Positions 1 to 64,000 of a stretch of 64,000 nucleotides of DNA are shown piece by piece. A model generated the notes under the pieces. The model had not been told where the DNA came from, ran no database searches, and was given only the letters and a program-made list of their open reading frames with translations. The stretch is from positions 62,001-126,000 of the forward strand of contig NZ_VLPS01000003.1 of assembly GCF_007570865.1 (NCBI RefSeq), in the 5' to 3' direction. The stretch comes from Atlantibacter subterraneus. GTDB taxonomy: Bacteria; Pseudomonadota; Gammaproteobacteria; Enterobacterales; Enterobacteriaceae. Within the stretch, counting starts at the first letter, position 1; the number at the start of each line of letters is the position of its first letter. The translations under genes were made by a program, and so were the position numbers.

Positions 1-325
<325 letters not shown>

Positions 326-330
326 GCCCA

Positions 331-1434
331 ATGCAGGATGAGATTTTCATGGCGCGAGCGCTGAAACTGGCGCAGCGCGGTCGTTTTACCACATCCCCTA
401 ATCCCAAAGTCGGCTGCGTGATTGTGCGCGACGGCGAAATCGTGGGCGAAGGCTTTCACTATCGCGCCGGGGAACCCCACGCCGAAGTGCATGCGCTGCG
501 CATGGCGGGCGAAAAAGCCCGTGGCGCGACTGCCTATGTAACGCTTGAGCCGTGCAGCCATCATGGGCGCACGCCGCCGTGCTGCGAGGCGTTAATCGCC
601 GCGGGCGTGAGCCGCGTGGTCGCCGCAATGCAGGATCCGAATCCGCAGGTTGCCGGGCGCGGGCTGTATCGCCTGAAGCAGGAAGGTATCGAAGTCAGCC
701 ACGGCCTGATGATGAATGAAGCCGAAGCCCTGAATAAAGGCTTCCTGAAGCGGATGCGCACCGGCTTCCCGTTTGTGCAGCTTAAGCTCGGCGCGTCGTT
801 GGACGGTCGTACCGCCATGGCGAGCGGCGAAAGCCAGTGGATCACCTCTGCCGAATCACGTCACGACGTGCAGCGCTTCCGGGCGCAAAGTAGCGCTATC
901 CTGACCAGTAGCGCCACGGTGCTGGCGGATAATCCGTCGCTGACCGTGCGCTGGAATGAATTAGACGCCGACACCCAGGCGCGGTATCCCGAAGACCAGC
1001 TGCGGATGCCGACCCGCATCGTAATCGACTCGCAGAACCGGGTAACGCCTGAGCATAAAATTATCCACCAGCCGGGAGAGACCTGGCTGGCGCGCACCCG
1101 TCCTGACGAGGCGCAATGGCCGGAAGGCGTGACCCAACTGCCGGTGCCGGAGCACAACGGGCATCTCGATCTGGTGGTGCTGATGATGCAGTTAGGCAAA
1201 CGTCAGGTGAATTCCATTTGGGTGGAAGCGGGGGCCGAACTCTCCGGCGCGCTGTTACAGGCGGGCGTGGTGGATGAAATTGTGCTGTATATCGCGCCGA
1301 AGCTGTTGGGCAGCGACGCGCGCGGTTTATTTGCCCTGCCTGGCCTTGAAAAGCTGGCGGATGCGCCCGCATTAACCTTTAGCGAGATACGTCCGGTTGG
1401 CCCGGATTTGTGTCTCCGGCTTACGCTGCAATAA
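331..1434 (+). CDS. ribD: Bifunctional riboflavin deaminase/reductase RibD
   Basis: Catalyses the second and third steps of riboflavin synthesis: deamination of the pyrimidine intermediate and then NADPH-dependent reduction of its ribosyl side chain, in the cytoplasm. 367 residues, the same as E. coli. The N-terminal deaminase domain shows the zinc site: H50 in HAEVHAL, then C75 and C84 in the PCSHHGRTPPCC segment. The C-terminal reductase domain starts near residue 147 (FVQLKLGASLDGRTA) and includes IWVEAGAELSGALL. It begins 5 bases after nrdR and is followed, after about 90 bases, by ribE. Confidence 0.97.
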   Translation: MQDEIFMARALKLAQRGRFTTSPNPKVGCVIVRDGEIVGEGFHYRAGEPHAEVHALRMAGEKARGATAYVTLEPCSHHGRTPPCCEALIAAGVSRVVAAMQDPNPQVAGRGLYRLKQEGIEVSHGLMMNEAEALNKGFLKRMRTGFPFVQLKLGASLDGRTAMASGESQWITSAESRHDVQRFRAQSSAILTSSATVLADNPSLTVRWNELDADTQARYPEDQLRMPTRIVIDSQNRVTPEHKIIHQPGETWLARTRPDEAQWPEGVTQLPVPEHNGHLDLVVLMMQLGKRQVNSIWVEAGAELSGALLQAGVVDEIVLYIAPKLLGSDARGLFALPGLEKLADAPALTFSEIRPVGPDLCLRLTLQ

Positions 1435-1525
1435 CGCCGAGTTTTAAAACGTAAGCAGCCCATAAAAAAACATGATAGAATCCGCCCCCCTGCGGGGCCA
1501 CATAATGAACCCGTTAAGGAAGAGT

Positions 1526-1996
1526 ATGAACGTTATCGAAGCTACTGTTGCTACCCCGGACGCTCGCGTCGCCATCACCATCGCGCGTTTTAACAACTTT
1601 ATCAACGACAGCCTGCTGGACGGCGCAATCGACGCGCTGAAGCGTATCGGCCAGGTTAAAGATGAAAACATCACCGTGGTTTGGGTTCCTGGCGCTTATG
1701 AACTGCCGCTGGCGGCGGGCGCACTGGCGAAAACCGGCAAATATGATGCGGTGATCGCGCTGGGTACGGTGATCCGTGGCGGTACTGCGCACTTCGAATA
1801 CGTTGCTGGCGGTGCCAGCAACGGCCTGGCGCACGTTGCCCAGGAGAGCGAAATCCCGGTAGCATTCGGCGTACTCACCACTGAAAGTATTGAACAAGCC
1901 ATCGAACGCGCTGGCACAAAAGCCGGTAACAAAGGCGCTGAAGCAGCCCTTACCGCGCTTGAAATGATTAATGTATTGAAAGCCATCAAGGCCTGA
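1526..1996 (+). CDS. ribE: 6,7-dimethyl-8-ribityllumazine synthase
   Basis: Condenses the RibD product with 3,4-dihydroxy-2-butanone 4-phosphate to make lumazine, the penultimate riboflavin intermediate; the family forms 60-subunit capsids. 156 residues, as in E. coli (also called ribH). The ATG at 1526 is chosen over the upstream ATGs at 1472 and 1505 because AAGGAAGAG directly precedes it and the product then begins [17 protein letters not shown] as in the family. The substrate-binding segments [12 protein letters not shown] and [14 protein letters not shown] are intact. The 91-base gap from ribD is longer than the other gaps here and could hold an internal promoter. Confidence 0.97.
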
Positions 1997-2012
1997 TTTT
2001 AAGGGGAATTCC

Positions 2013-2432
2013 GTGAAACCTGCTGCTCGTCGCCGCGCCCGTGAATGTGCCGTCCAGGCACTTTACTCCTGGCAGTTGTCCCAGAACGACATCGCTGATG
2101 TTGAATACCAGTTCCTGGCGGAACAGGACGTCAAAGACGTGGACGTGCTGTACTTTCGTGAACTGCTGTCCGGAGTGGCGACCAACAGCGCGTATCTCGA
2201 TGGCCTGATGCAACCTTACCTGTCCCGCCTGCTCGACGAGCTGGGCCAGGTGGAAAAAGCGGTACTGCGCATTGCGCTGTATGAGCTTTCTAAGCGTCAG
2301 GATGTGCCTTATAAAGTTGCCATCAACGAAGCGATTGAGCTGGCGAAAACCTTCGGTGCTGAAGACAGTCACAAGTTCGTCAACGGCGTGCTGGACAAAG
2401 CCGCTCCGCAAATCCGCCCCAATCGCAAGTAA
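2013..2432 (+). CDS. nusB: Transcription antitermination factor NusB
   Basis: All-helical RNA-binding factor that with NusE (ribosomal protein S10) recognises boxA RNA and supports rRNA antitermination. 139 residues, as in E. coli. It starts with GTG at 2013, preceded by AAGGGG. The arginine-rich N-terminus ([20 protein letters not shown]) is the boxA-binding face, and the C-terminus with [19 protein letters not shown] is typical. It lies 16 bases after ribE, so it is translated from the same message. Confidence 0.97.
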
Positions 2433-2442
2433 GCCAATCCCC

Positions 2443-2464
2443 TGGCCGGATGCTTATCCGGCCA
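2443..2464. terminator. Hairpin between nusB and thiL (attenuator or REP-like)
   Basis: A perfect 9-bp inverted repeat, TGGCCGGAT, with a GCTT loop, lies 10 bases after the nusB stop and is followed by a T-rich run (TTCTCTTTTTCT). The GCCGGAT/ATCCGGC core resembles the stem of enterobacterial REP elements. It could attenuate read-through from nusB into thiL or stabilise the upstream mRNA. The T-run is interrupted, so it is probably a partial terminator. Confidence 0.5.
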
Positions 2465-2490
2465 TTCTCTTTTTCTGCGAGGCATAACGC

Positions 2491-3468
2491 ATGGCATGCG
2501 GCGAGTTTTCCCTTATTGCCCGTTATTTTGATCGCGTGAGAAGCTCTCGACGTGATGTGGAAACCGGTATCGGTGACGATTGCGCACTGCTGACGGTTCC
2601 GGAAAAACAAACGCTGGCAATAAGTACCGACACGCTGGTTAGCGGCATCCATTTTCTGCCGGATATCGATCCGCGCGATTTGGGCTACAAAGCGCTGGCG
2701 GTCAACCTCAGTGATTTAGCCGCAATGGGCGCTGACCCCGCGTGGTTGACGCTGGCATTAACCCTGCCGGACGTCGACGAAGCGTGGCTGGAAGCCTTTA
2801 GCGACAGCCTGTTTGAACTGTTAAATTATTACGATATGCAGCTGATTGGCGGCGACACCACCCGTGGGCCGCTCTCCATGACGCTGGGTATTCACGGCTT
2901 TGTGCCGAACGGTCGCGCCCTGAAGCGCTCCGGGGCTAAACCGGGCGACTGGATCTACGTCACCGGTACGCCGGGCGATAGCGCGGCGGGCCTGGCGATT
3001 TTGCAGCAGCGCTTAACGGTGAAAAACACCACTCAGGCGAATTATCTGCTACAGCGCCATTTACGCCCCACGCCGCGTATTTTGCAGGGCCAGGCGCTGC
3101 GCGATATCGCCAGCAGCGCTATTGATCTCTCCGATGGGTTGATCTCTGACCTGGCGCATATTCTCAAGGCCAGCGACTGCGGCGCGAAAGTGGCGCTGGA
3201 CGCGCTGCCGTTCTCAGATGCCTTGCGTGAAAGCGTCAGCCCTGAACAGGCCGAGCTGTTCGCCCTGACCGGCGGTGAAGATTACGAACTGTGCTTTACC
3301 GTTTCGGAACTCAATCGCGGCGTGATTGACGTGGCGCTGGGCAGGTTGGGCGTTCCCTTTACCTGCATCGGGCAGATCACGGCGGATGTGGAAGGGTTGC
3401 ACTTCACCCGCGACGGCGAGCCGGTTGAAATCACCGGCAAAGGTCACGACCACTTTATTAGCGGTTAA
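2491..3468 (+). CDS. thiL: Thiamine-monophosphate kinase
   Basis: Phosphorylates thiamine monophosphate to the active cofactor thiamine diphosphate, using ATP. 325 residues, as in E. coli. It is an AIR-synthase-superfamily fold with the acidic, Mg-binding motifs GIGDDCALL near the N-terminus, [16 protein letters not shown] and, in the C-terminal half, [11 protein letters not shown] and GGEDYELCF. It starts at the ATG after GCGAGGC. In E. coli pgpA follows and overlaps thiL; here the gene ends 43 bases before convergent yajO and there is no pgpA. Confidence 0.96.
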
Positions 3469-3478
3469 TCGGTTGATT

Positions 3479-3504
3479 CCCTCTCCTTAAATGCAAGGAG
3501 AGGG
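3479..3504. terminator. Inverted repeat between convergent thiL and yajO
   Basis: A perfect 10-bp inverted repeat (CCCTCTCCTT / AAGGAGAGGG, loop AAATGC) sits in the 43-base gap between the 3' ends of thiL and yajO. It has no strong U-tract on either side. Position and symmetry suggest a weak bidirectional terminator or 3'-end stabiliser. It occupies the place where pgpA is found in relatives. Confidence 0.45.
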
Positions 3505-3511
3505 AACGGCG

Positions 3512-4486
3512 TTATTTAAATCCCACCACCGGATGTGGCTGATAAGGCGTTTCCAGCTCGGCGATTTCCACATCGCTGAGCGTTAAATCCACTGCGCCCA
3601 GTAAATCGTCCAGCTGCTCTTCGCGGGATGCGCCAATAATCGGCGCGGCAATCGCCGGTTTACTCAGCACCCAGGCCAGCGCCACCTGCGCCCGCGACAC
3701 GCCTTTATCTTCGGCGATGGCGGCCACGCGCTCGGCAATTTTGGCGTCATTCTCTTCGGTTTGCTGGTACAGCGTTTTACCGAACTCATCGGACACCAGC
3801 CGCGCGGTGGTTTCGCCCCACGGGCGCGTTAAGCGTCCGCGCGCCAGCGGGCTCCACGGGATCACCGCCACGCCTTCCTGCAGGCACAGCGGCAGCATTC
3901 CTTGCTCTTCTTCGCGGTTAATCAGGTTGTAGTGATCCTGCATGGTGACGAAGCGCGCCCAGCCGTGTTGATCCTGCAACGCCAGCGCCTGGGCAAACTG
4001 CTCGCTGTGCATCGAGGATGCGCCGATATAGCGCGCTTTACCGGATTTCACTACCTCGTTAAGCGCATCAAGGGTCTCTTCAATGGGGGTGTTGTAATCC
4101 CAGCGGTGGATTTGCAGCAGGTCGACATAATCCATGCCCAGACGTTGCAGGCTGTCGTCAATCGAACGCAGGATTTGCGCCCGGGAGAGGCCCTCCGGCA
4201 GATCGCCCACCTGATGGAATACTTTGGTGGCGACCACCACCTCATCCCGGCGGGCGAAGTCTTTCAGCGCGCGGCCAAGGATCTCTTCGCTGCTGCCGTC
4301 GGAATAGCTGTTGGCGGTGTCGAAAAAGTTAATGCCTTTCTCAACGGCGTGCTTGATGATCAGACGGCTGCTCTCTTCCGGTAGCGTCCAGGCGTGCTTG
4401 CCCCGGTCCGGTTCGCCAAACGTCATACAGCCCAGGCAAAGACGGGATACCCTGAGATCGGTTTTTCCTAAATTATTGTATTGCAT
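3512..4486 (-). CDS. yajO: Aldo/keto reductase YajO
   Basis: NADPH-dependent aldo/keto reductase. The E. coli homologue has been linked to 1-deoxyxylulose 5-phosphate/thiamin metabolism and acts on various aldehydes. 324 residues from the ATG at 4486, which is preceded by AGGAGAGGAAGC; a longer in-frame start at 4513 lacks support. The catalytic tetrad of the family is visible: Asp and Tyr in FFDTANSYSDG, Lys in VVVATKVF and His in LLQIHRWDY. The C-terminal cofactor segment is APIIGASREEQL. It lies 75 bases downstream of dxs on the same strand, as in E. coli, so it may be the last gene of the xseB-ispA-dxs operon. Confidence 0.95.
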   Translation of the reverse strand: MQYNNLGKTDLRVSRLCLGCMTFGEPDRGKHAWTLPEESSRLIIKHAVEKGINFFDTANSYSDGSSEEILGRALKDFARRDEVVVATKVFHQVGDLPEGLSRAQILRSIDDSLQRLGMDYVDLLQIHRWDYNTPIEETLDALNEVVKSGKARYIGASSMHSEQFAQALALQDQHGWARFVTMQDHYNLINREEEQGMLPLCLQEGVAVIPWSPLARGRLTRPWGETTARLVSDEFGKTLYQQTEENDAKIAERVAAIAEDKGVSRAQVALAWVLSKPAIAAPIIGASREEQLDDLLGAVDLTLSDVEIAELETPYQPHPVVGFK

Positions 4487-4561
4487 GCTTCCTCTCCTGC
4501 TTGCGGGTAACAAAGGTCATCCTTTAAGCATAGCAGGAGAGGAAAGGGGAGGGTGCAGCGC

Positions 4562-6424
4562 TTATCCCAGCCAGGCGCGGATTTTCGCTTCCATGCCGGC
4601 GGCGTTGAGGCCGATTTCGCCACGGGCTTCATCCTGGGTGCCCTGAGGGATAAAGAAGTCCGGCAGACCGATATTAAGTACCGGCACCACTTTACGATGC
4701 GCCATCAGCACTTCATTCACGCCGCTGCCTGCGCCGCCCATAATGGCGTTCTCTTCGATGGTCACCAGCGAGTCGTGGCTGGCGGCCAGTTCCAGAATCA
4801 GCGCCTCATCCAGCGGTTTCACAAAGCGCATATCCACCAGCGTAGCGTTCAGCGATTCCGCTACCGCAGCGGCGTCTGGCATCAGGGTGCCGAAGTTCAG
4901 GATCGCGATTTTCTCGCCCTGGCGTTTCACCACGCCTTTGCCAATCGGCAGCATCTCCAGCGGGGTTAATGCTACGCCCACCGCGTTGCCGCGCGGATAA
5001 CGCACCGCCGTCGGGCCATCGCTGTAGTGATAGCCGGTATACAGCATCTGGCGGCATTCGTTTTCGTCGCTCGGCGTCATGATCACCATCTCCGGGACGC
5101 AGCGCAGGAACGACAGATCGAACGCGCCCTGGTGGGTTTGCCCGTCTGCGCCAACAATGCCCGCGCGGTCAATGGCGAACATCACCGGCAGTTTCTGGAT
5201 CGCCACGTCGTGGATCACCTGGTCATAGGCGCGTTGCAGGAAGGTCGAGTAAATCGCCACGATTGGCTTATAGCCGCCAATCGCCAGCCCCGCCGCCAGG
5301 GTGACCGCGTGCTGCTCGGCGATCGCCACGTCAAAATAGCGGTCCGGGAATTTACGCGAAAATTCCACCATGCCGGAGCCTTCGCGCATCGCCGGGGTGA
5401 TCGCCATCAGCTTGCTGTCTTTGGCGGCGGTTTCGCACAGCCAGTCGCCAAAGATTTTCGAATAGCTCGGCAAACCGCCGCTGCTTTTCGGCAGGCAACC
5501 GCTTTGCGGATCAAATTTCGGCACCGCGTGGAAGGTGATCGGATCTTTTTCCGCCGGTTCGTAACCCCGGCCTTTCTTGGTCATGATGTGCAGGAACTGC
5601 GGGCCTTTCAGGTCGCGCATGTTTTTCAGGGTATGCACCAGGCCCAGCACATCGTGGCCGTCCACCGGCCCGATATAGTTAAAGCCCAGCTCTTCAAACA
5701 GCGTCCCCGGCACCACCATGCCTTTGATATGTTCTTCAGTGCGCTTGATCAGCTCTTTGATCGGCGGCACGCCAGACAGCACTTTTTTGCCGCCTTCGCG
5801 CAGCGTTGAATAGAGCTTCCCGGAGAGCAACTGCGCCAGATGGTTATTCAGCGCGCCGACGTTTTCCGAGATCGACATTTCGTTGTCGTTAAGGATCACC
5901 AGCATGTCAGGTTTGATATCGCCCGCGTGGTTCATGGCTTCGAAAGACATCCCGGCGGTGATCGCGCCGTCGCCAATCACGCACACGGTGCGGCGGCCTT
6001 TATTCTCTTTGGCGGCAGCCACGGCGATGCCGATCCCGGCGCTGATCGAGGTGGACGAGTGGCCGACGCTCAGCACGTCATATTCGCTCTCGCCACGCCA
6101 CGGGAACGGGTGCAGCCCGCCTTTCTGGCGAATGGTGCCTATTTTGTCGCGCCGTCCGGTAAGGATCTTATGCGGATAAGCCTGATGGCCCACGTCCCAG
6201 ATCAGTCTGTCGAATGGCGTGTTATAGACGTAATGCAGCGCGACCGTTAACTCAACGGCTCCCAGCCCCGAGGCAAAATGCCCGCTGGAGCGGCTCACGC
6301 TATCTAGCAAATAACGACGCAGTTCGTCGCACAGCTTCGGCAGATTCTCTTTCGGCAACAGGCGCAACTCTTGGGTCGAGTCCACCAGCGCCAGTGTTGG
6401 GTACTTTGAGATATCAAAACTCAT
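4562..6424 (-). CDS. dxs: 1-deoxy-D-xylulose-5-phosphate synthase
   Basis: Thiamin-diphosphate enzyme that joins pyruvate and glyceraldehyde 3-phosphate to form DXP, the first step of the MEP isoprenoid pathway and a precursor of thiamin and pyridoxal phosphate. 620 residues, as in E. coli. His49 lies in [10 protein letters not shown]. The cofactor motif [19 protein letters not shown] with LNDNEMSIS is complete, and the glutamate that activates the cofactor is in [14 protein letters not shown]. It is 21 bases downstream of ispA on the same strand. Confidence 0.98.
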
Positions 6425-6445
6425 CAGAGGCTCGTGGTAATTATG

Positions 6446-7345
6446 TTATTTGTCACGTTGGATGATGTAAGTCGCTAACGCTTCCAGTGTGCGGGTATCC
6501 ATCTGTTTTGACGACAGTTCCCGAAGTGCGGCAAGGGCATCGTCGCACAGCGCCTGCGCTTTTTCACGGGCTTGCTCAAGGCCCAGCAGCGCAGGATAGG
6601 TGCTTTTCCCCAGGTGCTGATCGGCGCCCTGGCGTTTACCCAGCGTGGCAGTATCCCCCACCACATCCAGAATGTCATCCTGAACCTGGAACGCCAGGCC
6701 GATACTTTCTGCGTAACGGTCGAGGATCGGCAGCACATCGCGGCCCGGTTCACCGGCACACAGCGCACCCATACGCACGGCGGCACGAATTAACGCGCCG
6801 GTTTTGTGACGGTGAATGCGCTCCAGCGCGTCCAGCGACACCTGTTTACCTTCGGCTTCCAGATCCAGCGCCTGGCCGCCGCACATCCCCGCCACGCCGC
6901 TGGCCAGCGCCAGTTCCGAGACCAGGCTGAGGCGGTCGGCTAAAGCCACGCCGGGCATGGGGGCATCACTCAGTATAGAGAACGCCAGCGTTTGCAGGGC
7001 GTCTCCGGCTAAAATTGCGCTCGCTTCGCCATATTTAATGTGGCAGGTCGGCTGGCCGCGACGTAAATCGTCGTCATCCATCGCCGGGAGATCGTCATGC
7101 ATCAGCGAATAGGCGTGGATACATTCGATGGCCGCGGCGGGCGCATCCAGCGCCTGCGGAGCGACGCCAAACATCTCGCCGGTGGCGTACACCAGAAACG
7201 GACGTAACCGCTTGCCGCCTAATAGTGTGCCGTAGTGCATGGTCTCAACCAGCGGAGTGTTCTGAAACGGCAGCGCGCTAATAAACCGGCGCAGCGCGTC
7301 GGTGGCCCGTTCCGCCTGGGCCTTCATGGTGGTGTGAAAATCCAT
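6446..7345 (-). CDS. ispA: Farnesyl diphosphate synthase
   Basis: Builds geranyl and then farnesyl diphosphate from IPP and DMAPP, feeding undecaprenyl and octaprenyl synthesis. 299 residues, as in E. coli. Both aspartate-rich motifs are present: the first as DDLPAMDDDDLRRG and the second as QVQDDILD. The isopentenyl-binding GGKRLRP lies near residue 45. Its ATG abuts the xseB stop codon with no spacer, so translation is probably coupled. Confidence 0.98.
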   Translation of the reverse strand: MDFHTTMKAQAERATDALRRFISALPFQNTPLVETMHYGTLLGGKRLRPFLVYATGEMFGVAPQALDAPAAAIECIHAYSLMHDDLPAMDDDDLRRGQPTCHIKYGEASAILAGDALQTLAFSILSDAPMPGVALADRLSLVSELALASGVAGMCGGQALDLEAEGKQVSLDALERIHRHKTGALIRAAVRMGALCAGEPGRDVLPILDRYAESIGLAFQVQDDILDVVGDTATLGKRQGADQHLGKSTYPALLGLEQAREKAQALCDDALAALRELSSKQMDTRTLEALATYIIQRDK

Positions 7346-7588
7346 TTATTCCGCATCCGGTTTGAAAGGAGAGAGCGGGGCGTCTTCATTTTCGGACAGC
7401 AGGATCTGCACACGCTGTTCCGCCTGTTGCAGTTTGACCTGCCCCTGGCGCGCCAGCTGCACGCCCCGTTCGAATTCGTTAAGCGCCTCTTCCAGCGGCA
7501 ATGCGCCACTTTCCAGACGGCTGACAATCTGCTCAAGCTCCTGCAACGCCGTCTCAAAGCTGGCGGGGAGTTCGTTTTTCTTCGGCAT
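7346..7588 (-). CDS. xseB: Exodeoxyribonuclease VII small subunit
   Basis: Small helical subunit of exonuclease VII, which degrades single-stranded DNA to short acid-soluble oligonucleotides together with XseA. 80 residues, as in E. coli. The family core [18 protein letters not shown] followed by [16 protein letters not shown] is intact. It is the first gene of the xseB-ispA-dxs-(yajO) operon and is divergent from thiI across a 203-base intergenic region. Confidence 0.97.
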
Positions 7589-7791
7589 AGTGAATGTCTG
7601 ACTCTATCGTTATGGAATCATTTCCATGGTAGCGGACTCAAAATGATTAGCAAATAACGCTGAATGGGTTGGTTATGTGCGCAGTCTCACAGCGATGGTG
7701 ATATACTCTCGCGCTCACGATGCAAGCGCGATTGTTGCCTTGCGGTACTTCTCTCAATGCCCTCGGGGCTTGCCAACGAACCATTGCCGCC

Positions 7792-9240
7792 ATGAAGTTT
7801 ATCATTAAATTGTTCCCGGAAATCACAATTAAAAGCCAATCTGTGCGTTTGCGCTTTATTAAAATCCTGACCGGAAACATCCGTAACGTACTCAAACATT
7901 ACGACGAAAACCTCGCCGTTGTCCGCCACTGGGACCATATCGTGGTCCGCGCCAAAGATGAAAACCAGCGTATTGAGATCCGCGACGCGCTCACCCGCAT
8001 CCCCGGTATTCACCACATTCTGGAAGTCGAAGATACGCCGTTCACCAGCCTGCACGATATTTTCGAGCAAACCCTGGCGGCATGGCGTGACCAACTGGAA
8101 GGCAAAACGTTTTGCGTGCGCGTAAAACGTCGCGGCAAGCACGAGTTTAGCTCAATTGAAGTTGAACGCTACGTCGGCGGCGGGCTGAATCAGCATATCG
8201 AATCCGCGAAAGTGAAACTGACGCACCCGGACATCACCGTCAATCTGGAGATCGAAGACGATCGCCTGCTGCTGGTGAAAGGCCGTTACGAAGGCCAGGG
8301 CGGTTTCCCGATCGGCACCCAGGAAGACGTGCTGTCGCTGATTTCCGGCGGATTCGATTCCGGCGTTTCCAGCTATATGCTGATGCGTCGCGGCTGCCGC
8401 GTACACTACTGCTTCTTTAACCTCGGCGGCGCGGCGCATGAAATCGGCGTTCGCCAGGTGGCGCACTATCTGTGGAACCGCTTCGGCAGCTCGCACCGCG
8501 TGCGTTTTGTGGCGATTAACTTCGAACCGGTGGTGGGCGAAATCCTCGAAAAAGTTGATGACGGCCAGATGGGCGTAGTGCTGAAGCGCATGATGATCCG
8601 CGCGGCCTCCCGCGTCGCAGAGCGTTATGGCGTGCAGGCGCTGGTGACCGGCGAAGCGCTGGGCCAGGTCTCCAGCCAGACCCTGACCAACCTGCGATTA
8701 ATCGACAACGTCTCCGACACCCTGGTGCTGCGTCCGCTGATCGCTCATGACAAAGAGCACATCATCGATCTGGCGCGTAAAATCGGCACCGAAGACTTTG
8801 CCCGCACCATGCCGGAATACTGCGGCGTGATCTCGAAAAGCCCGACCGTGAAAGCGGTGAAGGCGAAGATCGAAGCGGAAGAAGCTAACTTTGACTTTGC
8901 GATCCTCGATCAGGTGGTGGAAGCGGCGACCAACGTGGATATCCGCGACATCGCCACCCAAACCCAGCAGGACGTGGTGGAAGTGGAAACCGTCACCGGG
9001 TTTGGCCCGAATGACGTGATCCTGGATATCCGTTCGGTTGATGAGCAGGACGACAAACCGCTGAAAGTCGAAGGTATCGACGTGGTATCGCTGCCGTTCT
9101 ACAAACTGAGCACCAAATTCGGCGACCTGGACCAGAACAAAACCTGGCTGCTGTGGTGTGAACGCGGCGTGATGAGCCGCCTGCAGGCGCTGTATCTGCG
9201 CGAGCAGGGCTTTAACAACGTGAAAGTGTATCGCCCGTAA
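7792..9240 (+). CDS. thiI: tRNA 4-thiouridine/thiazole sulfurtransferase ThiI
   Basis: Transfers sulfur from IscS to uridine 8 of tRNA and to ThiS for thiazole synthesis. 482 residues from the ATG at 7792; upstream in-frame codons to 7720 are not family-like. Domains: ferredoxin-like and THUMP (1-165), PP-loop adenylation domain with [10 protein letters not shown] near residue 183, then a C-terminal rhodanese domain with the persulfide cysteine in [13 protein letters not shown]; a second conserved cysteine lies in PEYCGVISK. It stands alone, with a strong terminator after it. In E. coli the next gene is yajL; here an 18.6-kb block intervenes. Confidence 0.97.
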
Positions 9241-9257
9241 TCCCGCCTCAATGAAAA

Positions 9258-9286
9258 ATGCCGGTCATCACGACCGGCATTTTTTT
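9258..9286 (+). terminator. Rho-independent terminator of thiI
   Basis: Perfect 9-bp stem ATGCCGGTC/GACCGGCAT with a 5-base loop, flanked by AAAA upstream and T7 downstream. It ends thiI transcription. The stop codon of the convergent lapC homologue lies inside the T-run, and the flanking A-run gives some U-tract on the other strand, so it may work in both directions. Confidence 0.9.
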
Positions 9287-10649
9287 ATCTCTCGCGGAAC
9301 GCCTCGGCGCGGGCGCGCAGAATCGGCTTCATCAGGTATTCGAGAATGGTTTTCTTACCGGTGATGATATCCACCGACGCCACCATGCCCGGAATAATCA
9401 GCAGCGGTTTTTCATTGCTACCCAGGTGATTTTTATCGGTGCGCAGGCGGATCACGTAGAAGCTGTTGCCCTCTTTATCGGTCACCGTATCCGGGCTGAT
9501 CTGCTCCAGCTTGCCTTTCAGCCCGCCGTAGATGGTGTAGTCATAGGCAGAAAACTTCACTACCGCTTCCTGGCCCGGATGCAAAAACGCGATGTCTTTC
9601 GGACGGATTTTCGCTTCCACCAGCAGGCTGTCATCCAGCGGAACGATCTCCACCAGGTCGTTGCCCGGCTGGATCACGCCGCCGATGGTGTTCACCAGCA
9701 TCTGCTGGACGATGCCGCGCACCGGCGACGTCACCAGGGTACGGTTGACCCGGTCTTCAATCGCCTTGCCGGAGGCTTCCAGCTTGCTGAGATCGGTACG
9801 CGCTTCGTTGAGCTGCGCCAGCGCTTCACTGCGGTAGCGGCCACGGGTTTCTGCCACCTTGCTTTCAATCTCGTTGATCGCTGCCTGGGCGCGCGGAATG
9901 GCTAGCGCCACCGAATCCAGCTGTCCGCGGGTTTCCACTTCGGAGCGCCGCAAACGCAACACTTCAACTTTGGATATCGCCCCTTTCGCCACCAGCGGTT
10001 CGGACATGTTGATCTCCTGCTGAAGCAGGCCAAGGCTGTTGCGGTACTGCACTTTCTTGGCTTCGAAATCTAGCAGCTCCTGTTTCTTCTGAATCAGTTG
10101 CTCATCCAGCCCGGCGATTTCGCTCTGGATGCGCTTTTTCATACTGGCGAACAGTTCCAGCTCGCCCTGCGCGATATCCGGCGCGCGTTTCTGGATTTCG
10201 TCGGAAATCGTCAGGCTCTCGGCGTCGTTAAGCTGGGCGGTCAGCCGCTGAATACGGGCCTCCAGCGCCATGCGGTCGGCTTCGGTTTCGCCAGCGTTGG
10301 ATTTAAAGCGCGTATCGTCGAGACGCAGCAGCGGCGCGCCCGCCTGTACCACTTCACCTTCGCGGGCATACACTTCCGCCACGATGCCGCCTTCCAGGTT
10401 CTGGATTTTTTGCAGGCGCGAGGAGGGGATGGCTTTGCCTTCGCCGCGCGTCACTTCATCAATCTCCGCCAGCGACGCCCAGGTAATGGCGGCGATAAAA
10501 AACGCCAGGATTGCCCACAGCGTCAGGCGCACCACGCGCGGCGTGTCGTCCAGCAGCGCTTTGTTCACTTCACTGGTGGTAAACTGATTGCTGTTTTTGT
10601 CGCCCAGCAGCCAGCGATTCAGGTGGCGTAACCCATCAGCGATTCGCAT
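9285..10649 (-). CDS. lapC: Type I secretion membrane-fusion protein, HlyD/LapC family
   Basis: Periplasmic adaptor that bridges the inner-membrane ABC exporter and the TolC-like outer-membrane channel. 454 residues: short cytoplasmic N-terminus, one membrane segment at about 42-60 (LWAILAFFIAAITWASL), a lipoyl-like half-motif (LEGGIVAEVYAREGEVV), a long coiled-coil hairpin at about 110-290 rich in Glu/Lys/Gln, the second lipoyl half (TSPVRGIVQQMLVNTIGG) and a beta-barrel C-terminus. It overlaps the lapB homologue by 14 bases, so it is translationally coupled. Symbol given by analogy with Pseudomonas lapEBC. Family certain; the cognate cargo is inferred from the adjacent adhesin. Confidence 0.93.
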   Translation of the reverse strand: MRIADGLRHLNRWLLGDKNSNQFTTSEVNKALLDDTPRVVRLTLWAILAFFIAAITWASLAEIDEVTRGEGKAIPSSRLQKIQNLEGGIVAEVYAREGEVVQAGAPLLRLDDTRFKSNAGETEADRMALEARIQRLTAQLNDAESLTISDEIQKRAPDIAQGELELFASMKKRIQSEIAGLDEQLIQKKQELLDFEAKKVQYRNSLGLLQQEINMSEPLVAKGAISKVEVLRLRRSEVETRGQLDSVALAIPRAQAAINEIESKVAETRGRYRSEALAQLNEARTDLSKLEASGKAIEDRVNRTLVTSPVRGIVQQMLVNTIGGVIQPGNDLVEIVPLDDSLLVEAKIRPKDIAFLHPGQEAVVKFSAYDYTIYGGLKGKLEQISPDTVTDKEGNSFYVIRLRTDKNHLGSNEKPLLIIPGMVASVDIITGKKTILEYLMKPILRARAEAFRER

Positions 10650-12819
10650 GGATCTGCCCCTTTTTCAACGCACTCATCACGGTCTCTTTCGGGCCATCGG
10701 CAATGATTTTGCCGTTATCGAGAATAATTAACCGGTCCACCAGCGCCAGCATTGAGGCGCGGTGGGTCACCAGCAGCACGGTTTTATCACTGATAATGGG
10801 CGCAAGCGCCTTCTTGATCAGGTCTTCGCTGGTGTTATCCATCGAGCTGGTGGGCTCGTCCATCAGCAACACCGGCGGATCGAGCAACAGCGAGCGGGCA
10901 AGTGTGATCGCCTGGCGCTGACCGCCGGAGAGATTCATCCCGCGCTCGCCCACCTGCATGTTGTAGCCGGAAGGATGGCGGCGGGCGAACTCATGGACCC
11001 CGGTGGCTTCGGCGACCCGCAGCATGGTTTCGTCGTCCACGTAGCTGGCACCGCACAGCAGGTTGTCGCGCAGCGTCCCGTTAAACAGGTGGATGTCCTG
11101 CGGGGCATAGCCGATATTATGGCGTAAATCGTGCACATCGATCTGGCGCGCGTCGATACCGTCGATCAGCACGCTGCCTTCATCCGGCTGGTAAAAGCCC
11201 ACCAGCAGCTTCGCCAGCGAACTTTTGCCGGAGCCGCTGCGGCCAATAATGCCGATTTTTTCGCCCGGCGTGACGGTCAGGGAAATATTATTCAGCGACG
11301 CCTGCTGGCTACCGGGGTAGCGGAACGTCACGTTGCGAAACTCAATCGCGCCGGTCAGGGTTTCGCGCTTGAGGGGCACTTCGTCCTGCTGCACTTCCTG
11401 CTCCAGCTCCATCATGCCGTCGATGGTGTGTTTGGTCATTTTGGCGCGCTGATAGCGGGTAATCAGGCTGCACAGCTGGCCGATCGGCAGCATCGCGCGG
11501 CGATTGAGCAGGTAGCAGGCGATCAGCCCGCCCATGCTCAGATGGCCGTTGATAATCAGATACACGCCGCCGACGATCATAATCACGCCGCAGGCCTGTT
11601 GCAGCCAGTGGGTGAAGTTCACCGCCACATAGGACAAGGACTTTACCCGCAGCTCCAGCTTGCTGAGGCTGCCGATGATCTGTTCCCACTGGTACTGGCG
11701 TTCGCTCTGGGCGTTATTCAGCTTGATGGCATCCAGCCCGCTCAGGGTTTCTACCAGCATTGCCTGGCGTTCGCTGGATAACTTAAAGGTTTTCTGGATG
11801 GTGGCGATCAGCGGGCGTTGGATCAGCCAGTTCACCAGCATCGCGACCGGGTAAGCCAGCAGCGGGATAAACACCAGCGGCCCGCCGATAATCCCTACCA
11901 CCGCCAGGATCAGCAAGGTGAACGGGAAATCGATCAGCGCGGTCAGCGTCAGTGATGAGAGAAAATCGCGCAGCGACTGGTAGTCCTGGAAATTCTGCGC
12001 AAAGCTGCCGACGCGCGGCGGGCGCAGTTTCATCTTCATGCCCAGCAGCCGCTCAAACAGCGCTGCCGAGACGATCAGATCGGTTTTCTTACCGGCAATA
12101 TCCAGGCAGATGCTGCGCAAGATTTTCAGGATCAGATCGAACACGTAGGCGATGGTGATGCCAATCGCCAGCACCCACAGCGTGGCGGTGGCCTGATTGG
12201 GTACCACGCGATCGTAGACGTTCATCACGAACAGCGGCGAGCACAGGGCGATCAGGTTGATCAGGAAGCTCGCCACCACCGCATCGAGATACAGGAATTT
12301 CGACAGCTTCAGGGTATCCTGGAACCAGGCTTTGGTGCGCGGGATCAGCGCCGTCGGCTGGCTGTCGTATTCATGTTTCGGCTGAATAAAAACGGCTTTG
12401 CCGGCGTAGAGTTTTTCCAGCTCGGCAATCTCCAGCGTAATCGCGCCGCCTTCGGTTTCGCCAGGCATCAGCCGGGCCTTATCGCCTTCCAGCGCCGTCA
12501 GCACCGCCGCCTGGCCGTTTTGCAACACCAGGATCGCGGGGAGCGACAGCGCCGTGATTTTGGTCACCGGGCGTTGGATCACCCGGGCTTTTAATCCGGC
12601 ACGCTGCGCGGCGCGCGGCACGGTGCTCAGCGTCAGGCAACTGGACTGCAACGGCAGACCGGCGGTCAGCACATTGCGGCTGGTGATAATGCCGTGCAAT
12701 TTGCAGACAACCATCAGGCAATCCAGCAGCGGATCGTCATGATTGAGTCTTGGGTCGTGGCGGTTCGTCTCGTCTGACGAGAGATCCTGAATATCAGTAA
12801 TATCGTTGATCAGTGCCAT
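10636..12819 (-). CDS. lapB: Type I secretion ABC transporter, LapB-like
   Basis: Inner-membrane exporter ATPase for the large adhesin. 727 residues in three parts: an N-terminal C39-peptidase-like domain (about 28-155), a six-helix ABC membrane domain (about 165-450) and an ATPase domain with Walker A GRSGSGKSS, signature NLSGGQRQA, Walker B VLLMDEPTS and switch His in VTHRAS. In the peptidase-like domain the position usually held by the catalytic His (in HFVV) is Ala in GQAAVL, so it is likely a non-cleaving substrate-docking domain, as in transporters of adhesins without a double-Gly leader. It lies between the lapE and lapC homologues on the same strand. Confidence 0.94.
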   Translation of the reverse strand: MALINDITDIQDLSSDETNRHDPRLNHDDPLLDCLMVVCKLHGIITSRNVLTAGLPLQSSCLTLSTVPRAAQRAGLKARVIQRPVTKITALSLPAILVLQNGQAAVLTALEGDKARLMPGETEGGAITLEIAELEKLYAGKAVFIQPKHEYDSQPTALIPRTKAWFQDTLKLSKFLYLDAVVASFLINLIALCSPLFVMNVYDRVVPNQATATLWVLAIGITIAYVFDLILKILRSICLDIAGKKTDLIVSAALFERLLGMKMKLRPPRVGSFAQNFQDYQSLRDFLSSLTLTALIDFPFTLLILAVVGIIGGPLVFIPLLAYPVAMLVNWLIQRPLIATIQKTFKLSSERQAMLVETLSGLDAIKLNNAQSERQYQWEQIIGSLSKLELRVKSLSYVAVNFTHWLQQACGVIMIVGGVYLIINGHLSMGGLIACYLLNRRAMLPIGQLCSLITRYQRAKMTKHTIDGMMELEQEVQQDEVPLKRETLTGAIEFRNVTFRYPGSQQASLNNISLTVTPGEKIGIIGRSGSGKSSLAKLLVGFYQPDEGSVLIDGIDARQIDVHDLRHNIGYAPQDIHLFNGTLRDNLLCGASYVDDETMLRVAEATGVHEFARRHPSGYNMQVGERGMNLSGGQRQAITLARSLLLDPPVLLMDEPTSSMDNTSEDLIKKALAPIISDKTVLLVTHRASMLALVDRLIILDNGKIIADGPKETVMSALKKGQIHANR

Positions 12820-12912
12820 AATCTGCCGTACCTGATGACAGGCAAAGTAAGAAGCGCTATTTCATCCGCAACAGATGAAATAACGCCTGGTTCAATGGGT
12901 TACCGGTTCGTC

Positions 12913-14265
12913 TTAATGAAGATCGGGTAAGTCCGCCTGAGTGGTTTGTTGTCCGTCCAGCGGCTGTGCGGCAGTCGGCGGTTGAATCGACATGGATTTC
13001 AACAGTTCGCCCATCCGCGCATTAATGCGGTAGGTCGAAAACATTTCAACAAACTGCAATTCTACATATCGGCGCTGGGCGCTGAAAACTTCATTTTCGC
13101 TGTCCAGCATATCCAGCAGCGAACGATCCCCCAGGCTGAACTGCTCCTGATAGGCGGTACGCACCGTCATACTGCGATCGGCGTACTCTTTGGCGATCGG
13201 CACCTGCTGTTCTGCATTACGCAGGGCGTTCCACGACAGGCGCAGCTCTTCATTCAGCCGGCGCAGAGCATTGCGCTTCACGTCCTGGGCTTCTTTGGTG
13301 CGGTAAGCGTAAGAGGAGAGGGTGGCTTTATCGCTGCCGCCATTGAACAGGTTGTAGCGCATGCGCATCATTGCCTGCCACTCCTGGTTGTGACCGCGCG
13401 TTCCGTCAATGTTGTTATCCATGGTGCGGCCCACTTCCACATTCACTTCCGGGTAAAAGCGGGATTTGGCGGCTTCGTACTGCGCCCGGGTGGCTTCGAT
13501 ATCGGAATCCGCCAGTTTCAACAGCGGGCTGTTGTCCAGCGCGATCTTACGGGCTTCTTCCAGTGACGCGGGCACCGCGAATTTCGCCGGTAGGGTCAGA
13601 TTTTCCGCTTCCATCCCGGTGACGCTCTGGTAATTGGCGCGCGCGTCTTCCAGGTTGGTTTGTTCGGTCAGCAGATTGTTGCGCGCCTGGGCCAGACGCG
13701 CTTCTGCCTGCTCGTGATCCGCCAGACGGCCTACGCCCTGCTCGGTACGCAGCGTGATTTGATCAAAAATGCGTTCATGGTTGGTCAGGTTTTCCTGGGC
13801 CAGCGCCACCATTTTTTCGCGCATCAGCACATCGAGATAGCTCTGCACCACCTGCAATGCCGTGGTTTCGCTGGTATCCATCACGTTATAGGCGCGGGAG
13901 TTCACGGTGGCCTTCTGGCGCGCCACTTCGCTGGTGGTGGCGAAACCGTTAAAAATATTCTGGCGCAGGTTAATGCTTGATTCGCTGCGATTCAGGTCAC
14001 GCTTGTGATCGCCTAACGCGCGGGTCGTCGCGTTATCGGTTTGCTCCCAGCCGGTGCCTGCCTCAAGATTCAACGTCGGTAAATAGCCGCCTTTTGCCGC
14101 CTGCAAATCATGTTCAGCAGAGTAACGGCTGTTGGCGGAGGCGCTAATTTCGGGATGGGAAGCCAGTGTTTGTTTGATCGCATTTTCAAGAGTGGTGGCG
14201 TGAGCCAGGCTTAATGTCATCAGAGGCAGCGTGAGCCCTAACATTAAGTTCTTGCGGTAATTCAT
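12913..14265 (-). CDS. lapE: TolC-family outer-membrane channel, LapE-like
   Basis: Outer-membrane efflux/secretion duct of the type I system. 450 residues with a signal peptide (MNYRKNLMLGLTLPLMTLSLAHA, cut before TTLENAIK) and the two homologous helical repeats of the TolC family (first repeat LENAIKQTLASHPEISASAN; second about residue 230 on, LEEARKIALDNSPLLKLADSDIEATRAQYEAAKS). First gene of the secretion operon lapE-lapB-lapC; 93 bases separate it from the lapB homologue. It is downstream of the adhesin gene but separated from it by a terminator hairpin, so it probably has its own promoter in 14266-14415. Confidence 0.93.
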   Translation of the reverse strand: MNYRKNLMLGLTLPLMTLSLAHATTLENAIKQTLASHPEISASANSRYSAEHDLQAAKGGYLPTLNLEAGTGWEQTDNATTRALGDHKRDLNRSESSINLRQNIFNGFATTSEVARQKATVNSRAYNVMDTSETTALQVVQSYLDVLMREKMVALAQENLTNHERIFDQITLRTEQGVGRLADHEQAEARLAQARNNLLTEQTNLEDARANYQSVTGMEAENLTLPAKFAVPASLEEARKIALDNSPLLKLADSDIEATRAQYEAAKSRFYPEVNVEVGRTMDNNIDGTRGHNQEWQAMMRMRYNLFNGGSDKATLSSYAYRTKEAQDVKRNALRRLNEELRLSWNALRNAEQQVPIAKEYADRSMTVRTAYQEQFSLGDRSLLDMLDSENEVFSAQRRYVELQFVEMFSTYRINARMGELLKSMSIQPPTAAQPLDGQQTTQADLPDLH

Positions 14266-14343
14266 GATTCTTCCTTTGTAGTACTTATTCCCTGTTGTTG
14301 GATAAGCAATAACAGAGCGTTTTTATCCAAAAAGCCCTCGCCG

Positions 14344-14368
14344 CAGTTAACGTTTTGATCGTTAACTG
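14344..14368. promoter_or_regulatory. Perfect 9-bp inverted repeat upstream of the secretion operon
   Basis: CAGTTAACG - 7-base spacer TTTTGAT - CGTTAACTG, fully symmetric, about 80 bases upstream of the lapE start. The position fits an operator of the lapEBC promoter. It could also form an RNA hairpin, but no U-run follows directly on the minus strand. The cognate regulator is unknown. Confidence 0.45.
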
Positions 14369-14415
14369 AAGAAGAGAGGACGCTTTAAATAACGTTATAT
14401 TCGATCATCAGGAAA

Positions 14416-14445
14416 ACATCCCTCGCAGAGCGCCGCGAGGGATGT
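14416..14445 (-). terminator. Terminator downstream of the adhesin gene
   Basis: On the minus strand an 11-bp perfect stem ACATCCCTCGC/GCGAGGGATGT with an 8-base loop is followed by TTTTCC, starting 13 bases after the adhesin stop codon. It separates adhesin transcription from the lapEBC operon, which suits the very different expression levels of cargo and exporter. Confidence 0.75.
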
Positions 14446-14457
14446 CCATATTTACAT

Positions 14458-17400
14458 TTACGACACGGGGTCCGGTTTGGCGATCAGGCTATCCATCAGC
14501 GACTCATCGCCGCCATGGTAGCTGTCCGCCGCAGGATCGACCGGCGCGACTTCAGCAACCGGAGTGGCATGGCCCTGGGCCGCGTCATCCACAGTCTGGG
14601 TGCCGTTGCCTTGCTCGACCACCTTAATCAGCGAACTCAGATCCTGGCTGTTATCGGTATCGGCCAGAACTTCGCTTAGCACGACAGGTTCCGCGCCGCT
14701 GCTGGTGTCAGGGACCGCCGCAGGGCTGGCTTGCGCAGGAGCGGTATCCGCCGTATCCACATGCGTCTCTTCCATATCGCCCAGCAGATTGCTGAGTGAG
14801 GCGTCAGGCTGCGGCGTCAACGCGGTGGTTGGCGTACTGCCCTGACCGCTGTCGATGTGGTTGAGGCTGATATCATCTTCAACCACCAGCAGCGTTGGCG
14901 CGGCATGGTCTTCGGCTGGCGTCGCGGCATCATGCTGCGCGTCGTGTTCCGTCGCGCTGTCATGAGTATCGGTATCTGCACCATCATGGTCCACCAACAT
15001 CATCCGGCTGGACATCATCTCAGGCTCAGGCACGTTGGTCTGCTCGCCGGTTTCGCCATCAAAGGTGAAGTGGGTGTCGTGGTGTTCGCTGGCGGTAGAA
15101 TCTACCTCCATCTTGATCTCGCCCAGATGATCGACGCCTTTTTCCAGCTCAACTGTGATAGTCCCTTTAAAGGTTGGGCTGTGCAGGTCGATGGTATAGG
15201 TGCCATCTTTATAGCTCACCATACTGCCATCGGAGACCACGACTTTCGCGCCTTCCGGGATACCGGAGAGCTTGATTTGCGTCAGCTGTTCGGCGTTATG
15301 GTCGCTGGACAGGTTAAGGTCAACATTCAGCGAAACCTGCTGAACTTTGGTTTCTACAACGGTGGTAGTGGTGCCGGGATTGGTCGTAGAGCCACCGTCG
15401 CCGAAGATCACGCCTTCTATCTGGTTAGAGTTGCCGTACAGCCCTTTGCCGTGGCTATCGGTGACCTTTAACCCATCGTAGGTGTTGTCCTGGCTATTGG
15501 CATTGTTATTTGAAGACGAAGTGACTTTATAGTCAGTGCTGTCGCCTTTAACGAAGATATAATCTTTACCGACCTGACCAGCGTCACCCCGGTTACCGGT
15601 GATACCGTTTAATGGCCTGAAATCCTCTTTGCCGCCGGTCCAGTCGCTCTGCTTGTAGAAGCCACCCGTTTTGTCGCCAACCACGAAGATATCCGAGTAT
15701 TTACTCGAATTGGAGTTCGCGTTGCCGGACTGATCGTAATACTTGATCTGGTTAGCGGGATCGGCGCATGTCGGCGGAGTATCACCTACGATGCCGTTAT
15801 ACGGGCTGTCGGGCGTTAACCACACGCGCACGTTGGAACCGATAGCAACGATCTTACCATCCTGAATATCGAAGCCATCCGGATTGCCGCTACCGCCGTT
15901 AACCTGAATAATTTTGCTGCCGGTAGTGACTTCGGTCTGGGATACCGTGACTGAGACGTCGAGTTTGATATTGGCATCGGCGTCGGCGTCGGAATCAGCG
16001 TCGGCATCAGCGTCCGAATCGGCATCAGCATCAGCATCAGCATCAGCATCGGCGTCCGCGTCCGCATCGGCGTCTGCGTCCGCATCTGCATCGGCGTCTG
16101 CATCCGCATCGGCGTCGGCATCAGCGTCGGCGTCCGCATCGGCGTCAGCGTCTGCATCCGCATCGGCATCTGCGTCCGCATCGGCGTCAGCGTCGGCATC
16201 TGCGTCGGCATCGGCGTCAGCGTCGGCATCTGCGTCCGCATCGGCGTCCGCGTCAGCGTCTGCATCTGCGTCCGCATCGGCATCAGCGTCGGCGTCGGCG
16301 TCCGCATCAGCGTCAGCGTCAGCATCGGCGTCGGCGTCAGCATCGGCATCTGCGTCAGCGTCTGCATCAGCATCAGCATCTGCATCAGCGTCTGCATCAG
16401 CGTCTGCATCAGCGTCCGCATCGGCGTCAGCGTCTGCATCGGCGTCCGCATCCGCATCAGCGTCCGCATCGGCGTCGGCGTCGGCGTCCGCATCGGCATC
16501 AGCGTCTGCGTCCGCATCGGCATCCGCGTCTGCATCAGCGTCTGCATCGGCGTCGGCGTCTGCGTCCGAATCGGCATCGGCGTCTGCATCTGCATCTGCA
16601 TCGGCGTCTGCATCGGCATCGGCATCGGCGTCCGCGTCCGCGTCCGCGTCGGCATCAGCGTCGGCGTCCGCATCGGCATCAGCATCAGCGTCTGCGTCGG
16701 CATCCGCGTCTGCGTCCGCATCGGCGTCCGAATCGGCATCAGCGTCGGCATCCGCATCCGCATCAGCGTCGGCATCCGCATCGGCGTCCGCATCAGCGTC
16801 GGCGTCCGCATCGGCATCTGCATCCGCGTCGGCATCAGCGTCGGCATCAGCGTCTGCGTCTGCGTCCGCATCAGCGTCTGCATCCGAATCGGCATCTGCA
16901 TCAGCGTCGGCATCTGCATCTGCATCAGCGTCTGCATCGGAATCGGCGTCGGCATCAGCGTCGGCGTCCGCATCGGCGTCTGCATCAGCGTCTGCGTCCG
17001 CATCGGCATCCGCATCAGCGTCTGCATCCGCGTCGGCGTCTGCATCCGAATCGGCATCAGCATCCGCATCGGCATCCGCATCTGCGTCGGCGTCGGCGTC
17101 TGCATCAGCGTCCGCATCGGCATCGGCATCGGCGTCCGCGTCGGCATCAGCGTCCGCATCGGCGTCCGCATCTGCGTCGGCATCGGCATCCGAATCGGCA
17201 TCCGCATCAGCGTCCGCGTCGGCATCGGCATCCGCATCCGCATCAGCGTCGGCATCCGCGTCCGCATCGGCATCGGCATCCGCATCAGCGTCCGCATCAG
17301 CGTCTGCATCGGCGTCTGCATCACCATCATCTGGGCCAGTCGGGTCCGTCGGATCGGTTGGGTCCGTTGGGTCCGTTGGGTCCGTCGGGTCCGTCGGGTC

Positions 17401-18144
17401 CGTCGGGTCTGTTGGGTCCGTCGGGTCCGTCGGGTCCGTCGGATCGGTTGGGTCCGTTGGGTCCGTCGGATCGGTCGGGTCCGTTGGGTCCGTCGGGTCT
17501 GTTGGGTCCGTAGGGTCTGTCGGATCCGTTGGGTCCGTCGGATCGGTCGGGTCCGTCGGATCTGTTGGGTCCGTAGGATCGGTAGGGTCCGTTGGCTCTG
17601 TCGGTTCCGTCGGATCGGTACCCGCATTGTTATCCGGGTTTGCAGCAGGTTGTTCAGCCGCACCAGCATCCAATAACGTGAATTCTTCTACTGGCGCGTC
17701 GTCGGGAAAGTCGAGGCCGATAGTAGGATATCCCGCGTTGGGGTCGATAATTTCCCCAGTCAGATCGAGCACAACATGGGTATGCGCGCCGCCTGCGCCA
17801 GGCGTGCCGCCGCCGCTTGCGCCTGCTTGCGGGCCTGCTGCGGTTGGGTCGAGAGTCTGGGTCGGGTCCATACCGTCGGCAATCGCTTGCTGTAGCGCGG
17901 CGACGTCGGATTGTTCACTGGCCGCAGGAAGGGTGATGCCATTCGCATCCCATACGGTATCGCGGCCAAGATCGAGAGTCTTACCATCAGCGAGAGAAAG
18001 GGTTACCGCGCCTGCTGCGCCGGTAAGAACTTGCTCGCCTTCAAATATTCTGTCGCCTTCAATTAACAGGCGTTGGCTTCCATCGGGGGAAACAACGAAA
18101 ACTTGTCCTATGACTGCCTTAACCAGGCCAACTACTCCACTCAT
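14458..18144 (-). CDS. LapA-like retention-module adhesin with Asp-Ala tract
   Basis: Predicted type I secreted surface adhesin of 1228 residues. Residues 1-100 form a retention module ([20 protein letters not shown]..., [25 protein letters not shown]). T101-A102-A103-G104 is the expected LapG di-alanine cleavage site. Residues 176-269 are 31 Pro-Thr-Asp-type triplets, and residues 275-724 are 450 residues of almost pure Asp-Ala with about eight Ser replacements. Residues 725-1228 are a non-repetitive region with Asn/Ser/Gly-rich beta-type sequence, one cysteine (PPTCADP), a His/Asp-rich linker, and a terminal part expected to carry the secretion signal. No RTX nonapeptides are visible. It is much shorter than Pseudomonas LapA. 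ATG at 18144 follows AAGGAAG. Function as a biofilm adhesin is inferred from module and neighbours. Confidence 0.88.
15973..17322 (-). repeat. Asp-Ala coding hexanucleotide repeat tract
   Basis: 1350 bases made of a degenerate 6-base unit (GAY GCN on the coding strand), giving 450 residues of alternating Asp and Ala, about 225 acidic side chains. Around eight Ala positions are Ser (coding-strand GAT TCG or GAT TCC). Third codon positions vary freely (GCA, GCC, GCT or GCG for Ala; mostly GAT/GAC for Asp), so the repeat is conserved at protein level but scrambled at DNA level. It leaves several other frames open, which creates long spurious ORFs. Confidence 0.97.
17338..17619 (-). repeat. Asp-Pro-Thr coding nonanucleotide repeat tract
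   Basis: 282 bases encode Thr followed by 31 Asp/Glu-Pro-Thr triplets (residues 176-269 of the adhesin); two near the N-terminal end are Glu-Pro-Thr. The 9-base unit reads GGGTCCGTC/GGATCGGTT-like on the plus strand and is far more uniform than the Asp-Ala tract, so slipped-strand length change is more likely here. The proline spacing suggests an extended stalk-like linker after the retention module. Confidence 0.95.
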
Positions 18145-18465
18145 ATGAACTTCCTTCGCTATTTTTTATTTTTGTTAGAGGGTCCCTTTATGCTGTGCAC
18201 GTGATTAATCTGAAGGGACATCAGTAAGCATTGCTTATGAAAATGACCATAATGATAAAATATGATTTACGATGTTTTAACCGGGATATTAAACCGCTTT
18301 TTGGGCGATATATTCAAGGATTAAATCATTTAGCAAAGGGAACGTGAGCAGTCAGGCCCCACTGAATAAGGGCCTGGCATGAATATGTTTTAGCCACCCA
18401 CCATAATTAGTAGCTGCGTGATAAATAATAAAAATAAATTAACAATATTCCTACAATTACCTAAG
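18145..18465. promoter_or_regulatory. Intergenic region upstream of the adhesin
   Basis: 321 AT-rich bases between the 113-residue gene and the adhesin start, and the presumed promoter region of the adhesin. It contains an inverted repeat CAGGCCC/GGGCCTG (18353-18376, 10-base loop) that may end transcription from the lapG-lapD operon, although no U-run follows it on the minus strand. No convincing sigma-70 promoter could be chosen by eye, and no coding region is seen. Confidence 0.4.
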
Positions 18466-18807
18466 TTAAATTAACTGTTCATCATCATCGTTAATTAATC
18501 CTTCCAGACCGCTTAATTGACGGCGCGCCTGGGCGCGGTTCATTAATTTAGTCTGAGCGGCATGCGGAAGGTCAGTAATACTGATCACGCCTTTACTCAT
18601 TAAGACTTCAATTAAGTCTTCCAGCACACGAACCATTTCCAGGTCGCTGCGCTGCAACTGAAGTAGCGTGGCGGTACGCGCATCCTGCTTTTTAAGCCAT
18701 TCGACAATTTCCGGCGTGGTGTGCTGCTGCTCTTCCGTCATTCCAACGAAAGGCGCTACCGCCACCCGAACGATCCGTCCTGTGGCATCCCGTTCGATAT
18801 AGTGCAT
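18466..18807 (-). CDS. Small conserved protein of the lapG-lapD operon, function unknown
   Basis: 113 residues, soluble, no signal peptide or membrane segment. N-terminus MHYIERDATGRIVRVAVAPF, then a helical section (SDLEMVRVLEDLIEVLMSKGVISITDLPHAAQTKLMNRAQARRQL) and an acidic tail INDDDEQLI. The sequence resembles, from memory, a small pseudomonad family misleadingly named tryptophan synthase beta-like; no catalytic site is evident. The start is supported by AGGAGC. It begins 45 bases after lapD and precedes the adhesin, so it may assist the Lap system, perhaps as a cytoplasmic partner of LapD. Function not assigned. Confidence 0.75.
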   Translation of the reverse strand: MHYIERDATGRIVRVAVAPFVGMTEEQQHTTPEIVEWLKKQDARTATLLQLQRSDLEMVRVLEDLIEVLMSKGVISITDLPHAAQTKLMNRAQARRQLSGLEGLINDDDEQLI

Positions 18808-18852
18808 ATTCGCTCCTGTCGGGTAACCTGCGCTGCCCGTTATCGTAAGTGG

Positions 18853-20796
18853 TTAACGGCGCAGCGTGCTTGCGTCGCCAAAGAAACGCCCCATCGCGCC
18901 ATAAAGGCCGATTTTTTCCAGTTCTGCCAGCTCGCCCATGGTTTCAACGCGCTCGGCGATCAGCGGTAAATTGATCTGCCGCGTGGCCCAATATATAGCC
19001 TGGATGAATAGTTTCTTGTCTTCTTCTTTGTTCAGATTGCGGATGTAGCTGCCGTCCACTTTAATCCACGCCAGCCCCCACTGCGGCAGGTTGCCGATAA
19101 GATGGAAGCGGCCACCGAAATGCTGGATCCCCAGATTACAGCCCGCCTCTTTCAGCCTGGACATAATCGCGCTGACGCGCTCCGGGTCGGGCAGTTCATT
19201 TTCATCCAGTTCCAGCGTCAGCCGCGAAGCCAGCTGCGGGGCGCTTTTTAACGGGCTGAGCAGCGCATCAAGGCTGGCGTCGTCGGCGACGCTTTCGCCA
19301 CTGATACTCAGGGCAACGCTATCCTGCGATTTCGCCATTTCACGCAGCGTCTGCTTCAGCATCACCTGGTCCATGCGCTTGCCCAGGCCGAGACGGTGGA
19401 TCCACGGCATAAAGCGTCCCGCTGGAATAATTTCCCCGTTTTCCGCTTTGATGCGTGCCAAAATTTTATGATGTAACACCACCTGTTGAGAGTTGCACTG
19501 GTAAACCGGCTGCGAGTACAGCTCGAAAGACTCTGACTGCAACACCGACGCCAGCCGGTTATACCAGGTATGGTGATCGTCACCGTTGATGACCGCCAGC
19601 GCCCGGGACTGGCTGGCGAAATAGCTCATCTCAGTCTCTGCCATCGCCAGCAGGTTATCGGCGCGGACCAGTACCGTCTGCGATGTGTCGCCATAGTAGA
19701 AATCCGTCTGCGCAAAGTGGGCCACCGGGGTGACATCGCTCAGGCCGGTCTCATGCAGGGTTTTAAACTGCGACGCCAGGGTGCCCATCAGCGTTTCCAT
19801 CTCCTGAGGGAGGATGGTTGGGGCGACGAGGGCAAACTCCCCGCCACGCACCCGGGCCAGCAGCCCGTCACCGTGGAAAAATCGCTGCTGGACGTTAAGT
19901 AAAATTTTCGCCACGGCTTTAAGCAGCTCATCGGTTTTGGCCCCGCCCATGCGCTGGTTGAGGCCCATCAGATCCTGCAAGCGGATCAGAATCAGGTGGC
20001 CTGAGGCGTTTTCTTCATCGCTAAGGCGCGATTGCAGATGGATATCAAAGGCGCGGCGGTTACTCAGGCCGGTCAGGCTGTCGTGATAGGCCTCCTGGCG
20101 CAGCGCTTCGGTGCGCTGGGCCTGCTCGTTGAACAGCGCTTTCAGTTGAGTCACCATCATATTGATGGTTTCAATCACCCGGCGAAACTCCGGCGTTTTC
20201 GGCAGGGCGGGGAGATTAAGAAACTCGCGGCGGCTGATGGCGGTGGCCTGTTCGACGATATAGTTCAGCGGGCGCAGCTGGCGGCGCAGCAACAGCATCG
20301 CGCCCAGCAGGCCAAGCACGCTACAGCTAATCAGCCAGATCAGGCTGCCGATGGTGTTGTCCCACAGCCGGCTCAGCGCGAACATCGGATGGCTGACCAC
20401 TTCCACACGCGCTACCTGCTCCCAGCCGCGCGACACGATGGCATCGCCCTGGCCCGGGTTGATACGCACCAAATCGGCGAACCAGCCCGGTACATCGGCG
20501 CTTTGCGGCGCGTCGCTGCGTTCCTGAATGATCTGGCCGGTTTTAATATCAATAACCCGAATGCGGGAAAAATAACCGCTATCGAAAATCGAACTCACCA
20601 TCAGTTCCACCATGGTGGGGTCGTCGATATTGGCGGTTAACGAGACGCCCAGCGCGGTGGCGGCATCCTGAGCATGAGCGCTTAACTGGTTTCGGTATTG
20701 TTCACGCGAGCTTTCCAGCGAGACGAAAAAATTCCCGCAAAAAATCACCAACGTGAACAGACAAATGCCAATCAGTAGCTGTTTATAGAGGGACAT
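18853..20796 (-). CDS. lapD: c-di-GMP receptor LapD (degenerate GGDEF-EAL)
   Basis: Inner-membrane receptor that binds c-di-GMP in the cytoplasm and, when bound, holds the protease LapG in the periplasm so the adhesin stays on the surface. 647 residues: TM1 about 7-25, periplasmic LapD/MoxY-type domain about 26-150 with Gly124-Trp125 (Trp125 is the LapG-docking residue in Pseudomonas), TM2 about 151-171, HAMP, GGDEF-like domain with RGGEF at 317-321, and EAL-like domain with KIL at 444-446 in place of EAL and QHFGGR in place of the DDFG motif. Both catalytic sites are therefore inactive, as expected for a receptor. It starts 9 bases after lapG. Confidence 0.94.
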   Translation of the reverse strand: MSLYKQLLIGICLFTLVIFCGNFFVSLESSREQYRNQLSAHAQDAATALGVSLTANIDDPTMVELMVSSIFDSGYFSRIRVIDIKTGQIIQERSDAPQSADVPGWFADLVRINPGQGDAIVSRGWEQVARVEVVSHPMFALSRLWDNTIGSLIWLISCSVLGLLGAMLLLRRQLRPLNYIVEQATAISRREFLNLPALPKTPEFRRVIETINMMVTQLKALFNEQAQRTEALRQEAYHDSLTGLSNRRAFDIHLQSRLSDEENASGHLILIRLQDLMGLNQRMGGAKTDELLKAVAKILLNVQQRFFHGDGLLARVRGGEFALVAPTILPQEMETLMGTLASQFKTLHETGLSDVTPVAHFAQTDFYYGDTSQTVLVRADNLLAMAETEMSYFASQSRALAVINGDDHHTWYNRLASVLQSESFELYSQPVYQCNSQQVVLHHKILARIKAENGEIIPAGRFMPWIHRLGLGKRMDQVMLKQTLREMAKSQDSVALSISGESVADDASLDALLSPLKSAPQLASRLTLELDENELPDPERVSAIMSRLKEAGCNLGIQHFGGRFHLIGNLPQWGLAWIKVDGSYIRNLNKEEDKKLFIQAIYWATRQINLPLIAERVETMGELAELEKIGLYGAMGRFFGDASTLRR

Positions 20797-20805
20797 GGCT
20801 ACTTC

Positions 20806-21507
20806 CTATTCATTAATCACAAATCCTTCTGCACGCATTCGAGTCAGAAGATCTTGCCAACGGGAAAGACGCTTGCTGTCACCCACGCGTTTATTGCTGC
20901 CAGCCTGCGGCAGCCACATTCCTTCACCGTTGAAGGAATAAACCGGCAGCAGATCGGGGCGCTGGGTAGCGGGTAATATTGCGTCTTTTAAATTATCAAG
21001 CACCAACGGAATGGCATTCGGGGTCGGATACCAGGTCAGTACCATATGCGCCTGATTTAATTGCAACGCTTTAACGTAGGTGATCCGCAACTGGCTCGCC
21101 GGGACCCCCATTTCGCGCAGAGTGATATATTTGGCGATGGCGTAATCTTCGCAATCGCCGGCTCCTTTACGCAAAAATTCGATGGGCGTCGCCCAGTAAT
21201 CCTGCTGACGCCACACCACAATATCGTCCTTAAATTCCAGACGTTGATTAAAAAATTGATTCACCTGGCGAAGTTTTTCCCGCACGTCGCCTTGCGGCGG
21301 CTTTTTCAACAGCGCTGCCCATTCGTCGATGCGCCGCTGCGCCTGCGGCGTGGCGACGCCGTACAGCCGTTGGGTGCTGTTATCAATGGCGACGAAATCC
21401 CAGTCTGCTTCCAGCCCCGGCGACAGCATCAGCAGCAGGGCCAGCCAGCAGGGCAGGCCGCTTCGCCGCCAGCGGGCTCCGGGAAGCGCTGAGAAAATAG
21501 CGGTCAT
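20806..21507 (-). CDS. lapG: Periplasmic cysteine protease LapG
   Basis: Calcium-dependent transglutaminase-like cysteine protease that clips the retention module of LapA-type adhesins and releases them. 233 residues with an N-terminal hydrophobic export signal (about 15-35). Catalytic triad visible: C119 (GAGDCEDYAIAKY), H154 (NQAHMVLTWY) and D171 (LVLDNL); the spacing is close to the Pseudomonas enzyme. The acidic residues D118 and E120 flanking the cysteine match the calcium site. It lies 9 bases before lapD and 7 bases after the 553-residue gene. Confidence 0.94.
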   Translation of the reverse strand: MTAIFSALPGARWRRSGLPCWLALLLMLSPGLEADWDFVAIDNSTQRLYGVATPQAQRRIDEWAALLKKPPQGDVREKLRQVNQFFNQRLEFKDDIVVWRQQDYWATPIEFLRKGAGDCEDYAIAKYITLREMGVPASQLRITYVKALQLNQAHMVLTWYPTPNAIPLVLDNLKDAILPATQRPDLLPVYSFNGEGMWLPQAGSNKRVGDSKRLSRWQDLLTRMRAEGFVINE

Positions 21508-21514
21508 CAGGTGA

Positions 21515-23176
21515 TTAACCGTTACGTGGCGTCATAAGGCTATGCCGGTATTTGTAATACGCAACATAGCCGGACAGATAGTGCTCTACATCGTCGATGC
21601 GCACCCGGTAGCTGTGATGGCGAATAAAAAAGCTGCCGACGATGCGCGCCGGATTCTTAAAGAACATCGCCAGTTCCGGCCAGAAAAAGCCGTTTGCCAG
21701 GTATCGGGCGCGGGTTTCCAGCGCCAGATTGAATTTGTCGAGATCGAAACCCTCCAGCAGGTGGCGATGCTCAGATTCAGCAAGCCGGGCAATCATATGC
21801 GACGCTGCCATCATCAGCTCCAGCAGCGTCGGGTAAGTGGTTACCCGGTTAAGCACAAAATCAAGATGGTCGCGCACGTTATCCAGCCCAAACTGGTAAT
21901 AGCGCTCCAGCGGGCGGTAGCGCGTCAGTTCATTAATGCAGTAGCTCAGCCAGTGGTCATGCGCCTGCCAGTGCTTCTGTTCAATAAAATGATCCACCGC
22001 TTTTTCGACGATGTTGAGCCACTGCGGATCCTGCGTCAGCTCGTAGAGCCGCATCAGGGCGAACGCGGCTTCACCGTCGTAATAGATAATCCGCTGTTCG
22101 GCTTTAAGGGATAAATCCGCTGCGTGCAAAACATGCACAAAACCGCCGGTTTCCGGGCGCTGCATAAAGGCGATGCCCTGTGCCAGCCGGATCATTTGCT
22201 CAACATAACGCCGGTCGCCGGTCAGCTCGGTGTATTTCGCCATCGCCAGGATCGTCACCGCGTTGCCGCCGAGTTTGATCTCTTCGCCAGTATCTACCAG
22301 GAAATCGGCCTCGCCGCCGTCCGGCAAGGGATAGGTTTTTATCAGTTCGCCCGAGAGATCCTGTAGCGCCCGCTGAATGGCCGCAAAAGGCGCGGCATCG
22401 CGGGTAATTTCCCAGCCTTCCAGCAGCGCGTAGGTCGAGCTGGCGTGGCGCAGGGTGTTGTAAGTTGGAATGGCGCGGTCAAAACAGGGAAACCAGCCGT
22501 AATGGTAGCGGCCCGATTTTTTCACCTGGCGTGCCAGATAATCGGTGGCGCTGTGGATCATTGGCTCCAGCGACTGTTGCCAGCGTAATAACTGGCGGTA
22601 ACCGGAATGACGGCCCTGAGGAGTCAGCGAATAGCATTTATCCCCCTCGCAGAATACGCCCCGGGTGGTAAAGCGCCACAGCACGTGCTCATCGCTTTGC
22701 GGCCATTCAAGTTTTATTCCGTAACGATAGCGGGAGTAGTGTGCCAGATTGACGGCGTTAGGCGTGGCCACGCCTTCGGTTCCCTGATACAGCAACGCGT
22801 TGGCATTAATTTCCTGTTCCAGGATGGCGTGGGTAAAGTCGCTGTCAAAACTCAGGCCGAAGCGGAAATAGTTGCGCTTGGTTTTGCTTAATTTTTCTTT
22901 TAATTCGCTCCAGCGCAGCGCTTCGGGTTTATTTACTGCATCAATGCGCAGCCAGATAAACTGTTTGTCATTTTTTTGGCGTAAACGCTGGAGCGCCGCT
23001 GCGCCATCCAGCCAGGCGTCAGTAAACGTTGCGCCGCGCGCAATATGAATGTCTGCGCGTTCCTTCCCCGTGGAGGCGCTGAAAAACAGGATATAAGCGG
23101 GAAACGGCGCAGGCAGGGCGCTGACGCACGGTTCAATAGCCGAACGTGCCTGATCCAGTAAATCACTTAATGACAC
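21515..23176 (-). CDS. Predicted alpha/alpha-barrel (six-hairpin glycosidase-like) protein, lapG operon
   Basis: 553 residues, no signal peptide, probably cytoplasmic. The C-terminal two thirds repeat the pattern of helical-hairpin toroids seen in six-hairpin glycosidases, sugar epimerases and C5-epimerase-like proteins: [64 protein letters not shown], then [14 protein letters not shown]-like segments rich in His, Trp and Tyr. The N-terminal 170 residues look like a separate alpha/beta domain. GTG start at 23176 supported by AAGGAG with 7-base spacing. It is the first gene of the lapG-lapD-113aa operon, which implies a role in surface adhesion or exopolysaccharide handling. Substrate and activity are unknown. 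Confidence 0.75.
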
Positions 23177-23273
23177 GGTTACTCCTTGTCGCGCCGAAAG
23201 TCAGGGGGAATATCTGTTTTCATTCATTATTGATGGAAGTTATAACACAACGCGGTTTCTTCAAATATGTCCG

Positions 23274-23966
23274 CTATAAACGAATCTGACTCAATGCGCT
23301 TTTTAATTCCTGGGCAACCCGGTAAATCTCGTCGTCATTTTCAAAAAAGCCCATGGTGACGCCGATGGCGACCAGCGTCCCGTGGCTGTCGCGGATCGGG
23401 CAGGCGATGGACTGCGCGCCGGGAATGCCGTGGGTAGGTTTATAGCGTACCGCGTAGCCTTGCTGGCGTACCCGTTCAATCTGCACACGCTCTTCCACGC
23501 TGGGAGAAGGGTAAACGCCGTAGCTCATAAAAATCAGCCCCGCGGCGCTGGCATCCAGCGGCACCGGGGTGTTGTCGAGAAAGTCGATATCCACGTTTTT
23601 AAAACTGCGGTGATAGTGGCGCAGCACCAGGCCTTCTGACGTTGGGATGGCGACGCCGGTAGAGTAATTCATTCGATCGCGGAAATCGCACAGCACCGGG
23701 TTCACCAGGGTGATGACATCCTGATTACCGGGCACCGCATCGGCCAGTTTAATTAATGTTTCGCCCAGGCAGTACTGGCCATTTTCATCCTGGCGCAGCA
23801 TGCCGGTACGCGACAGCGAAACCAGGTATTTATGTAAGCGACTCTTCGATAAACCGCAGCCGCTGGCGATGGCGCTGGCGCGAGCGCATCCATGATGACT
23901 GGCGATGTAATTAAGAATGGCGACGGCGATATCAACGGAATTCACACCCTGTACATTATCTGTCAT
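23274..23966 (-). CDS. IclR-family transcriptional regulator
   Basis: 230 residues from the ATG at 23966 (preceded by AAGAGG); an alternative ATG at 23990 with AGGTGG would add eight residues. N-terminal winged helix (VDIAVAILNYIASHHGCARASAIASGCGLSKSRLHKYLVSLSRTGMLRQ) and an IclR-type effector domain (about 85-230) ending with CPIRDSHGTLVAIGVTM. It is divergent from the molybdoenzyme operon, and two near-identical palindromes lie in front of that operon, so it most likely controls it. The effector is unknown. It could also act on the 553-residue gene 97 bases downstream, which is on the same strand but preceded by its own gap. Confidence 0.92.
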   Translation of the reverse strand: MTDNVQGVNSVDIAVAILNYIASHHGCARASAIASGCGLSKSRLHKYLVSLSRTGMLRQDENGQYCLGETLIKLADAVPGNQDVITLVNPVLCDFRDRMNYSTGVAIPTSEGLVLRHYHRSFKNVDIDFLDNTPVPLDASAAGLIFMSYGVYPSPSVEERVQIERVRQQGYAVRYKPTHGIPGAQSIACPIRDSHGTLVAIGVTMGFFENDDEIYRVAQELKSALSQIRL

Positions 23967-24068
23967 ATAACGGCCTCTTAATTTTCGCATGGCAGTTTAC
24001 CACCTTTCATTTGCGTTCAGGCGATTACGATGAAACAGAATGCGTAGCTACTCTAAAATGAGTATTCG

Positions 24069-24082
24069 TTGATAATCCTCAA
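24069..24082 (+). promoter_or_regulatory. FNR-like box upstream of the molybdoenzyme operon
   Basis: TTGATAATCCTCAA matches the FNR consensus TTGAT-N4-ATCAA at nine of ten defined positions. It lies about 61 bases upstream of the molybdoenzyme ATG. If FNR acted at the usual -41.5 position, transcription would start near 24117 with the -10 region over the second palindrome. Anaerobic induction is inferred. Confidence 0.5.
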
Positions 24083-24120
24083 GTACACTAATGGTGTACC
24101 GTGATTCACTAATGGTGAAC
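24083..24120. promoter_or_regulatory. Twin palindromic operators before the molybdoenzyme operon
   Basis: Two palindromes share the core CACTAATGGTG: GTACACTAATGGTGTAC (24083-24099) and ATTCACTAATGGTGAAC (24104-24120). Their centres are 21 bp apart, two helical turns, so two dimers would bind on the same DNA face. The second ends 16 bases before the start codon and just before the GGAGGA ribosome site. Most likely target of the adjacent IclR-family regulator. Confidence 0.75.
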
Positions 24121-24136
24121 CACTGGAGGATTCATC

Positions 24137-26470
24137 ATGGAAGCATTGAGTCAATATCGTTTAAAACGAAGAACCCTTTTAAAAGGGCTAGGTGTGGTTG
24201 GGCTTGCCTCGCTCAGCCCCTGTTTCTTTACCTCAGGCACCGCGCAGGCAGAACCGCTGCGCCGCGTCCCCCTGAAACTGTCTGATTACAAAACCTATCG
24301 ATCAACCTGCGCGATGGAGTGTTTGCACTGCAACCTGACGGCCTATGTCTGGCAGGATCGTCTGGTGAAGATCGAGGCAAGCAAAGACTTCAACGTGAAA
24401 TGCTGTCTGCGCGGTATCAGCCGTACCAAATGGGTCTATCACCCCCAACGCCTGACTCAGCCGCTGCTGCGTACCGGTGAAAAAGGCGAAGGCAAATTCA
24501 AGCCGATTAGCTGGGATGAAGCCCTGGATCGCATCGAAAAAGAGATCCGCACCGTCATTGCCGAACAGGGCAACGAGGGGCTGCTGATCACCACCCATGC
24601 CGGGAATATGGACTCCATCAAGAACGACATGGGCAAGGCGTTTTTCGACTATCTCGGCGGCTCCACTAAGCAGATTGGCTCGCTGTGCTGCGCCGCGGTT
24701 ACCGCGTCAATGACGCCAATGCTGGGACTGCGCTACGCCGACACCCGCGACACCATTCCCGATAGTCGCTTTATCCTGTGCTGGGGCAACAACCCGGCGG
24801 TCACCATGCACGCCTACTGGAAAAACTACGCGCAGGCGCAGAAAAACGGCGCGCGGATCGTGGTGATCGACCCGCGCTTCAACGAAACCGCCGCCAAAGC
24901 GGACGAGTGGATCCCGATTGTGCCCGGCACCGATATCGCCCTGGCGCTGGGGATGATCAAAATCATCGTCGAGGAGCAGCGCTACGACGCGCCGTTCCTC
25001 CGCGCCCATACCGGCGCGGTGTATCTGGTGGACAAAGATCAGAAGCTGATGCGCCAGTCTGCAGAGGATGTCGACAGTTATCTGGTGTTCGATACCCTCA
25101 GCAAAACCCCGGTGCGCCATGACGCCGAAGGCATTGTTCCGGCGCTGTTCAACGAGGAACTGCCGCCGGACAGCCCGTTCACCACGGTGATGAGCGAAAT
25201 TTACCAGCAGGCGAAGCCCTGGACGCTGGACAAGGTGAGCGCGGAAACCGACATCCCCGGGCACACCATCATTCGGCTGACCCGCGACTACGCCAGCACC
25301 ACGCCGTCGATGATTGTCCAGAACATGTCCGGCGCTCAGCGTACCGAGTTTGGTACCTACGTTGCCGCCAGCCAGTTCTACCTGGCGCTGATTACCGGCA
25401 ACATCGGCAAGCGCGGGGCAGGGGTATGCGATGCTGGCGGCGCGCGCCAGATGGCGAAGTTCTCGCCGATTATTCCTCCTGCACCGAACGCCAAAAAAAT
25501 CCCGCCGATCCCGGTATCGAAGATCGGTGAATGGATCGTTCAGGGCAAACCAAACCCCATCAAGTTCTGGTGGAACATGACCATGGGGGCCATGACGCAG
25601 TTGCCCAACACCAATATGGTGCGCGAAGCGTTCAAGAAAGTGCCGTTCGTGGTGGTGGCCGATAACCTGATGACCTCATCGGCGCTGTATGCCGATCTGG
25701 TGCTGCCGGTGACCACGATTTTCGAGGACGTCAGCCTGATGGCCGGGGTGCGCAGCCATTACGTGCAGCTAATGGAAAAAGCCGTCGAGCCTCCCGGAGA
25801 AGCCAAACCGGATTACTGGATTTTCGCTCGTCTGGCGGAGCGTTTTGGCTTTGGCGAAGTATTCAACCAGCCGATTGAGCACTACATCGACGCCTGTCTG
25901 AAAGGCTCCGGCATCACCCGCGAAATGCTGGCGAAAGGCCCGGTGCGCCCGGTAGAAGGGGACTGGATACCGTTCAAGGACGGCGTGTTCCGCACCACTA
26001 CCAAAAAAGCCAATCTGTTTATCGAAGAGTGGCAGCAGAAGAAATTCTCCCCGGTGGTGACCTGGATGCAGGTCAGCGAATCGGTGAAGGGCTCGCCGGA
26101 GCTGGCGCAGAAATATCCACTGTTTGCAGTACAGCGCAAACTGGCGCGTAGCGTGCACTCCAGCCACGGCATGAACCCCTGGATACTGGAAGTCCAGCGC
26201 GACAAGCCGAACGTGATGATCCACCCGGAGGACGCGCGTCGCCGGGGCATTCAGCACGGCGAATGGGTAACGGTGTTTAACCATCGCGGCGAGCACCGCG
26301 CCATTGCCGACGTGACCACCCATATCAAAAAAGGCGTGGTATCGCTGGAGAACGGCTGGTGGGAACAGCAGGGCGGCAGCAGCAGCCATGTGACGAACGA
26401 TCAGGTGGATTTGCTCAGTAACGGGCATTGCTGTAACAGCACGCTGGTCGATGTGAAAAGGGAGGCTTAA
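24137..26470 (+). CDS. Tat-exported molybdopterin oxidoreductase, catalytic subunit
   Basis: DMSO-reductase-superfamily catalytic subunit, 777 residues. Tat signal at the N-terminus (KRRTLLKGLG, R11-R12; likely cut near TAQA at 35-38). [4Fe-4S] site C58-x3-C62-x2-C65 with C89 or C90 as the fourth ligand. The Mo/W-ligand position appears to be Cys (C184-C185 in GSLCCAAVTAS, which resembles the Cys-ligand loop of Nap/Phs-type enzymes), not the Ser of true DMSO reductases. The C-terminal cofactor domain (about 650-777) is present. SD GGAGGA. First of three coupled genes with a ferredoxin-like subunit and a membrane anchor. Substrate unknown; thiosulfate, polysulfide or tetrathionate-like anions are possible. 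Confidence 0.9.
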   Translation: MEALSQYRLKRRTLLKGLGVVGLASLSPCFFTSGTAQAEPLRRVPLKLSDYKTYRSTCAMECLHCNLTAYVWQDRLVKIEASKDFNVKCCLRGISRTKWVYHPQRLTQPLLRTGEKGEGKFKPISWDEALDRIEKEIRTVIAEQGNEGLLITTHAGNMDSIKNDMGKAFFDYLGGSTKQIGSLCCAAVTASMTPMLGLRYADTRDTIPDSRFILCWGNNPAVTMHAYWKNYAQAQKNGARIVVIDPRFNETAAKADEWIPIVPGTDIALALGMIKIIVEEQRYDAPFLRAHTGAVYLVDKDQKLMRQSAEDVDSYLVFDTLSKTPVRHDAEGIVPALFNEELPPDSPFTTVMSEIYQQAKPWTLDKVSAETDIPGHTIIRLTRDYASTTPSMIVQNMSGAQRTEFGTYVAASQFYLALITGNIGKRGAGVCDAGGARQMAKFSPIIPPAPNAKKIPPIPVSKIGEWIVQGKPNPIKFWWNMTMGAMTQLPNTNMVREAFKKVPFVVVADNLMTSSALYADLVLPVTTIFEDVSLMAGVRSHYVQLMEKAVEPPGEAKPDYWIFARLAERFGFGEVFNQPIEHYIDACLKGSGITREMLAKGPVRPVEGDWIPFKDGVFRTTTKKANLFIEEWQQKKFSPVVTWMQVSESVKGSPELAQKYPLFAVQRKLARSVHSSHGMNPWILEVQRDKPNVMIHPEDARRRGIQHGEWVTVFNHRGEHRAIADVTTHIKKGVVSLENGWWEQQGGSSSHVTNDQVDLLSNGHCCNSTLVDVKREA

Positions 26471-26472
26471 TC

Positions 26473-27021
26473 ATGGCGAAGCAATACGGATTTCTCATCG
26501 ACATTAAAAACTGCTACGGCTGCAAGACCTGTAGCATGGCGTGTAAGTCGGAACACGATAACCCGCCCGGCGTGCTGTGGCGGCGGGTGCGCGAGTTCAC
26601 CAGCGATAATCCCAATACCCAGGGATTTATCACCATGTCCTGCAACCACTGCGACGATCCGCAGTGCATGAAAGTGTGCCCGGCGGGCACCTACACCAAG
26701 CGCCCGGACGGCATCGTGGTGCAGGATCATGACCGCTGCATCGGCTGCCGCATGTGCATCATGGCCTGCCCGTACAACGCGCCGGTGTTCGATCCGGCAG
26801 AGGGCAAAACCAGCAAATGCAACATGTGCGCTGAGTATATCGATCAGGGGATGAAGCCGCGCTGCGTCGAATCCTGCCCTGGTGGCGTACTGCGCTTTGG
26901 CGAGATCGAACAGCTGCGTGCCGAGCATCAGACCGACTGGGCGCTGGTGGAAAAGCGCTATTACATGCCGGACCACAACATCAGCCACCCCAACGTGGTG
27001 ATTATTCCGGCGGACGAGTAA
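26473..27021 (+). CDS. Four-cluster ferredoxin subunit (DmsB/PhsB-like)
   Basis: Electron-transfer subunit that passes electrons between the membrane anchor and the molybdenum subunit. 182 residues with four cysteine clusters: CYGCKTCSMAC, CNHCDDPQCMKVC, CIGCRMCIMAC and CNMCAEYIDQG...CVESC, each completing a [4Fe-4S] site. No signal of its own, so it is presumably carried across the membrane with the Tat-tagged catalytic subunit. It starts 2 bases after the previous stop codon. Confidence 0.93.
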   Translation: MAKQYGFLIDIKNCYGCKTCSMACKSEHDNPPGVLWRRVREFTSDNPNTQGFITMSCNHCDDPQCMKVCPAGTYTKRPDGIVVQDHDRCIGCRMCIMACPYNAPVFDPAEGKTSKCNMCAEYIDQGMKPRCVESCPGGVLRFGEIEQLRAEHQTDWALVEKRYYMPDHNISHPNVVIIPADE

Positions 27022-27030
27022 GGAGGAGTT

Positions 27031-27831
27031 ATGGAACATTTCGAACTGCCGCTGGTATTTTTCACGGTGCTGACCCAGTGGGGCATTGGCGCGCTGCTGG
27101 CCGTGGTGATTGGGCAACAGCGCGCCACGCCGGTATTCGCGCCGCAGGTGTTAAAGCGGGTAGCGCTGTTTGTCTGGCTGGTCACGGTCATCGGCTCGCT
27201 GGCGTCCATCGCGCACCTCGGCGCGCCGATGGGTGCGCCGCGCGCGCTGTATGGCCTTGGGCACTCCTGGCTGAGCCGCGAAGTGGTGGCGTTTTTCCTG
27301 CTCAACGTGCTGACGACGCTGTGGCTGGTAATGGTGTGGATAAACAGCAACGCCAGAGCCGCTACGCTGGTGGGGATGATTGCCGTGCTGGCCGGCATCG
27401 CGGCGATCCTGGTGAGCTCGCAGGTTTATTACCAGATGGTGCTGCATCCGCTGTGGCATAGCCCGGCGACCCAGCTGGCGTTTATCGGCTGCGCGCTGCT
27501 GCTGGGGTTTGTCTCGATTGCAGTATTCGCTAATCTGTGGGGCAGCGAAGTGGCGCGTCGGCTGCGGATGGGAGTAATCGTCGGTGTGGCGGTGGTGGCC
27601 TGCGCGCTGGTCTGGCGCTACCGCATCGCCGGGGCGGATGCGGCCAGCCTGCTGCTGTGGTGGCAACTGCTGGCGAGCCTGGCTATCGGCGTGGCGGTGT
27701 TTGCGATGCTGCGCCACGGTAAGCTGACCGCGTGGGCTGGCGTACTGGCCATTGCTCTGGTCTTTACCGGTGAGATTGCCGGCAGGATGCTGTTTTACAG
27801 CAACGTGATGAGCGGTGCGCCCTGGTTTTAG
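27031..27831 (+). CDS. DmsC-like membrane anchor subunit
   Basis: Integral membrane quinol-oxidising anchor. 266 residues with about eight hydrophobic helices. The motif IGSLASIAHLGAPMGAPRALYGLGHSWLSRE is characteristic of the DmsC family, as is the C-terminal EIAGRMLFY. SD AGGAGG directly before ATG; 9 bases after the ferredoxin gene. With the two genes upstream it forms a quinol-linked oxidoreductase facing the periplasm. It converges with yajL with only a 12-base gap and no visible terminator. Confidence 0.9.
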   Translation: MEHFELPLVFFTVLTQWGIGALLAVVIGQQRATPVFAPQVLKRVALFVWLVTVIGSLASIAHLGAPMGAPRALYGLGHSWLSREVVAFFLLNVLTTLWLVMVWINSNARAATLVGMIAVLAGIAAILVSSQVYYQMVLHPLWHSPATQLAFIGCALLLGFVSIAVFANLWGSEVARRLRMGVIVGVAVVACALVWRYRIAGADAASLLLWWQLLASLAIGVAVFAMLRHGKLTAWAGVLAIALVFTGEIAGRMLFYSNVMSGAPWF

Positions 27832-27843
27832 GGCGCACGGCAT

Positions 27844-28434
27844 TCAGTCGCGGTAGTTATAGATACCCGACGCCAGCACTAACTGAGCCGCCACTTCGGC
27901 GGCTTTTTCTTTGCCCACCAGCAGGTCGATGATCTTCAGCGCGAAATCTATCGAGGTGCCTGGTCCCTGGCTGGTCAGCAGTTTGACGCGGTCATCGTAA
28001 TAAGCGCGTTTCTCCATCCATTTCTCTTCCGGGATGGTGTGCCTGAGGCCCGGGAAGCCTGTCATATTGCCGAGCGGGAACAGATCGTGCGGGATCAGCA
28101 CCGTACCCGGCGAGGCGCACATCGCCGCCACCAGCCGTCCGGATAAATGGAACTGGCGCACCGTTTCCACCAGCAGCGGGCTGTCGCGAAAGCACTCTGC
28201 GCCTTTCAGGCCGCCAGGCAGCACAATCACGTCATAATCACCGTCGGCCACTTCCACCAGCGGCGCGTCCGCCAGCAGCTTCACGCCGCGCGAGCAGACA
28301 ATCGTCAGATCGCCATCGCTGGCGACGCTGGCGGTGGTCACGGCAATCCCGCCGCGCACCAGCAAATCGATGGTGGTGACCGCTTCGGTCTCTTCAGTGC
28401 CAGGGGCGAGGCAGATCAGTGCCGATGCGCTCAT
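27844..28434 (-). CDS. yajL: DJ-1/PfpI-family protein YajL
   Basis: Oxidative-stress chaperone/deglycase-type protein of the DJ-1 superfamily. 196 residues, as in E. coli, from the ATG at 28434 ([25 protein letters not shown]). The reactive nucleophile-elbow cysteine is present in [12 protein letters not shown], with the partner glutamate in APGTEETEA. The gene start overlaps the panE 3' end by 41 bases, the same arrangement as in E. coli, so the two are translationally coupled. Confidence 0.96.
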
Positions 28435-29308
28435 ATTCACTCTCCTTTCGCTTAACGCGTTCATAAAGACGGTTGTTAACCGGAAGCACCAACCCGTGGG
28501 CGCGGGCGCGGCGCAGCAGGTAACCCGTGATGTAATCAATTTCAGTATGGCGCTGCATTCGGATGTCTTGCAGCATTGAGGAAATATTTTCGGCGGTGCT
28601 GTCGATCACCTGATCGGCGAAGTAACGCAGGCTTTCCGGCGAGGTGTGATAACCCTCGCGTACCATGACCTGCGCCACTTCCTGGCAGATTTCGTCAATC
28701 TGATCCGGATGATGACGCAGTTCGCCGTTCGGGCAGTCGAGCAGGGCGGTGAGCGGGTTGATCACGCAGTTTACCGCCAGCTTTTTCCAGCATGAGGCAT
28801 TAATATCGTCATGCCATGCCACATCCGGCAAAGCCTGGTGCAGCTGTTCCGCCAGGTCGCTGTAATCCTTGCCCTGTGGATTGGCCGGGCCGATATGGGT
28901 AATGCCGTTGGCGACATGGGTGATCACGCTGCCGTCGCGCCGGGCGGCGTGGGTGGTGGCACCCATCAACAGGGGTTGCTCGACCCGGCTTAACTCTTCA
29001 CGCGTTCCCATGCCGTTGTGGATTAACAGAATCGGACTTGAGGCGGGAAGTATTTTCGCCAGCGGCGTTACCGCGTCCGAGACTTGCCACGCTTTGAGCG
29101 TCACTAACAGCAAATCGCTCTGCGCCAGAAAGTCGGGGTCGTTGGCAATGATCGACTCGTTATAGATGGTTCCGTCAGTATCCTGGAGGTCTATACTGCA
29201 AAAGGGTTGGGGAATGCGCAGCCATCCCTGAAGCTCATGACCCTGTCGTAACAGCGCGATCAGCCAGAGTTGCCCCAATGCACCACATCCCAGTACGGTA
29301 ATTTTCAT
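28394..29308 (-). CDS. panE: 2-dehydropantoate 2-reductase
   Basis: NADPH-dependent reduction of ketopantoate to pantoate in pantothenate/CoA synthesis. 304 residues (E. coli 303). N-terminal Rossmann motif [15 protein letters not shown]; catalytic Lys in [18 protein letters not shown]; substrate-binding Glu in [12 protein letters not shown]. First gene of the panE-yajL pair; divergent from yajQ with 113 bases between the starts. Confidence 0.97.
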
Positions 29309-29421
29309 GATTTCTCCTCACCTGCCGTCGCGCCAGGTGTTTTGTCCTGGGGTTGATACGTGTTGTTTTATGTAACGTTGCGGGTATTATGCAACGCACA
29401 CAGAGAGAGGGAGAACAAAAC

Positions 29422-29913
29422 ATGCCATCTTTTGACATCGTATCTGAAGTCGACCTTCAGGAAGTTCGCAACGCAGTGGACAATGCGACCCGCGAAGTTG
29501 AGTCACGTTTCGATTTTCGCGGCGTGACGGCGGAATTCGAACTGAACGATAAAAACCAGACCATTAAAGTGCTGAGCGAGTCCGATTTCCAGGTCAATCA
29601 GCTGATCGATATTCTGCGCGCCAAGCTGCTCAAGCGCGGCATTGAAGGCAGTTCTATCGAGGTGCCGGAAGAGTTCGTGCACAGCGGTAAAAACTGGAGC
29701 GTGGATGCCAAACTAAAGCAGGGCATCGAATCCTCCATCGCCAAGAAAATCGTTAAGCTGATTAAAGACAGCAAGCTGAAAGTGCAGGCGCAAATCCAGG
29801 GTGAAGAGATCCGCATCACCGGGAAATCGCGCGACGACCTGCAGGCCGTGATGGCGCTGGTGCGCGGCGGTGATTTAGGCCAGCCGTTCCAGTTCAAAAA
29901 CTTCCGTGATTGA
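29422..29913 (+). CDS. yajQ: UPF0234 nucleotide-binding protein YajQ
   Basis: Small two-domain protein with ferredoxin-like folds that binds nucleotides; in Xanthomonas and Pseudomonas homologues act as c-di-GMP effectors. 163 residues from the ATG at 29422 ([22 protein letters not shown]), preceded by AGAGAGGGAG; the upstream in-frame GTG/ATG codons are not family-like. RFDFRGV and [26 protein letters not shown] are conserved. Single-gene transcript ending in a clear terminator. Confidence 0.96.
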
Positions 29914-29914
29914 T

Positions 29915-29941
29915 AAAAGGCCGGGCAACCGGCCTTTTTTT
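29915..29941. terminator. Bidirectional terminator between yajQ and yajR
   Basis: AAAAGGCCGG - GCAA - CCGGCCTTTTTTT: six G/C pairs plus flanking A/T pairs, with a T7 run on the plus strand and an A-run that gives a U-tract on the minus strand. It serves convergent yajQ and yajR; the yajR stop lies inside the T-run. Confidence 0.88.
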
Positions 29942-31307
29942 ACACCAGCCCTTTAACCACCTGTTCGATCTCAAACCGATTGGTGACTTTGCTGTCGATT
30001 TTGACGTAAGCGCTGTGCTCCTGCGGTACCACCACCGCTTCGCTAACCCCCGCTTTGGCTAACAGCCGCGTTTTCAGCGCTTCATCGGCCTGCACATCTT
30101 CCGGTAGCTCAACGCGAATGCTGCTGACGTAGGGCGGTTCGTCCATGGTAAAACCTACCATCAGCCACAGCGCGGCCAGCAGTGCGCCAGCTAAAAATAC
30201 CGTTTGGGTATCGAAATACTGCGCCAGCCAGCCGCCGAGCGAGCCGCCAATCGCCACGCCTAAAAACTGGCTGGTGGAGTAAACGCCCATCGCCGTGCCT
30301 TTATAACCCGCCGGGGATTCTTTACTGATCAGCGACGGCAGCAGCGCCTCCATTAAGTTAAACGCCACAAAGAACAGCTGGATGCCGAGGATTTGCTGCC
30401 ACAGTAGCGGACCCGCCCCCCACAGCACCACTTCGGCAATGGCGATCACCATAATGCAGAACACAAACACCCGCTTCATGCGGCGCTTCACTTCGGCGTA
30501 AATAATAAACGGCACCACCGACACAAAGGCGATCAGCATGGTGACCAGATAAATTTTCCAGTGCTCCGCCGCCGGATAGCCTGCCGCTTCCAGCTGGTGG
30601 GGGAGGGCGACGAAGGTCGACATCAGCAGAATATGCAGGCACATAATGCCGATATTCAGCTTGAGCAATTTTTTGTTGGCCAGCACTTTGCTGAAGCAGC
30701 CTTTCACCATGCCCGATTCGCGGTTGAGCACGTGATTTTCGCTGTTGGGAACCACCCACAGCGTCAGTAAAATACCCAGCGTTGCCAGAATGGCGATCAT
30801 CCAGAACAGTGCATGCAGGCCCAGTGCATGGGTGACGATCGGCCCGATTACCATGGCGATAGCAAAGGTGACGCCGAAACTGACGCCGATAAACGCCATG
30901 GCTTTGGTGCGGTTTTGCTCGCGGGTTAAATCAGACAGCAGGGCCATCACCGCAGCGGCAATCGCGCCGGAACCCTGTAGCGCGCGGCCTAAAATCACGC
31001 CCCAGATCGAGTCGGTCATCGCCGCAATCACGCTGCCCAGCACAAAAATCGCCAGCCCGCCGATGATTAACGGCTTACGACCAATGCGGTCGGAAAGCAG
31101 GCCGAAAGGAATTTGAAACACCGCCTGCGCCAGACCATAGATGCCAATCGCCAGGCCGATTAAGGCTTCGCTGGCACCCTGAAGCGCCATGCCGTACGTG
31201 GTGAGAACCGGTAACACCATAAACATGCCCAACATTCGGAGCGAAAAAACGGTTCCCAGGCCCCACGTTGCGCGTCGCTCAAGCGGGGTCATTTTATTGT
31301 CGTTCAT
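29940..31307 (-). CDS. yajR: MFS transporter YajR
   Basis: Major facilitator drug:proton antiporter-type protein of unknown substrate. 455 residues from the ATG at 31307 (MNDNKMTPLERRATWGLGTVFSLRM); a GTG two codons upstream overlaps the ribosome site GAGG and is less likely. Twelve membrane helices, motif A GLLSDRIGRKPLI, and a C-terminal soluble ferredoxin-like YAM domain (about 390-455) ending AYVKIDSKVTNRFEIEQVVKG. Same position between yajQ and cyoE as in E. coli. Confidence 0.95.
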   Translation of the reverse strand: MNDNKMTPLERRATWGLGTVFSLRMLGMFMVLPVLTTYGMALQGASEALIGLAIGIYGLAQAVFQIPFGLLSDRIGRKPLIIGGLAIFVLGSVIAAMTDSIWGVILGRALQGSGAIAAAVMALLSDLTREQNRTKAMAFIGVSFGVTFAIAMVIGPIVTHALGLHALFWMIAILATLGILLTLWVVPNSENHVLNRESGMVKGCFSKVLANKKLLKLNIGIMCLHILLMSTFVALPHQLEAAGYPAAEHWKIYLVTMLIAFVSVVPFIIYAEVKRRMKRVFVFCIMVIAIAEVVLWGAGPLLWQQILGIQLFFVAFNLMEALLPSLISKESPAGYKGTAMGVYSTSQFLGVAIGGSLGGWLAQYFDTQTVFLAGALLAALWLMVGFTMDEPPYVSSIRVELPEDVQADEALKTRLLAKAGVSEAVVVPQEHSAYVKIDSKVTNRFEIEQVVKGLV

Positions 31308-31414
31308 TACCACCTCAGATGAAAAACCGGCACTAATTATATAGGTGAGAGGGGGAGGATAAATTACCGGTTGGTGAGCGAATATTACAGGGATTAAGCG
31401 AGGAAGGCGTTATT

Positions 31415-31441
31415 AAAAAAGGGTGCCGTAGCACCCTTTTT
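31415..31441. terminator. Terminator of the cyoABCDE operon
   Basis: AAAAAGGGTGC - CGTA - GCACCCTTTTT. On the minus strand it begins 6 bases after the cyoE stop codon and is followed by a U-run from the A6 tract. The arms are perfectly complementary over 11 bp. Confidence 0.85.
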
Positions 31442-31446
31442 GGAAA

Positions 31447-32334
31447 TTACCAGACGTAAGTCAAAAGATTATGCGAGTCGGGCACCATAAAGTCGATGGA
31501 CATCATAAAGCTCAACGAGGTAATCGCGACGATGGAGAACACGAACAGCTTACGCGCCCACACTCTGTCATCTTCCACTTTGTAGCCCTTGAGCGCCATG
31601 CCCAGCCACCAGACGCTCACCGCCGCAGCCACCACCAGATATTTATATCCGGCATAACCGCCCAGCGAGAGCATCAGCGTCGCCACGGCGAAGGCGATGA
31701 TGTACAGCGTAATATGGTTTTTCGCGACCGAAATCCCTTTTACAACCGGCAGAACCGGGATGTTCGCCGCCTGGTAATCTTTGAAACGGAAGATGGCAAT
31801 CGCATACGAGTGCGGCATCTGCCAGAGACTAAAGATAGCCAGCAGGATAGCCGCGCCGGTATCAAACTCGTTAGTGACCGCGCAGTAGCCAATCACCGGC
31901 GGCGCAGCGCCGGAGAGGCTACCAATCAGCGTGCCGTAAACGGAGTTGCGCTTCATGTACAGGCTGTAAACGCCGACATAAACCACAAAGCCCATTACGG
32001 CCAGCCACATGGCGAGCGGATTCGCGCCAAACCACAGCAGCATGAAGCCAGCAATACCCAACAAGGTGGCGTAAACCAGCGTTACGTTCGGCGAAATCAG
32101 GCCCTTAACCAGCACCCGGTTTTTCGTCCTTTCCATCTTGCGGTCGATATCACGGTCAATGACGTTGTTGTAAACACAACCCGAAGCCACTACCAGCGAT
32201 ACGCCTGACAGCGTGTAAATGAACAGGGGATAATCAATACTGCCCTTCGAGGCCAGCAAAAATCCCCCAATGACAGAAATTAAATTGCCGAAAATAATTC
32301 CTGGTTTCGTGACTTGCAGGTATTGCTTAATCAT
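31447..32334 (-). CDS. cyoE: Protoheme IX farnesyltransferase (heme O synthase)
   Basis: Membrane prenyltransferase that converts heme B to heme O, the cofactor of cytochrome bo3. 295 residues (E. coli 296). UbiA-family aspartate motif [18 protein letters not shown] near residue 65 and a second conserved acidic stretch around [15 protein letters not shown]. About nine membrane helices. Last gene of cyoABCDE, 11 bases after cyoD. Confidence 0.97.
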
Positions 32335-32345
32335 ACGTGCCGCTC

Positions 32346-32675
32346 TTAGTGAACCATCATGTTCTCGTTAAGGCTCCACATGATCCAGATAGAACCTACC
32401 ACTACGATTGCGATAATCAGCAACGTAAAGACAAAGGCCACCAGGTTCCAGCGCTCCTCGGAGGAGGCGTTCATGTGCAGGAAGCACACCAGGTGAACCA
32501 GAATCTGTACCACGGCTGTTGCCACAACCACACCGAGAAGCGTGCCCTGTGAGGCGGTGCCGCTCATCACCATCCAGAACGGGATCACGGTCAGAATAAC
32601 TGACAGGATGAACCCGATAAGGTAGGTTTTGACGCCGCCGTGATGAGCGCCAGCGTGATCGGTAGAATGACTCAT
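32346..32675 (-). CDS. cyoD: Cytochrome bo3 oxidase subunit IV
   Basis: Small subunit of the proton-pumping ubiquinol oxidase, 109 residues with three membrane helices. The ATG at 32675 gives [22 protein letters not shown] as in E. coli; its A of ATG is the last base of the cyoC stop (TAATG overlap), so translation is coupled. It is thought to assist CuB binding/assembly of subunit I. Confidence 0.96.
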
Positions 32676-33295
32676 TACATCGCCCCCATCAGATAGACTA
32701 CAGAGAATACGCAAATCCAGACCACGTCCAGGAAGTGCCAGAACATACTCAGGCACATCAGGCGGGCGCGGTTGTTATGGGTCAGGCCGCGACGGGAAAC
32801 ATGAATCATCATGATCGCCATCCAGATCAGACCGGAGGTCACGTGCAGACCGTGGGTACCGACCAGCGCGAAGAAGCCGGACAGGAAGCCGCTACGATCC
32901 GGCCCCCAGCCTTCTGCGATCAGGTGATGGAATTCATAGATTTCCATCCCAACGAAGCCTGCGCCAAACAGGAAGGTCAGGGCCAGCCAGGACATGACCT
33001 GGCCCTGGTTGTTTTTGTTCATGGCGATCATCGCCATGCCATACGTGATGGAGGAGAACAACAGCAGGAAAGTTTCAACCAGCACAAACGGCAGTTCGAA
33101 AATATCCTTGCCGGTTGGTCCCCCGGCAGTGCCGTTCACCAGAACGGCATAAGTCGCAAACAGACATGCAAAGAGAATGCAGTCGCTCATCAGGTAGATC
33201 CAGAAGCCAAATACCTTATTGGCTCCTGCATCGTGGTGGTGCCCATGTTCATGGTTGCCATGGGCCAGCGCGTCATTAATGGTCTCAGTTGACAT
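32675..33295 (-). CDS. cyoC: Cytochrome bo3 oxidase subunit III
   Basis: Membrane subunit of cytochrome bo3, heme-copper oxidase subunit III family with five membrane helices. 206 residues (E. coli 204). The N-terminus is His-rich ([16 protein letters not shown]). Conserved [15 protein letters not shown] and [14 protein letters not shown]. It overlaps the cyoB end by 11 bases. Confidence 0.96.
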
Positions 33296-35276
33296 TTTTC
33301 AGCCCTGCTTTGGTAATTTCGTCGAAATGCTGATTTTCCAGTTTTTCGATGGTAGCAACGGGTACGTAGTAATCCACGTCTTCATCAAAGCTCTTCGCAA
33401 TCCAGGTGATCACGATACCGGCGAAGCCGATAATCGCCAGCCACCAGATATGCCAGATCATGGCAAAACCGAAGATGGTGCTGAACAAGCCGATGTAGAT
33501 ACCCGCAGCGCTGTTTTTCGGCATATGAATTTCTTCATAGTGCGCAGGCTGTTTGTAAGCTTCACCTTTTTCTTTCATTTCCCAGAATGCGTCGCGCTCG
33601 TGAACTTCCGGCAGTACCGCGAAGTTATAGAACGGCGGCGGAGAAGCGATTGCCCACTCCAGGGTACGCGCGCCCCACGGGTCACCGGTCAGATCGCGGT
33701 TTTTGTTGCGGTCGCGGACGCTGACGAAAATCTGCATCACGATGCACAGGATACCGCAGGCAATCAGCAGTGCGCCGATTTCAGCTACCACCATCAGCGG
33801 CATAAACATCGGGTCGATGTCCTGGCTGACGCGACGGGTCATACCCATGAAGCCCATTGCATACAGCGGCATAAAGGTCACGAAGAAGCCGATGATCCAG
33901 AACCAGAAAGCGCGTTTGCCCCAGGTTTCGTTCATGGTGTAACCGAAGGCTTTCGGCCACCAGTAGGTCATACCGGCAAAACAACCGAACACCACGCCGC
34001 CAATGATGACGTTATGGAAGTGCGCAATCAGGAACAGGCTGTTGTGCAGAACGAAGTCCGCGCCCGGTACCGCCAGCAGTACCCCGGTCATCCCACCAAT
34101 GGAGAAGGTGATGATAAAGCCGATGGTCCACAGCATCGCGGAGTGGAACTGAATACGGCCCTGGTACATGGTGAACAGCCAGTTGAAGATCTTCACCCCG
34201 GTCGGGATGGCGATAATCATCGTGGTGATACCAAAAAAGGCGTTAACGTTCGCGCCGCTGCCCATGGTGAAGAAGTGGTGCAGCCAAACGATGAACGACA
34301 GAACCGTAATCGCGATAGTCGCCCATACCAGCGAGGTGTAACCGAACAGACGTTTTCTGGAGAAGGTCGAGGTGACTTCAGAGAACACGCCAAACACCGG
34401 CAGCACCAGGATGTACACTTCCGGATGGCCCCAGGCCCAGATCAGGTTCACGTACATCATCATGTTGCCGCCCATATCATTGGTAAAGAAATGGGTGCCC
34501 AGATAGCGGTCCAGGGTTAGCAACGCGATAGTGACGGTTAAAATTGGGAACGAGACGATAATCAGTACGTTAGTACACAGTGACGCCCAGGTGAAGACCG
34601 GCATTTTGAACATGGTCATGCCCGGGGTACGCATCTTCAGGATGGTCACGAAGAAGTTGATACCGGTCAGCGTCGTACCGATACCGGATAGCTGGAGACT
34701 CCAGATCCAGTAGTCGACCCCCACGCCGGGACTGTATTCAATGCCTGATAGCGGCGGATACGCCACCCAGCCGGTCTGGGCAAATTCGCCGACCCCCAGG
34801 GAAACGTTCACCAGAATCACCCCAACCACCGTGAACCAGAAGCTCAGGTTGTTCAGGAACGGGTAGGCCACGTCGCGTGCGCCGATCTGCAAGGGAACAA
34901 CAATGTTCATCAGACCGATAACGAACGGCATCGCCACGAAGAAGATCATGATAACGCCGTGGGCGGTAAAGATCTGATCGTAGTGGTGCGGCGGCAGGAA
35001 GCCCGTTTCGCCCGCAGAAACCAGCAACTGCTGGGTACGCATCATAATGGCGTCCGCGAAACCACGGACCAGCATGACAATCGCCACCAGGATATACATG
35101 ATACCCAGGCGTTTATGGTCTACTGACGTAAGCCACTCATTCCATAAATATGACCACTTACCGAAGTAAGTGATAGCTGCCAGTAACGCCGCGCCTCCGA
35201 CGATAATTGCAGCCACCGTAACCATGATAATCGGCTCATGGTACGGAATTGCATCCAGTGTAAGTTTTCCGAACAT
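33285..35276 (-). CDS. cyoB: Cytochrome bo3 oxidase subunit I
   Basis: Catalytic subunit holding heme b, heme o3 and CuB, where oxygen is reduced and protons pumped. 663 residues, the same as E. coli, with about 15 membrane helices. Heme/copper histidine motifs are intact: MTAHG-type [35 protein letters not shown] and [15 protein letters not shown]. Proton-channel residues lie in these conserved helices. Between cyoA (19 bases upstream) and cyoC (overlap). Confidence 0.98.
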
Positions 35277-35295
35277 CGTATTATTCCTCGGCCCC

Positions 35296-36234
35296 TTAGT
35301 GAGAGGTTTCCGCGTGATTCATGTCCATGCCTTCGTGAGCGTTGTGCTCCCCTTCCGACTGAGTCACGTCCATGCTTTTCCCGTGTCCCATGAATTTGTT
35401 AATCACATCGACAAACAGATTCGGTTTAACACTGGAGAAGTATTCGACTTTGTTAAATTCGCTTGGGGCTGCCAGCTTCTCGTAAGTCGCCATATCGTTG
35501 ACTACGGTCGGCGATTGCTTAGCTTTAGCCACCCACTGGTTGAAGGTTTCGTTGTCCGGCGTCGCAATAGCTTTGAACTTCATGCCGGAGAAACCTGCAC
35601 CACTGTAGTTAGCGGAAAGGCCGTCATAGGTGCCAGCTTCGTTGGCGATGAGATGCAGTTTGGTCTGCATGCCCGCCATCGCGTAAATCTGGCTGCCCAG
35701 GCGCGGAATAAAGAAGGAGTTCATCACCGAGTTAGAGGTGATTTTGAATTCCACCGGGGTGTTGGCCGGGAAAGCGATTTCGTTCACCGTCGCGATGCCC
35801 TGCTCCGGATAGATGAAGAACCATTTCCAGTCCATCGCGATCACTTCAATGGTCACCGGCTTCGCGTCGTGATCCAGCGGTTTGCTGGGCTCAAGTGCGT
35901 GCGTGGTTTTCCAGGTCAGTACGGCGAGGAAGATAATGATAAGGATAGGAATGGTCCAGACAACAGCTTCCACCTTGTTAGAGTGTGACCAGTTGGGGCT
36001 GTATTTAGCATCCTTGTTGGTCGCCCGATATTTCCAGGCAAAGCCGATCGCCATCACGATAGCAGGGATAACGACGATCAACATCAGCCCGAGGGCGGTC
36101 AGTATCAACGAACGTTGCTCGAGTCCAATCTGTCCTTTTGGGTTGAGAAGCGCAGAATCACAGCCACTGAGTAATACAGTACCCGCGATTAATGACAACA
36201 ATCCCAAACTTTTATTGTATTTCCTGAGTCTCAT
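35296..36234 (-). CDS. cyoA: Cytochrome bo3 oxidase subunit II (lipoprotein)
   Basis: Subunit II of the ubiquinol oxidase, involved in quinol binding. 312 residues (E. coli 315). Lipoprotein signal with lipobox LLSGC, Cys25. Two membrane helices follow (about 42-65 and 90-110), then a periplasmic cupredoxin domain without CuA ligands ([22 protein letters not shown]). The C-terminal tail is rich in Met, His, Glu and Asp. First gene of the operon, normally repressed anaerobically by ArcA and FNR. Confidence 0.97.
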
Positions 36235-36725
36235 TTAACGACCTCAATTCAGGGGGGATTCTGGTGGCGGTTAAAGTGTGCCGGCATTTTACGGGAAGGT
36301 TACAACACTGTAAACATTAATGGCATTCTGTCAGCGAGGTGTTACCGGGTTCTGCCATGCCTATCACAGATGTTGCAACTTATTTCAAATATACAGCAAA
36401 AATGCGGGCTGGCGGCCGTTATAACAAATCAGGATTGTTAAATTTTTTATGCCGGATAATTGGTATAACCAATTCGAATGATATACAAAAACTTAACAAA
36501 AATATATCAAATATAGGACAATTAATTCACGGAAAATTAATCTGGCACTGGCTGAATCGATAAAGGGAAATTATTGCGCTTTTTTCGGTTTATAAATTCC
36601 AGAAGTTTAAGGGCACAAAAAAACAATTTTTTGCCGCTAATTTGCCGCTGGCTAACGTTATTTTCATTACCCTCCGTGATTACCACGGAAAATAACGAAA
36701 AATAACGTTCATTATTTAAGCGAAA
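36235..36725. promoter_or_regulatory. cyoA upstream region and ampG 3' flank
   Basis: 491 AT-rich bases, expected to contain the cyo promoter and its ArcA/FNR sites; TGTTAAATTTTTTATG near 36436 is a plausible ArcA-like stretch but not decisive. At 36656-36697 nested inverted repeats occur: CGTTATTTTC/GAAAATAACG enclosing CCGTG-ATTAC-CACGG, with a third AAAATAACG copy just after. A direct repeat TTTGCCGCT lies near 36631-36650. No credible coding region is present. Confidence 0.5.
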
Positions 36726-38201
36726 TTAGCGCTGCGCTGTTTTTTTCAGTGCCAGGAAATCCAACACCGCACCGGCCAGAATCCCACCCAGCGCCAGGGC
36801 AATCCCCAGTTCAAACAGTGCCGTCTCGACCGGCAGCCGGGTGAGCTGTAAGGCATTGGCAATCAGCACGCCCAGCCATACCAGCAGGATAACGCCGCTG
36901 ACCATCAGCACTTTTAGTGCCACCCGGTACGCGCCTGCATACACCGTGCGCGGCATAAAGGTTTCGGTTTGTTGGGTAAATTCCAGCGTACTGCGGCATA
37001 CCAGTAGCAGCAGTATGCCCGGCACCGCGGCGATCACTGAGAACAGGTAAAACGTCGGCCAGCCGTGGGCTTCCACAAACCAGCCCGCCACCGGCCCGAC
37101 GTAAACGCGTCCAACCGCCGACAGGGCAGAGAGCAGCGCGAACTGGGTTGCTGAGAACGATTTATTACACAGCGTCATCAGCAGGGCGACGAACGCCGCC
37201 GTCCCCATCCCGCCGCACAGGTTTTCGAAAAACACCGCGCTGGCCATGGTCACCATATGCTTGTCGGTAATCGACAACAGCCAGTAACCGGCATTTGAGG
37301 CCCCCTGCAAAATGCCGAAGATCAGCAGCGCACGGAACAGCGTCAGACGCTGCATCAGCACTCCGCCGTACAGCGCGCCGATAATCGTGGCGAGCAGGCC
37401 AAGCGATTTATTCACCACGCCGACTTCCCCGGCATCAAAGCCGACGCCGCGTATCAAAAACGTGGTGGTCAGGCTCATGGCGAAGGCGTCACCCAACTTA
37501 TACAGCACGATCAGCAGCAAAATCAGCCAGGCGTTGTTGCGGCCAAAAAAGTCATGCAGCGGTTCCACTACCGCTTGCTGGAGCGTTTTGGGCACCGGGA
37601 TCGCGTCGCTGGGTTCAGGGGCCAGCAGCGTCGCTATGATACATGGGATCAGGAGCGCGGCCATCAGCCAGTAGGTGGCCTGCCAGCCGAGCCAGCGATC
37701 CGCCAGCCATAAAGCCAGCCCGCCGGAAACCAGCATCGCCAGGCGATAGCCCAGCACGCTGATCGCCGCGCCCGCGCCGCGCTCTTCCGCCGACAGCACG
37801 TCCGTTTTCCAGGCGTCGAAAACGATATCCTGGGATGCGGAGCAGAACGCGATGATGACCGCCAGCGCCGCCATCCAGCGCAGCTGCGTGGAAGGCTCAA
37901 GAAAACCCATCGCCGCAATTGCGATCAGCAGCAGAATTTGAGTAATAACCAGCCAGCCGCGACGGCGGCCCAGCAGCGGCGGGGTATAGCGGTCCATCGC
38001 CGGCGACCACAGAAACTTAAACACATAGGCCTGGCCGACCAGCGAGAAGAAACCAATGGTTTTGAGATCGATATTTTCGACCGTCATCCACGCCTGAAGC
38101 GTACCGGACGTCAGGGCGAGGGGCAGGCCGGAAGCAAAACCCAGCATCAGCAAAACGGCTGACTTAGGCTGTTGGAAAATACGCAGATAGTGATTGGGCA
38201 T
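36726..38201 (-). CDS. ampG: Muropeptide permease AmpG
   Basis: Inner-membrane MFS permease importing GlcNAc-anhydroMurNAc muropeptides for peptidoglycan recycling, and indirectly signalling ampC induction in species that have AmpR. 491 residues, as in E. coli, with 14 predicted helices. Conserved segments near the N-terminus (LGFASGLPLALTSGTLQAWM), QDIVFDAWKTDVL and FFENLCGGMGTAAFVALLM. It follows yajG on the same strand with a hairpin between them. Confidence 0.96.
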   Translation of the reverse strand: MPNHYLRIFQQPKSAVLLMLGFASGLPLALTSGTLQAWMTVENIDLKTIGFFSLVGQAYVFKFLWSPAMDRYTPPLLGRRRGWLVITQILLLIAIAAMGFLEPSTQLRWMAALAVIIAFCSASQDIVFDAWKTDVLSAEERGAGAAISVLGYRLAMLVSGGLALWLADRWLGWQATYWLMAALLIPCIIATLLAPEPSDAIPVPKTLQQAVVEPLHDFFGRNNAWLILLLIVLYKLGDAFAMSLTTTFLIRGVGFDAGEVGVVNKSLGLLATIIGALYGGVLMQRLTLFRALLIFGILQGASNAGYWLLSITDKHMVTMASAVFFENLCGGMGTAAFVALLMTLCNKSFSATQFALLSALSAVGRVYVGPVAGWFVEAHGWPTFYLFSVIAAVPGILLLLVCRSTLEFTQQTETFMPRTVYAGAYRVALKVLMVSGVILLVWLGVLIANALQLTRLPVETALFELGIALALGGILAGAVLDFLALKKTAQR

Positions 38202-38213
38202 CGGGAAAATACA

Positions 38214-38233
38214 AGGCCCGGCAAGCCGGGCCT
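38214..38233 (-). terminator. Hairpin between yajG and ampG
   Basis: Perfect 9-bp stem AGGCCCGGC/GCCGGGCCT with a 2-base centre, located 10 bases after the yajG stop and 13 bases before the ampG start on the minus strand. The downstream TTGTATTTT is only partly U-rich, so it is probably an attenuator that lets some transcription reach ampG. Confidence 0.5.
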
Positions 38234-38242
38234 CTAAGTCAA

Positions 38243-38821
38243 TTAGCGGGCGTTCTGCTTGATGAACTCATGAACGCTGGTGTCCTGCGCCATATCGGCG
38301 ATGGTATCGGTCAGGACGGAGTTAACGGCGTTGGCGATATTTTTATTGGTCGCCTGGAATGCGCCTTCAACGTTGTAGCTCGCGCGATAGTTTTTGGTCA
38401 TCTTGTTGCCGTTGTTAGCAACCGCGACGATAGAAATATCGGCTTTGGTGGCGATGTTGTAACGCACATTGCCCTGTGACACGTCGGCGTACAGCTGGTT
38501 AACAATGATCTGCAACTGCACTGCGCCGCTTGGTCCAATCATGTAACCGCGCGCGGTCATCTGCTTCTCCAGCACTTCCTGCAGCAGGAAGCGCAGGTCG
38601 CGGGAGGCGGTCAGGGTAACGATTTGGTTGTCGCGGGTCACTTTTGACAGCGCCTGATCCGGACGCTGGTCAGCACCGTTAATGCTGATGGTCACGCCCA
38701 TCAGGCTCGGGTCCTGCTGCGGCAGGGCAATATTTGGGGAAACGTCAATGGTGGTCGGCGGTGTAGCGCATCCAGCTAACATAAACAGCGCCATCAGCGG
38801 GAAAAATAATTTTTTTAACAT
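38243..38821 (-). CDS. yajG: Lipoprotein YajG
   Basis: Predicted outer-membrane-type lipoprotein of unknown function, 192 residues, close to the E. coli length. Signal peptide with lipobox LAGC (Cys18: MLKKLFFPLMALFMLAGC). The rest is a single YajG-family domain with TLTASRDLRFLLQEVLEKQM and an Asn-rich end (ATNKNIANAVNSVLTDTIADMAQD). It lies upstream of ampG in the same orientation, the conserved enterobacterial pair. Confidence 0.95.
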   Translation of the reverse strand: MLKKLFFPLMALFMLAGCATPPTTIDVSPNIALPQQDPSLMGVTISINGADQRPDQALSKVTRDNQIVTLTASRDLRFLLQEVLEKQMTARGYMIGPSGAVQLQIIVNQLYADVSQGNVRYNIATKADISIVAVANNGNKMTKNYRASYNVEGAFQATNKNIANAVNSVLTDTIADMAQDTSVHEFIKQNAR

Positions 38822-39122
38822 TTCAGGGTCTCAACGTACATGTAAGCATAATGAAGAAAATTCTCGCCATCATAGCATCGCCATCAGCGAGGGGAAGTGG
38901 CAACGCATGTAAATTCATCGCGTTGTGCTTTTTATGACCTTTCACCCGGTTTTCCTTGCGTTACAACCTTCGTATGGCCCTTGTGGCAGGTTAAATCACC
39001 CGTTACGATGAGAAAATGGGATAAAAGCTAAATATTTGTTGATAATCTGTTATGAAGCCAGTAAAGGCGACTAACATTTAAAGTGATGGATAGCATCGCA
39101 GCGTTGTCGGAGGAGTGAAATC
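38822..39122. promoter_or_regulatory. Divergent promoter region yajG-bolA
   Basis: 301 bases between divergent starts. It should hold the growth-rate/stationary-phase bolA promoters (sigma-S gearbox type in E. coli); an AT-rich stretch GCTAAATATTTGTTGATAAT near 39027-39046 is the best -10 candidate. The bolA ribosome site is GGAGGAG. No coding region seen. Confidence 0.4.
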
Positions 39123-39440
39123 ATGATGATACGTGAGCAAATAGAAACAAAACTCAGGGCAGCGTTTGATCCCGTATTCCTCGAAGTTGTGGATGAAAGC
39201 TATCGCCATAATGTTCCGGCCGGCTCGGAAAGTCATTTCAAAGTCGTTCTGGTTAGCGATCGTTTTGTAGGGGAACGTTTTCTGAATCGCCACCGCCTGA
39301 TTTACGGCACGTTGACGGAGGAGTTGTCGACTACGGTACATGCTTTAGCCCTGCATACTTACAGCGCTAAAGAGTGGGAAAGTCTGCAAGACACTATTTT
39401 TGCGTCACCGCCATGTCGAGGTGCAGGAACCATAGCCTGA
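39123..39440 (+). CDS. bolA: BolA morphogen/transcription factor
   Basis: Stress-induced regulator of morphology and biofilm; it also pairs with monothiol glutaredoxins for Fe-S handling. 105 residues, as in E. coli. BolA fold with the conserved [20 protein letters not shown] and [26 protein letters not shown]. Two ATGs in tandem follow GGAGGAG; the first is used here. Monocistronic, ending in the hairpin at 39501. Confidence 0.96.
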
Positions 39441-39500
39441 ACATTGAATTTGCAACAGCAGGACTTTTTCCAGTATGTTGCGCCAGACAGAGTTTCTAAG

Positions 39501-39526
39501 AAACGGCCTGCGGGCCGTTTTGTTTT
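39501..39526 (+). terminator. bolA terminator
   Basis: AAACGGCC - TGCG - GGCCGTTT followed by TGTTTTG, 60 bases after the bolA stop. Eight-bp perfect stem. Confidence 0.8.
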
Positions 39527-39613
39527 GTCTGAAAACCAGGCGAAACGGCAGATTTCAGGCGAAGCTCCGCCGGGAATTGTGAAAAAAGCCACAGAGTCGC
39601 GTGGTTGCTTTTC

Positions 39614-39642
39614 TCGACTCACCATAGTGATGCCGCTATAAT
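39614..39642 (+). promoter_or_regulatory. Sigma-70-like promoter of tig
   Basis: TCGACT (-35, 4 of 6) - 17 bases - TATAAT (-10, perfect), 146 bases upstream of the tig start and downstream of the bolA terminator. The rest of the 348-base bolA-tig gap shows no coding sequence. Confidence 0.6.
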
Positions 39643-39779
39643 GCTGCGTCTTATTTTTCGGAATGTCTTCGGGATGATTCTGACGACAGGGAATGTGATT
39701 CTGATTCAGAAAGCATCCTGGTTCTGCGAAGCGAATAATCAACGGCTTCCAGAGTTGACCGAGCACTGTGATTTTTTGA

Positions 39780-41087
<1,308 letters not shown>

Positions 41088-41108
41088 GCCACGCCAACGT
41101 TGTATCAG

Positions 41109-41136
41109 GCCCGTCCTACAGCGACGGGCTTTTTTT
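41109..41136 (+). terminator. tig terminator
   Basis: GCCCGTC - 7-base loop - GACGGGC followed by T7, 21 bases after the tig stop. Classic intrinsic terminator. Confidence 0.9.
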
Positions 41137-41206
41137 CGCCTGCAGTTAAGGCAAGGACGGATAAACCGCAGTTTCAATATTCGCGTAACATGAAAAGGTT
41201 GTTATG

Positions 41207-41235
41207 CTTGAAACTGAGGGCGATAAACCCCATAA
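41207..41235 (+). promoter_or_regulatory. Sigma-32 promoter of clpP
   Basis: CTTGAAA (-35) - 14 bases - CCCCATAA (-10) closely matches the heat-shock sigma-32 consensus. It lies about 170 bases upstream of clpP inside the 315-base tig-clpP gap, which is otherwise non-coding. The spacer length equals that of the lon heat-shock promoter in this window. Confidence 0.8.
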
Positions 41236-41402
41236 ACAAAGATATATCCGCATCAACAAACAGAAAATTTGATCTATTGTGGATAGGGACTCTGGCTGAT
41301 AATCCGTCCTGAAGGGTGACAAGACCCGGTAGCGTGGTCATTCGTCACGGTCTCAAGTAAAATCAGTGCGACAGGTTACTTAATTTTTTCCAGGAGACGG
41401 AA

Positions 41403-42026
41403 ATGTCATACAGCGGCGAACGAGAAGTCATGGCACCCCATATGGCCCTGGTGCCTATGGTTGTGGAGCAAACCTCACGTGGTGAGCGTTCTTACGATAT
41501 TTTTTCCCGCCTGCTCAAGGAACGCGTTATCTTTTTGACCGGTCAGGTTGAAGATCACATGGCTAACCTGATTGTGGCGCAGATGCTGTTCCTGGAAGCA
41601 GAGAACCCGGAAAAAGATATTTACCTGTACATCAACTCGCCGGGCGGCGTGATTACTGCGGGCATGTCGATTTACGACACCATGCAGTTTATCAAACCGG
41701 ATGTCAGCACCATTTGTATGGGCCAGGCGGCCTCAATGGGCGCGTTCCTGTTAACCGCCGGGGCGAAAGGCAAGCGTTTCTGCCTGCCGAACTCACGCGT
41801 GATGATCCACCAGCCGCTGGGCGGCTATCAGGGTCAGGCGACGGATATCGAAATCCATGCGCGTGAAATTTTGAAAGTAAAAGCGCGTATGAATGAACTT
41901 ATGGCGCAGCACACGGGTCAATCGCTGGAGCAGATCGAAAGAGATACCGAGCGCGACCGTTTCCTCTCAGCAGATCAGGCTGTAGAGTATGGATTGGTTG
42001 ACTCCATTTTAACTCACCGTCAGTGA
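41403..42026 (+). CDS. clpP: ATP-dependent Clp protease proteolytic subunit
   Basis: Serine peptidase that forms a two-ring 14-mer chamber and degrades proteins fed by ClpX or ClpA. 207 residues, as in E. coli, including a short autocleaved propeptide. Catalytic triad: Ser111 in GQAASMGAF, His136 in MIHQPLGG, and Asp185 in the C-terminal part. SD CAGGAGACGG. It is followed by clpX after 132 bases, the conserved operon. Confidence 0.98.
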
Positions 42027-42158
42027 TACCTGCGGCAATGGGCCGCTATACTATAGGGTGTCAGTAGGCGGCTCATTGTGCGCAAACTTCGGTTTGCGCC
42101 TGAGAATGGCATTGCGTCGTCGTGTGCGGCACAAAGAACAGAAAAGAGGTTTTGACTC

Positions 42159-43433
42159 ATGACAGATAAGCGCAAAGACGGCTCAGGCAAACTGCTGTAC
42201 TGCTCTTTTTGCGGCAAGAGCCAGCACGAAGTGCGTAAACTGATTGCTGGCCCGTCAGTGTATATCTGCGACGAGTGTGTCGATTTATGCAACGACATTA
42301 TTCGCGAAGAGATTAAAGAAGTGGCGCCGCACCGCGAACGTAGCGCGCTGCCGACGCCACATGAAATCCGCAACCATCTGGACGATTACGTTATCGGTCA
42401 GGAACAGGCCAAAAAAGTCCTGGCGGTGGCGGTCTACAACCACTACAAACGTCTGCGTAACGGCGATAGCTCAAACGGCATAGAGCTGGGTAAAAGTAAC
42501 ATTCTGCTGATCGGCCCGACCGGTAGCGGTAAAACCCTGCTGGCCGAAACGCTGGCCCGCCTGCTGGATGTTCCGTTTACCATGGCGGACGCCACCACCC
42601 TGACCGAAGCCGGTTATGTGGGTGAAGACGTTGAAAATATCATTCAGAAACTGCTGCAGAAATGTGATTACGACGTGCAGAAAGCCCAGCGCGGTATTGT
42701 GTACATCGATGAAATCGACAAGATTTCCCGCAAGTCTGATAACCCGTCCATCACTCGCGATGTGTCCGGTGAAGGCGTGCAGCAGGCGTTGCTGAAACTG
42801 ATTGAAGGTACCGTGGCTGCCGTTCCGCCGCAGGGTGGACGCAAGCATCCGCAGCAGGAATTCTTGCAGGTTGATACCTCAAAAATTCTGTTTATCTGCG
42901 GCGGCGCATTTGCCGGTCTGGATAAAGTGATCGCTAATCGCGTAGAAACCGGCTCCGGTATTGGTTTTGGCGCGACGGTGAAAGGCAAATCTCAGAAAGC
43001 CACCGAAGGCGAACTGCTGACTCAGGTTGAACCGGAAGATTTAATCAAGTTCGGTTTGATCCCAGAGTTCATTGGCCGTCTGCCGGTGGTGGCAACGCTG
43101 AGCGAACTGAGTGAAGAAGGGCTGATCCAGATCCTCAAAGAGCCGAAAAACGCCCTGACCAAGCAGTACCAGGCGCTGTTTAATCTGGAAGGCGTTGAGC
43201 TGGAATTCCGTGACGAAGCGCTGGAAGCCATCGCGAAGAAAGCCATGTCTCGCAAAACCGGCGCGCGTGGTCTGCGTTCCATCGTGGAAGGCGCGCTGCT
43301 CGACACCATGTACGATCTGCCGTCCATGGAAGACGTGGAGAAAGTGGTGATTGACGAGTCCGTGATCGGCGGCCAGTCAGAACCGCTGTTAATTTACGGT
43401 AAGCCAGAAGCACAGCAGGCATCAGGCGAATAA
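42159..43433 (+). CDS. clpX: ClpX ATPase subunit
   Basis: AAA+ unfoldase that recognises ssrA-tagged and other substrates and feeds ClpP. 424 residues, as in E. coli. N-terminal zinc-binding domain with CSFCGKSQ...[11 protein letters not shown]+ domain with Walker A GPTGSGKT (about 119-126), Walker [10 protein letters not shown], pore loop GYVGEDVE, and the ClpP-docking IGF-type loop seen here as GIGFGATV. Ends with a terminator before lon. Confidence 0.98.
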
Positions 43434-43466
43434 TTCGCCTGTCCTGACAATCAGTTATAAAATATT

Positions 43467-43490
43467 AGGGGGATTTGGTCCCCCTTTTAT
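43467..43490 (+). terminator. clpX terminator
   Basis: AGGGGGA - TTTGG - TCCCCCT followed by TTTATTTTT, 33 bases after the clpX stop. Confidence 0.85.
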
Positions 43491-43507
43491 TTTTCCTGCA
43501 TTCCTGA

Positions 43508-43537
43508 CATTGAATGTCCGGGAAACATCCCCATATA
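43508..43537 (+). promoter_or_regulatory. Sigma-32 (heat-shock) promoter of lon
   Basis: CATTGAA (-35) - 14 bases - CCCCATATA (-10), essentially the known E. coli lon heat-shock promoter, about 80 bases upstream of the lon start. Confidence 0.85.
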
Positions 43538-43615
43538 CTGTTCTACTTGTTGGTGATGCCGTGAATTTCACGTGCGCCCCATCGCCTGGCGGAAACTAAA
43601 CTAAGAGAGAGCTCT

Positions 43616-45970
43616 ATGAATCCTGAGCGTTCTGAACGCATTGAAATCCCTGTGTTGCCGTTGCGCGACGTGGTGGTTTATCCGCACATGGTTATCCCTT
43701 TGTTCGTGGGACGGGAGAAATCTATCCGCTGCCTGGAAGCCGCAATGGATCATGACAAAAAAGTCATGCTGGTTGCACAGAAAGAAGCGTCGACGGATGA
43801 GCCGGGTGTGAATGATTTGTTTACCGTGGGAACCGTAGCGTCAATTTTACAGATGCTGAAACTGCCGGACGGCACGGTAAAAGTACTGGTTGAAGGTTTA
43901 CAGCGCGCGCGCATTACCGCGCTCTCTGACGATGGCGAACACTTTTCTGCACGGGCCGAGTATCTGGAATCCCCGGCGATTGATGAACGCGAGCAAGAAG
44001 TGCTGGTCCGCACCGCTATCAGCCAGTTTGAAGGCTACATCAAACTCAATAAAAAAATCCCGCCAGAAGTGCTGACGTCGCTGAACAGCATTGACGATCC
44101 TGCACGCCTGGCAGACACCATCGGCGCGCATATGCCGTTGAAACTGGCCGATAAACAGTCGGTGCTGGAGATGTCAGACGTTAACGAACGTCTCGAATAT
44201 CTGATGGCGATGATGGAGTCAGAAATCGATCTGCTGCAGGTTGAGAAACGCATTCGCAACCGCGTGAAGAAGCAGATGGAGAAGAGCCAGCGCGAGTACT
44301 ATCTGAATGAGCAAATGAAAGCCATCCAGAAAGAACTGGGCGAAATGGACGATGCGCCGGATGAAAACGAAGCCTTAAAACGCAAAATCGACGCGGCCAA
44401 AATGCCGAAAGAGGCTAAAGAAAAAGCCGATGCCGAGTTGATGAAGCTGAAAATGATGTCGCCGATGTCTGCGGAAGCGACCGTCGTGCGCAGCTATATC
44501 GACTGGATGGTACAGGTTCCGTGGAACGCGCGCAGTAAAGTGAAAAAAGATCTGCGCCAGGCCCAGGAAATCCTCGATACCGATCACTACGGCTTAGGCC
44601 GTGTGAAAGACCGCATCCTTGAATATCTTGCGGTGCAGAGTCGCGTCAATAAAATTAAAGGCCCAATCCTGTGCCTGGTCGGGCCGCCGGGGGTAGGTAA
44701 AACCTCGCTGGGCCAGTCCATTGCGCGTGCCACCGGACGTAAATACGTGCGTATGGCGCTGGGCGGGGTGCGTGATGAAGCGGAAATCCGCGGTCACCGC
44801 CGGACTTACATCGGTTCCATGCCGGGCAAACTGATCCAGAAAATGGCGAAAGTAGGGGTCAGAAACCCGCTGTTCCTGCTGGATGAGATCGACAAAATGT
44901 CGTCGGATATGCGTGGCGATCCGGCGTCGGCGCTGCTTGAGGTGTTGGATCCGGAACAGAACGTGGCGTTTAACGACCACTATCTGGAAGTGGATTACGA
45001 TCTCAGCGACGTGATGTTTGTGGCGACGTCTAACTCCATGAACATCCCGGCTCCGCTGCTGGATCGTATGGAGGTGATTCGCCTGTCGGGTTATACCGAA
45101 GATGAAAAACTGAACATTGCCAAACGTCACCTGCTGCCGAAGCAGATTGAACGTAACGCCCTGAAAAAAGGCGAAATCACGGTGGACGACAGCGCGATCA
45201 TCGGCATCATCCGTTATTACACCCGTGAAGCCGGGGTACGTGGCCTGGAACGTGAAATTTCGAAGCTGTGCCGTAAAGCGGTTAAACAGCTGCTGCTGGA
45301 GAAAGAGCTCAAGCACATCGAAATTAACGGCGATAATCTGAAAGATTACCTCGGCGTTCAGCGCTTCGACTACGGTCGTGCGGACAACGAAAACCGCGTT
45401 GGCCAGGTGACCGGTCTGGCCTGGACCGAAGTGGGTGGCGATCTGCTGACCATCGAAACCGCCTGCGTACCGGGTAAAGGCAAGCTGACTTATACCGGCT
45501 CGCTGGGTGAAGTGATGCAGGAATCTATTCAGGCAGCGCTGACCGTGGTGCGTGCGCGCGCGGAAAAATTGGGTATTAATTCTGATTTTTACGAAAAACG
45601 CGACATCCACGTTCACGTACCGGAAGGGGCGACCCCGAAAGACGGCCCGAGCGCAGGTATCGCCATGTGTACCGCGCTGGTCTCCTGCTTGACGGGCAAC
45701 CCGGTGCGCGCCGATGTCGCCATGACGGGCGAGATCACCCTGCGTGGGCAGGTTCTGCCGATCGGCGGTTTGAAGGAAAAACTGCTGGCGGCACACCGCG
45801 GCGGCATTAAAACCGTGTTAATTCCTTACGAGAATAAACGCGACCTGGAAGAGATTCCGGACAACGTTATCGCCGATCTGGACATCCATCCGGTGAAGCG
45901 TATCGAAGAGGTGTTAACCCTGGCGCTGCAGAATGAACCCTCGGGAATGCAGGTTGTCACGGCAAAATAG
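43616..45970 (+). CDS. lon: ATP-dependent protease Lon
   Basis: Hexameric AAA+ serine protease that removes misfolded and regulatory proteins such as SulA, RcsA and HipB-type antitoxins. 784 residues, the same as E. coli. N-terminal substrate domain, coiled coil near 190-245, AAA+ domain with [11 protein letters not shown] (Walker A, about 356-363) and [10 protein letters not shown] (Walker B), and the protease domain with catalytic Ser679 in KDGPSAG and Lys722 in the [10 protein letters not shown] region. ATG after AGAGAG. Followed by its own terminator and hupB, as in E. coli. Confidence 0.98.
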
Positions 45971-46002
45971 TGACCTAACGCATACTGCATAGATAAAATC
46001 AG

Positions 46003-46039
46003 AGCTGGTAAGCCATTTGGTGCTTGCCAGCTTTTTTTT
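46003..46039 (+). terminator. lon terminator
   Basis: AGCTGGTAAGC - 8-base loop - GCTTGCCAGCT followed by a T-run to 46039. One non-Watson-Crick position in an 11-bp stem. Confidence 0.88.
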
Positions 46040-46180
46040 GTATCGCTAATTTAGATGGCTGACTGATTATGTCATCAACTAATGCTGTTGTAAGGGCATG
46101 ACAGGCCTGATATAACTGCTGCGCGGTCGCTCCATGAAGGATTCGGGGGCGATATAAATAATAATGAGAGGAAGAGAAGC

Positions 46181-46453
46181 GTGAATAAATCTCAACTGAT
46201 AGACAAAATTGCCGCCGATGCTGATATTTCTAAAGCCGCGGCTGGACGTGCGTTAGATGCTCTGATTGGCTCTGTTACCGAATCTCTGAAATCCGGAGAT
46301 GACGTGGCGTTAGTTGGCTTTGGTACTTTCTCTGTCCGCGAGCGCGCTGCCCGTACTGGCCGCAACCCGCAAACTGGCAAAGAGATCACCATTGCAGCAG
46401 CAAAAGTACCGGGTTTCCGTGCAGGCAAGGCACTGAAAGACGCGGTAAACTGA
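46181..46453 (+). CDS. hupB: DNA-binding protein HU-beta
   Basis: Small basic nucleoid protein that bends DNA as HU-alpha/beta heterodimers or beta homodimers. 90 residues, as in E. coli. GTG start at 46181 after GAGAGGAAGAGAAG. Signature [21 protein letters not shown] with the intercalating proline in the RNPQTG arm. Promoters lie in the 210-base gap from lon. Confidence 0.98.
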
Positions 46454-46485
46454 TTTTTCCCTCTACGGTTTCGATGGTAAAGGGC

Positions 46486-46515
46486 AAAGGGCGCATCGCG
46501 AGATGTGCCTTTTTT
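46486..46515 (+). terminator. hupB terminator
   Basis: AAAGG(G)CGCATC - GCGA - GATGTGCCTTT with a bulged G and one G-U pair, followed by further T residues, about 32 bases after the hupB stop. Confidence 0.75.
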
Positions 46516-46653
46516 ATTATCTGGGTGACTTTTTAGTCCTGTGGGCTGACAACCGCCCCGGTTTCTTGTCACAATACGCCTTTGCGCGAAGCGGCACCCT
46601 CGGGTGAGCGCCAGCAGGATTTACTGTCATCTACAGCGGAGCGTTGTTACACC

Positions 46654-48528
46654 ATGATGGACAACTTACGTACGGCTGCGAACAGCGTCGTACTCAAGAT
46701 TATTTTCGGTATCATTATCGTGTCGTTCATTCTGACCGGCGTGAGTGGTTACCTGATTGGCGGTAACAATAATTACGCCGCGAAAGTGAACGGCCAGGAA
46801 ATCGGCCGCGCCCAGTTTGAAAATGCGGTCGCCAGCGAACGCAATCGTCAACAGCAGCAGTTGGGCGATCAGTTTTCTGAACTGGCTGCCAATGAAAACT
46901 ACATGAAAGCCATGCGTCAGCAGGTGCTGTCGCGCATGATTGATGAAGCGCTGCTCGATCAGTACGCCAAAAAACTCGGCCTCGGCATCAGCGACGAACA
47001 AATCAAACAGGCGATCTTTAAAGAGCCTGCCTTCCAGAGCAACGGCAAATTTGATAACGCCCGTTATACCGCCGTCATCAACAATATTGGCATGACGCCG
47101 GATCAGTATGCTCAGTCATTGCGTAACCAGTTGATGACTCAGCAGCTGATCAATGCCATCGTCGGCACCGATTTTATGCTGGCGAACGAAACCGATGAGC
47201 TGGCGGCGCTGGTCGCGCAGCAGCGCGTCGTGCGCGAAGCCACGATTGATGTCGCCGCGCTGGCTGCGAAGCAAACCGTGACTGATGCTGAGGTCAACGG
47301 CTTCTACGAGCAGAATAAAAACCGCTTTATCGCGCCGGAACAGTTCCGCGTCAGCTACATCAAACTGGATGCCGCTGCCATGAACGAAAGCGTCAGCGAT
47401 GAAGAGATCCAGGCCTGGTACGATGAGCATCAGGATCAGTACGGCCAGCCGCAGCGTAACCGCTACAGCATCATCCAGACCAAAACGGAAGATGAAGCCA
47501 AAGCGGTGCTGGATGCTCTGAAAGCCGGTTCTGATTTCGCTACCCTCGCGAAAGAAAAATCTGCTGACATTATTTCTGCCCGTAACGGCGGCGATATGGG
47601 GTGGCTGGAAGACGCTACCACGCCGGATGAGCTGAAAACCGCTGGCCTGAAAGAAAAAGGACAACTTTCCGGCGTGATCAAATCCTCGGTTGGTTTCCTG
47701 GTGGCGCGTCTTGACGACGTTCAACCGGCCAAGGTGAAGCCGCTGTCTGAAGTGCGTGACGCCATCGCCGAGAAAGTGAAGCAGGAGAAAGGCGTTACCG
47801 CGTTCTTCGCCCTGCAGCAGAAAGTGAGCGATGCCGCGAGCAACGATAACGAATCGCTGGCGGGCGCTGAGCAGGTTGCCGGCGTGAAAGCGGTGGAGAC
47901 CGGCTGGTTCAGTCGCGACTCCCTGCCGGAAGAGCTGAACTTCAAACCGGTTGCCGACGCGATCTTTAACGGCGGTCTGGTTGGCGAAAACGGCACCCCG
48001 GGCAGCAACTCCGACATCATTACCGTGGAAGGCGATCGCGCGTTTGTGCTGCGAGTCACCGAGCACAAAGCGGAAGCGGTGAAACCGCTGGCGGACGTGC
48101 GTGACCAGGTGGTTGCGGATATCAAAAAGCAGAAAGCGGAACAGCAGGCGAAACTGGATGCCGATAAGCTGATCGGCGAGCTGAAAGCGGGTAAAGGCGA
48201 TGACGCGCTGAAAGCGGCAGGCCTGAGCTTTGGCGCTGAAAAAACGCTGAGCCGTACCGGTCAGGACCCGATTTCCCAGGCTGCGTTTGCGCTGCCGCTG
48301 CCCGCGAAAGACAAGCCGTCTTACGGCGTGGCTAACGATATGCAGGGCAACGTCGTGCTGGTGGCGCTGGACGAAGTGCGTAGCGGTACGCTGCCGGAAG
48401 AGCAGAAGAAAGCGATGACCCAGGGCATCACCCAGAACAATGCCCAAATCGCCTTCGACGCGCTGATGACTAACCTGCGTAAAGAAGCAAAAATTAAAAT
48501 GGGCGACATCATCGAGCAGCAGCAATAA
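46654..48528 (+). CDS. ppiD: Periplasmic chaperone/PPIase-like PpiD
   Basis: Inner-membrane-anchored chaperone at the SecYEG exit that helps newly exported proteins fold. 624 residues from ATG 46654 (MMDNLRTAANSVVLKIIFGIIIV; E. coli 623); the in-frame codons back to 46582 are not family-like. One membrane anchor at about 16-34, SurA-like N-domain, a parvulin domain near 265-360 (NRYSIIQTKTEDEAKAVLD ... ARNGGDMGWLE), and a C-terminal extension. Located between hupB and ybaV, as in E. coli. Confidence 0.96.
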   Translation: MMDNLRTAANSVVLKIIFGIIIVSFILTGVSGYLIGGNNNYAAKVNGQEIGRAQFENAVASERNRQQQQLGDQFSELAANENYMKAMRQQVLSRMIDEALLDQYAKKLGLGISDEQIKQAIFKEPAFQSNGKFDNARYTAVINNIGMTPDQYAQSLRNQLMTQQLINAIVGTDFMLANETDELAALVAQQRVVREATIDVAALAAKQTVTDAEVNGFYEQNKNRFIAPEQFRVSYIKLDAAAMNESVSDEEIQAWYDEHQDQYGQPQRNRYSIIQTKTEDEAKAVLDALKAGSDFATLAKEKSADIISARNGGDMGWLEDATTPDELKTAGLKEKGQLSGVIKSSVGFLVARLDDVQPAKVKPLSEVRDAIAEKVKQEKGVTAFFALQQKVSDAASNDNESLAGAEQVAGVKAVETGWFSRDSLPEELNFKPVADAIFNGGLVGENGTPGSNSDIITVEGDRAFVLRVTEHKAEAVKPLADVRDQVVADIKKQKAEQQAKLDADKLIGELKAGKGDDALKAAGLSFGAEKTLSRTGQDPISQAAFALPLPAKDKPSYGVANDMQGNVVLVALDEVRSGTLPEEQKKAMTQGITQNNAQIAFDALMTNLRKEAKIKMGDIIEQQQ

Positions 48529-48570
48529 TCGAGACGTCTCGCACATAATTGCAATTTTTTGCAAACCTCA

Positions 48571-48592
48571 AAGGCCGCTTTCGCGGCCTTTT
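48571..48592 (+). terminator. ppiD terminator
   Basis: AAGGCCGC - TTTC - GCGGCCTT followed by TTCC, 42 bases after the ppiD stop. Perfect 8-bp stem; short U-run. Confidence 0.75.
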
Positions 48593-48674
48593 CCATTTCT
48601 GATATTCGCTGTTTGTGGTGTTTCTCCCGGCCCGATAAGGTGGCGTTGCTGTCAACAAACAAGGAGAAAACAGC

Positions 48675-49046
48675 ATGAAACAAGGTGTTAAAGCATTCTG
48701 TCTGGCAATGGTTATTGCGTGCGGCCTCACCAGCTATCCCGCGCTGGCGGTACAGTCAACGGCGAAGGCTGACGCGGCTGCGACGAAAACGGAAAACGCC
48801 GCGGCGGCCCAGGCCAAAGACAAAGCCGTGAAGGCGGATGAAGCTGAAGAGCGTACCGTGAGCATTAACAACGCCAGCGCGGAAGAATTGGCCTCAGCGC
48901 TCAACGGCGTCGGGATGAAGAAAGCGCAGGCGATTATTAACTACCGTGACGAGAACGGCCCCTTTAAGAGCGTGGAGGACCTTAAACAGGTGCCCGGCAT
49001 GGGGAACTCGCTGGTGGAACGTAATCTGGCGCGCATAAAACTGTAA
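48675..49046 (+). CDS. ybaV: ComEA-like helix-hairpin-helix protein YbaV
   Basis: Exported DNA-binding-type protein of unknown role, related to the C-terminal domain of the competence protein ComEA. 123 residues, as in E. coli. Signal peptide MKQGVKAFCLAMVIACGLTSYPALA, an Ala/Lys-rich linker (about 26-60), then a tandem helix-hairpin-helix domain: VSINNASAEELASALNGVGMKKAQAIINYR and FKSVEDLKQVPGMGNSLVERN. SD AAGGAG. Confidence 0.94.
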   Translation: MKQGVKAFCLAMVIACGLTSYPALAVQSTAKADAAATKTENAAAAQAKDKAVKADEAEERTVSINNASAEELASALNGVGMKKAQAIINYRDENGPFKSVEDLKQVPGMGNSLVERNLARIKL

Positions 49047-49092
49047 CTGCCAGCACCGGGACCTTGCAGAGTTGTAAATCTTTGCCATGATA

Positions 49093-49109
49093 AGGAGGTC
49101 ATACCAGTG
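49093..49109 (-). promoter_or_regulatory. FadR-like operator upstream of fadM
   Basis: On the minus strand CACTGGTATGACCTCCT matches the core CTGGT-NN-GACC of the FadR box. It is embedded in a wider near-perfect inverted repeat (49095-49119, 12-bp arms with one mismatch). About 90 bases upstream of fadM, which is FadR-regulated in E. coli. Confidence 0.55.
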
Positions 49110-49196
49110 GTGTGACCTCTTACTCTCATAAAATGAACCGCAGCGTTTACGCTTCCGAAGCGAAACCCACGCGGCGATAACAAGGGCCCTTGCGCT

Positions 49197-49601
49197 ATGC
49201 AGACACACATTAAAGTTCGCGGTTATCACCTGGATGTTTACCAGCACGTCAATAATGCCCGTTATCTCGAATTTCTCGAGGAAGCGCGCTGGGATGGGTT
49301 GGAACAGGAGGAAGGCTTTCAGTGGATGACGGCTAACCGTATCGCTTTTGTGGTGGTGAATATCAACATCAACTATCGGCGACCGGCAGTGCTGGGCGAT
49401 TTATTGAAGGTCACCAGCCAGGTGCAGCAGTTAAATGGCAAAAGCGGCATCCTGAGCCAGGTGATTACGCTTGAACCGGAAGGGCAGGTGGTGGCGGACG
49501 CGCAAATCACCTTTGTCTGCATCGATCTGAGCACCCAGAAGGCATTGCCGCTGGAAGGGGAGTTGCGCGAGCGTCTGGAAGCGATGGTCGGCAAGGCATA
49601 A
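49197..49601 (+). CDS. fadM: Long-chain acyl-CoA thioesterase FadM
   Basis: Hot-dog-fold thioesterase (also ybaW/tesC) that cleaves poorly metabolised long-chain acyl-CoAs formed during beta-oxidation. 134 residues (E. coli 132). Active-site region HLDVYQHVNNARYLEFLEEARW near the N-terminus, with the catalytic Asp in LDVYQHVN. The rest (VVVNININYRRPAVLGDLL) is typical of the 4HBT family. It converges with queC across a shared terminator. Confidence 0.96.
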   Translation: MQTHIKVRGYHLDVYQHVNNARYLEFLEEARWDGLEQEEGFQWMTANRIAFVVVNININYRRPAVLGDLLKVTSQVQQLNGKSGILSQVITLEPEGQVVADAQITFVCIDLSTQKALPLEGELRERLEAMVGKA

Positions 49602-49604
49602 TAA

Positions 49605-49628
49605 AACAGGGCGGGTACCCGCCCTGTT
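49605..49628. terminator. Bidirectional terminator fadM/queC
   Basis: AACAGGGCGGG - TA - CCCGCCCTGTT, a perfect 11-bp inverted repeat exactly between the convergent 3' ends. U-tracts are short on both sides. Confidence 0.75.
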
Positions 49629-49630
49629 CA

Positions 49631-50326
49631 TCAATTAAGCCCGGTTTTACGCTTCATCTGGGCCATCACGCCCACTTTATCCGCAAGGTATTGGTTCAGG
49701 CCGTTGGCGCGCAGGTTGCAGGCCGCGCACTCGCCGCATCCGTCGCCTTTGATGCCGTTATAGCAGGTCAGGGTTTCGTTGCGTACCAGATCCAGTTTGC
49801 CCCAACGATCCGCCAGCGCCCAGGTTTCGGCTTTATTCAGCCACATCAATGGCGTTTCAAAACGAATATTGCTGGCCATGCCTAAATTCACCGCCTGGTG
49901 AAGCGCCTTCACGAATTCGTCGCGGCAATCCGGATAGCCCGAAAAATCTGTTTCGCATACGCCGGTAATGATCGCCTCCGCCTGCACCTGATAGGCATAG
50001 ATCGCCGTCAGGGTCAGAAACAGAATATTGCGGCCAGGCACAAAGGTACTGGGAATGCCGCTGGCGTCGGGATCGTAATCTGGCACCGGGATGCTGTCGC
50101 GAGTCAGGCTGCTTACCGCCAGTTCGTTGAGCAATCCGACGTCGAGGGTTTTATGCGCGCGGGCACCCAGTTTGACTGCCAGTTGCTGGGCAATTTCGAT
50201 TTCAGCACGATGGCGTTGTCCATAATCGAATGTGACGCAATGCACCTCGTCATATTGATGCAGCGCCTGAATCAGGCAGGTGGTGGAGTCTTGTCCACCG
50301 CTAAAAACCACAACGGCACGTTTCAT
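49631..50326 (-). CDS. queC: 7-cyano-7-deazaguanine synthase QueC
   Basis: ATP-dependent conversion of 7-carboxy-7-deazaguanine to preQ0 in queuosine synthesis. 231 residues, as in E. coli, from the ATG at 50326 ([20 protein letters not shown]). PP-loop SGGQDST and the C-terminal zinc site [16 protein letters not shown] are intact. The adjacent ybaE homologue is upstream on the same strand, 70 bases away. Confidence 0.97.
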
Positions 50327-50396
50327 CGTCAACCTTTCGTTCTTTTGTGTAGATGGCGCATAGGGTAGCGCCGTTGGCTTAGCGCCACCAGCTTCT

Positions 50397-52097
50397 TCAC
50401 TGTGTACCCGGCGGTGGGAGCCAGGCGCGGGTAAAATCGAACCAGCCGCGGGCATTCATGCAAATACCGTTGACGCCCGGCGGCGCGCTAACCTGATAGC
50501 GATAATTAAACAGCGGCGTGATCGCGGCATCCTGCATTAGCGTGGTATAAACCTCGCGCATTCCTTCCCGGCGCTGGGTTTCATCCGGCTGACGCTGTAC
50601 CGCGTCGAGCGTTCCCTGTAAATGCGCGAACTGGCGAGCGGTAAGCACGTGCGGCCAGAGATTGTCGCAGCGTAGCCACTGCTCAAGCGTAAAGGCCGGG
50701 GACTCGCCGATTAGCCGATCGCCCATGACTAAATCCGCTTCGCCCAGTCGCTGGCAGCCGTGCCAGGTTTTTGCCGGATGAAAATGCACCGTCAGCTCGC
50801 AGCCTTTGTCCGCCAGATAGCGCTTAAGTTGTTCGGCCATGGCATGCAGTTCCACCGGCAGGTGATACACCAGGGTTAGCGAGGCGGGCAGCGCTGTTTC
50901 ATCAGGCTCCCATTCGGGAAGCCGCCAGCCGGGCAGCATCTCGCTGCTGGGGGTGATCAGCCCTTCATCCAGCGGCAGCGTATCCAGCATGCCGCTGCGA
51001 TGGATCAGGTCAATCAGGTAGCGGGATTGCGCCAGTGATAGTTTCCCCTCCCGGCGCAGCGCCAGATAGCAAAATCCGAGGCTAATACTGTTGCTGACCG
51101 GCCTCAAATGGACCAGTTCATCCTGCTGGCCAATGGCGATCTGCACCGGGTGACGACAGCTGTTGCCCATCTCGCGATCGAAAAGCTGCGGCGTGATCCA
51201 GAACTCCACCGCCTTCAGCAGCGGATGGCTGAGATGCCAGAACTCGTGGCTTTCCAGGCGCACTAAATCCGCTTCAAAGCGCGCCAGCCGGAACGGCCCG
51301 CAGCCGATATCCGGTTCATCCGGATGAGCCAGACAGCTGCAATACAGCGCTAAGCGGTGCGCCAGCCAGTAATCGGGGCGATGCAATCGAATGCGCAGGC
51401 ACTGGGCATGAACCACTTCCAGGTGCGCCACGCTGGCGAACAGCCGGGCGATTTCCCGATCCGCCAGCAGCGACTGAAGCGCGCGCTGCAACTGCTGAGT
51501 TTCCACCGGCTTGCCGTTATGCCAGTGCAGCGTGGAGCGCAGATAAAAATCCCAGCACAGCCCGTCTTGCGATATGCGCCAGTGATGCGCCAAATCACCG
51601 ACCGGTAATTCGCCGTCATCATCGAACCGCGTCAGGCCGGAATAGATTTGTCCGGCCAGATGTTGCTCGGCGCGGCCCGGTAAAAAGCCTGGCGTTAGCG
51701 GCTCCAGAGGGCGGTAATAGGGAATACGCAGCGTAGGGGTATCGTTTTGCCACTGGCCGCCGAGAAACGGCTGTAAAAGATGTCGTAGCTGATCGGGTGC
51801 CAGCTGCGCCAGCTCCAGCGCGTTTTTATGCTGGCCGCGATTAAGCACCTGCTCCATCATCCCGGCGCGCACCTGCTCGGGCGTCACCTGGAAGGTTAAA
51901 TCGCCGCGCTTTCCACGCCCGGCCTGGGCTTGCCAGCGCAGCCAGCCTGCCGATTCCAGCTGGCGCAACAGGGTGCGGATATGCCGTTCGCTGCAAAAAC
52001 AGCGTTCGGCCAGTTCCGCCACGGTCACCCGCTGGGGTTCGCCTGCGGAAGGTTGCCAGAGACGCTGAAACTGATTAAGCCGATTAACGAGTCGCAT
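50397..52097 (-). CDS. ybaE: SgrR-like regulator YbaE
   Basis: 566 residues, as in E. coli YbaE. N-terminal winged-helix domain of the SgrR type ([33 protein letters not shown], about 22-55), then a periplasmic-binding-protein-like (SBP family 5) ligand domain (about 110-560). SgrR itself senses sugar-phosphate stress; the ligand of YbaE is unknown. Cytoplasmic, since no signal peptide is present. Divergent from cof with 98 bases between the starts. Confidence 0.93.
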
Positions 52098-52195
52098 AAT
52101 AAATCCGGAACAAATTTTGGAAAGTATTCACTATTTGTTCCGCATATGCCAGGCGATACTTCAGGCTGAGTGAGATTATGTGAGAGCGGACAACC

Positions 52196-53014
52196 ATGGC
52201 GCGACTGGCTGCATTTGATATGGACGGCACCCTGCTGATGCCGGACCATTTGCTGGGTGCACAAACCCTGAAAACCCTGAATCGCCTGCGCGAACGCGAC
52301 ATTACGTTAGCCTTTGCCACCGGGCGTCATGCCCTGGAAATGCGCCATCTGCTCACCGATCTCTCCCTCGATGCGTTTTTGATTACCGGCAACGGCACCC
52401 GCATCCATACTTATCAGGGCGAGTTACTGCATCACGCCGACCTGGCTCCGGAAGTGGCGGAAATCGTGACCCACAGCCATTGGGATACCGAATCATCGAT
52501 GCACGTGTTTAACGATGATGGCTGGTTCACCCAAAATGATTTACCGGAACTCCTTAGTGCCCACTTGTTTACCGGCTTTCGCTACCAGGTTTGCGATGTA
52601 AAACGCATTCCGGCACATCAGGTCACCAAGATTTGCTTCTGCGGCGAGCATGACGATCTCTGCCGCCTGCGCATTCAGCTTAACGAAGCCCTCGGCGATA
52701 AAGCGCATCTCTGTTTCTCAGCGCATCACTGCCTTGAGGTTCTGCCGGTAGGGTGCAATAAAGGTGCCGCGCTGGCGGTATTGAGCCAGCACCTCGGCTA
52801 CGGCCTGGAGGATTGTATGGCGTTTGGCGATGCGATGAACGATCGCGAAATGCTCGAAGCCGTCGGTTACGGCTTCATCATGGGTAACGCCATGGCGCAG
52901 TTAAAAGCCGCGCTGCCGCATTTGCCGGTGATCGGCCATTGCAGCAGCCAGGCGGTTTCACACTATTTGACTCATTGGCTGGACTTTCCAAACCTGACTT
53001 ATTCCCCCGAATGA
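52196..53014 (+). CDS. cof: HMP-PP phosphatase Cof
   Basis: HAD-superfamily Cof-type phosphatase acting on hydroxymethylpyrimidine pyrophosphate and other phosphates. 272 residues, as in E. coli. HAD motif I DMDGTLL (Asp8, Asp10), motif II in FATGRH, Lys in CNKGAAL and motif [13 protein letters not shown] large IIB-type cap lies between motifs. Ends at a terminator shared with the convergent cysteine-synthase-like gene. Confidence 0.96.
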
Positions 53015-53030
53015 CGAGGCCATTCCAGCA

Positions 53031-53055
53031 AGCCGGGTATCCCCCGGCTTTTTTT
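53031..53055. terminator. Terminator between cof and the ccdA-like gene
   Basis: AGCCGGG - TATCC - CCCGGCT followed by T6. Strong on the plus strand for cof; the convergent gene's stop codon lies in the T-run. Confidence 0.88.
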
Positions 53056-54100
53056 ATGCCGTCAGTCGGGCGATCTGCGCCAGCCAGGGCGTTAAGTCGC
53101 CAATGTTCTGCTCGACCCATTGCGGATTGTAGTACGTCTCCAGATAGCGCTCGCCGCTGTCGCACAGCAGGGTAACAATCGCCCCTTTGCGCCCTTCATC
53201 ACGCATTTTTGCCGCCAGCTGTAGCGCGCCCCAGACGTTAGTGCCGGTGGATGCGCCGACTTTACGGCCCAGAACGGTCTCCAGCCAGTGGCTGGTCGCC
53301 ACGCTTGCCGCATCGGGCACGCGCAGCATGTCGTCAATCACCGCCGGGATAAACGACGGCTCGACGCGCGGGCGGCCAATGCCTTCAATTTTACTGCCAA
53401 CAGGGCTTTTCAGGGCGGCGTCGCGGCTCTGCCAGTAATCGAAGAACACCGAGTTTTGCGGGTCGACCACCATCAGCTGAGTGGGATGGCCCTGATAGCG
53501 CAGATAGCGGCCAATGGTTGCTGAAGTCCCGCCGGTCCCGGCGCTCATCACAACATAGTCGGGCACCGGGTAAGGCTCGCTCGCCATCTGGCGGAAGATA
53601 CTGTCGGCGATGTTGTTATTGCCACGCCAGTCGGTGGCACGCTCCGCATAGGTGAACTGATCCATATAGTGGCCGTTCAGCTCTTTCGCCAGCATTTCTG
53701 AGGCGTCATAAATCTCACAGGCGCTCTCGACGAAATGGCAGCGGCCGCCGTAAAAGGCGATTTGTTCTACCTTGCGCTTCGCGGTGCAGGCGGGCATCAC
53801 GGCAATAAACGGCAACCCCAGTAGCCGGGCAAAGTAGGCTTCCGAGACGGCGGTCGAACCGGATGACGCCTCGATAATCGGCGTGCCTTCTTTGATCCAA
53901 CCGTTACATAACCCGTACAGGAACAGTGAGCGCGCCAGGCGGTGCTTCAGGCTGCCGGTCGGGTGGGTGCTTTCATCTTTCAGATACAGATGAATGCCCG
54001 GAAACGCGGGCAGGGAAAGGCGGATCAAATGGGTGTCGGCGGAACGCTGAAAGTCGGCGTTGATTTCGCTGATGGCGTGATTTACCCAGGTGCTGGTCAT
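53054..54100 (-). CDS. PLP-dependent cysteine synthase/cysteine desulfhydrase-like protein
   Basis: Fold-type II PLP enzyme of the cysteine synthase family, 348 residues. The PLP-binding Lys is in [11 protein letters not shown], the phosphate/substrate loop is [14 protein letters not shown], and a second PLP-phosphate loop is [16 protein letters not shown]. It is divergent from decR, the regulator that in E. coli controls cysteine detoxification. In Pantoea ananatis a homologous pair (ccdA with ccdR) encodes a cysteine-inducible cysteine desulfhydrase, so that role is the best inference here. E. coli K-12 lacks this gene at the locus. A synthase activity cannot be excluded. Confidence 0.85.
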
Positions 54101-54162
54101 GAGGCGTATCCATTTATCAATTTGTGCCTAGCGTAAAACAAACTCCGGGAAAAAGAGTTGCT

Positions 54163-54195
54163 ATTTCGCCCATGATTTGGCGCAATGGGAGAAAT
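54163..54195. promoter_or_regulatory. Dyad operator between the ccdA-like gene and decR
   Basis: ATTTCGCCCAT - 11-base spacer - ATGGGAGAAAT, 11-bp arms with one mismatch and half-site centres 22 bp apart (two helical turns). It lies in the 115-base divergent gap, ending 20 bases before decR. This is the spacing expected for an Lrp/AsnC-family dimer, so it is a candidate DecR site. Confidence 0.6.
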
Positions 54196-54215
54196 TCTTT
54201 CTATGTATCTCGCAA

Positions 54216-54677
54216 ATGATAGATAAAATTGACCGCAAACTGCTTTCTCTGTTGCAGAATGATTGCACGCTCTCTTTGCAGGCGCTGGCGGATGCCGTTA
54301 ATCTGACAACCACACCCTGCTGGAAACGCCTTAAGCGCCTCGAAGATGAGGGCATTATTCAGGGGCGGGTGGCGCTGCTCGACCCGGAAAAGCTTAATCT
54401 GGGCCTCACGGCGTTCGTGCTGATTAAGACTCAGCACCACAGCAGTGAATGGTACAGCCAGTTTGTCGCCGTGGTTTCCCGGATGCCTGAAGTGCTCGGG
54501 TTCTGGCGGATGGCAGGCGAATACGATTATCTGATGCGCGTTCAGGTCGCGGATATGAAGCGTTTTGATGATTTTTATAAGCGTCTGGTGAACCAGGTTC
54601 CCGGCTTATCGGATGTCACCTCCAGTTTTGCCATGGAACAGATAAAATATACCACTGCCTTGCCGTTAGACGGTTAA
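54216..54677 (+). CDS. decR: Lrp/AsnC-family regulator DecR
   Basis: Cysteine-responsive activator (formerly ybaO). 153 residues from ATG 54216 ([22 protein letters not shown]); the in-frame TTG at 54177 is less likely. N-terminal helix-turn-helix ([28 protein letters not shown]) and a C-terminal RAM ligand/oligomer domain (about 65-150). In E. coli it drives a cysteine desulfhydrase located elsewhere; here a desulfhydrase-like gene is directly divergent, suggesting local control. Confidence 0.95.
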
Positions 54678-54739
54678 CGCCACCATCACGTCAATCACCT
54701 GCAATCGACCGAACAGCAAGCCAATCAGGAATTTATTAC

Positions 54740-56509
54740 GTGCGATTATTTGCTCAATTACGCTGGTATTTCACCCGGGAGTGGCGACGCTATCTCGGCG
54801 CGGTGTGCCTGCTGATTATCATCGCGATCCTGCAACTGATCCCACCGCGTGTGGTGGGCATCATCGTGGATGGCGTCACTCGCAACCACTTCACCGCCGG
54901 CCAGATATTCCAGTGGCTGGGGCTGATGGTGGCCGTCGCGGTGATTGTCTATCTGCTGCGCTATGTCTGGCGCGTGCTGCTGTTCGGCGCGTCCTACCAG
55001 CTGGCGGTCGAGCTGCGCGAGGATTTTTATCGACAATTGAGCCGTCAACACCCTGAGTTTTACCTGCGTCACCGCACCGGGGACTTAATGGCGCGCGCCA
55101 CTAACGATGTCGACCGGGTGGTGTTCGCCGCCGGGGAGGGGGTGCTAACGCTGGTAGATTCGCTGGTGATGGGCTGTGTGGTGCTGGTGGTTATGAGCAC
55201 CCAAATCAGTTGGCAGCTGACACTACTGGCACTGCTGCCGATGCCGATTATGGCGCTGGTGATTAAACGCTACGGCGACCAGCTGCATAGCCGTTTTAAA
55301 GCGGCGCAGGCGGCGTTTTCATCGCTCAACGACCGCACCCAGGAGAGCTTAACCAGCATCCGCATGATCAAAGCCTTCGGGCTGGAAGATCGCCAGTCGG
55401 GGCTGTTTGCCGAAGACGCCCGCGACACAGGGCAAAAAAACCTGCGCGTCGCCAGAGTGGATGCGCGTTTCGATCCCACCATTTATATCGCCATCGGCAT
55501 GGCGAATCTGCTGGCGATTGGCGGCGGAAGCTGGATGGTGATCAACGGCTCGCTCACTCTCGGGCAGCTCACCAGCTTTATGATGTACCTTGGCCTGATG
55601 ATTTGGCCGATGCTGGCGCTGGCCTGGATGTTCAACATTGTCGAACGCGGCAGCGCGGCGTACAGCCGTATTCGGGCTATGCTGGCGGAAGCGCCGGTGG
55701 TGAGCGACGGCGATCGTGACGTCCCGGCAGGCCGCGGCGTGTTGGACGTGGCGATCCGTGAATTTACTTATCCGCAGGCGTCGAAACCGACGCTGAACAA
55801 CATCAACCTGACGCTCAGACCCGGCCAGATGCTGGGGATTTGCGGCCCGACCGGCGCGGGGAAAAGCACCGTACTGTCGCTGATCCAGCGCCATTTCGAT
55901 GTCGACCAGGGTGAAATCCGCTTCCATGATATTCCCCTTACCGCGTTGCAGCTCGATTCCTGGCGCAGCCGGCTGGCGGTGGTCAATCAAACGCCGTTTT
56001 TATTCTCAGACAGCGTGGCGAGCAATATCGCGCTTGGTCATCCCGGCGCTACCCAGCAGGAGATTGAGCACGTGGCGAAACTGGCCTGCGTGCATGACGA
56101 TATTCTGCGTCTGCCTCAGGGCTATGACACTGAAGTGGGCGAGCGGGGCGTGATGCTGTCCGGCGGGCAAAAACAGCGGATTTCCATTGCCAGAGCGCTG
56201 CTGCTGAACGCCGAGATTCTGATTCTGGATGACGCGCTCTCGGCGGTGGACGGGCGCACCGAGCATCAAATTCTCCATAATCTGCATCACTGGGGAGAGG
56301 GCCGGACGGTGATTATCAGCGCGCATCGCCTGTCAGCGTTAACCGAGGCGGATGAAATTGTGGTGCTGCAACAGGGCCATATCGCCCAGCGCGGCGAGCA
56401 CGATGCGCTGGCGGCTCAGCCCGGCTGGTATCGCGATATGTATCGCTATCAGCAAATAGAAGCGGCGCTGGACGACGAGCCGGAACGCGAGGAGGCCGTA
56501 AATGGATAA
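54740..56509 (+). CDS. mdlA: ABC exporter half-transporter MdlA
   Basis: Multidrug-resistance-like ABC exporter subunit, 589 residues (E. coli 590). Six-helix membrane domain (about 15-310) and ATPase domain with Walker [10 protein letters not shown], signature MLSGGQKQR, Walker [10 protein letters not shown] and switch His in ISAHRLS. The Walker-B-adjacent residue is Asp (DD) where most have Glu, so this may be the degenerate nucleotide site of an MdlA/MdlB heterodimer. GTG start at 54740; the end overlaps mdlB by 8 bases. Confidence 0.95.
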
Positions 56510-58280
56510 GCCTGCGCAACTGTGGCCGACCTTAAAACGCCTGCTGGCCTACGGCAGCCCATGGCGTAAACCGCTTTCGATGGCCGTGGTAATGCTGTGG
56601 ATTGCCGCCGCGGCGGAAGTGAGCGGCCCGGCGTTAATCAGCTATTTCATCGATAACATGGTAGCGAAAAACAGTCTGCCGCTGGGTCTGGTGGCCGGGC
56701 TTGCTGCCGCCTATATTCTGCTGCAACTGCTGGCGGCGGGGCTGCACTACTGGCAATCGCTGCTGTTTAACCAGGCTGCCGTTGGGGTGGTGCAACAGCT
56801 GCGCGCCGACGTGATGGACGCCGCGCTGCGCCAGCCGCTTAGCGAATTCGATACCCAACCGGTCGGCCAGCTGATTTCCCGGGTCACTAACGATACCGAA
56901 GTGATCCGCGATTTGTACGTTACCGTGGTGGCGACAGTGCTGCGCAGTGCCGCGCTGATCGGCGCGATGCTGGTGGCGATGTTCAGCCTCGACTGGCGTA
57001 TGGCGCTGGTGGCGATGGCGATCTTCCCGGCGGTGCTGATTGTTATGGTGATTTATCAGCGCTTCAGTACGCCGATTGTCCGTCGGGTACGCACCTACCT
57101 CGCAGATATCAACGACGGCTTTAACGAAGTGATCATGGGCATGAGCGTGATCCAGCAGTTCCGCCAGCAGGCGCGCTTTGGCGAGCGCATGGGCGAAGCC
57201 AGCCGTTCGCACTATACGGCGCGTATGCAAACCCTGCGTCTGGACGGATTTTTGCTGCGCCCGCTGCTGAGCCTGTTTTCAGCGCTGGTGCTGTGCGGGC
57301 TGCTGATGCTGTTCGGCTTTAGCTCGGTAGGCACGATTGAGGTCGGGGTGCTGTACGCGTTTATCAGCTATCTGGGCCGCTTAAACGAGCCGTTAATCGA
57401 ACTCACCACTCAGCAATCGATGCTGCAACAGGCCGTGGTGGCGGGGGAGCGCGTATTTGAACTGATGGACCGACCGCGCCAGACCTACGGTAGCGATGTG
57501 CGTCCGCTGCAAAGCGGGGCGATTGCGATTGACGATGTCTCGTTTGCCTATCGTGGCGACCGGCTGGTGCTCCAGGACATTTCACTGGATATCGCCCCGC
57601 GCAGCTTTGTGGCGTTGGTAGGCCATACCGGCAGCGGTAAAAGCACCCTGGCGAACCTGTTGATGGGTTACTACCCGCTGACGCGCGGCGAGATCCGCCT
57701 CGACGGGCGTCCGCTCTCTACGCTCAGCCATAGCGTACTGCGCAAGGGCGTCGCGATGGTTCAGCAGGATCCGGTGGTGCTGGCCGATTCATTTTTCGCT
57801 AACGTTACTCTGGGGCGAGATATCAGCGAAGCGCAGGTATGGCAGGCACTGGAAACGGTACAGCTGGCTGAACTGGCGCGTGCTTTGCCCGACGGGATTT
57901 ATACCCAGCTTGGCGAACAGGGCAATAACCTGTCGGTAGGGCAGAAACAGCTGCTGGCGCTGGCGCGGGTATTGGTCGAAACGCCGCAGATCCTGATCCT
58001 CGATGAGGCGACCGCGAATATCGACTCCGGCACCGAGCAGGCTATCCAGCAGGCGCTGGCGGCGATCCGCCAGCACACCACGCTGGTGGTGATCGCTCAC
58101 CGGCTCTCCACCATTGTCGATGCTGACACTATTCTGGTCCTGCATCGCGGCCAGGCGGTGGAGCGCGGCACCCATCAGCAACTGCTGGCACAGCAGGGGC
58201 GCTACTGGCAAATGTACCAGCTGCAACTGGCGGGCGAAGAGCTGGCTGCCGCCGGGCAGGAAGAAACGTTAAGCGCCTGA
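56502..58280 (+). CDS. mdlB: ABC exporter half-transporter MdlB
   Basis: Partner of MdlA, 592 residues (E. coli 593). Membrane domain about 20-320; ATPase domain with Walker [10 protein letters not shown], signature NLSVGQKQL (Val replaces the second Gly), Walker [11 protein letters not shown] with catalytic Glu, and switch His in VIAHRLS. The complementary differences from MdlA (Glu here, Asp there; LSVGQ here, LSGGQ there) fit an asymmetric heterodimer with one full catalytic site. Substrate unknown. Confidence 0.95.
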
Positions 58281-58334
58281 CGCACCAAAATAACGCACCC
58301 GGGTTTTCGCTTACGGCCCTGGTGCAAATCCGTA

Positions 58335-58367
58335 ACGCACTCTGCACTGGCATGGTGCGTTTTTTTT
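58335..58367 (+). promoter_or_regulatory. Overlapping NtrC site and mdlB terminator
   Basis: TGCACTGGCATGGTGCG (58343-58359) fits the NtrC consensus GCACC-N5-GGTGC with one mismatch. The same bases form the inner part of a hairpin ACGCAC...GTGCGT followed by T8, so they can also end mdlB transcription. A weaker NtrC-like half-palindrome lies near 58281-58295. Confidence 0.65.
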
Positions 58368-58464
58368 GATTACAGAACATTCTGAATCCCGGTCACACTT
58401 TTATTTTCTGCCCTTGCTGTGACAAACCCCCGTCAAATGCCGTTCTCCGGTGCTTTTTCAAATC

Positions 58465-58479
58465 TGGCACGTCCCTTGC
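58465..58479 (+). promoter_or_regulatory. Sigma-54 promoter of glnK-amtB
   Basis: TGGCAC-GTCCC-TTGC is a perfect -24/-12 sigma-54 element, 55 bases upstream of the glnK start and about 115 bases downstream of the NtrC-like site. It implies induction under nitrogen limitation. Confidence 0.92.
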
Positions 58480-58533
58480 TTTAGTAAATATGTGCTCACT
58501 CAGGCTGCTACCCAATTCGACAGGAGGGGATTT

Positions 58534-58872
58534 ATGAAACTGGTTACCGTGGTAATCAAACCATTCAAACTTGAAGACGTGCGCGAGGCGCTCTCTTCCA
58601 TTGGTATTCAGGGGCTTACTGTCACTGAGGTAAAAGGCTTTGGGCGTCAGAAAGGGCATGCCGAGCTGTACCGCGGCGCGGAATACAGCGTCAATTTTCT
58701 GCCGAAAGTGAAAATCGACGTTGCCATTGCGGATGACCAACTCGAAGAGGTGATCGAGGTGATCAGCAAAGCGGCGTGGACCGGAAAAATCGGCGACGGA
58801 AAAATCTTTGTTGCCGAACTGCAACGCGTCATTCGTATTCGTACCGGCGAAGCCGACGAAGCGGCACTGTAA
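58534..58872 (+). CDS. glnK: Nitrogen regulatory protein PII-2 (GlnK)
   Basis: Signal protein that binds ATP/ADP and 2-oxoglutarate and plugs AmtB when nitrogen becomes sufficient. 112 residues, as in E. coli, from ATG 58534 after AGGAGGGG. The uridylylated Tyr51 lies in the T-loop (YRGAEYSVNFLPK), with the PII signatures KIGDGKIFV and RIRTGE. Expressed with amtB from the sigma-54 promoter upstream. Confidence 0.97.
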   Translation: MKLVTVVIKPFKLEDVREALSSIGIQGLTVTEVKGFGRQKGHAELYRGAEYSVNFLPKVKIDVAIADDQLEEVIEVISKAAWTGKIGDGKIFVAELQRVIRIRTGEADEAAL

Positions 58873-58897
58873 TCTGGCGAACCTGACAGGGTTGAAA

Positions 58898-60187
58898 ATG
58901 ATGAAAAAACTCACAATGAAATCGGCTCTTGCAGCGTGCGCGCTGATGCCTGGCCTGGCGATGGCCGCACCGGCGGTTGCCGATAAAGCCGATAACGCCT
59001 TTATGATGATTTGCACCGCCCTGGTGCTTTTTATGACCATTCCCGGCCTGGCGCTGTTTTACGGCGGGCTGATTCGCTCTAAAAACGTGCTGTCGATGCT
59101 TACCCAGGTCTCCGTTTCTTTCGCCCTGGTTTGCGTACTGTGGGTGGTTTACGGCTACTCACTGGCGTTCGGCACCGGCGGTTCTTTCTTCGGCAATTTC
59201 GACTGGATCATGCTGAAAGGCATCGCGATCACCGACGTGATGGGCTCGTTCTATCAGTACATCCACGTGGCGTTCCAGGGCTCCTTCGCCTGTATCACCG
59301 TGGGGCTGATCGTTGGGGCAATTGCTGAACGCATTCGCTTCTCTGCCGTGGTAATTTTCGTGGTGGTGTGGCTGACCCTCTCTTACATTCCGATTGCTCA
59401 CATGGTGTGGGGCGGTGGTTTGCTGGGTACCCATGGCGCGCTGGACTTCGCGGGTGGCACGGTGGTGCATATCAACGCCGCAGTCGCTGGCCTGGTGGGC
59501 GCTTATCTGGTGGGCAAACGTGTAGGCTTCGGCAAAGAAGCGTTCAAACCGCATAACCTGCCGATGGTGTTTACCGGTACGGCGATCCTTTACTTCGGCT
59601 GGTTCGGCTTTAATGCCGGTTCCGCCAGTGCCGCCAACGAAATCGCGGGCCTGGCGTTTGTGAATACCGTGGTGGCTACCGCCGCAGCGATTCTGGCCTG
59701 GGTATTTGGTGAGTGGGCGGTGCGCGGTAAGCCTTCTCTGCTGGGCGCGTGTTCCGGTGCGATTGCCGGTCTGGTCGGCGTGACGCCAGCCTGTGGTTTT
59801 ATCGGCGTCGGCGGTGCGTTAATCGTCGGTATCGCGGCGGGTCTGGCCGGTCTGTGGGGCGTGACCATGCTGAAGCGCTGGCTGCGGGTGGATGACCCTT
59901 GTGACGTGTTCGGCGTGCATGGCGTGTGCGGCATCGTAGGCTGCATCCTGACCGGTATCTTTGCCTCAACTTCTCTGGGCGGCGTGGGCTATGCGGAAGG
60001 CGTGACCATGGGCCACCAGGTACTGGTACAGCTGGAAAGCATCGCGGTGACGGTGGTGTGGTCAGGCGTTGTGGCTTTCGTCGCCTATAAGCTGGCCGAT
60101 CTGACCGTGGGTCTGCGCGTACCGGAAGATCAGGAGCGCGAAGGCCTCGACGTCAACAGCCACGGCGAGAACGCCTACAACTCGTAA
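58898..60187 (+). CDS. amtB: Ammonium transporter AmtB
   Basis: Inner-membrane trimeric ammonia/ammonium channel. 429 residues from ATG 58898 (E. coli 428), with a cleavable signal peptide ending PGLAMA before APAVADKA. Eleven membrane helices in the mature protein. The pore motifs are intact: twin histidines in GALDFAGGTVVHINA and DVFGVHGVCGIVG, and the Phe gate in YQYIHVAFQGSFACI. It starts 25 bases after glnK. The extended tail EGLDVNSHGENAYNS is the GlnK-docking end. Confidence 0.97.
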   Translation: MMKKLTMKSALAACALMPGLAMAAPAVADKADNAFMMICTALVLFMTIPGLALFYGGLIRSKNVLSMLTQVSVSFALVCVLWVVYGYSLAFGTGGSFFGNFDWIMLKGIAITDVMGSFYQYIHVAFQGSFACITVGLIVGAIAERIRFSAVVIFVVVWLTLSYIPIAHMVWGGGLLGTHGALDFAGGTVVHINAAVAGLVGAYLVGKRVGFGKEAFKPHNLPMVFTGTAILYFGWFGFNAGSASAANEIAGLAFVNTVVATAAAILAWVFGEWAVRGKPSLLGACSGAIAGLVGVTPACGFIGVGGALIVGIAAGLAGLWGVTMLKRWLRVDDPCDVFGVHGVCGIVGCILTGIFASTSLGGVGYAEGVTMGHQVLVQLESIAVTVVWSGVVAFVAYKLADLTVGLRVPEDQEREGLDVNSHGENAYNS

Positions 60188-60200
60188 TCTCCAGGCAATA

Positions 60201-60236
60201 AAAAGGGCAGGTCTCCGCGAGGAGCCTGCCCTTTTT
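60201..60236. terminator. Terminator between amtB and tesB
   Basis: AAAAGGGCAGG ... CCTGCCCTTTTT with an inner CTCC/GGAG extension. It begins 13 bases after the amtB stop; the tesB stop lies 6 bases beyond its other end, so it serves both convergent genes. Confidence 0.9.
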
Positions 60237-60242
60237 GCATGG

Positions 60243-61103
60243 TTAACTGCGCTTACGCATCACGCCTTCCTGCACCGTTGAGGCCACCAGCACGCCGTCC
60301 TGAGTGTAAAATTCGCCGCGTACAAAGCCGCGCGCGCTGGACGCCGAAGTGCTCTCCACGCTGTAAAGCAGCCAGTCGTTGAGATCGAACGGGCGATGGA
60401 ACCACATGGAATGGTCGATAGTCGCCACCTGCATGCCCGGCTCCAGGAAGCCGACGCCGTGCGGCTGGAGCGCCACGGGCAGGAAGTTAAAGTCGGAGGC
60501 GTAGCCCAGCAGGTACTGATGCACCCGTAAATCTGCGGGCAGGGTGCCGTTAGCCCGGAACCACACCAGACGCGACGGCTCCGCCACATGGCCTTTCAGC
60601 GGGTTGTGGAACTCAACCGGGCGGATCTCCAACGGCTTGTCGCAGAGGAATTTTTCCCGCACCGGCGGCGGCAGGAAGTTTTCAAACTCCCGGGCGATAT
60701 CGGTTTCCGATTTTAAGCTCTCCGGCCCCGGTGCGGCGGGCATGGTTTTCTGATGCTCAAACCCGGACTCCGGCGCCTGGAACGAGGCGGTCATATAAAA
60801 AATCGGTTTGCCGTTCTGAATAGCGGCAACGCGGCGGGCGCTGAAGCTATTGCCGTCGCGCAGCACTTCCACGTCGTAAATAATCGGTTTCTGGCTGTCG
60901 CCCGGGCGCAGGAAATAGCTGTGAAAAGAGTGAACCAGTCGCTCTGAAGGCACCGTTTCTTTTGCCGCATACAGAGCCTGACCCACGACCTGGCCGCCGA
61001 ACACCTGACGTAGCCCGAGATCTTCGCTCTGCCCGCGAAACAGTCCTTCTTCAATTTTTTCCAGATTTAACAGTGCCAGTAAATTGCTAAGCGCCTGACT
61101 CAT
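60243..61103 (-). CDS. tesB: Acyl-CoA thioesterase II
   Basis: Broad-range acyl-CoA thioesterase with a double hot-dog fold. 286 residues, as in E. coli. N-terminal hot-dog with [14 protein letters not shown] and [15 protein letters not shown]-terminal hot-dog with the catalytic network residues in [18 protein letters not shown] and [11 protein letters not shown]. Single gene, divergent from ybaY. Confidence 0.97.
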
Positions 61104-61401
61104 AAAGGATCCTCAACGGAGAAGAGAAATTCAGTGGTGCTTTATGGGCGTTGTGCCGCATCAGGCCAGAAATGCCGATAACGCGCGGAATACGCAACCA
61201 TAAACGCTGAGTATAACGCAGTTTCTCAACTGGTCAGAGGGGTTCAATTATCTGAATACTGGCCCGTTTTCAGGCGATTCCCGGCAGAGTGTGCCAGGCT
61301 TAGCACGATAGATGAGTTTTAACCACTCACTCTGGTGGAGCGTCAGGCCCGACCACCGGGTCTTTCATTTCACTGGTGCATAGAAGATAAGGAGAACTTT
61401 A
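61104..61401. promoter_or_regulatory. Divergent tesB-ybaY intergenic region
   Basis: 298 non-coding bases. AACTGGTCAGAGGGGTT (61228-61244) matches one half and the outer ends of the FadR box, but the central CC of the second half is GG, so binding is doubtful. SD for ybaY is AAGGAGAAC. No clear sigma-70 promoter could be fixed by eye. Confidence 0.35.
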
Positions 61402-61974
61402 ATGAAACTCGTGCACATGTTAAGTGGTTTAGCGGTTGCGGTTGCTCTTGCAGGTTGCGCACAGCAAAAGAGCGCAGATATTGCCGTTCCGGCGCCAAGC
61501 CCTAATACTTCCGCGGTCAACGCTCAACCTGTAATTCAGCAGCCTAATGTCTCCGGTACGGTGTGGATCCGCCAGAAAGTGGCGCTGCCGCCGCATTCGG
61601 TGCTAACCGTCACGCTGGCGGATGCGTCAATAGCCGATGCGCCGTCTAAAGTGATCGCTCAGAAAGCGGTGCGCACTGAAGGTAAACAGCCGCCGTTCAG
61701 CTTTGTACTGCCGTTTGACCCGGCTCAAATCCAGCCAAACGCGCGTATTCTGCTGAGCGCCGCGATTACCGTGGATGACAAGCTGATGTTTGTTACCGAT
61801 ACGGTGAAACCGGCAGTGAATCAGGGCGGGACGAAAATCGACCTGACGCTGGTACCGGTTGAAGGAACTGCGATCCCGCTGTCTGAACATGGCGGCGCGG
61901 CAACCACAGTGCCTTCTACTTCGCCGACTCAGGTAACGCCATCGTCCGCTGTTCCAGCTCCGACGACCTACTAA
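61402..61974 (+). CDS. ybaY: Lipoprotein YbaY
   Basis: Predicted lipoprotein of the YbaY/HslJ-like family, 190 residues, as in E. coli. Lipobox LAGC with Cys19 (MKLVHMLSGLAVAVALAGC), a 30-residue Ala/Pro-rich linker, then one beta-rich domain (VSGTVWIRQKVALPPHSVLTVTLADAS ... TDTVKPAV) and a Thr/Pro/Ser-rich tail. E. coli ybaY is glycerol/stationary-phase linked; function unclear. Confidence 0.94.
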   Translation: MKLVHMLSGLAVAVALAGCAQQKSADIAVPAPSPNTSAVNAQPVIQQPNVSGTVWIRQKVALPPHSVLTVTLADASIADAPSKVIAQKAVRTEGKQPPFSFVLPFDPAQIQPNARILLSAAITVDDKLMFVTDTVKPAVNQGGTKIDLTLVPVEGTAIPLSEHGGAATTVPSTSPTQVTPSSAVPAPTTY

Positions 61975-61983
61975 GCCTGCGAT

Positions 61984-62008
61984 AACGCCTCTTCGGAGGC
62001 GTTTTTTT
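61984..62008 (+). terminator. ybaY terminator
   Basis: AACGCCTC - TTCG tetraloop - GAGGCGTT followed by T5, 9 bases after the ybaY stop. The convergent atl stop codon overlaps the T-run. Confidence 0.9.
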
Positions 62009-62327
62009 ATGGCCGATCGTAATCCCAGCGGTAGCGCGCCATATCGATATGCCCATCGCCGGAAACCATAACGCCTTCGCTGAGTAGGGCCTGCCGCTGG
62101 CGCTGTAAATCCGGGCCGGTCAGAGATATCGCGCCGTGGCGGTTTACCACACGGTGCCACGGAATGCGGCTGCCTTCCGGTAAACGTTTCAGAACACCGC
62201 CTACCTGACGCGCAGCGCGCGGCGAGCCAGCCAGCATCGCCACATCTCCATAGGTCGTGACGTGCCCTTCCGGGATGGAAGCAACGATAAGAAAAACGCG
62301 CTGAGGGAAAGTGTCGTGGTTGTCCAT
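62007..62327 (-). CDS. atl: Alkyltransferase-like protein Atl (YbaZ)
   Basis: Binds O6-alkylguanine in DNA and flags it for nucleotide-excision repair; it cannot remove the alkyl group. 106 residues from the ATG at 62327, preceded by CGGAGCCAAT; longer starts at 62357 and 62444 have weaker ribosome sites. The active-site motif is PWHRV, with Trp replacing the acceptor Cys of PCHRV, the hallmark of the Atl family. The DNA-binding helix (SPRAARQVGGVLKRL) is conserved. Confidence 0.93.
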   Translation of the reverse strand: MDNHDTFPQRVFLIVASIPEGHVTTYGDVAMLAGSPRAARQVGGVLKRLPEGSRIPWHRVVNRHGAISLTGPDLQRQRQALLSEGVMVSGDGHIDMARYRWDYDRP

Positions 62328-62479
62328 ATTGGCTCCGCTGCTCTTTGGACTAAGCATAATCAACCCGCCGCCCCCGGAAAAGCCTTGATTGCGCAAGAAA
62401 CCGGCATCCGGTCGCGGCTTGCTTGCATTTAGCCAGGACAACAATGATAATGCCCTGCGCGTTGAAAAACGCTCTCAAT

Positions 62480-62593
62480 GGGGGCTCTGTTGGTTCTCCC
62501 GCAACACTACTTTGTTTACCTGGTCAGATCCGGAAGGAAGCAGCCAAAGCAGATGACGTGTGTGCCGGGATGTAGCTGGCAGGGCCCCCACCC
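62480..62593 (+). ncRNA. ffs: 4.5S RNA (signal recognition particle RNA)
   Basis: 114-nt SRP RNA that binds Ffh. It begins GGGGGCTCTGTTGG and ends CAGGGCCCCCACCC, the same length and terminal pairing as E. coli. The apical domain TCCGGAAGGAAGCAGCC with its GGAA tetraloop is exact. A few bases differ from E. coli as remembered, including CAGATCC (E. coli CAGGTCC) and CCAAAGC (E. coli CCAAGGC) beside the internal loops. Located between atl and ybaA, as in E. coli. Confidence 0.97.
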
Positions 62594-62776
62594 ATTTGTG
62601 CTGCCGACCCGTTCTTCTTTTTCTGACACGACTCACTCCGCGTCACGTTTTTTGATCTCGTTACCCAGATGTCACAAATACGTCATTTTTTTGTCACATT
62701 AATTCTGCATTATTCTGCTACTCAATAATAATGATTCCTCTGCTGCTTGATCATTAATTCTATTAAGGGATTTTCT

Positions 62777-63028
62777 ATGAGCACCGCGGTTCTGAATGTC
62801 AAAATTAATAGCGAATTAAAAGAGCGTATTCGTCACTATGCCGAAGATAATAGTGAAACCTTATCTTCCGTAACCGAAAAGCTGCTGCTTAACGCGCTGA
62901 ACGCCCAGGATAATATTGAAGTCGATGAACAGGATATCGACAGTCAGCATACTCAGGAAGAGAATACTCCAGCGTTAACAGACAAAGAAATCAAAGCGTT
63001 ACGTAAACTGCTGAAGAAAAGAAAATGA
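62777..63028 (+). CDS. Small ribbon-helix-helix-like protein, first gene of an overlapping pair
   Basis: 83 residues from ATG 62777, preceded by AAGGGA; the in-frame TTG at 62747 is less likely. The N-terminal half (STAVLNVKINSELKERIRHYAEDN, then SSVTEKLLLNAL) has the strand-helix-helix pattern of MetJ/Arc or RelB/DinJ-type DNA-binding proteins; the C-terminal half is acidic and ends in LRKLLKKRK. It is AT-rich compared with its neighbours. Its stop overlaps the next start (ATGA), so the two are coupled. Not found between ffs and ybaA in E. coli. Possibly an antitoxin-like regulator; this is inference. Confidence 0.72.
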   Translation: MSTAVLNVKINSELKERIRHYAEDNSETLSSVTEKLLLNALNAQDNIEVDEQDIDSQHTQEENTPALTDKEIKALRKLLKKRK

Positions 63029-63243
63029 TTAAAGAACCTATCTGTAATGCAGAAAATTATTCCCAGGCCTGTGAGTTACTGCGTTCAGGACGGGTAAAAC
63101 ATGTGCGTCTGGGATGGCAAATCGGTGGGGATGAATTCTTTAAAATCGCCTCCGACTGGTGTGACGCAGGGGCGAAAATTAAAAAACATGACGATTGTTT
63201 TGTTATTTCGCTAAAAGGGTTCCCGATCCCGCGTCAGGCTTAA
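63025..63243 (+). CDS. Small protein of unknown function, second gene of the pair
   Basis: 72 residues, no signal or membrane segment. Sequence features: MIKEPICNAENYSQACELLRSGRVKHVR, a Trp/Gly segment LGWQIGGDEFFKIASDWC, and an end CFVISLKGFPIPRQA; three cysteines. It starts inside the stop codon of the ribbon-helix-helix-like gene (4-base ATGA overlap) and has no other ribosome site, so expression depends on that gene. I do not recognise the family. The arrangement resembles toxin-antitoxin pairs, but nothing in the sequence proves toxicity. Confidence 0.65.
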   Translation: MIKEPICNAENYSQACELLRSGRVKHVRLGWQIGGDEFFKIASDWCDAGAKIKKHDDCFVISLKGFPIPRQA

Positions 63244-63340
63244 TCTCTAACGAATAGCTATAATAATAAACCTGCTGGCGAGCAAGAGTTTGCCGTGTAG
63301 GCGCGTCTCTCCACCTCCCGTATCATGGACGGTACGTTAC

Positions 63341-63365
63341 GACGAGCTGCCTGCTCGTCTTTTTG
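63341..63365 (+). terminator. Terminator after the small-gene pair
   Basis: GACGAGC - TGCCT - GCTCGTC followed by T6 and GTTTT, about 100 bases after the second small gene and 75 bases before ybaA. It separates the pair from ybaA. Confidence 0.85.
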
Positions 63366-63440
63366 TTTTCCTCCGCTACAAGCATCCAACCGCTACACTT
63401 ATCTACGCACGATCAACGCTGCTCATGTGGAGGTAGGCGT

Positions 63441-63794
63441 ATGAACTATGTCGATGGTTTTGTAGTTGCTGTTCCCAGGGACAAAAAAGCCGCTTATCAG
63501 GCGATGGCCGCCAAAGCGGCACCGCTGTTCAAAGAGTTTGGCGCGTTACGCATTGTTGAATGCTGGGCTGATGATGTTCCGGACGGAAAGCTCACCGATT
63601 TTCGGATGGCGGTAAAAGCCACCGATGACGAAGAGGTGGTGTTTAGCTGGATTGAATATCCATCCAGAGAAGCCCGCGATGCCGCTAATAAGAAAATGAT
63701 GGAAGACCCGCGAATGAAGGCATTCGGGGATGAAATGCCTTTTGATGGCAAGCGGATGATTTACGGCGGATTTGCACCAATACTGGATGAGTAG
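63441..63794 (+). CDS. ybaA: DUF1428 protein YbaA
   Basis: Small dimeric alpha/beta-barrel-like protein of unknown function, 117 residues, as in E. coli. ATG at 63441 after GGAGG; the upstream in-frame ATG at 63363 is not family-like. Conserved NYVDGFVVAVPRDKKAAYQAM, FGALRIVECWADDVPDGK and FDGKRMIYGGF. Converges with the EAL-domain gene. Confidence 0.95.
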   Translation: MNYVDGFVVAVPRDKKAAYQAMAAKAAPLFKEFGALRIVECWADDVPDGKLTDFRMAVKATDDEEVVFSWIEYPSREARDAANKKMMEDPRMKAFGDEMPFDGKRMIYGGFAPILDE

Positions 63795-63801
63795 TGCTAC
63801 G

Positions 63802-64000
63802 CTACCGGGTAGTGCGGGCGACCGTGCTGCCCGGGTAATTTTCGCACCATAATTGCAGTTCATTTCCCCGTAAGGCCTTACTGTATAACCATCCCTGACC
63901 GTACTGGACGCCATGCTCACATAACCATTGGGCCTGACGCGCGCTTTCAATCCCCTCAGCAACAAGCTCAAGCTGGAGATGTTTAGCCATATCAATGATA
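63802..64000 (-). CDS. pdeB: EAL-domain c-di-GMP phosphodiesterase, C-terminal end (partial)
   Basis: Only the last 66 codons are in the window; the gene continues past the right edge. The reading IIDMAKHLQLELVAEGIESARQAQWLCEHGVQYGQGWLY carries the VAEGIES motif (catalytic Glu) and the loop YGQGWLY of EAL phosphodiesterases. The position after ybaA matches E. coli pdeB (ylaB), a membrane CSS-EAL enzyme. If so, it could lower the c-di-GMP read by LapD in the same genome. Confidence 0.88.
   Translation of the reverse strand, partial: IIDMAKHLQLELVAEGIESARQAQWLCEHGVQYGQGWLYSKALRGNELQLWCENYPGSTVARTTR

Follow-up and report, generated by a model that had tools for sequence, protein, structure and literature searches.

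We analysed a 64,000-nucleotide stretch of the Atlantibacter subterraneus genome (hereafter, the window), in which a lapA-like adhesin gene of 1228 codons lies on the minus strand at positions 14458..18144. The gene was assigned from the open reading frame list and from a match to the retention_LapA model NF033682, and it was present in all five genomes of the genus examined. Six neighbouring genes on the same strand complete a cluster in the order lapG-lapD-orf-lapA-lapE-lapB-lapC. lapG (20806..21507) encodes a cysteine protease (NF045674, 377.5 bits against a cut-off of 320), and lapD (18853..20796) encodes a GGDEF-EAL c-di-GMP receptor (NF045673, 1023.1 bits against 1020) with RGGEF and KILAR at what we take to be the places of the GGDEF and EAL catalytic signatures. 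The conserved ORF between lapD and the adhesin gene (18466..18807, 113 amino acids) stands beside the adhesin in relatives too and matched no Pfam or NCBIfam family at 0.01. The dedicated type I secretion system (T1SS) consists of the TolC-type outer-membrane channel lapE (12913..14265; TIGR01844, 3e-86), the permease/ATPase lapB (10636..12819; TIGR03375, 4.5e-283), and the periplasmic adaptor lapC (9285..10649; TIGR01843, 4.3e-131), all over cut-off. Among 27 loci of relatives, 23 had all six neighbours at least partly, and the remaining four are cut off by the end of the contig or locus; as three genomes were counted twice, this corresponds to 20 of 24 distinct ones.

The retention module claimed by the earlier note was found at residues 5-142 (17719..18132, minus strand, as are all parts of the protein), where NF033682 matched with E = 7.5e-33 and 113.8 bits against a cut-off of 50. 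The LapG site, likewise claimed, is predicted at residues 101-104 (17833..17844) from the di-alanine motif TAAG, which at a retention module is presumably the LapG cleavage site. All 26 tract-bearing rows compared had TAAG or PAAG starting at 101-103, one locus being entered twice (L054 and L067). With LapG, LapD, and lapBCE encoded alongside, the adhesin is, as judged from its sequence, probably kept at the cell surface through the known LapD/LapG switch. A Thr-X-Pro linker of 32 tripeptides (29 TDP, 2 TEP, and 1 TGP) occupies residues 176-271 (17332..17619) according to a repeat search and residue count. It is followed by an Asp-X tract at residues 275-724 (15973..17322), a head at residues 725-1039 (15028..15972), and an acidic C-terminal region at residues 1040-1228 (14461..15027) that is predicted to be mostly disordered (pLDDT mostly < 50). 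The linker, the folded head, and the disordered C-terminus were absent from the earlier note.

The tract was described earlier as 225 Asp-Ala dipeptides. TRF and residue counts gave the same span and 225 Asp-X dipeptides without a break, of which 217 are Asp-Ala and eight are Asp-Ser. Asp is encoded by GAT (123) and GAC (102), and Ala by GCC (79), GCG (49), GCT (47), and GCA (42). All eight possible Asp-Ala hexamers are used, with the unit order near chance, and the longest exact DNA repeat is 39 bp (100 shuffles averaged 33 bp and reached at most 47 bp), indicating that the codons have been scrambled while the protein stayed pure. A chance repeat or plain microsatellite was ruled out by these scrambled codons, the pure protein, and the genus-wide presence of the tract. 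The tract starts late in L048 and L051 as well, but not in L049 and L050. A 744-aa frame on the plus strand and a second minus-strand frame of 617 aa overlap the tract and look like by-products of the repeat. Tandem Ig-like or VCBS extenders gave no Pfam or NCBIfam match (no Pfam family at E 0.01), and the tract stands in their place, as the earlier note had proposed.

A tract on a LapA retention module was detected in 23 of the 392 family genomes searched and in all five of this genus, and the subfamily is known from eight genera. The tracts are Asp-Ala, Asp-Ser, or Asp-Thr. Short ones have 31, 40, or 55 dipeptides, 31 being the minimum, and the longest has 712 or more. Exact DNA repeats reached 369 bp in L052, 240 bp in L113, 201 bp in L126, and 168 bp in both L049 and L070; shuffles gave about 30 bp. 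Such long repeats indicate recent segmental copying in several relatives. A clear codon period, as seen in Asp-Ser tracts, was absent from Asp-Ala tracts at 14 loci; at lag 3 a small excess was seen in L056 and L119, and all lags were raised in L121. In at least five genomes, the reading frame is apparently interrupted within the tract or close to it, which may reflect sequencing error, slippage, or dispensability of the tract. Megablast gave no match to positions 12900-21520 in a collection of 5,426 E. coli genomes, nor did tblastn of the head against plasmids. Asp-X tracts recur in three further large adhesin-like proteins. Two of them (L162 and L163) carry RTX-like repeats by eye; G005 combines BapA_N with 952 Asp-Ser/Ala dipeptides and was not matched by the retention-module profile.

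We compared the Asp positions of Asp-X tracts with the composition expected from free codon change. In 22 proteins, the Asp phase contained 6768 Asp, one Glu, and no other residue, and all but seven of the 6769 partner residues (6762) were Ala, Ser, or Thr. Across 43 tracts, 11588 Asp stood against four Glu; as adjacent fourfold third positions were 43.7% purine, approximately 5063 Glu would be expected if the position were free, although these totals exaggerate how many separate trials there were, because copied units do not vary independently. As a control, the C-terminal region was counted in 19 of these proteins and contained 615 Asp and 391 Glu. The partner residue requires three changes on the LapB tree. 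These counts indicate that Asp in the tract is under selection while its codons vary freely. A simple charged spacer leaves the near-absolute bar on Glu unexplained.

Structure prediction of residues 725-1228, a check that the earlier note had suggested, gave a split Ig-like domain (approximately 727-741 and 932-1029) into which a second domain is inserted (approximately 744-924), and then the disordered acidic C-terminus. A single-sequence search of the PDB returned two rows at chance level (E 0.84 and 0.85) and nothing else. Pfam matches to 25 heads were scattered and weak (best 0.006), and Foldseek with a 504-residue model gave no match at ≤ 0.001. In a profile comparison, 9cse, the split domain and ligand-binding domain of an Aeromonas adhesin, aligned across the whole head. 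On this modelled fold, the inserted domain probably binds a ligand, and adhesion itself is probably the work of the head. When run without filters, the head profile matched 19 tract proteins and seven tractless proteins with the same retention module; the filtered search had missed L054, L076, L084, L093, and L094. The tractless proteins are L075, L076, L079, L084, L093, L094, and L101, and Pfam was run on four of them: L076, L075, and L101 carry Ig, Calx-beta, or LapA-type domains and RTX, and L079 carries a Pro-Val-Asp-type repeat without a Pfam match. Judged by these profile matches, one head is carried on several shafts, namely Ig/Calx-type, Pro-Val-Asp, and Asp-X. The conserved C-terminal tail (SLIAKPD here; conserved in A1) is probably the T1SS signal; TIGR03661, the T1SS C-terminal target domain, was not matched, and the tail resembles by eye those of relatives with other shafts. 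The RTX nonapeptide block was not detected by Pfam at 0.01 in the whole protein, although the same library detects HemolysinCabind in L076, L075, and L101, so folding outside the cell may not be driven by Ca2+.

Since the head occurs on several shafts and Asp is kept, the most likely role of the tract is that of a polyanionic stalk substituting for the extender shaft. We consider it probable that this protein is a LapD/LapG-controlled, type-I-secreted adhesin with an (Asp-X)n polyanion in place of an Ig-like extender shaft. The N-terminal module would lodge in LapE and so hold the chain at the outer membrane, and the Thr-X-Pro linker and the tract would project from the cell as an unfolded stalk extended by its charge, whose 450 residues have an estimated contour of at most 150-160 nm. 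The split Ig domain with its insert would do the binding at the distal end. When c-di-GMP falls, LapD would free LapG, which would cut at TAAG and shed the adhesin. Divalent cations, Ca2+ first, would probably make the stalk shorter or stiffer, or cross-link it. The purity of the tract counts against the stalk, as a pure spacer is expected to tolerate Glu and the observed purity exceeds that prediction. The missing RTX block, the spread of tract lengths, the frame breaks, and the thick biofilm of a polysaccharide-overmaking bapA mutant in Paracoccus (PMC13235738) also weigh against it.

Alternatively, the tract could be a sequence-exact ionic polymer that Ca2+ switches to an ordered, self-associating strand, its Asp face stapled to other tracts. 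Adhesins of the same cell or of adjacent cells would then zip to each other, and the head would be secondary. Alternating Asp polypeptides can form Ca2+-dependent sheets; our literature search for such sheets found nothing useful. The Asp:Glu ratio of 11588:4, the nearly always small partner, and the alternation without a slip in 22 spans fit this proposal, as does the better attachment of Paracoccus denitrificans, with the 891 Asp-Ala repeats of its BapA, upon addition of Ca2+ (PMC5588039). However, three slips of the alternation occur in Kosakonia quasisacchari (L115), each through a single inserted His; an unbroken phase is also expected if slippage moves 6-bp units; and the chemically alike staphylococcal Ser-Asp repeats have been described as a flexible, disorder-prone stalk. 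We regard the ordered strand as unlikely, and slightly more so in view of the slips in L115. If it were true, shaft length (31 to more than 700 units) would set the cell-to-cell grip, LapG would shed the whole zipper, and the same material would have been reached on the LapG-linked subfamily, the BapA_N protein, the RTX-like proteins, and Paracoccus BapA, as well as by staphylococci, there with an 18-bp codon unit that is shared with the Asp-Ser versions.

A role in secretion, with the tract as a Ca2+-capturing ratchet that draws the chain through the T1SS in place of the C-terminal RTX block, would fit the lack of an RTX match here, given that RTX repeats occur in three relatives in which other shafts carry the same module and head, and the Asp-X tracts of the three other adhesin-like proteins. 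We find this very improbable, as two of those three also carry RTX-like repeats by eye, some subfamily members have only 31, 40, or 55 dipeptides, and L079 lacks both an Asp-X tract and a Pfam match to RTX. Nucleation or binding of calcium mineral at the cell surface, which Kumar and Spiro raise for Paracoccus BapA with oyster aspein as the analogue (PMC5588039), is speculation for BapA as well, and we give it slightly less credence still. Low-complexity DNA, frame breaks in several assemblies, and recent segmental copying could suggest a neutral minisatellite or the assembly artefact that the earlier note had allowed for, but the tract is found in all five genus genomes and in eight genera, with varying synonymous sites and invariant Asp, leaving this reading scarcely credible.

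Low-complexity stalks are usually thought tolerant of substitution, and here hundreds of residues are fixed in pattern. This raises the question of what alternating Asp can do that Glu cannot, which synthetic peptides could answer. The shaft of LapG-linked adhesins appears as a replaceable part, and the stalks of the subfamily, differing in length and chemistry, form a natural series on which biofilm mechanics and materials can be studied. Proteins of this kind are already in print, namely Paracoccus BapA and the long Asp-Ser proteins of Klebsiella and Acinetobacter; the LapG-linked subfamily, the exchange of shaft and partner, and the near-absolute bar on Glu are new. A literature search that covered few subscription journals found no paper on a LapG-linked Asp-X subfamily in Enterobacteriaceae.

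Staphylococcal Ser-Asp MSCRAMMs are sortase-anchored Gram-positive proteins. They differ from the present adhesin in their binding domains, and ClfA/Sdr members likewise have an alternating-Asp stalk between anchor and binding domain (PMC3324548, PMC6533592). The NCBIfam ClfA model scored 203.4 of 1150 bits, below cut-off, as did the other three staphylococcal models, and these matches fall mainly on the tract. Among Gram-negative bacteria, a published table lists long Asp-Ser adhesins in K. pneumoniae MGH 78578 (424.33 SDSDSD copies) and A. baumannii (PMC3324548). These are also surface proteins with very long alternating-Asp tracts, in their case Asp-Ser, and G005 may be of the same kind. 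AhLap of Aeromonas hydrophila, a LapA-type RTX adhesin, has a retention domain and a T1SS, as the present protein does, and a ligand-binding insert on a split Ig domain, to which the insert predicted here may correspond; our head profile matches its split-domain structure 9cse. It differs in having Ig domains rather than (Asp-X)n as the shaft, in its RTX repeats, which were not detected in our protein, and in having 5047 rather than 1228 residues (PMC12077191).

The polyelectrolyte and Ca2+ idea of the earlier note has a published precedent, by analogy, in P. denitrificans BapA, a T1SS-linked surface adhesin that consists mostly of Asp-Ala repeats and is encoded beside T1SS genes (PMC5588039). 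BapA has 891 Asp-Ala repeats, compared with 217 and eight Asp-Ser here. Paracoccus is an Alphaproteobacterium, and the likeness noted here is one of description; the main text of that paper does not contain the words LapG, LapD, LapA, or retention. Loss of both predicted diguanylate cyclases raised biofilm in Paracoccus (PMC5588039). A bapA mutant overmaking a polysaccharide still forms a thick biofilm (PMC13235738). Deletion of bapA causes a severe biofilm defect, BapA is needed for biofilm, and Ca2+ stimulates attachment (Kumar and Spiro 2017, PMC5588039).

The adhesin is encoded by an ORF on the minus strand (14458-18144), which was called at 1228 residues. Its retention module matched the NCBIfam model NF033682 (retention_LapA) at E=7.5e-33, and residues 101-104 read TAAG, the predicted LapG cleavage site. 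A Thr-X-Pro linker of 32 tripeptides lies N-terminal to the tract. The tract (residues 275-724), which the earlier note had read as Asp-Ala throughout, consists of 225 uninterrupted Asp-X dipeptides, 217 Asp-Ala and 8 Asp-Ser. The full-length protein contains 328 Asp, 35 Glu, 24 Lys, and 7 Arg, with a net charge of -332. A Pfam scan of the full adhesin returned no family at 0.01. Long ORFs in other frames over the tract, 15914-18148 (+) and 15816-17669 (-), would encode poly Ser-Ala and Met/Arg/Thr-rich products and look like by-products of the repeat.

The minus-strand genes are arranged, as transcribed, in the order lapG (20806-21507), lapD (18853-20796), a 113-aa ORF (18466-18807), the adhesin gene, lapE, lapB, and lapC. 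NCBIfam names every gene of the cluster except the 113-aa ORF, which belongs to no known family; its position between lapD and the adhesin gene is kept in relatives. The catalytic signature positions of LapD read RGGEF and KILAR, which we take to fit a receptor rather than an enzyme. All six neighbour genes, complete or partial, were present at 23 of the 27 relatives' loci (20 of 24 distinct ones, three genomes being represented twice), and the loci without the full set (L118, L126, L128, and L129) each end at a contig or locus end.

The retention module was detected in all five genomes of the genus examined and, above the cut-off, in 55 of 392 genomes of the family (20 of 154 genera at E 0.001). 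The family search listed 65 module sites, of which 61 (60 plus the window) were examined and four fragments were left out. Besides the window, 24 of the 60 loci had 15 or more dipeptides in a tract behind the module; 17 ended at a stop codon without a tract, including the short or probably broken L082 (106 aa), L105 (336 aa), and L108 (263 aa), and 19 ran off the contig. Counted by genome, module and tract occurred together in 23 of 55, across eight genera. A separate head-alignment scan, whose genomes partly coincide with those of the module search, yielded 21 named loci from Atlantibacter, Superficieibacter, Kosakonia, Silvania, Leclercia, Phytobacter, Pseudocitrobacter, Kluyvera, and a record labelled Citrobacter freundii M-21 (L112), which is probably mislabelled. 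The frame at the head start carried at least 10 dipeptides in 20 of these 21; in L125, it covers just the first 98 head residues. The closest named relative by head was Atlantibacter hermannii 3608 (93% over 504 residues), and the E. coli collection contained no near match to the window region. Paired adjacent lapA-like genes, each with a tract, were seen in Kluyvera georgiana and Pseudocitrobacter faecalis (L128, L123), and a duplicated head in three of five Atlantibacter genomes (L048, L049, and L050). At least five genomes (L113/L088, L099, L104, L125, and L126) have an apparent frame break in the tract or close to it, and two of these records bear the title of a complete chromosome or chromosome assembly. 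Such breaks may stem from decay, from slippage, or from indels introduced by sequencing.

As judged from sequence, the same head is combined with no fewer than three kinds of shaft. With filters off, the head profile matched 19 tract proteins and seven tract-less proteins with the same retention module (L075, L076, L079, and L101, which were scanned with Pfam, and L084, L093, and L094). Pfam matches were to Big domains and RTX in L076 and L101, and to LapA, Calx-beta, and Big_9 domains and RTX in L075; L079 had no Pfam match and carries two heads after a Pro-Val-Asp-type repeat. Among tract proteins that end at a stop codon, the head profile missed three, L088, L099, and L104, which are the ones with broken frames. 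The third shaft, in L079, is a Pro-Pro-Val-Asp-Val-Thr type repeat at residues ~190-520, between the retention module and the two heads.

We tallied the residues of both phases across the first-to-last run span of 22 proteins, including three cut short by a contig end and two pairs that each share a genome; L088, L099, and L104 (broken frame) and L067 (a copy of L054) were left out beforehand. The Asp phase held 6768 Asp, 1 Glu, and no other residue, and the partner phase held 3343 Ala, 3042 Ser, 377 Thr, 4 Gly, 2 Met, and 1 Asn. Seven of eight further named loci, checked likewise, were equally clean; the Kosakonia quasisacchari tract (L115) has three single His insertions, each shifting the phase, and some Val. 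Its partners are a mixture of Ala, Thr, and Ser. A wider tally gave 11588 Asp versus 4 Glu in 43 tracts, defined as D/E at alternate places with at least 70% Asp, so that other Asp-phase residues are invisible by design; it took one locus per record from 32 records, two of them possibly halves of one genome, and 31 supplied tracts. Adjoining fourfold codons have a purine at 43.7% of third positions, by which ~5063 Asp codons would be expected as Glu. Since the C-terminal region, mostly disordered in the sole model made, mixes both residues (615 Asp versus 391 Glu in 19 of the tract proteins), the bar on Glu is a property of the tract.

The longest exact DNA repeats in relatives' tracts (369 bp in L052, 240 in L113, 201 in L126, and 168 in L049 and L070; ~30 in shuffles) show recent segmental copying in several relatives, and the tract units are therefore not independent. 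In the window tract, the synonymous codon order is near random. We infer that copying does not suffice without selection on the protein, because copying alone would preserve silent and replacement changes equally. Head identity among relatives drops to 30%. A role as a plain spacer does not explain why one Glu in hundreds should matter.

The Asp partner is mainly Ala in most genomes, mainly Ser in G031, G013, G372, G240, a Pseudocitrobacter MAG, Kluyvera georgiana, and Kluyvera genomosp. 3, and mainly Thr in Pseudocitrobacter faecalis and P. vendiensis. On the LapB tree of 23 sequences, the partner requires three changes (minimum possible 2, shuffled-label mean 4.8), and the starred branches force two changes for Ser. 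Serine codons in the Asp-Ser tracts follow the order TCN TCN AGY. With the six commonest gap classes taken in, successive AGY codons were exactly two dipeptides apart in 192 of 202 cases in L052, 171/182 in L054, 111/117 in L063, 220/234 in L070, and 116/121 in the first tract of L126. This phase was seen in L052, L054, L063, L070, L072, L126, and L130 and spans hundreds of units in long tracts. Because TCN and AGY cannot be interconverted by a single silent change, the phase is probably left over from a founding unit of 18 bp. No clear codon period was found in the Asp-Ala tracts of the 14 loci checked.

Most likely, these parts would act as a joint mechanism, in which the retention module is plugged in LapE, the tract serves as a charged stalk, the head at its tip is the binding part, and LapG releases the adhesin.

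Asp-X tracts also occur in other proteins. A ClfA model at 1e-20 matched 4 of 398 Pseudomonadota genomes, window included, a count that hinges on the sensitivity of the search for such tracts. A 3389-aa frame in a genome of the same family (L161 in G005) has BapA_N, 952 Asp-Ser/Ala dipeptides in a single run, and a terminal T1SS target domain; the NF033682 search gave no retention-module match in it. In G709, from another family of the class, a 3388-aa frame has the retention module followed by 210 mainly Asp-Ala dipeptides, with RTX-like repeats by eye, and an RTX-like protein of G762 carries runs 37 and 55 dipeptides long.

Gram-negative surface adhesins with Asp-Ala and Asp-Ser are already published. 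As far as our literature searches reach, the LapG-linked Enterobacteriaceae subfamily with the Asp-X tract, its exchange of shafts and partners, the numerical demonstration of the bar on Glu, and the sharing of the codon unit are new. The parallel in print is Paracoccus BapA, which is described as having 2211 residues with 891 Asp-Ala repeats, its deletion as causing a severe biofilm defect, and 10 mM Ca2+ as stimulating attachment (PMC5588039). A 2025 paper on this organism again describes bapA mutants as unable to attach and reports that polysaccharide overproduction brings back a thick Paracoccus biofilm without BapA (PMC13235738). The 18-bp TCN-TCN-AGY unit of the Asp-Ser tracts is the unit printed for S. 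aureus clfA (PMC3324548).
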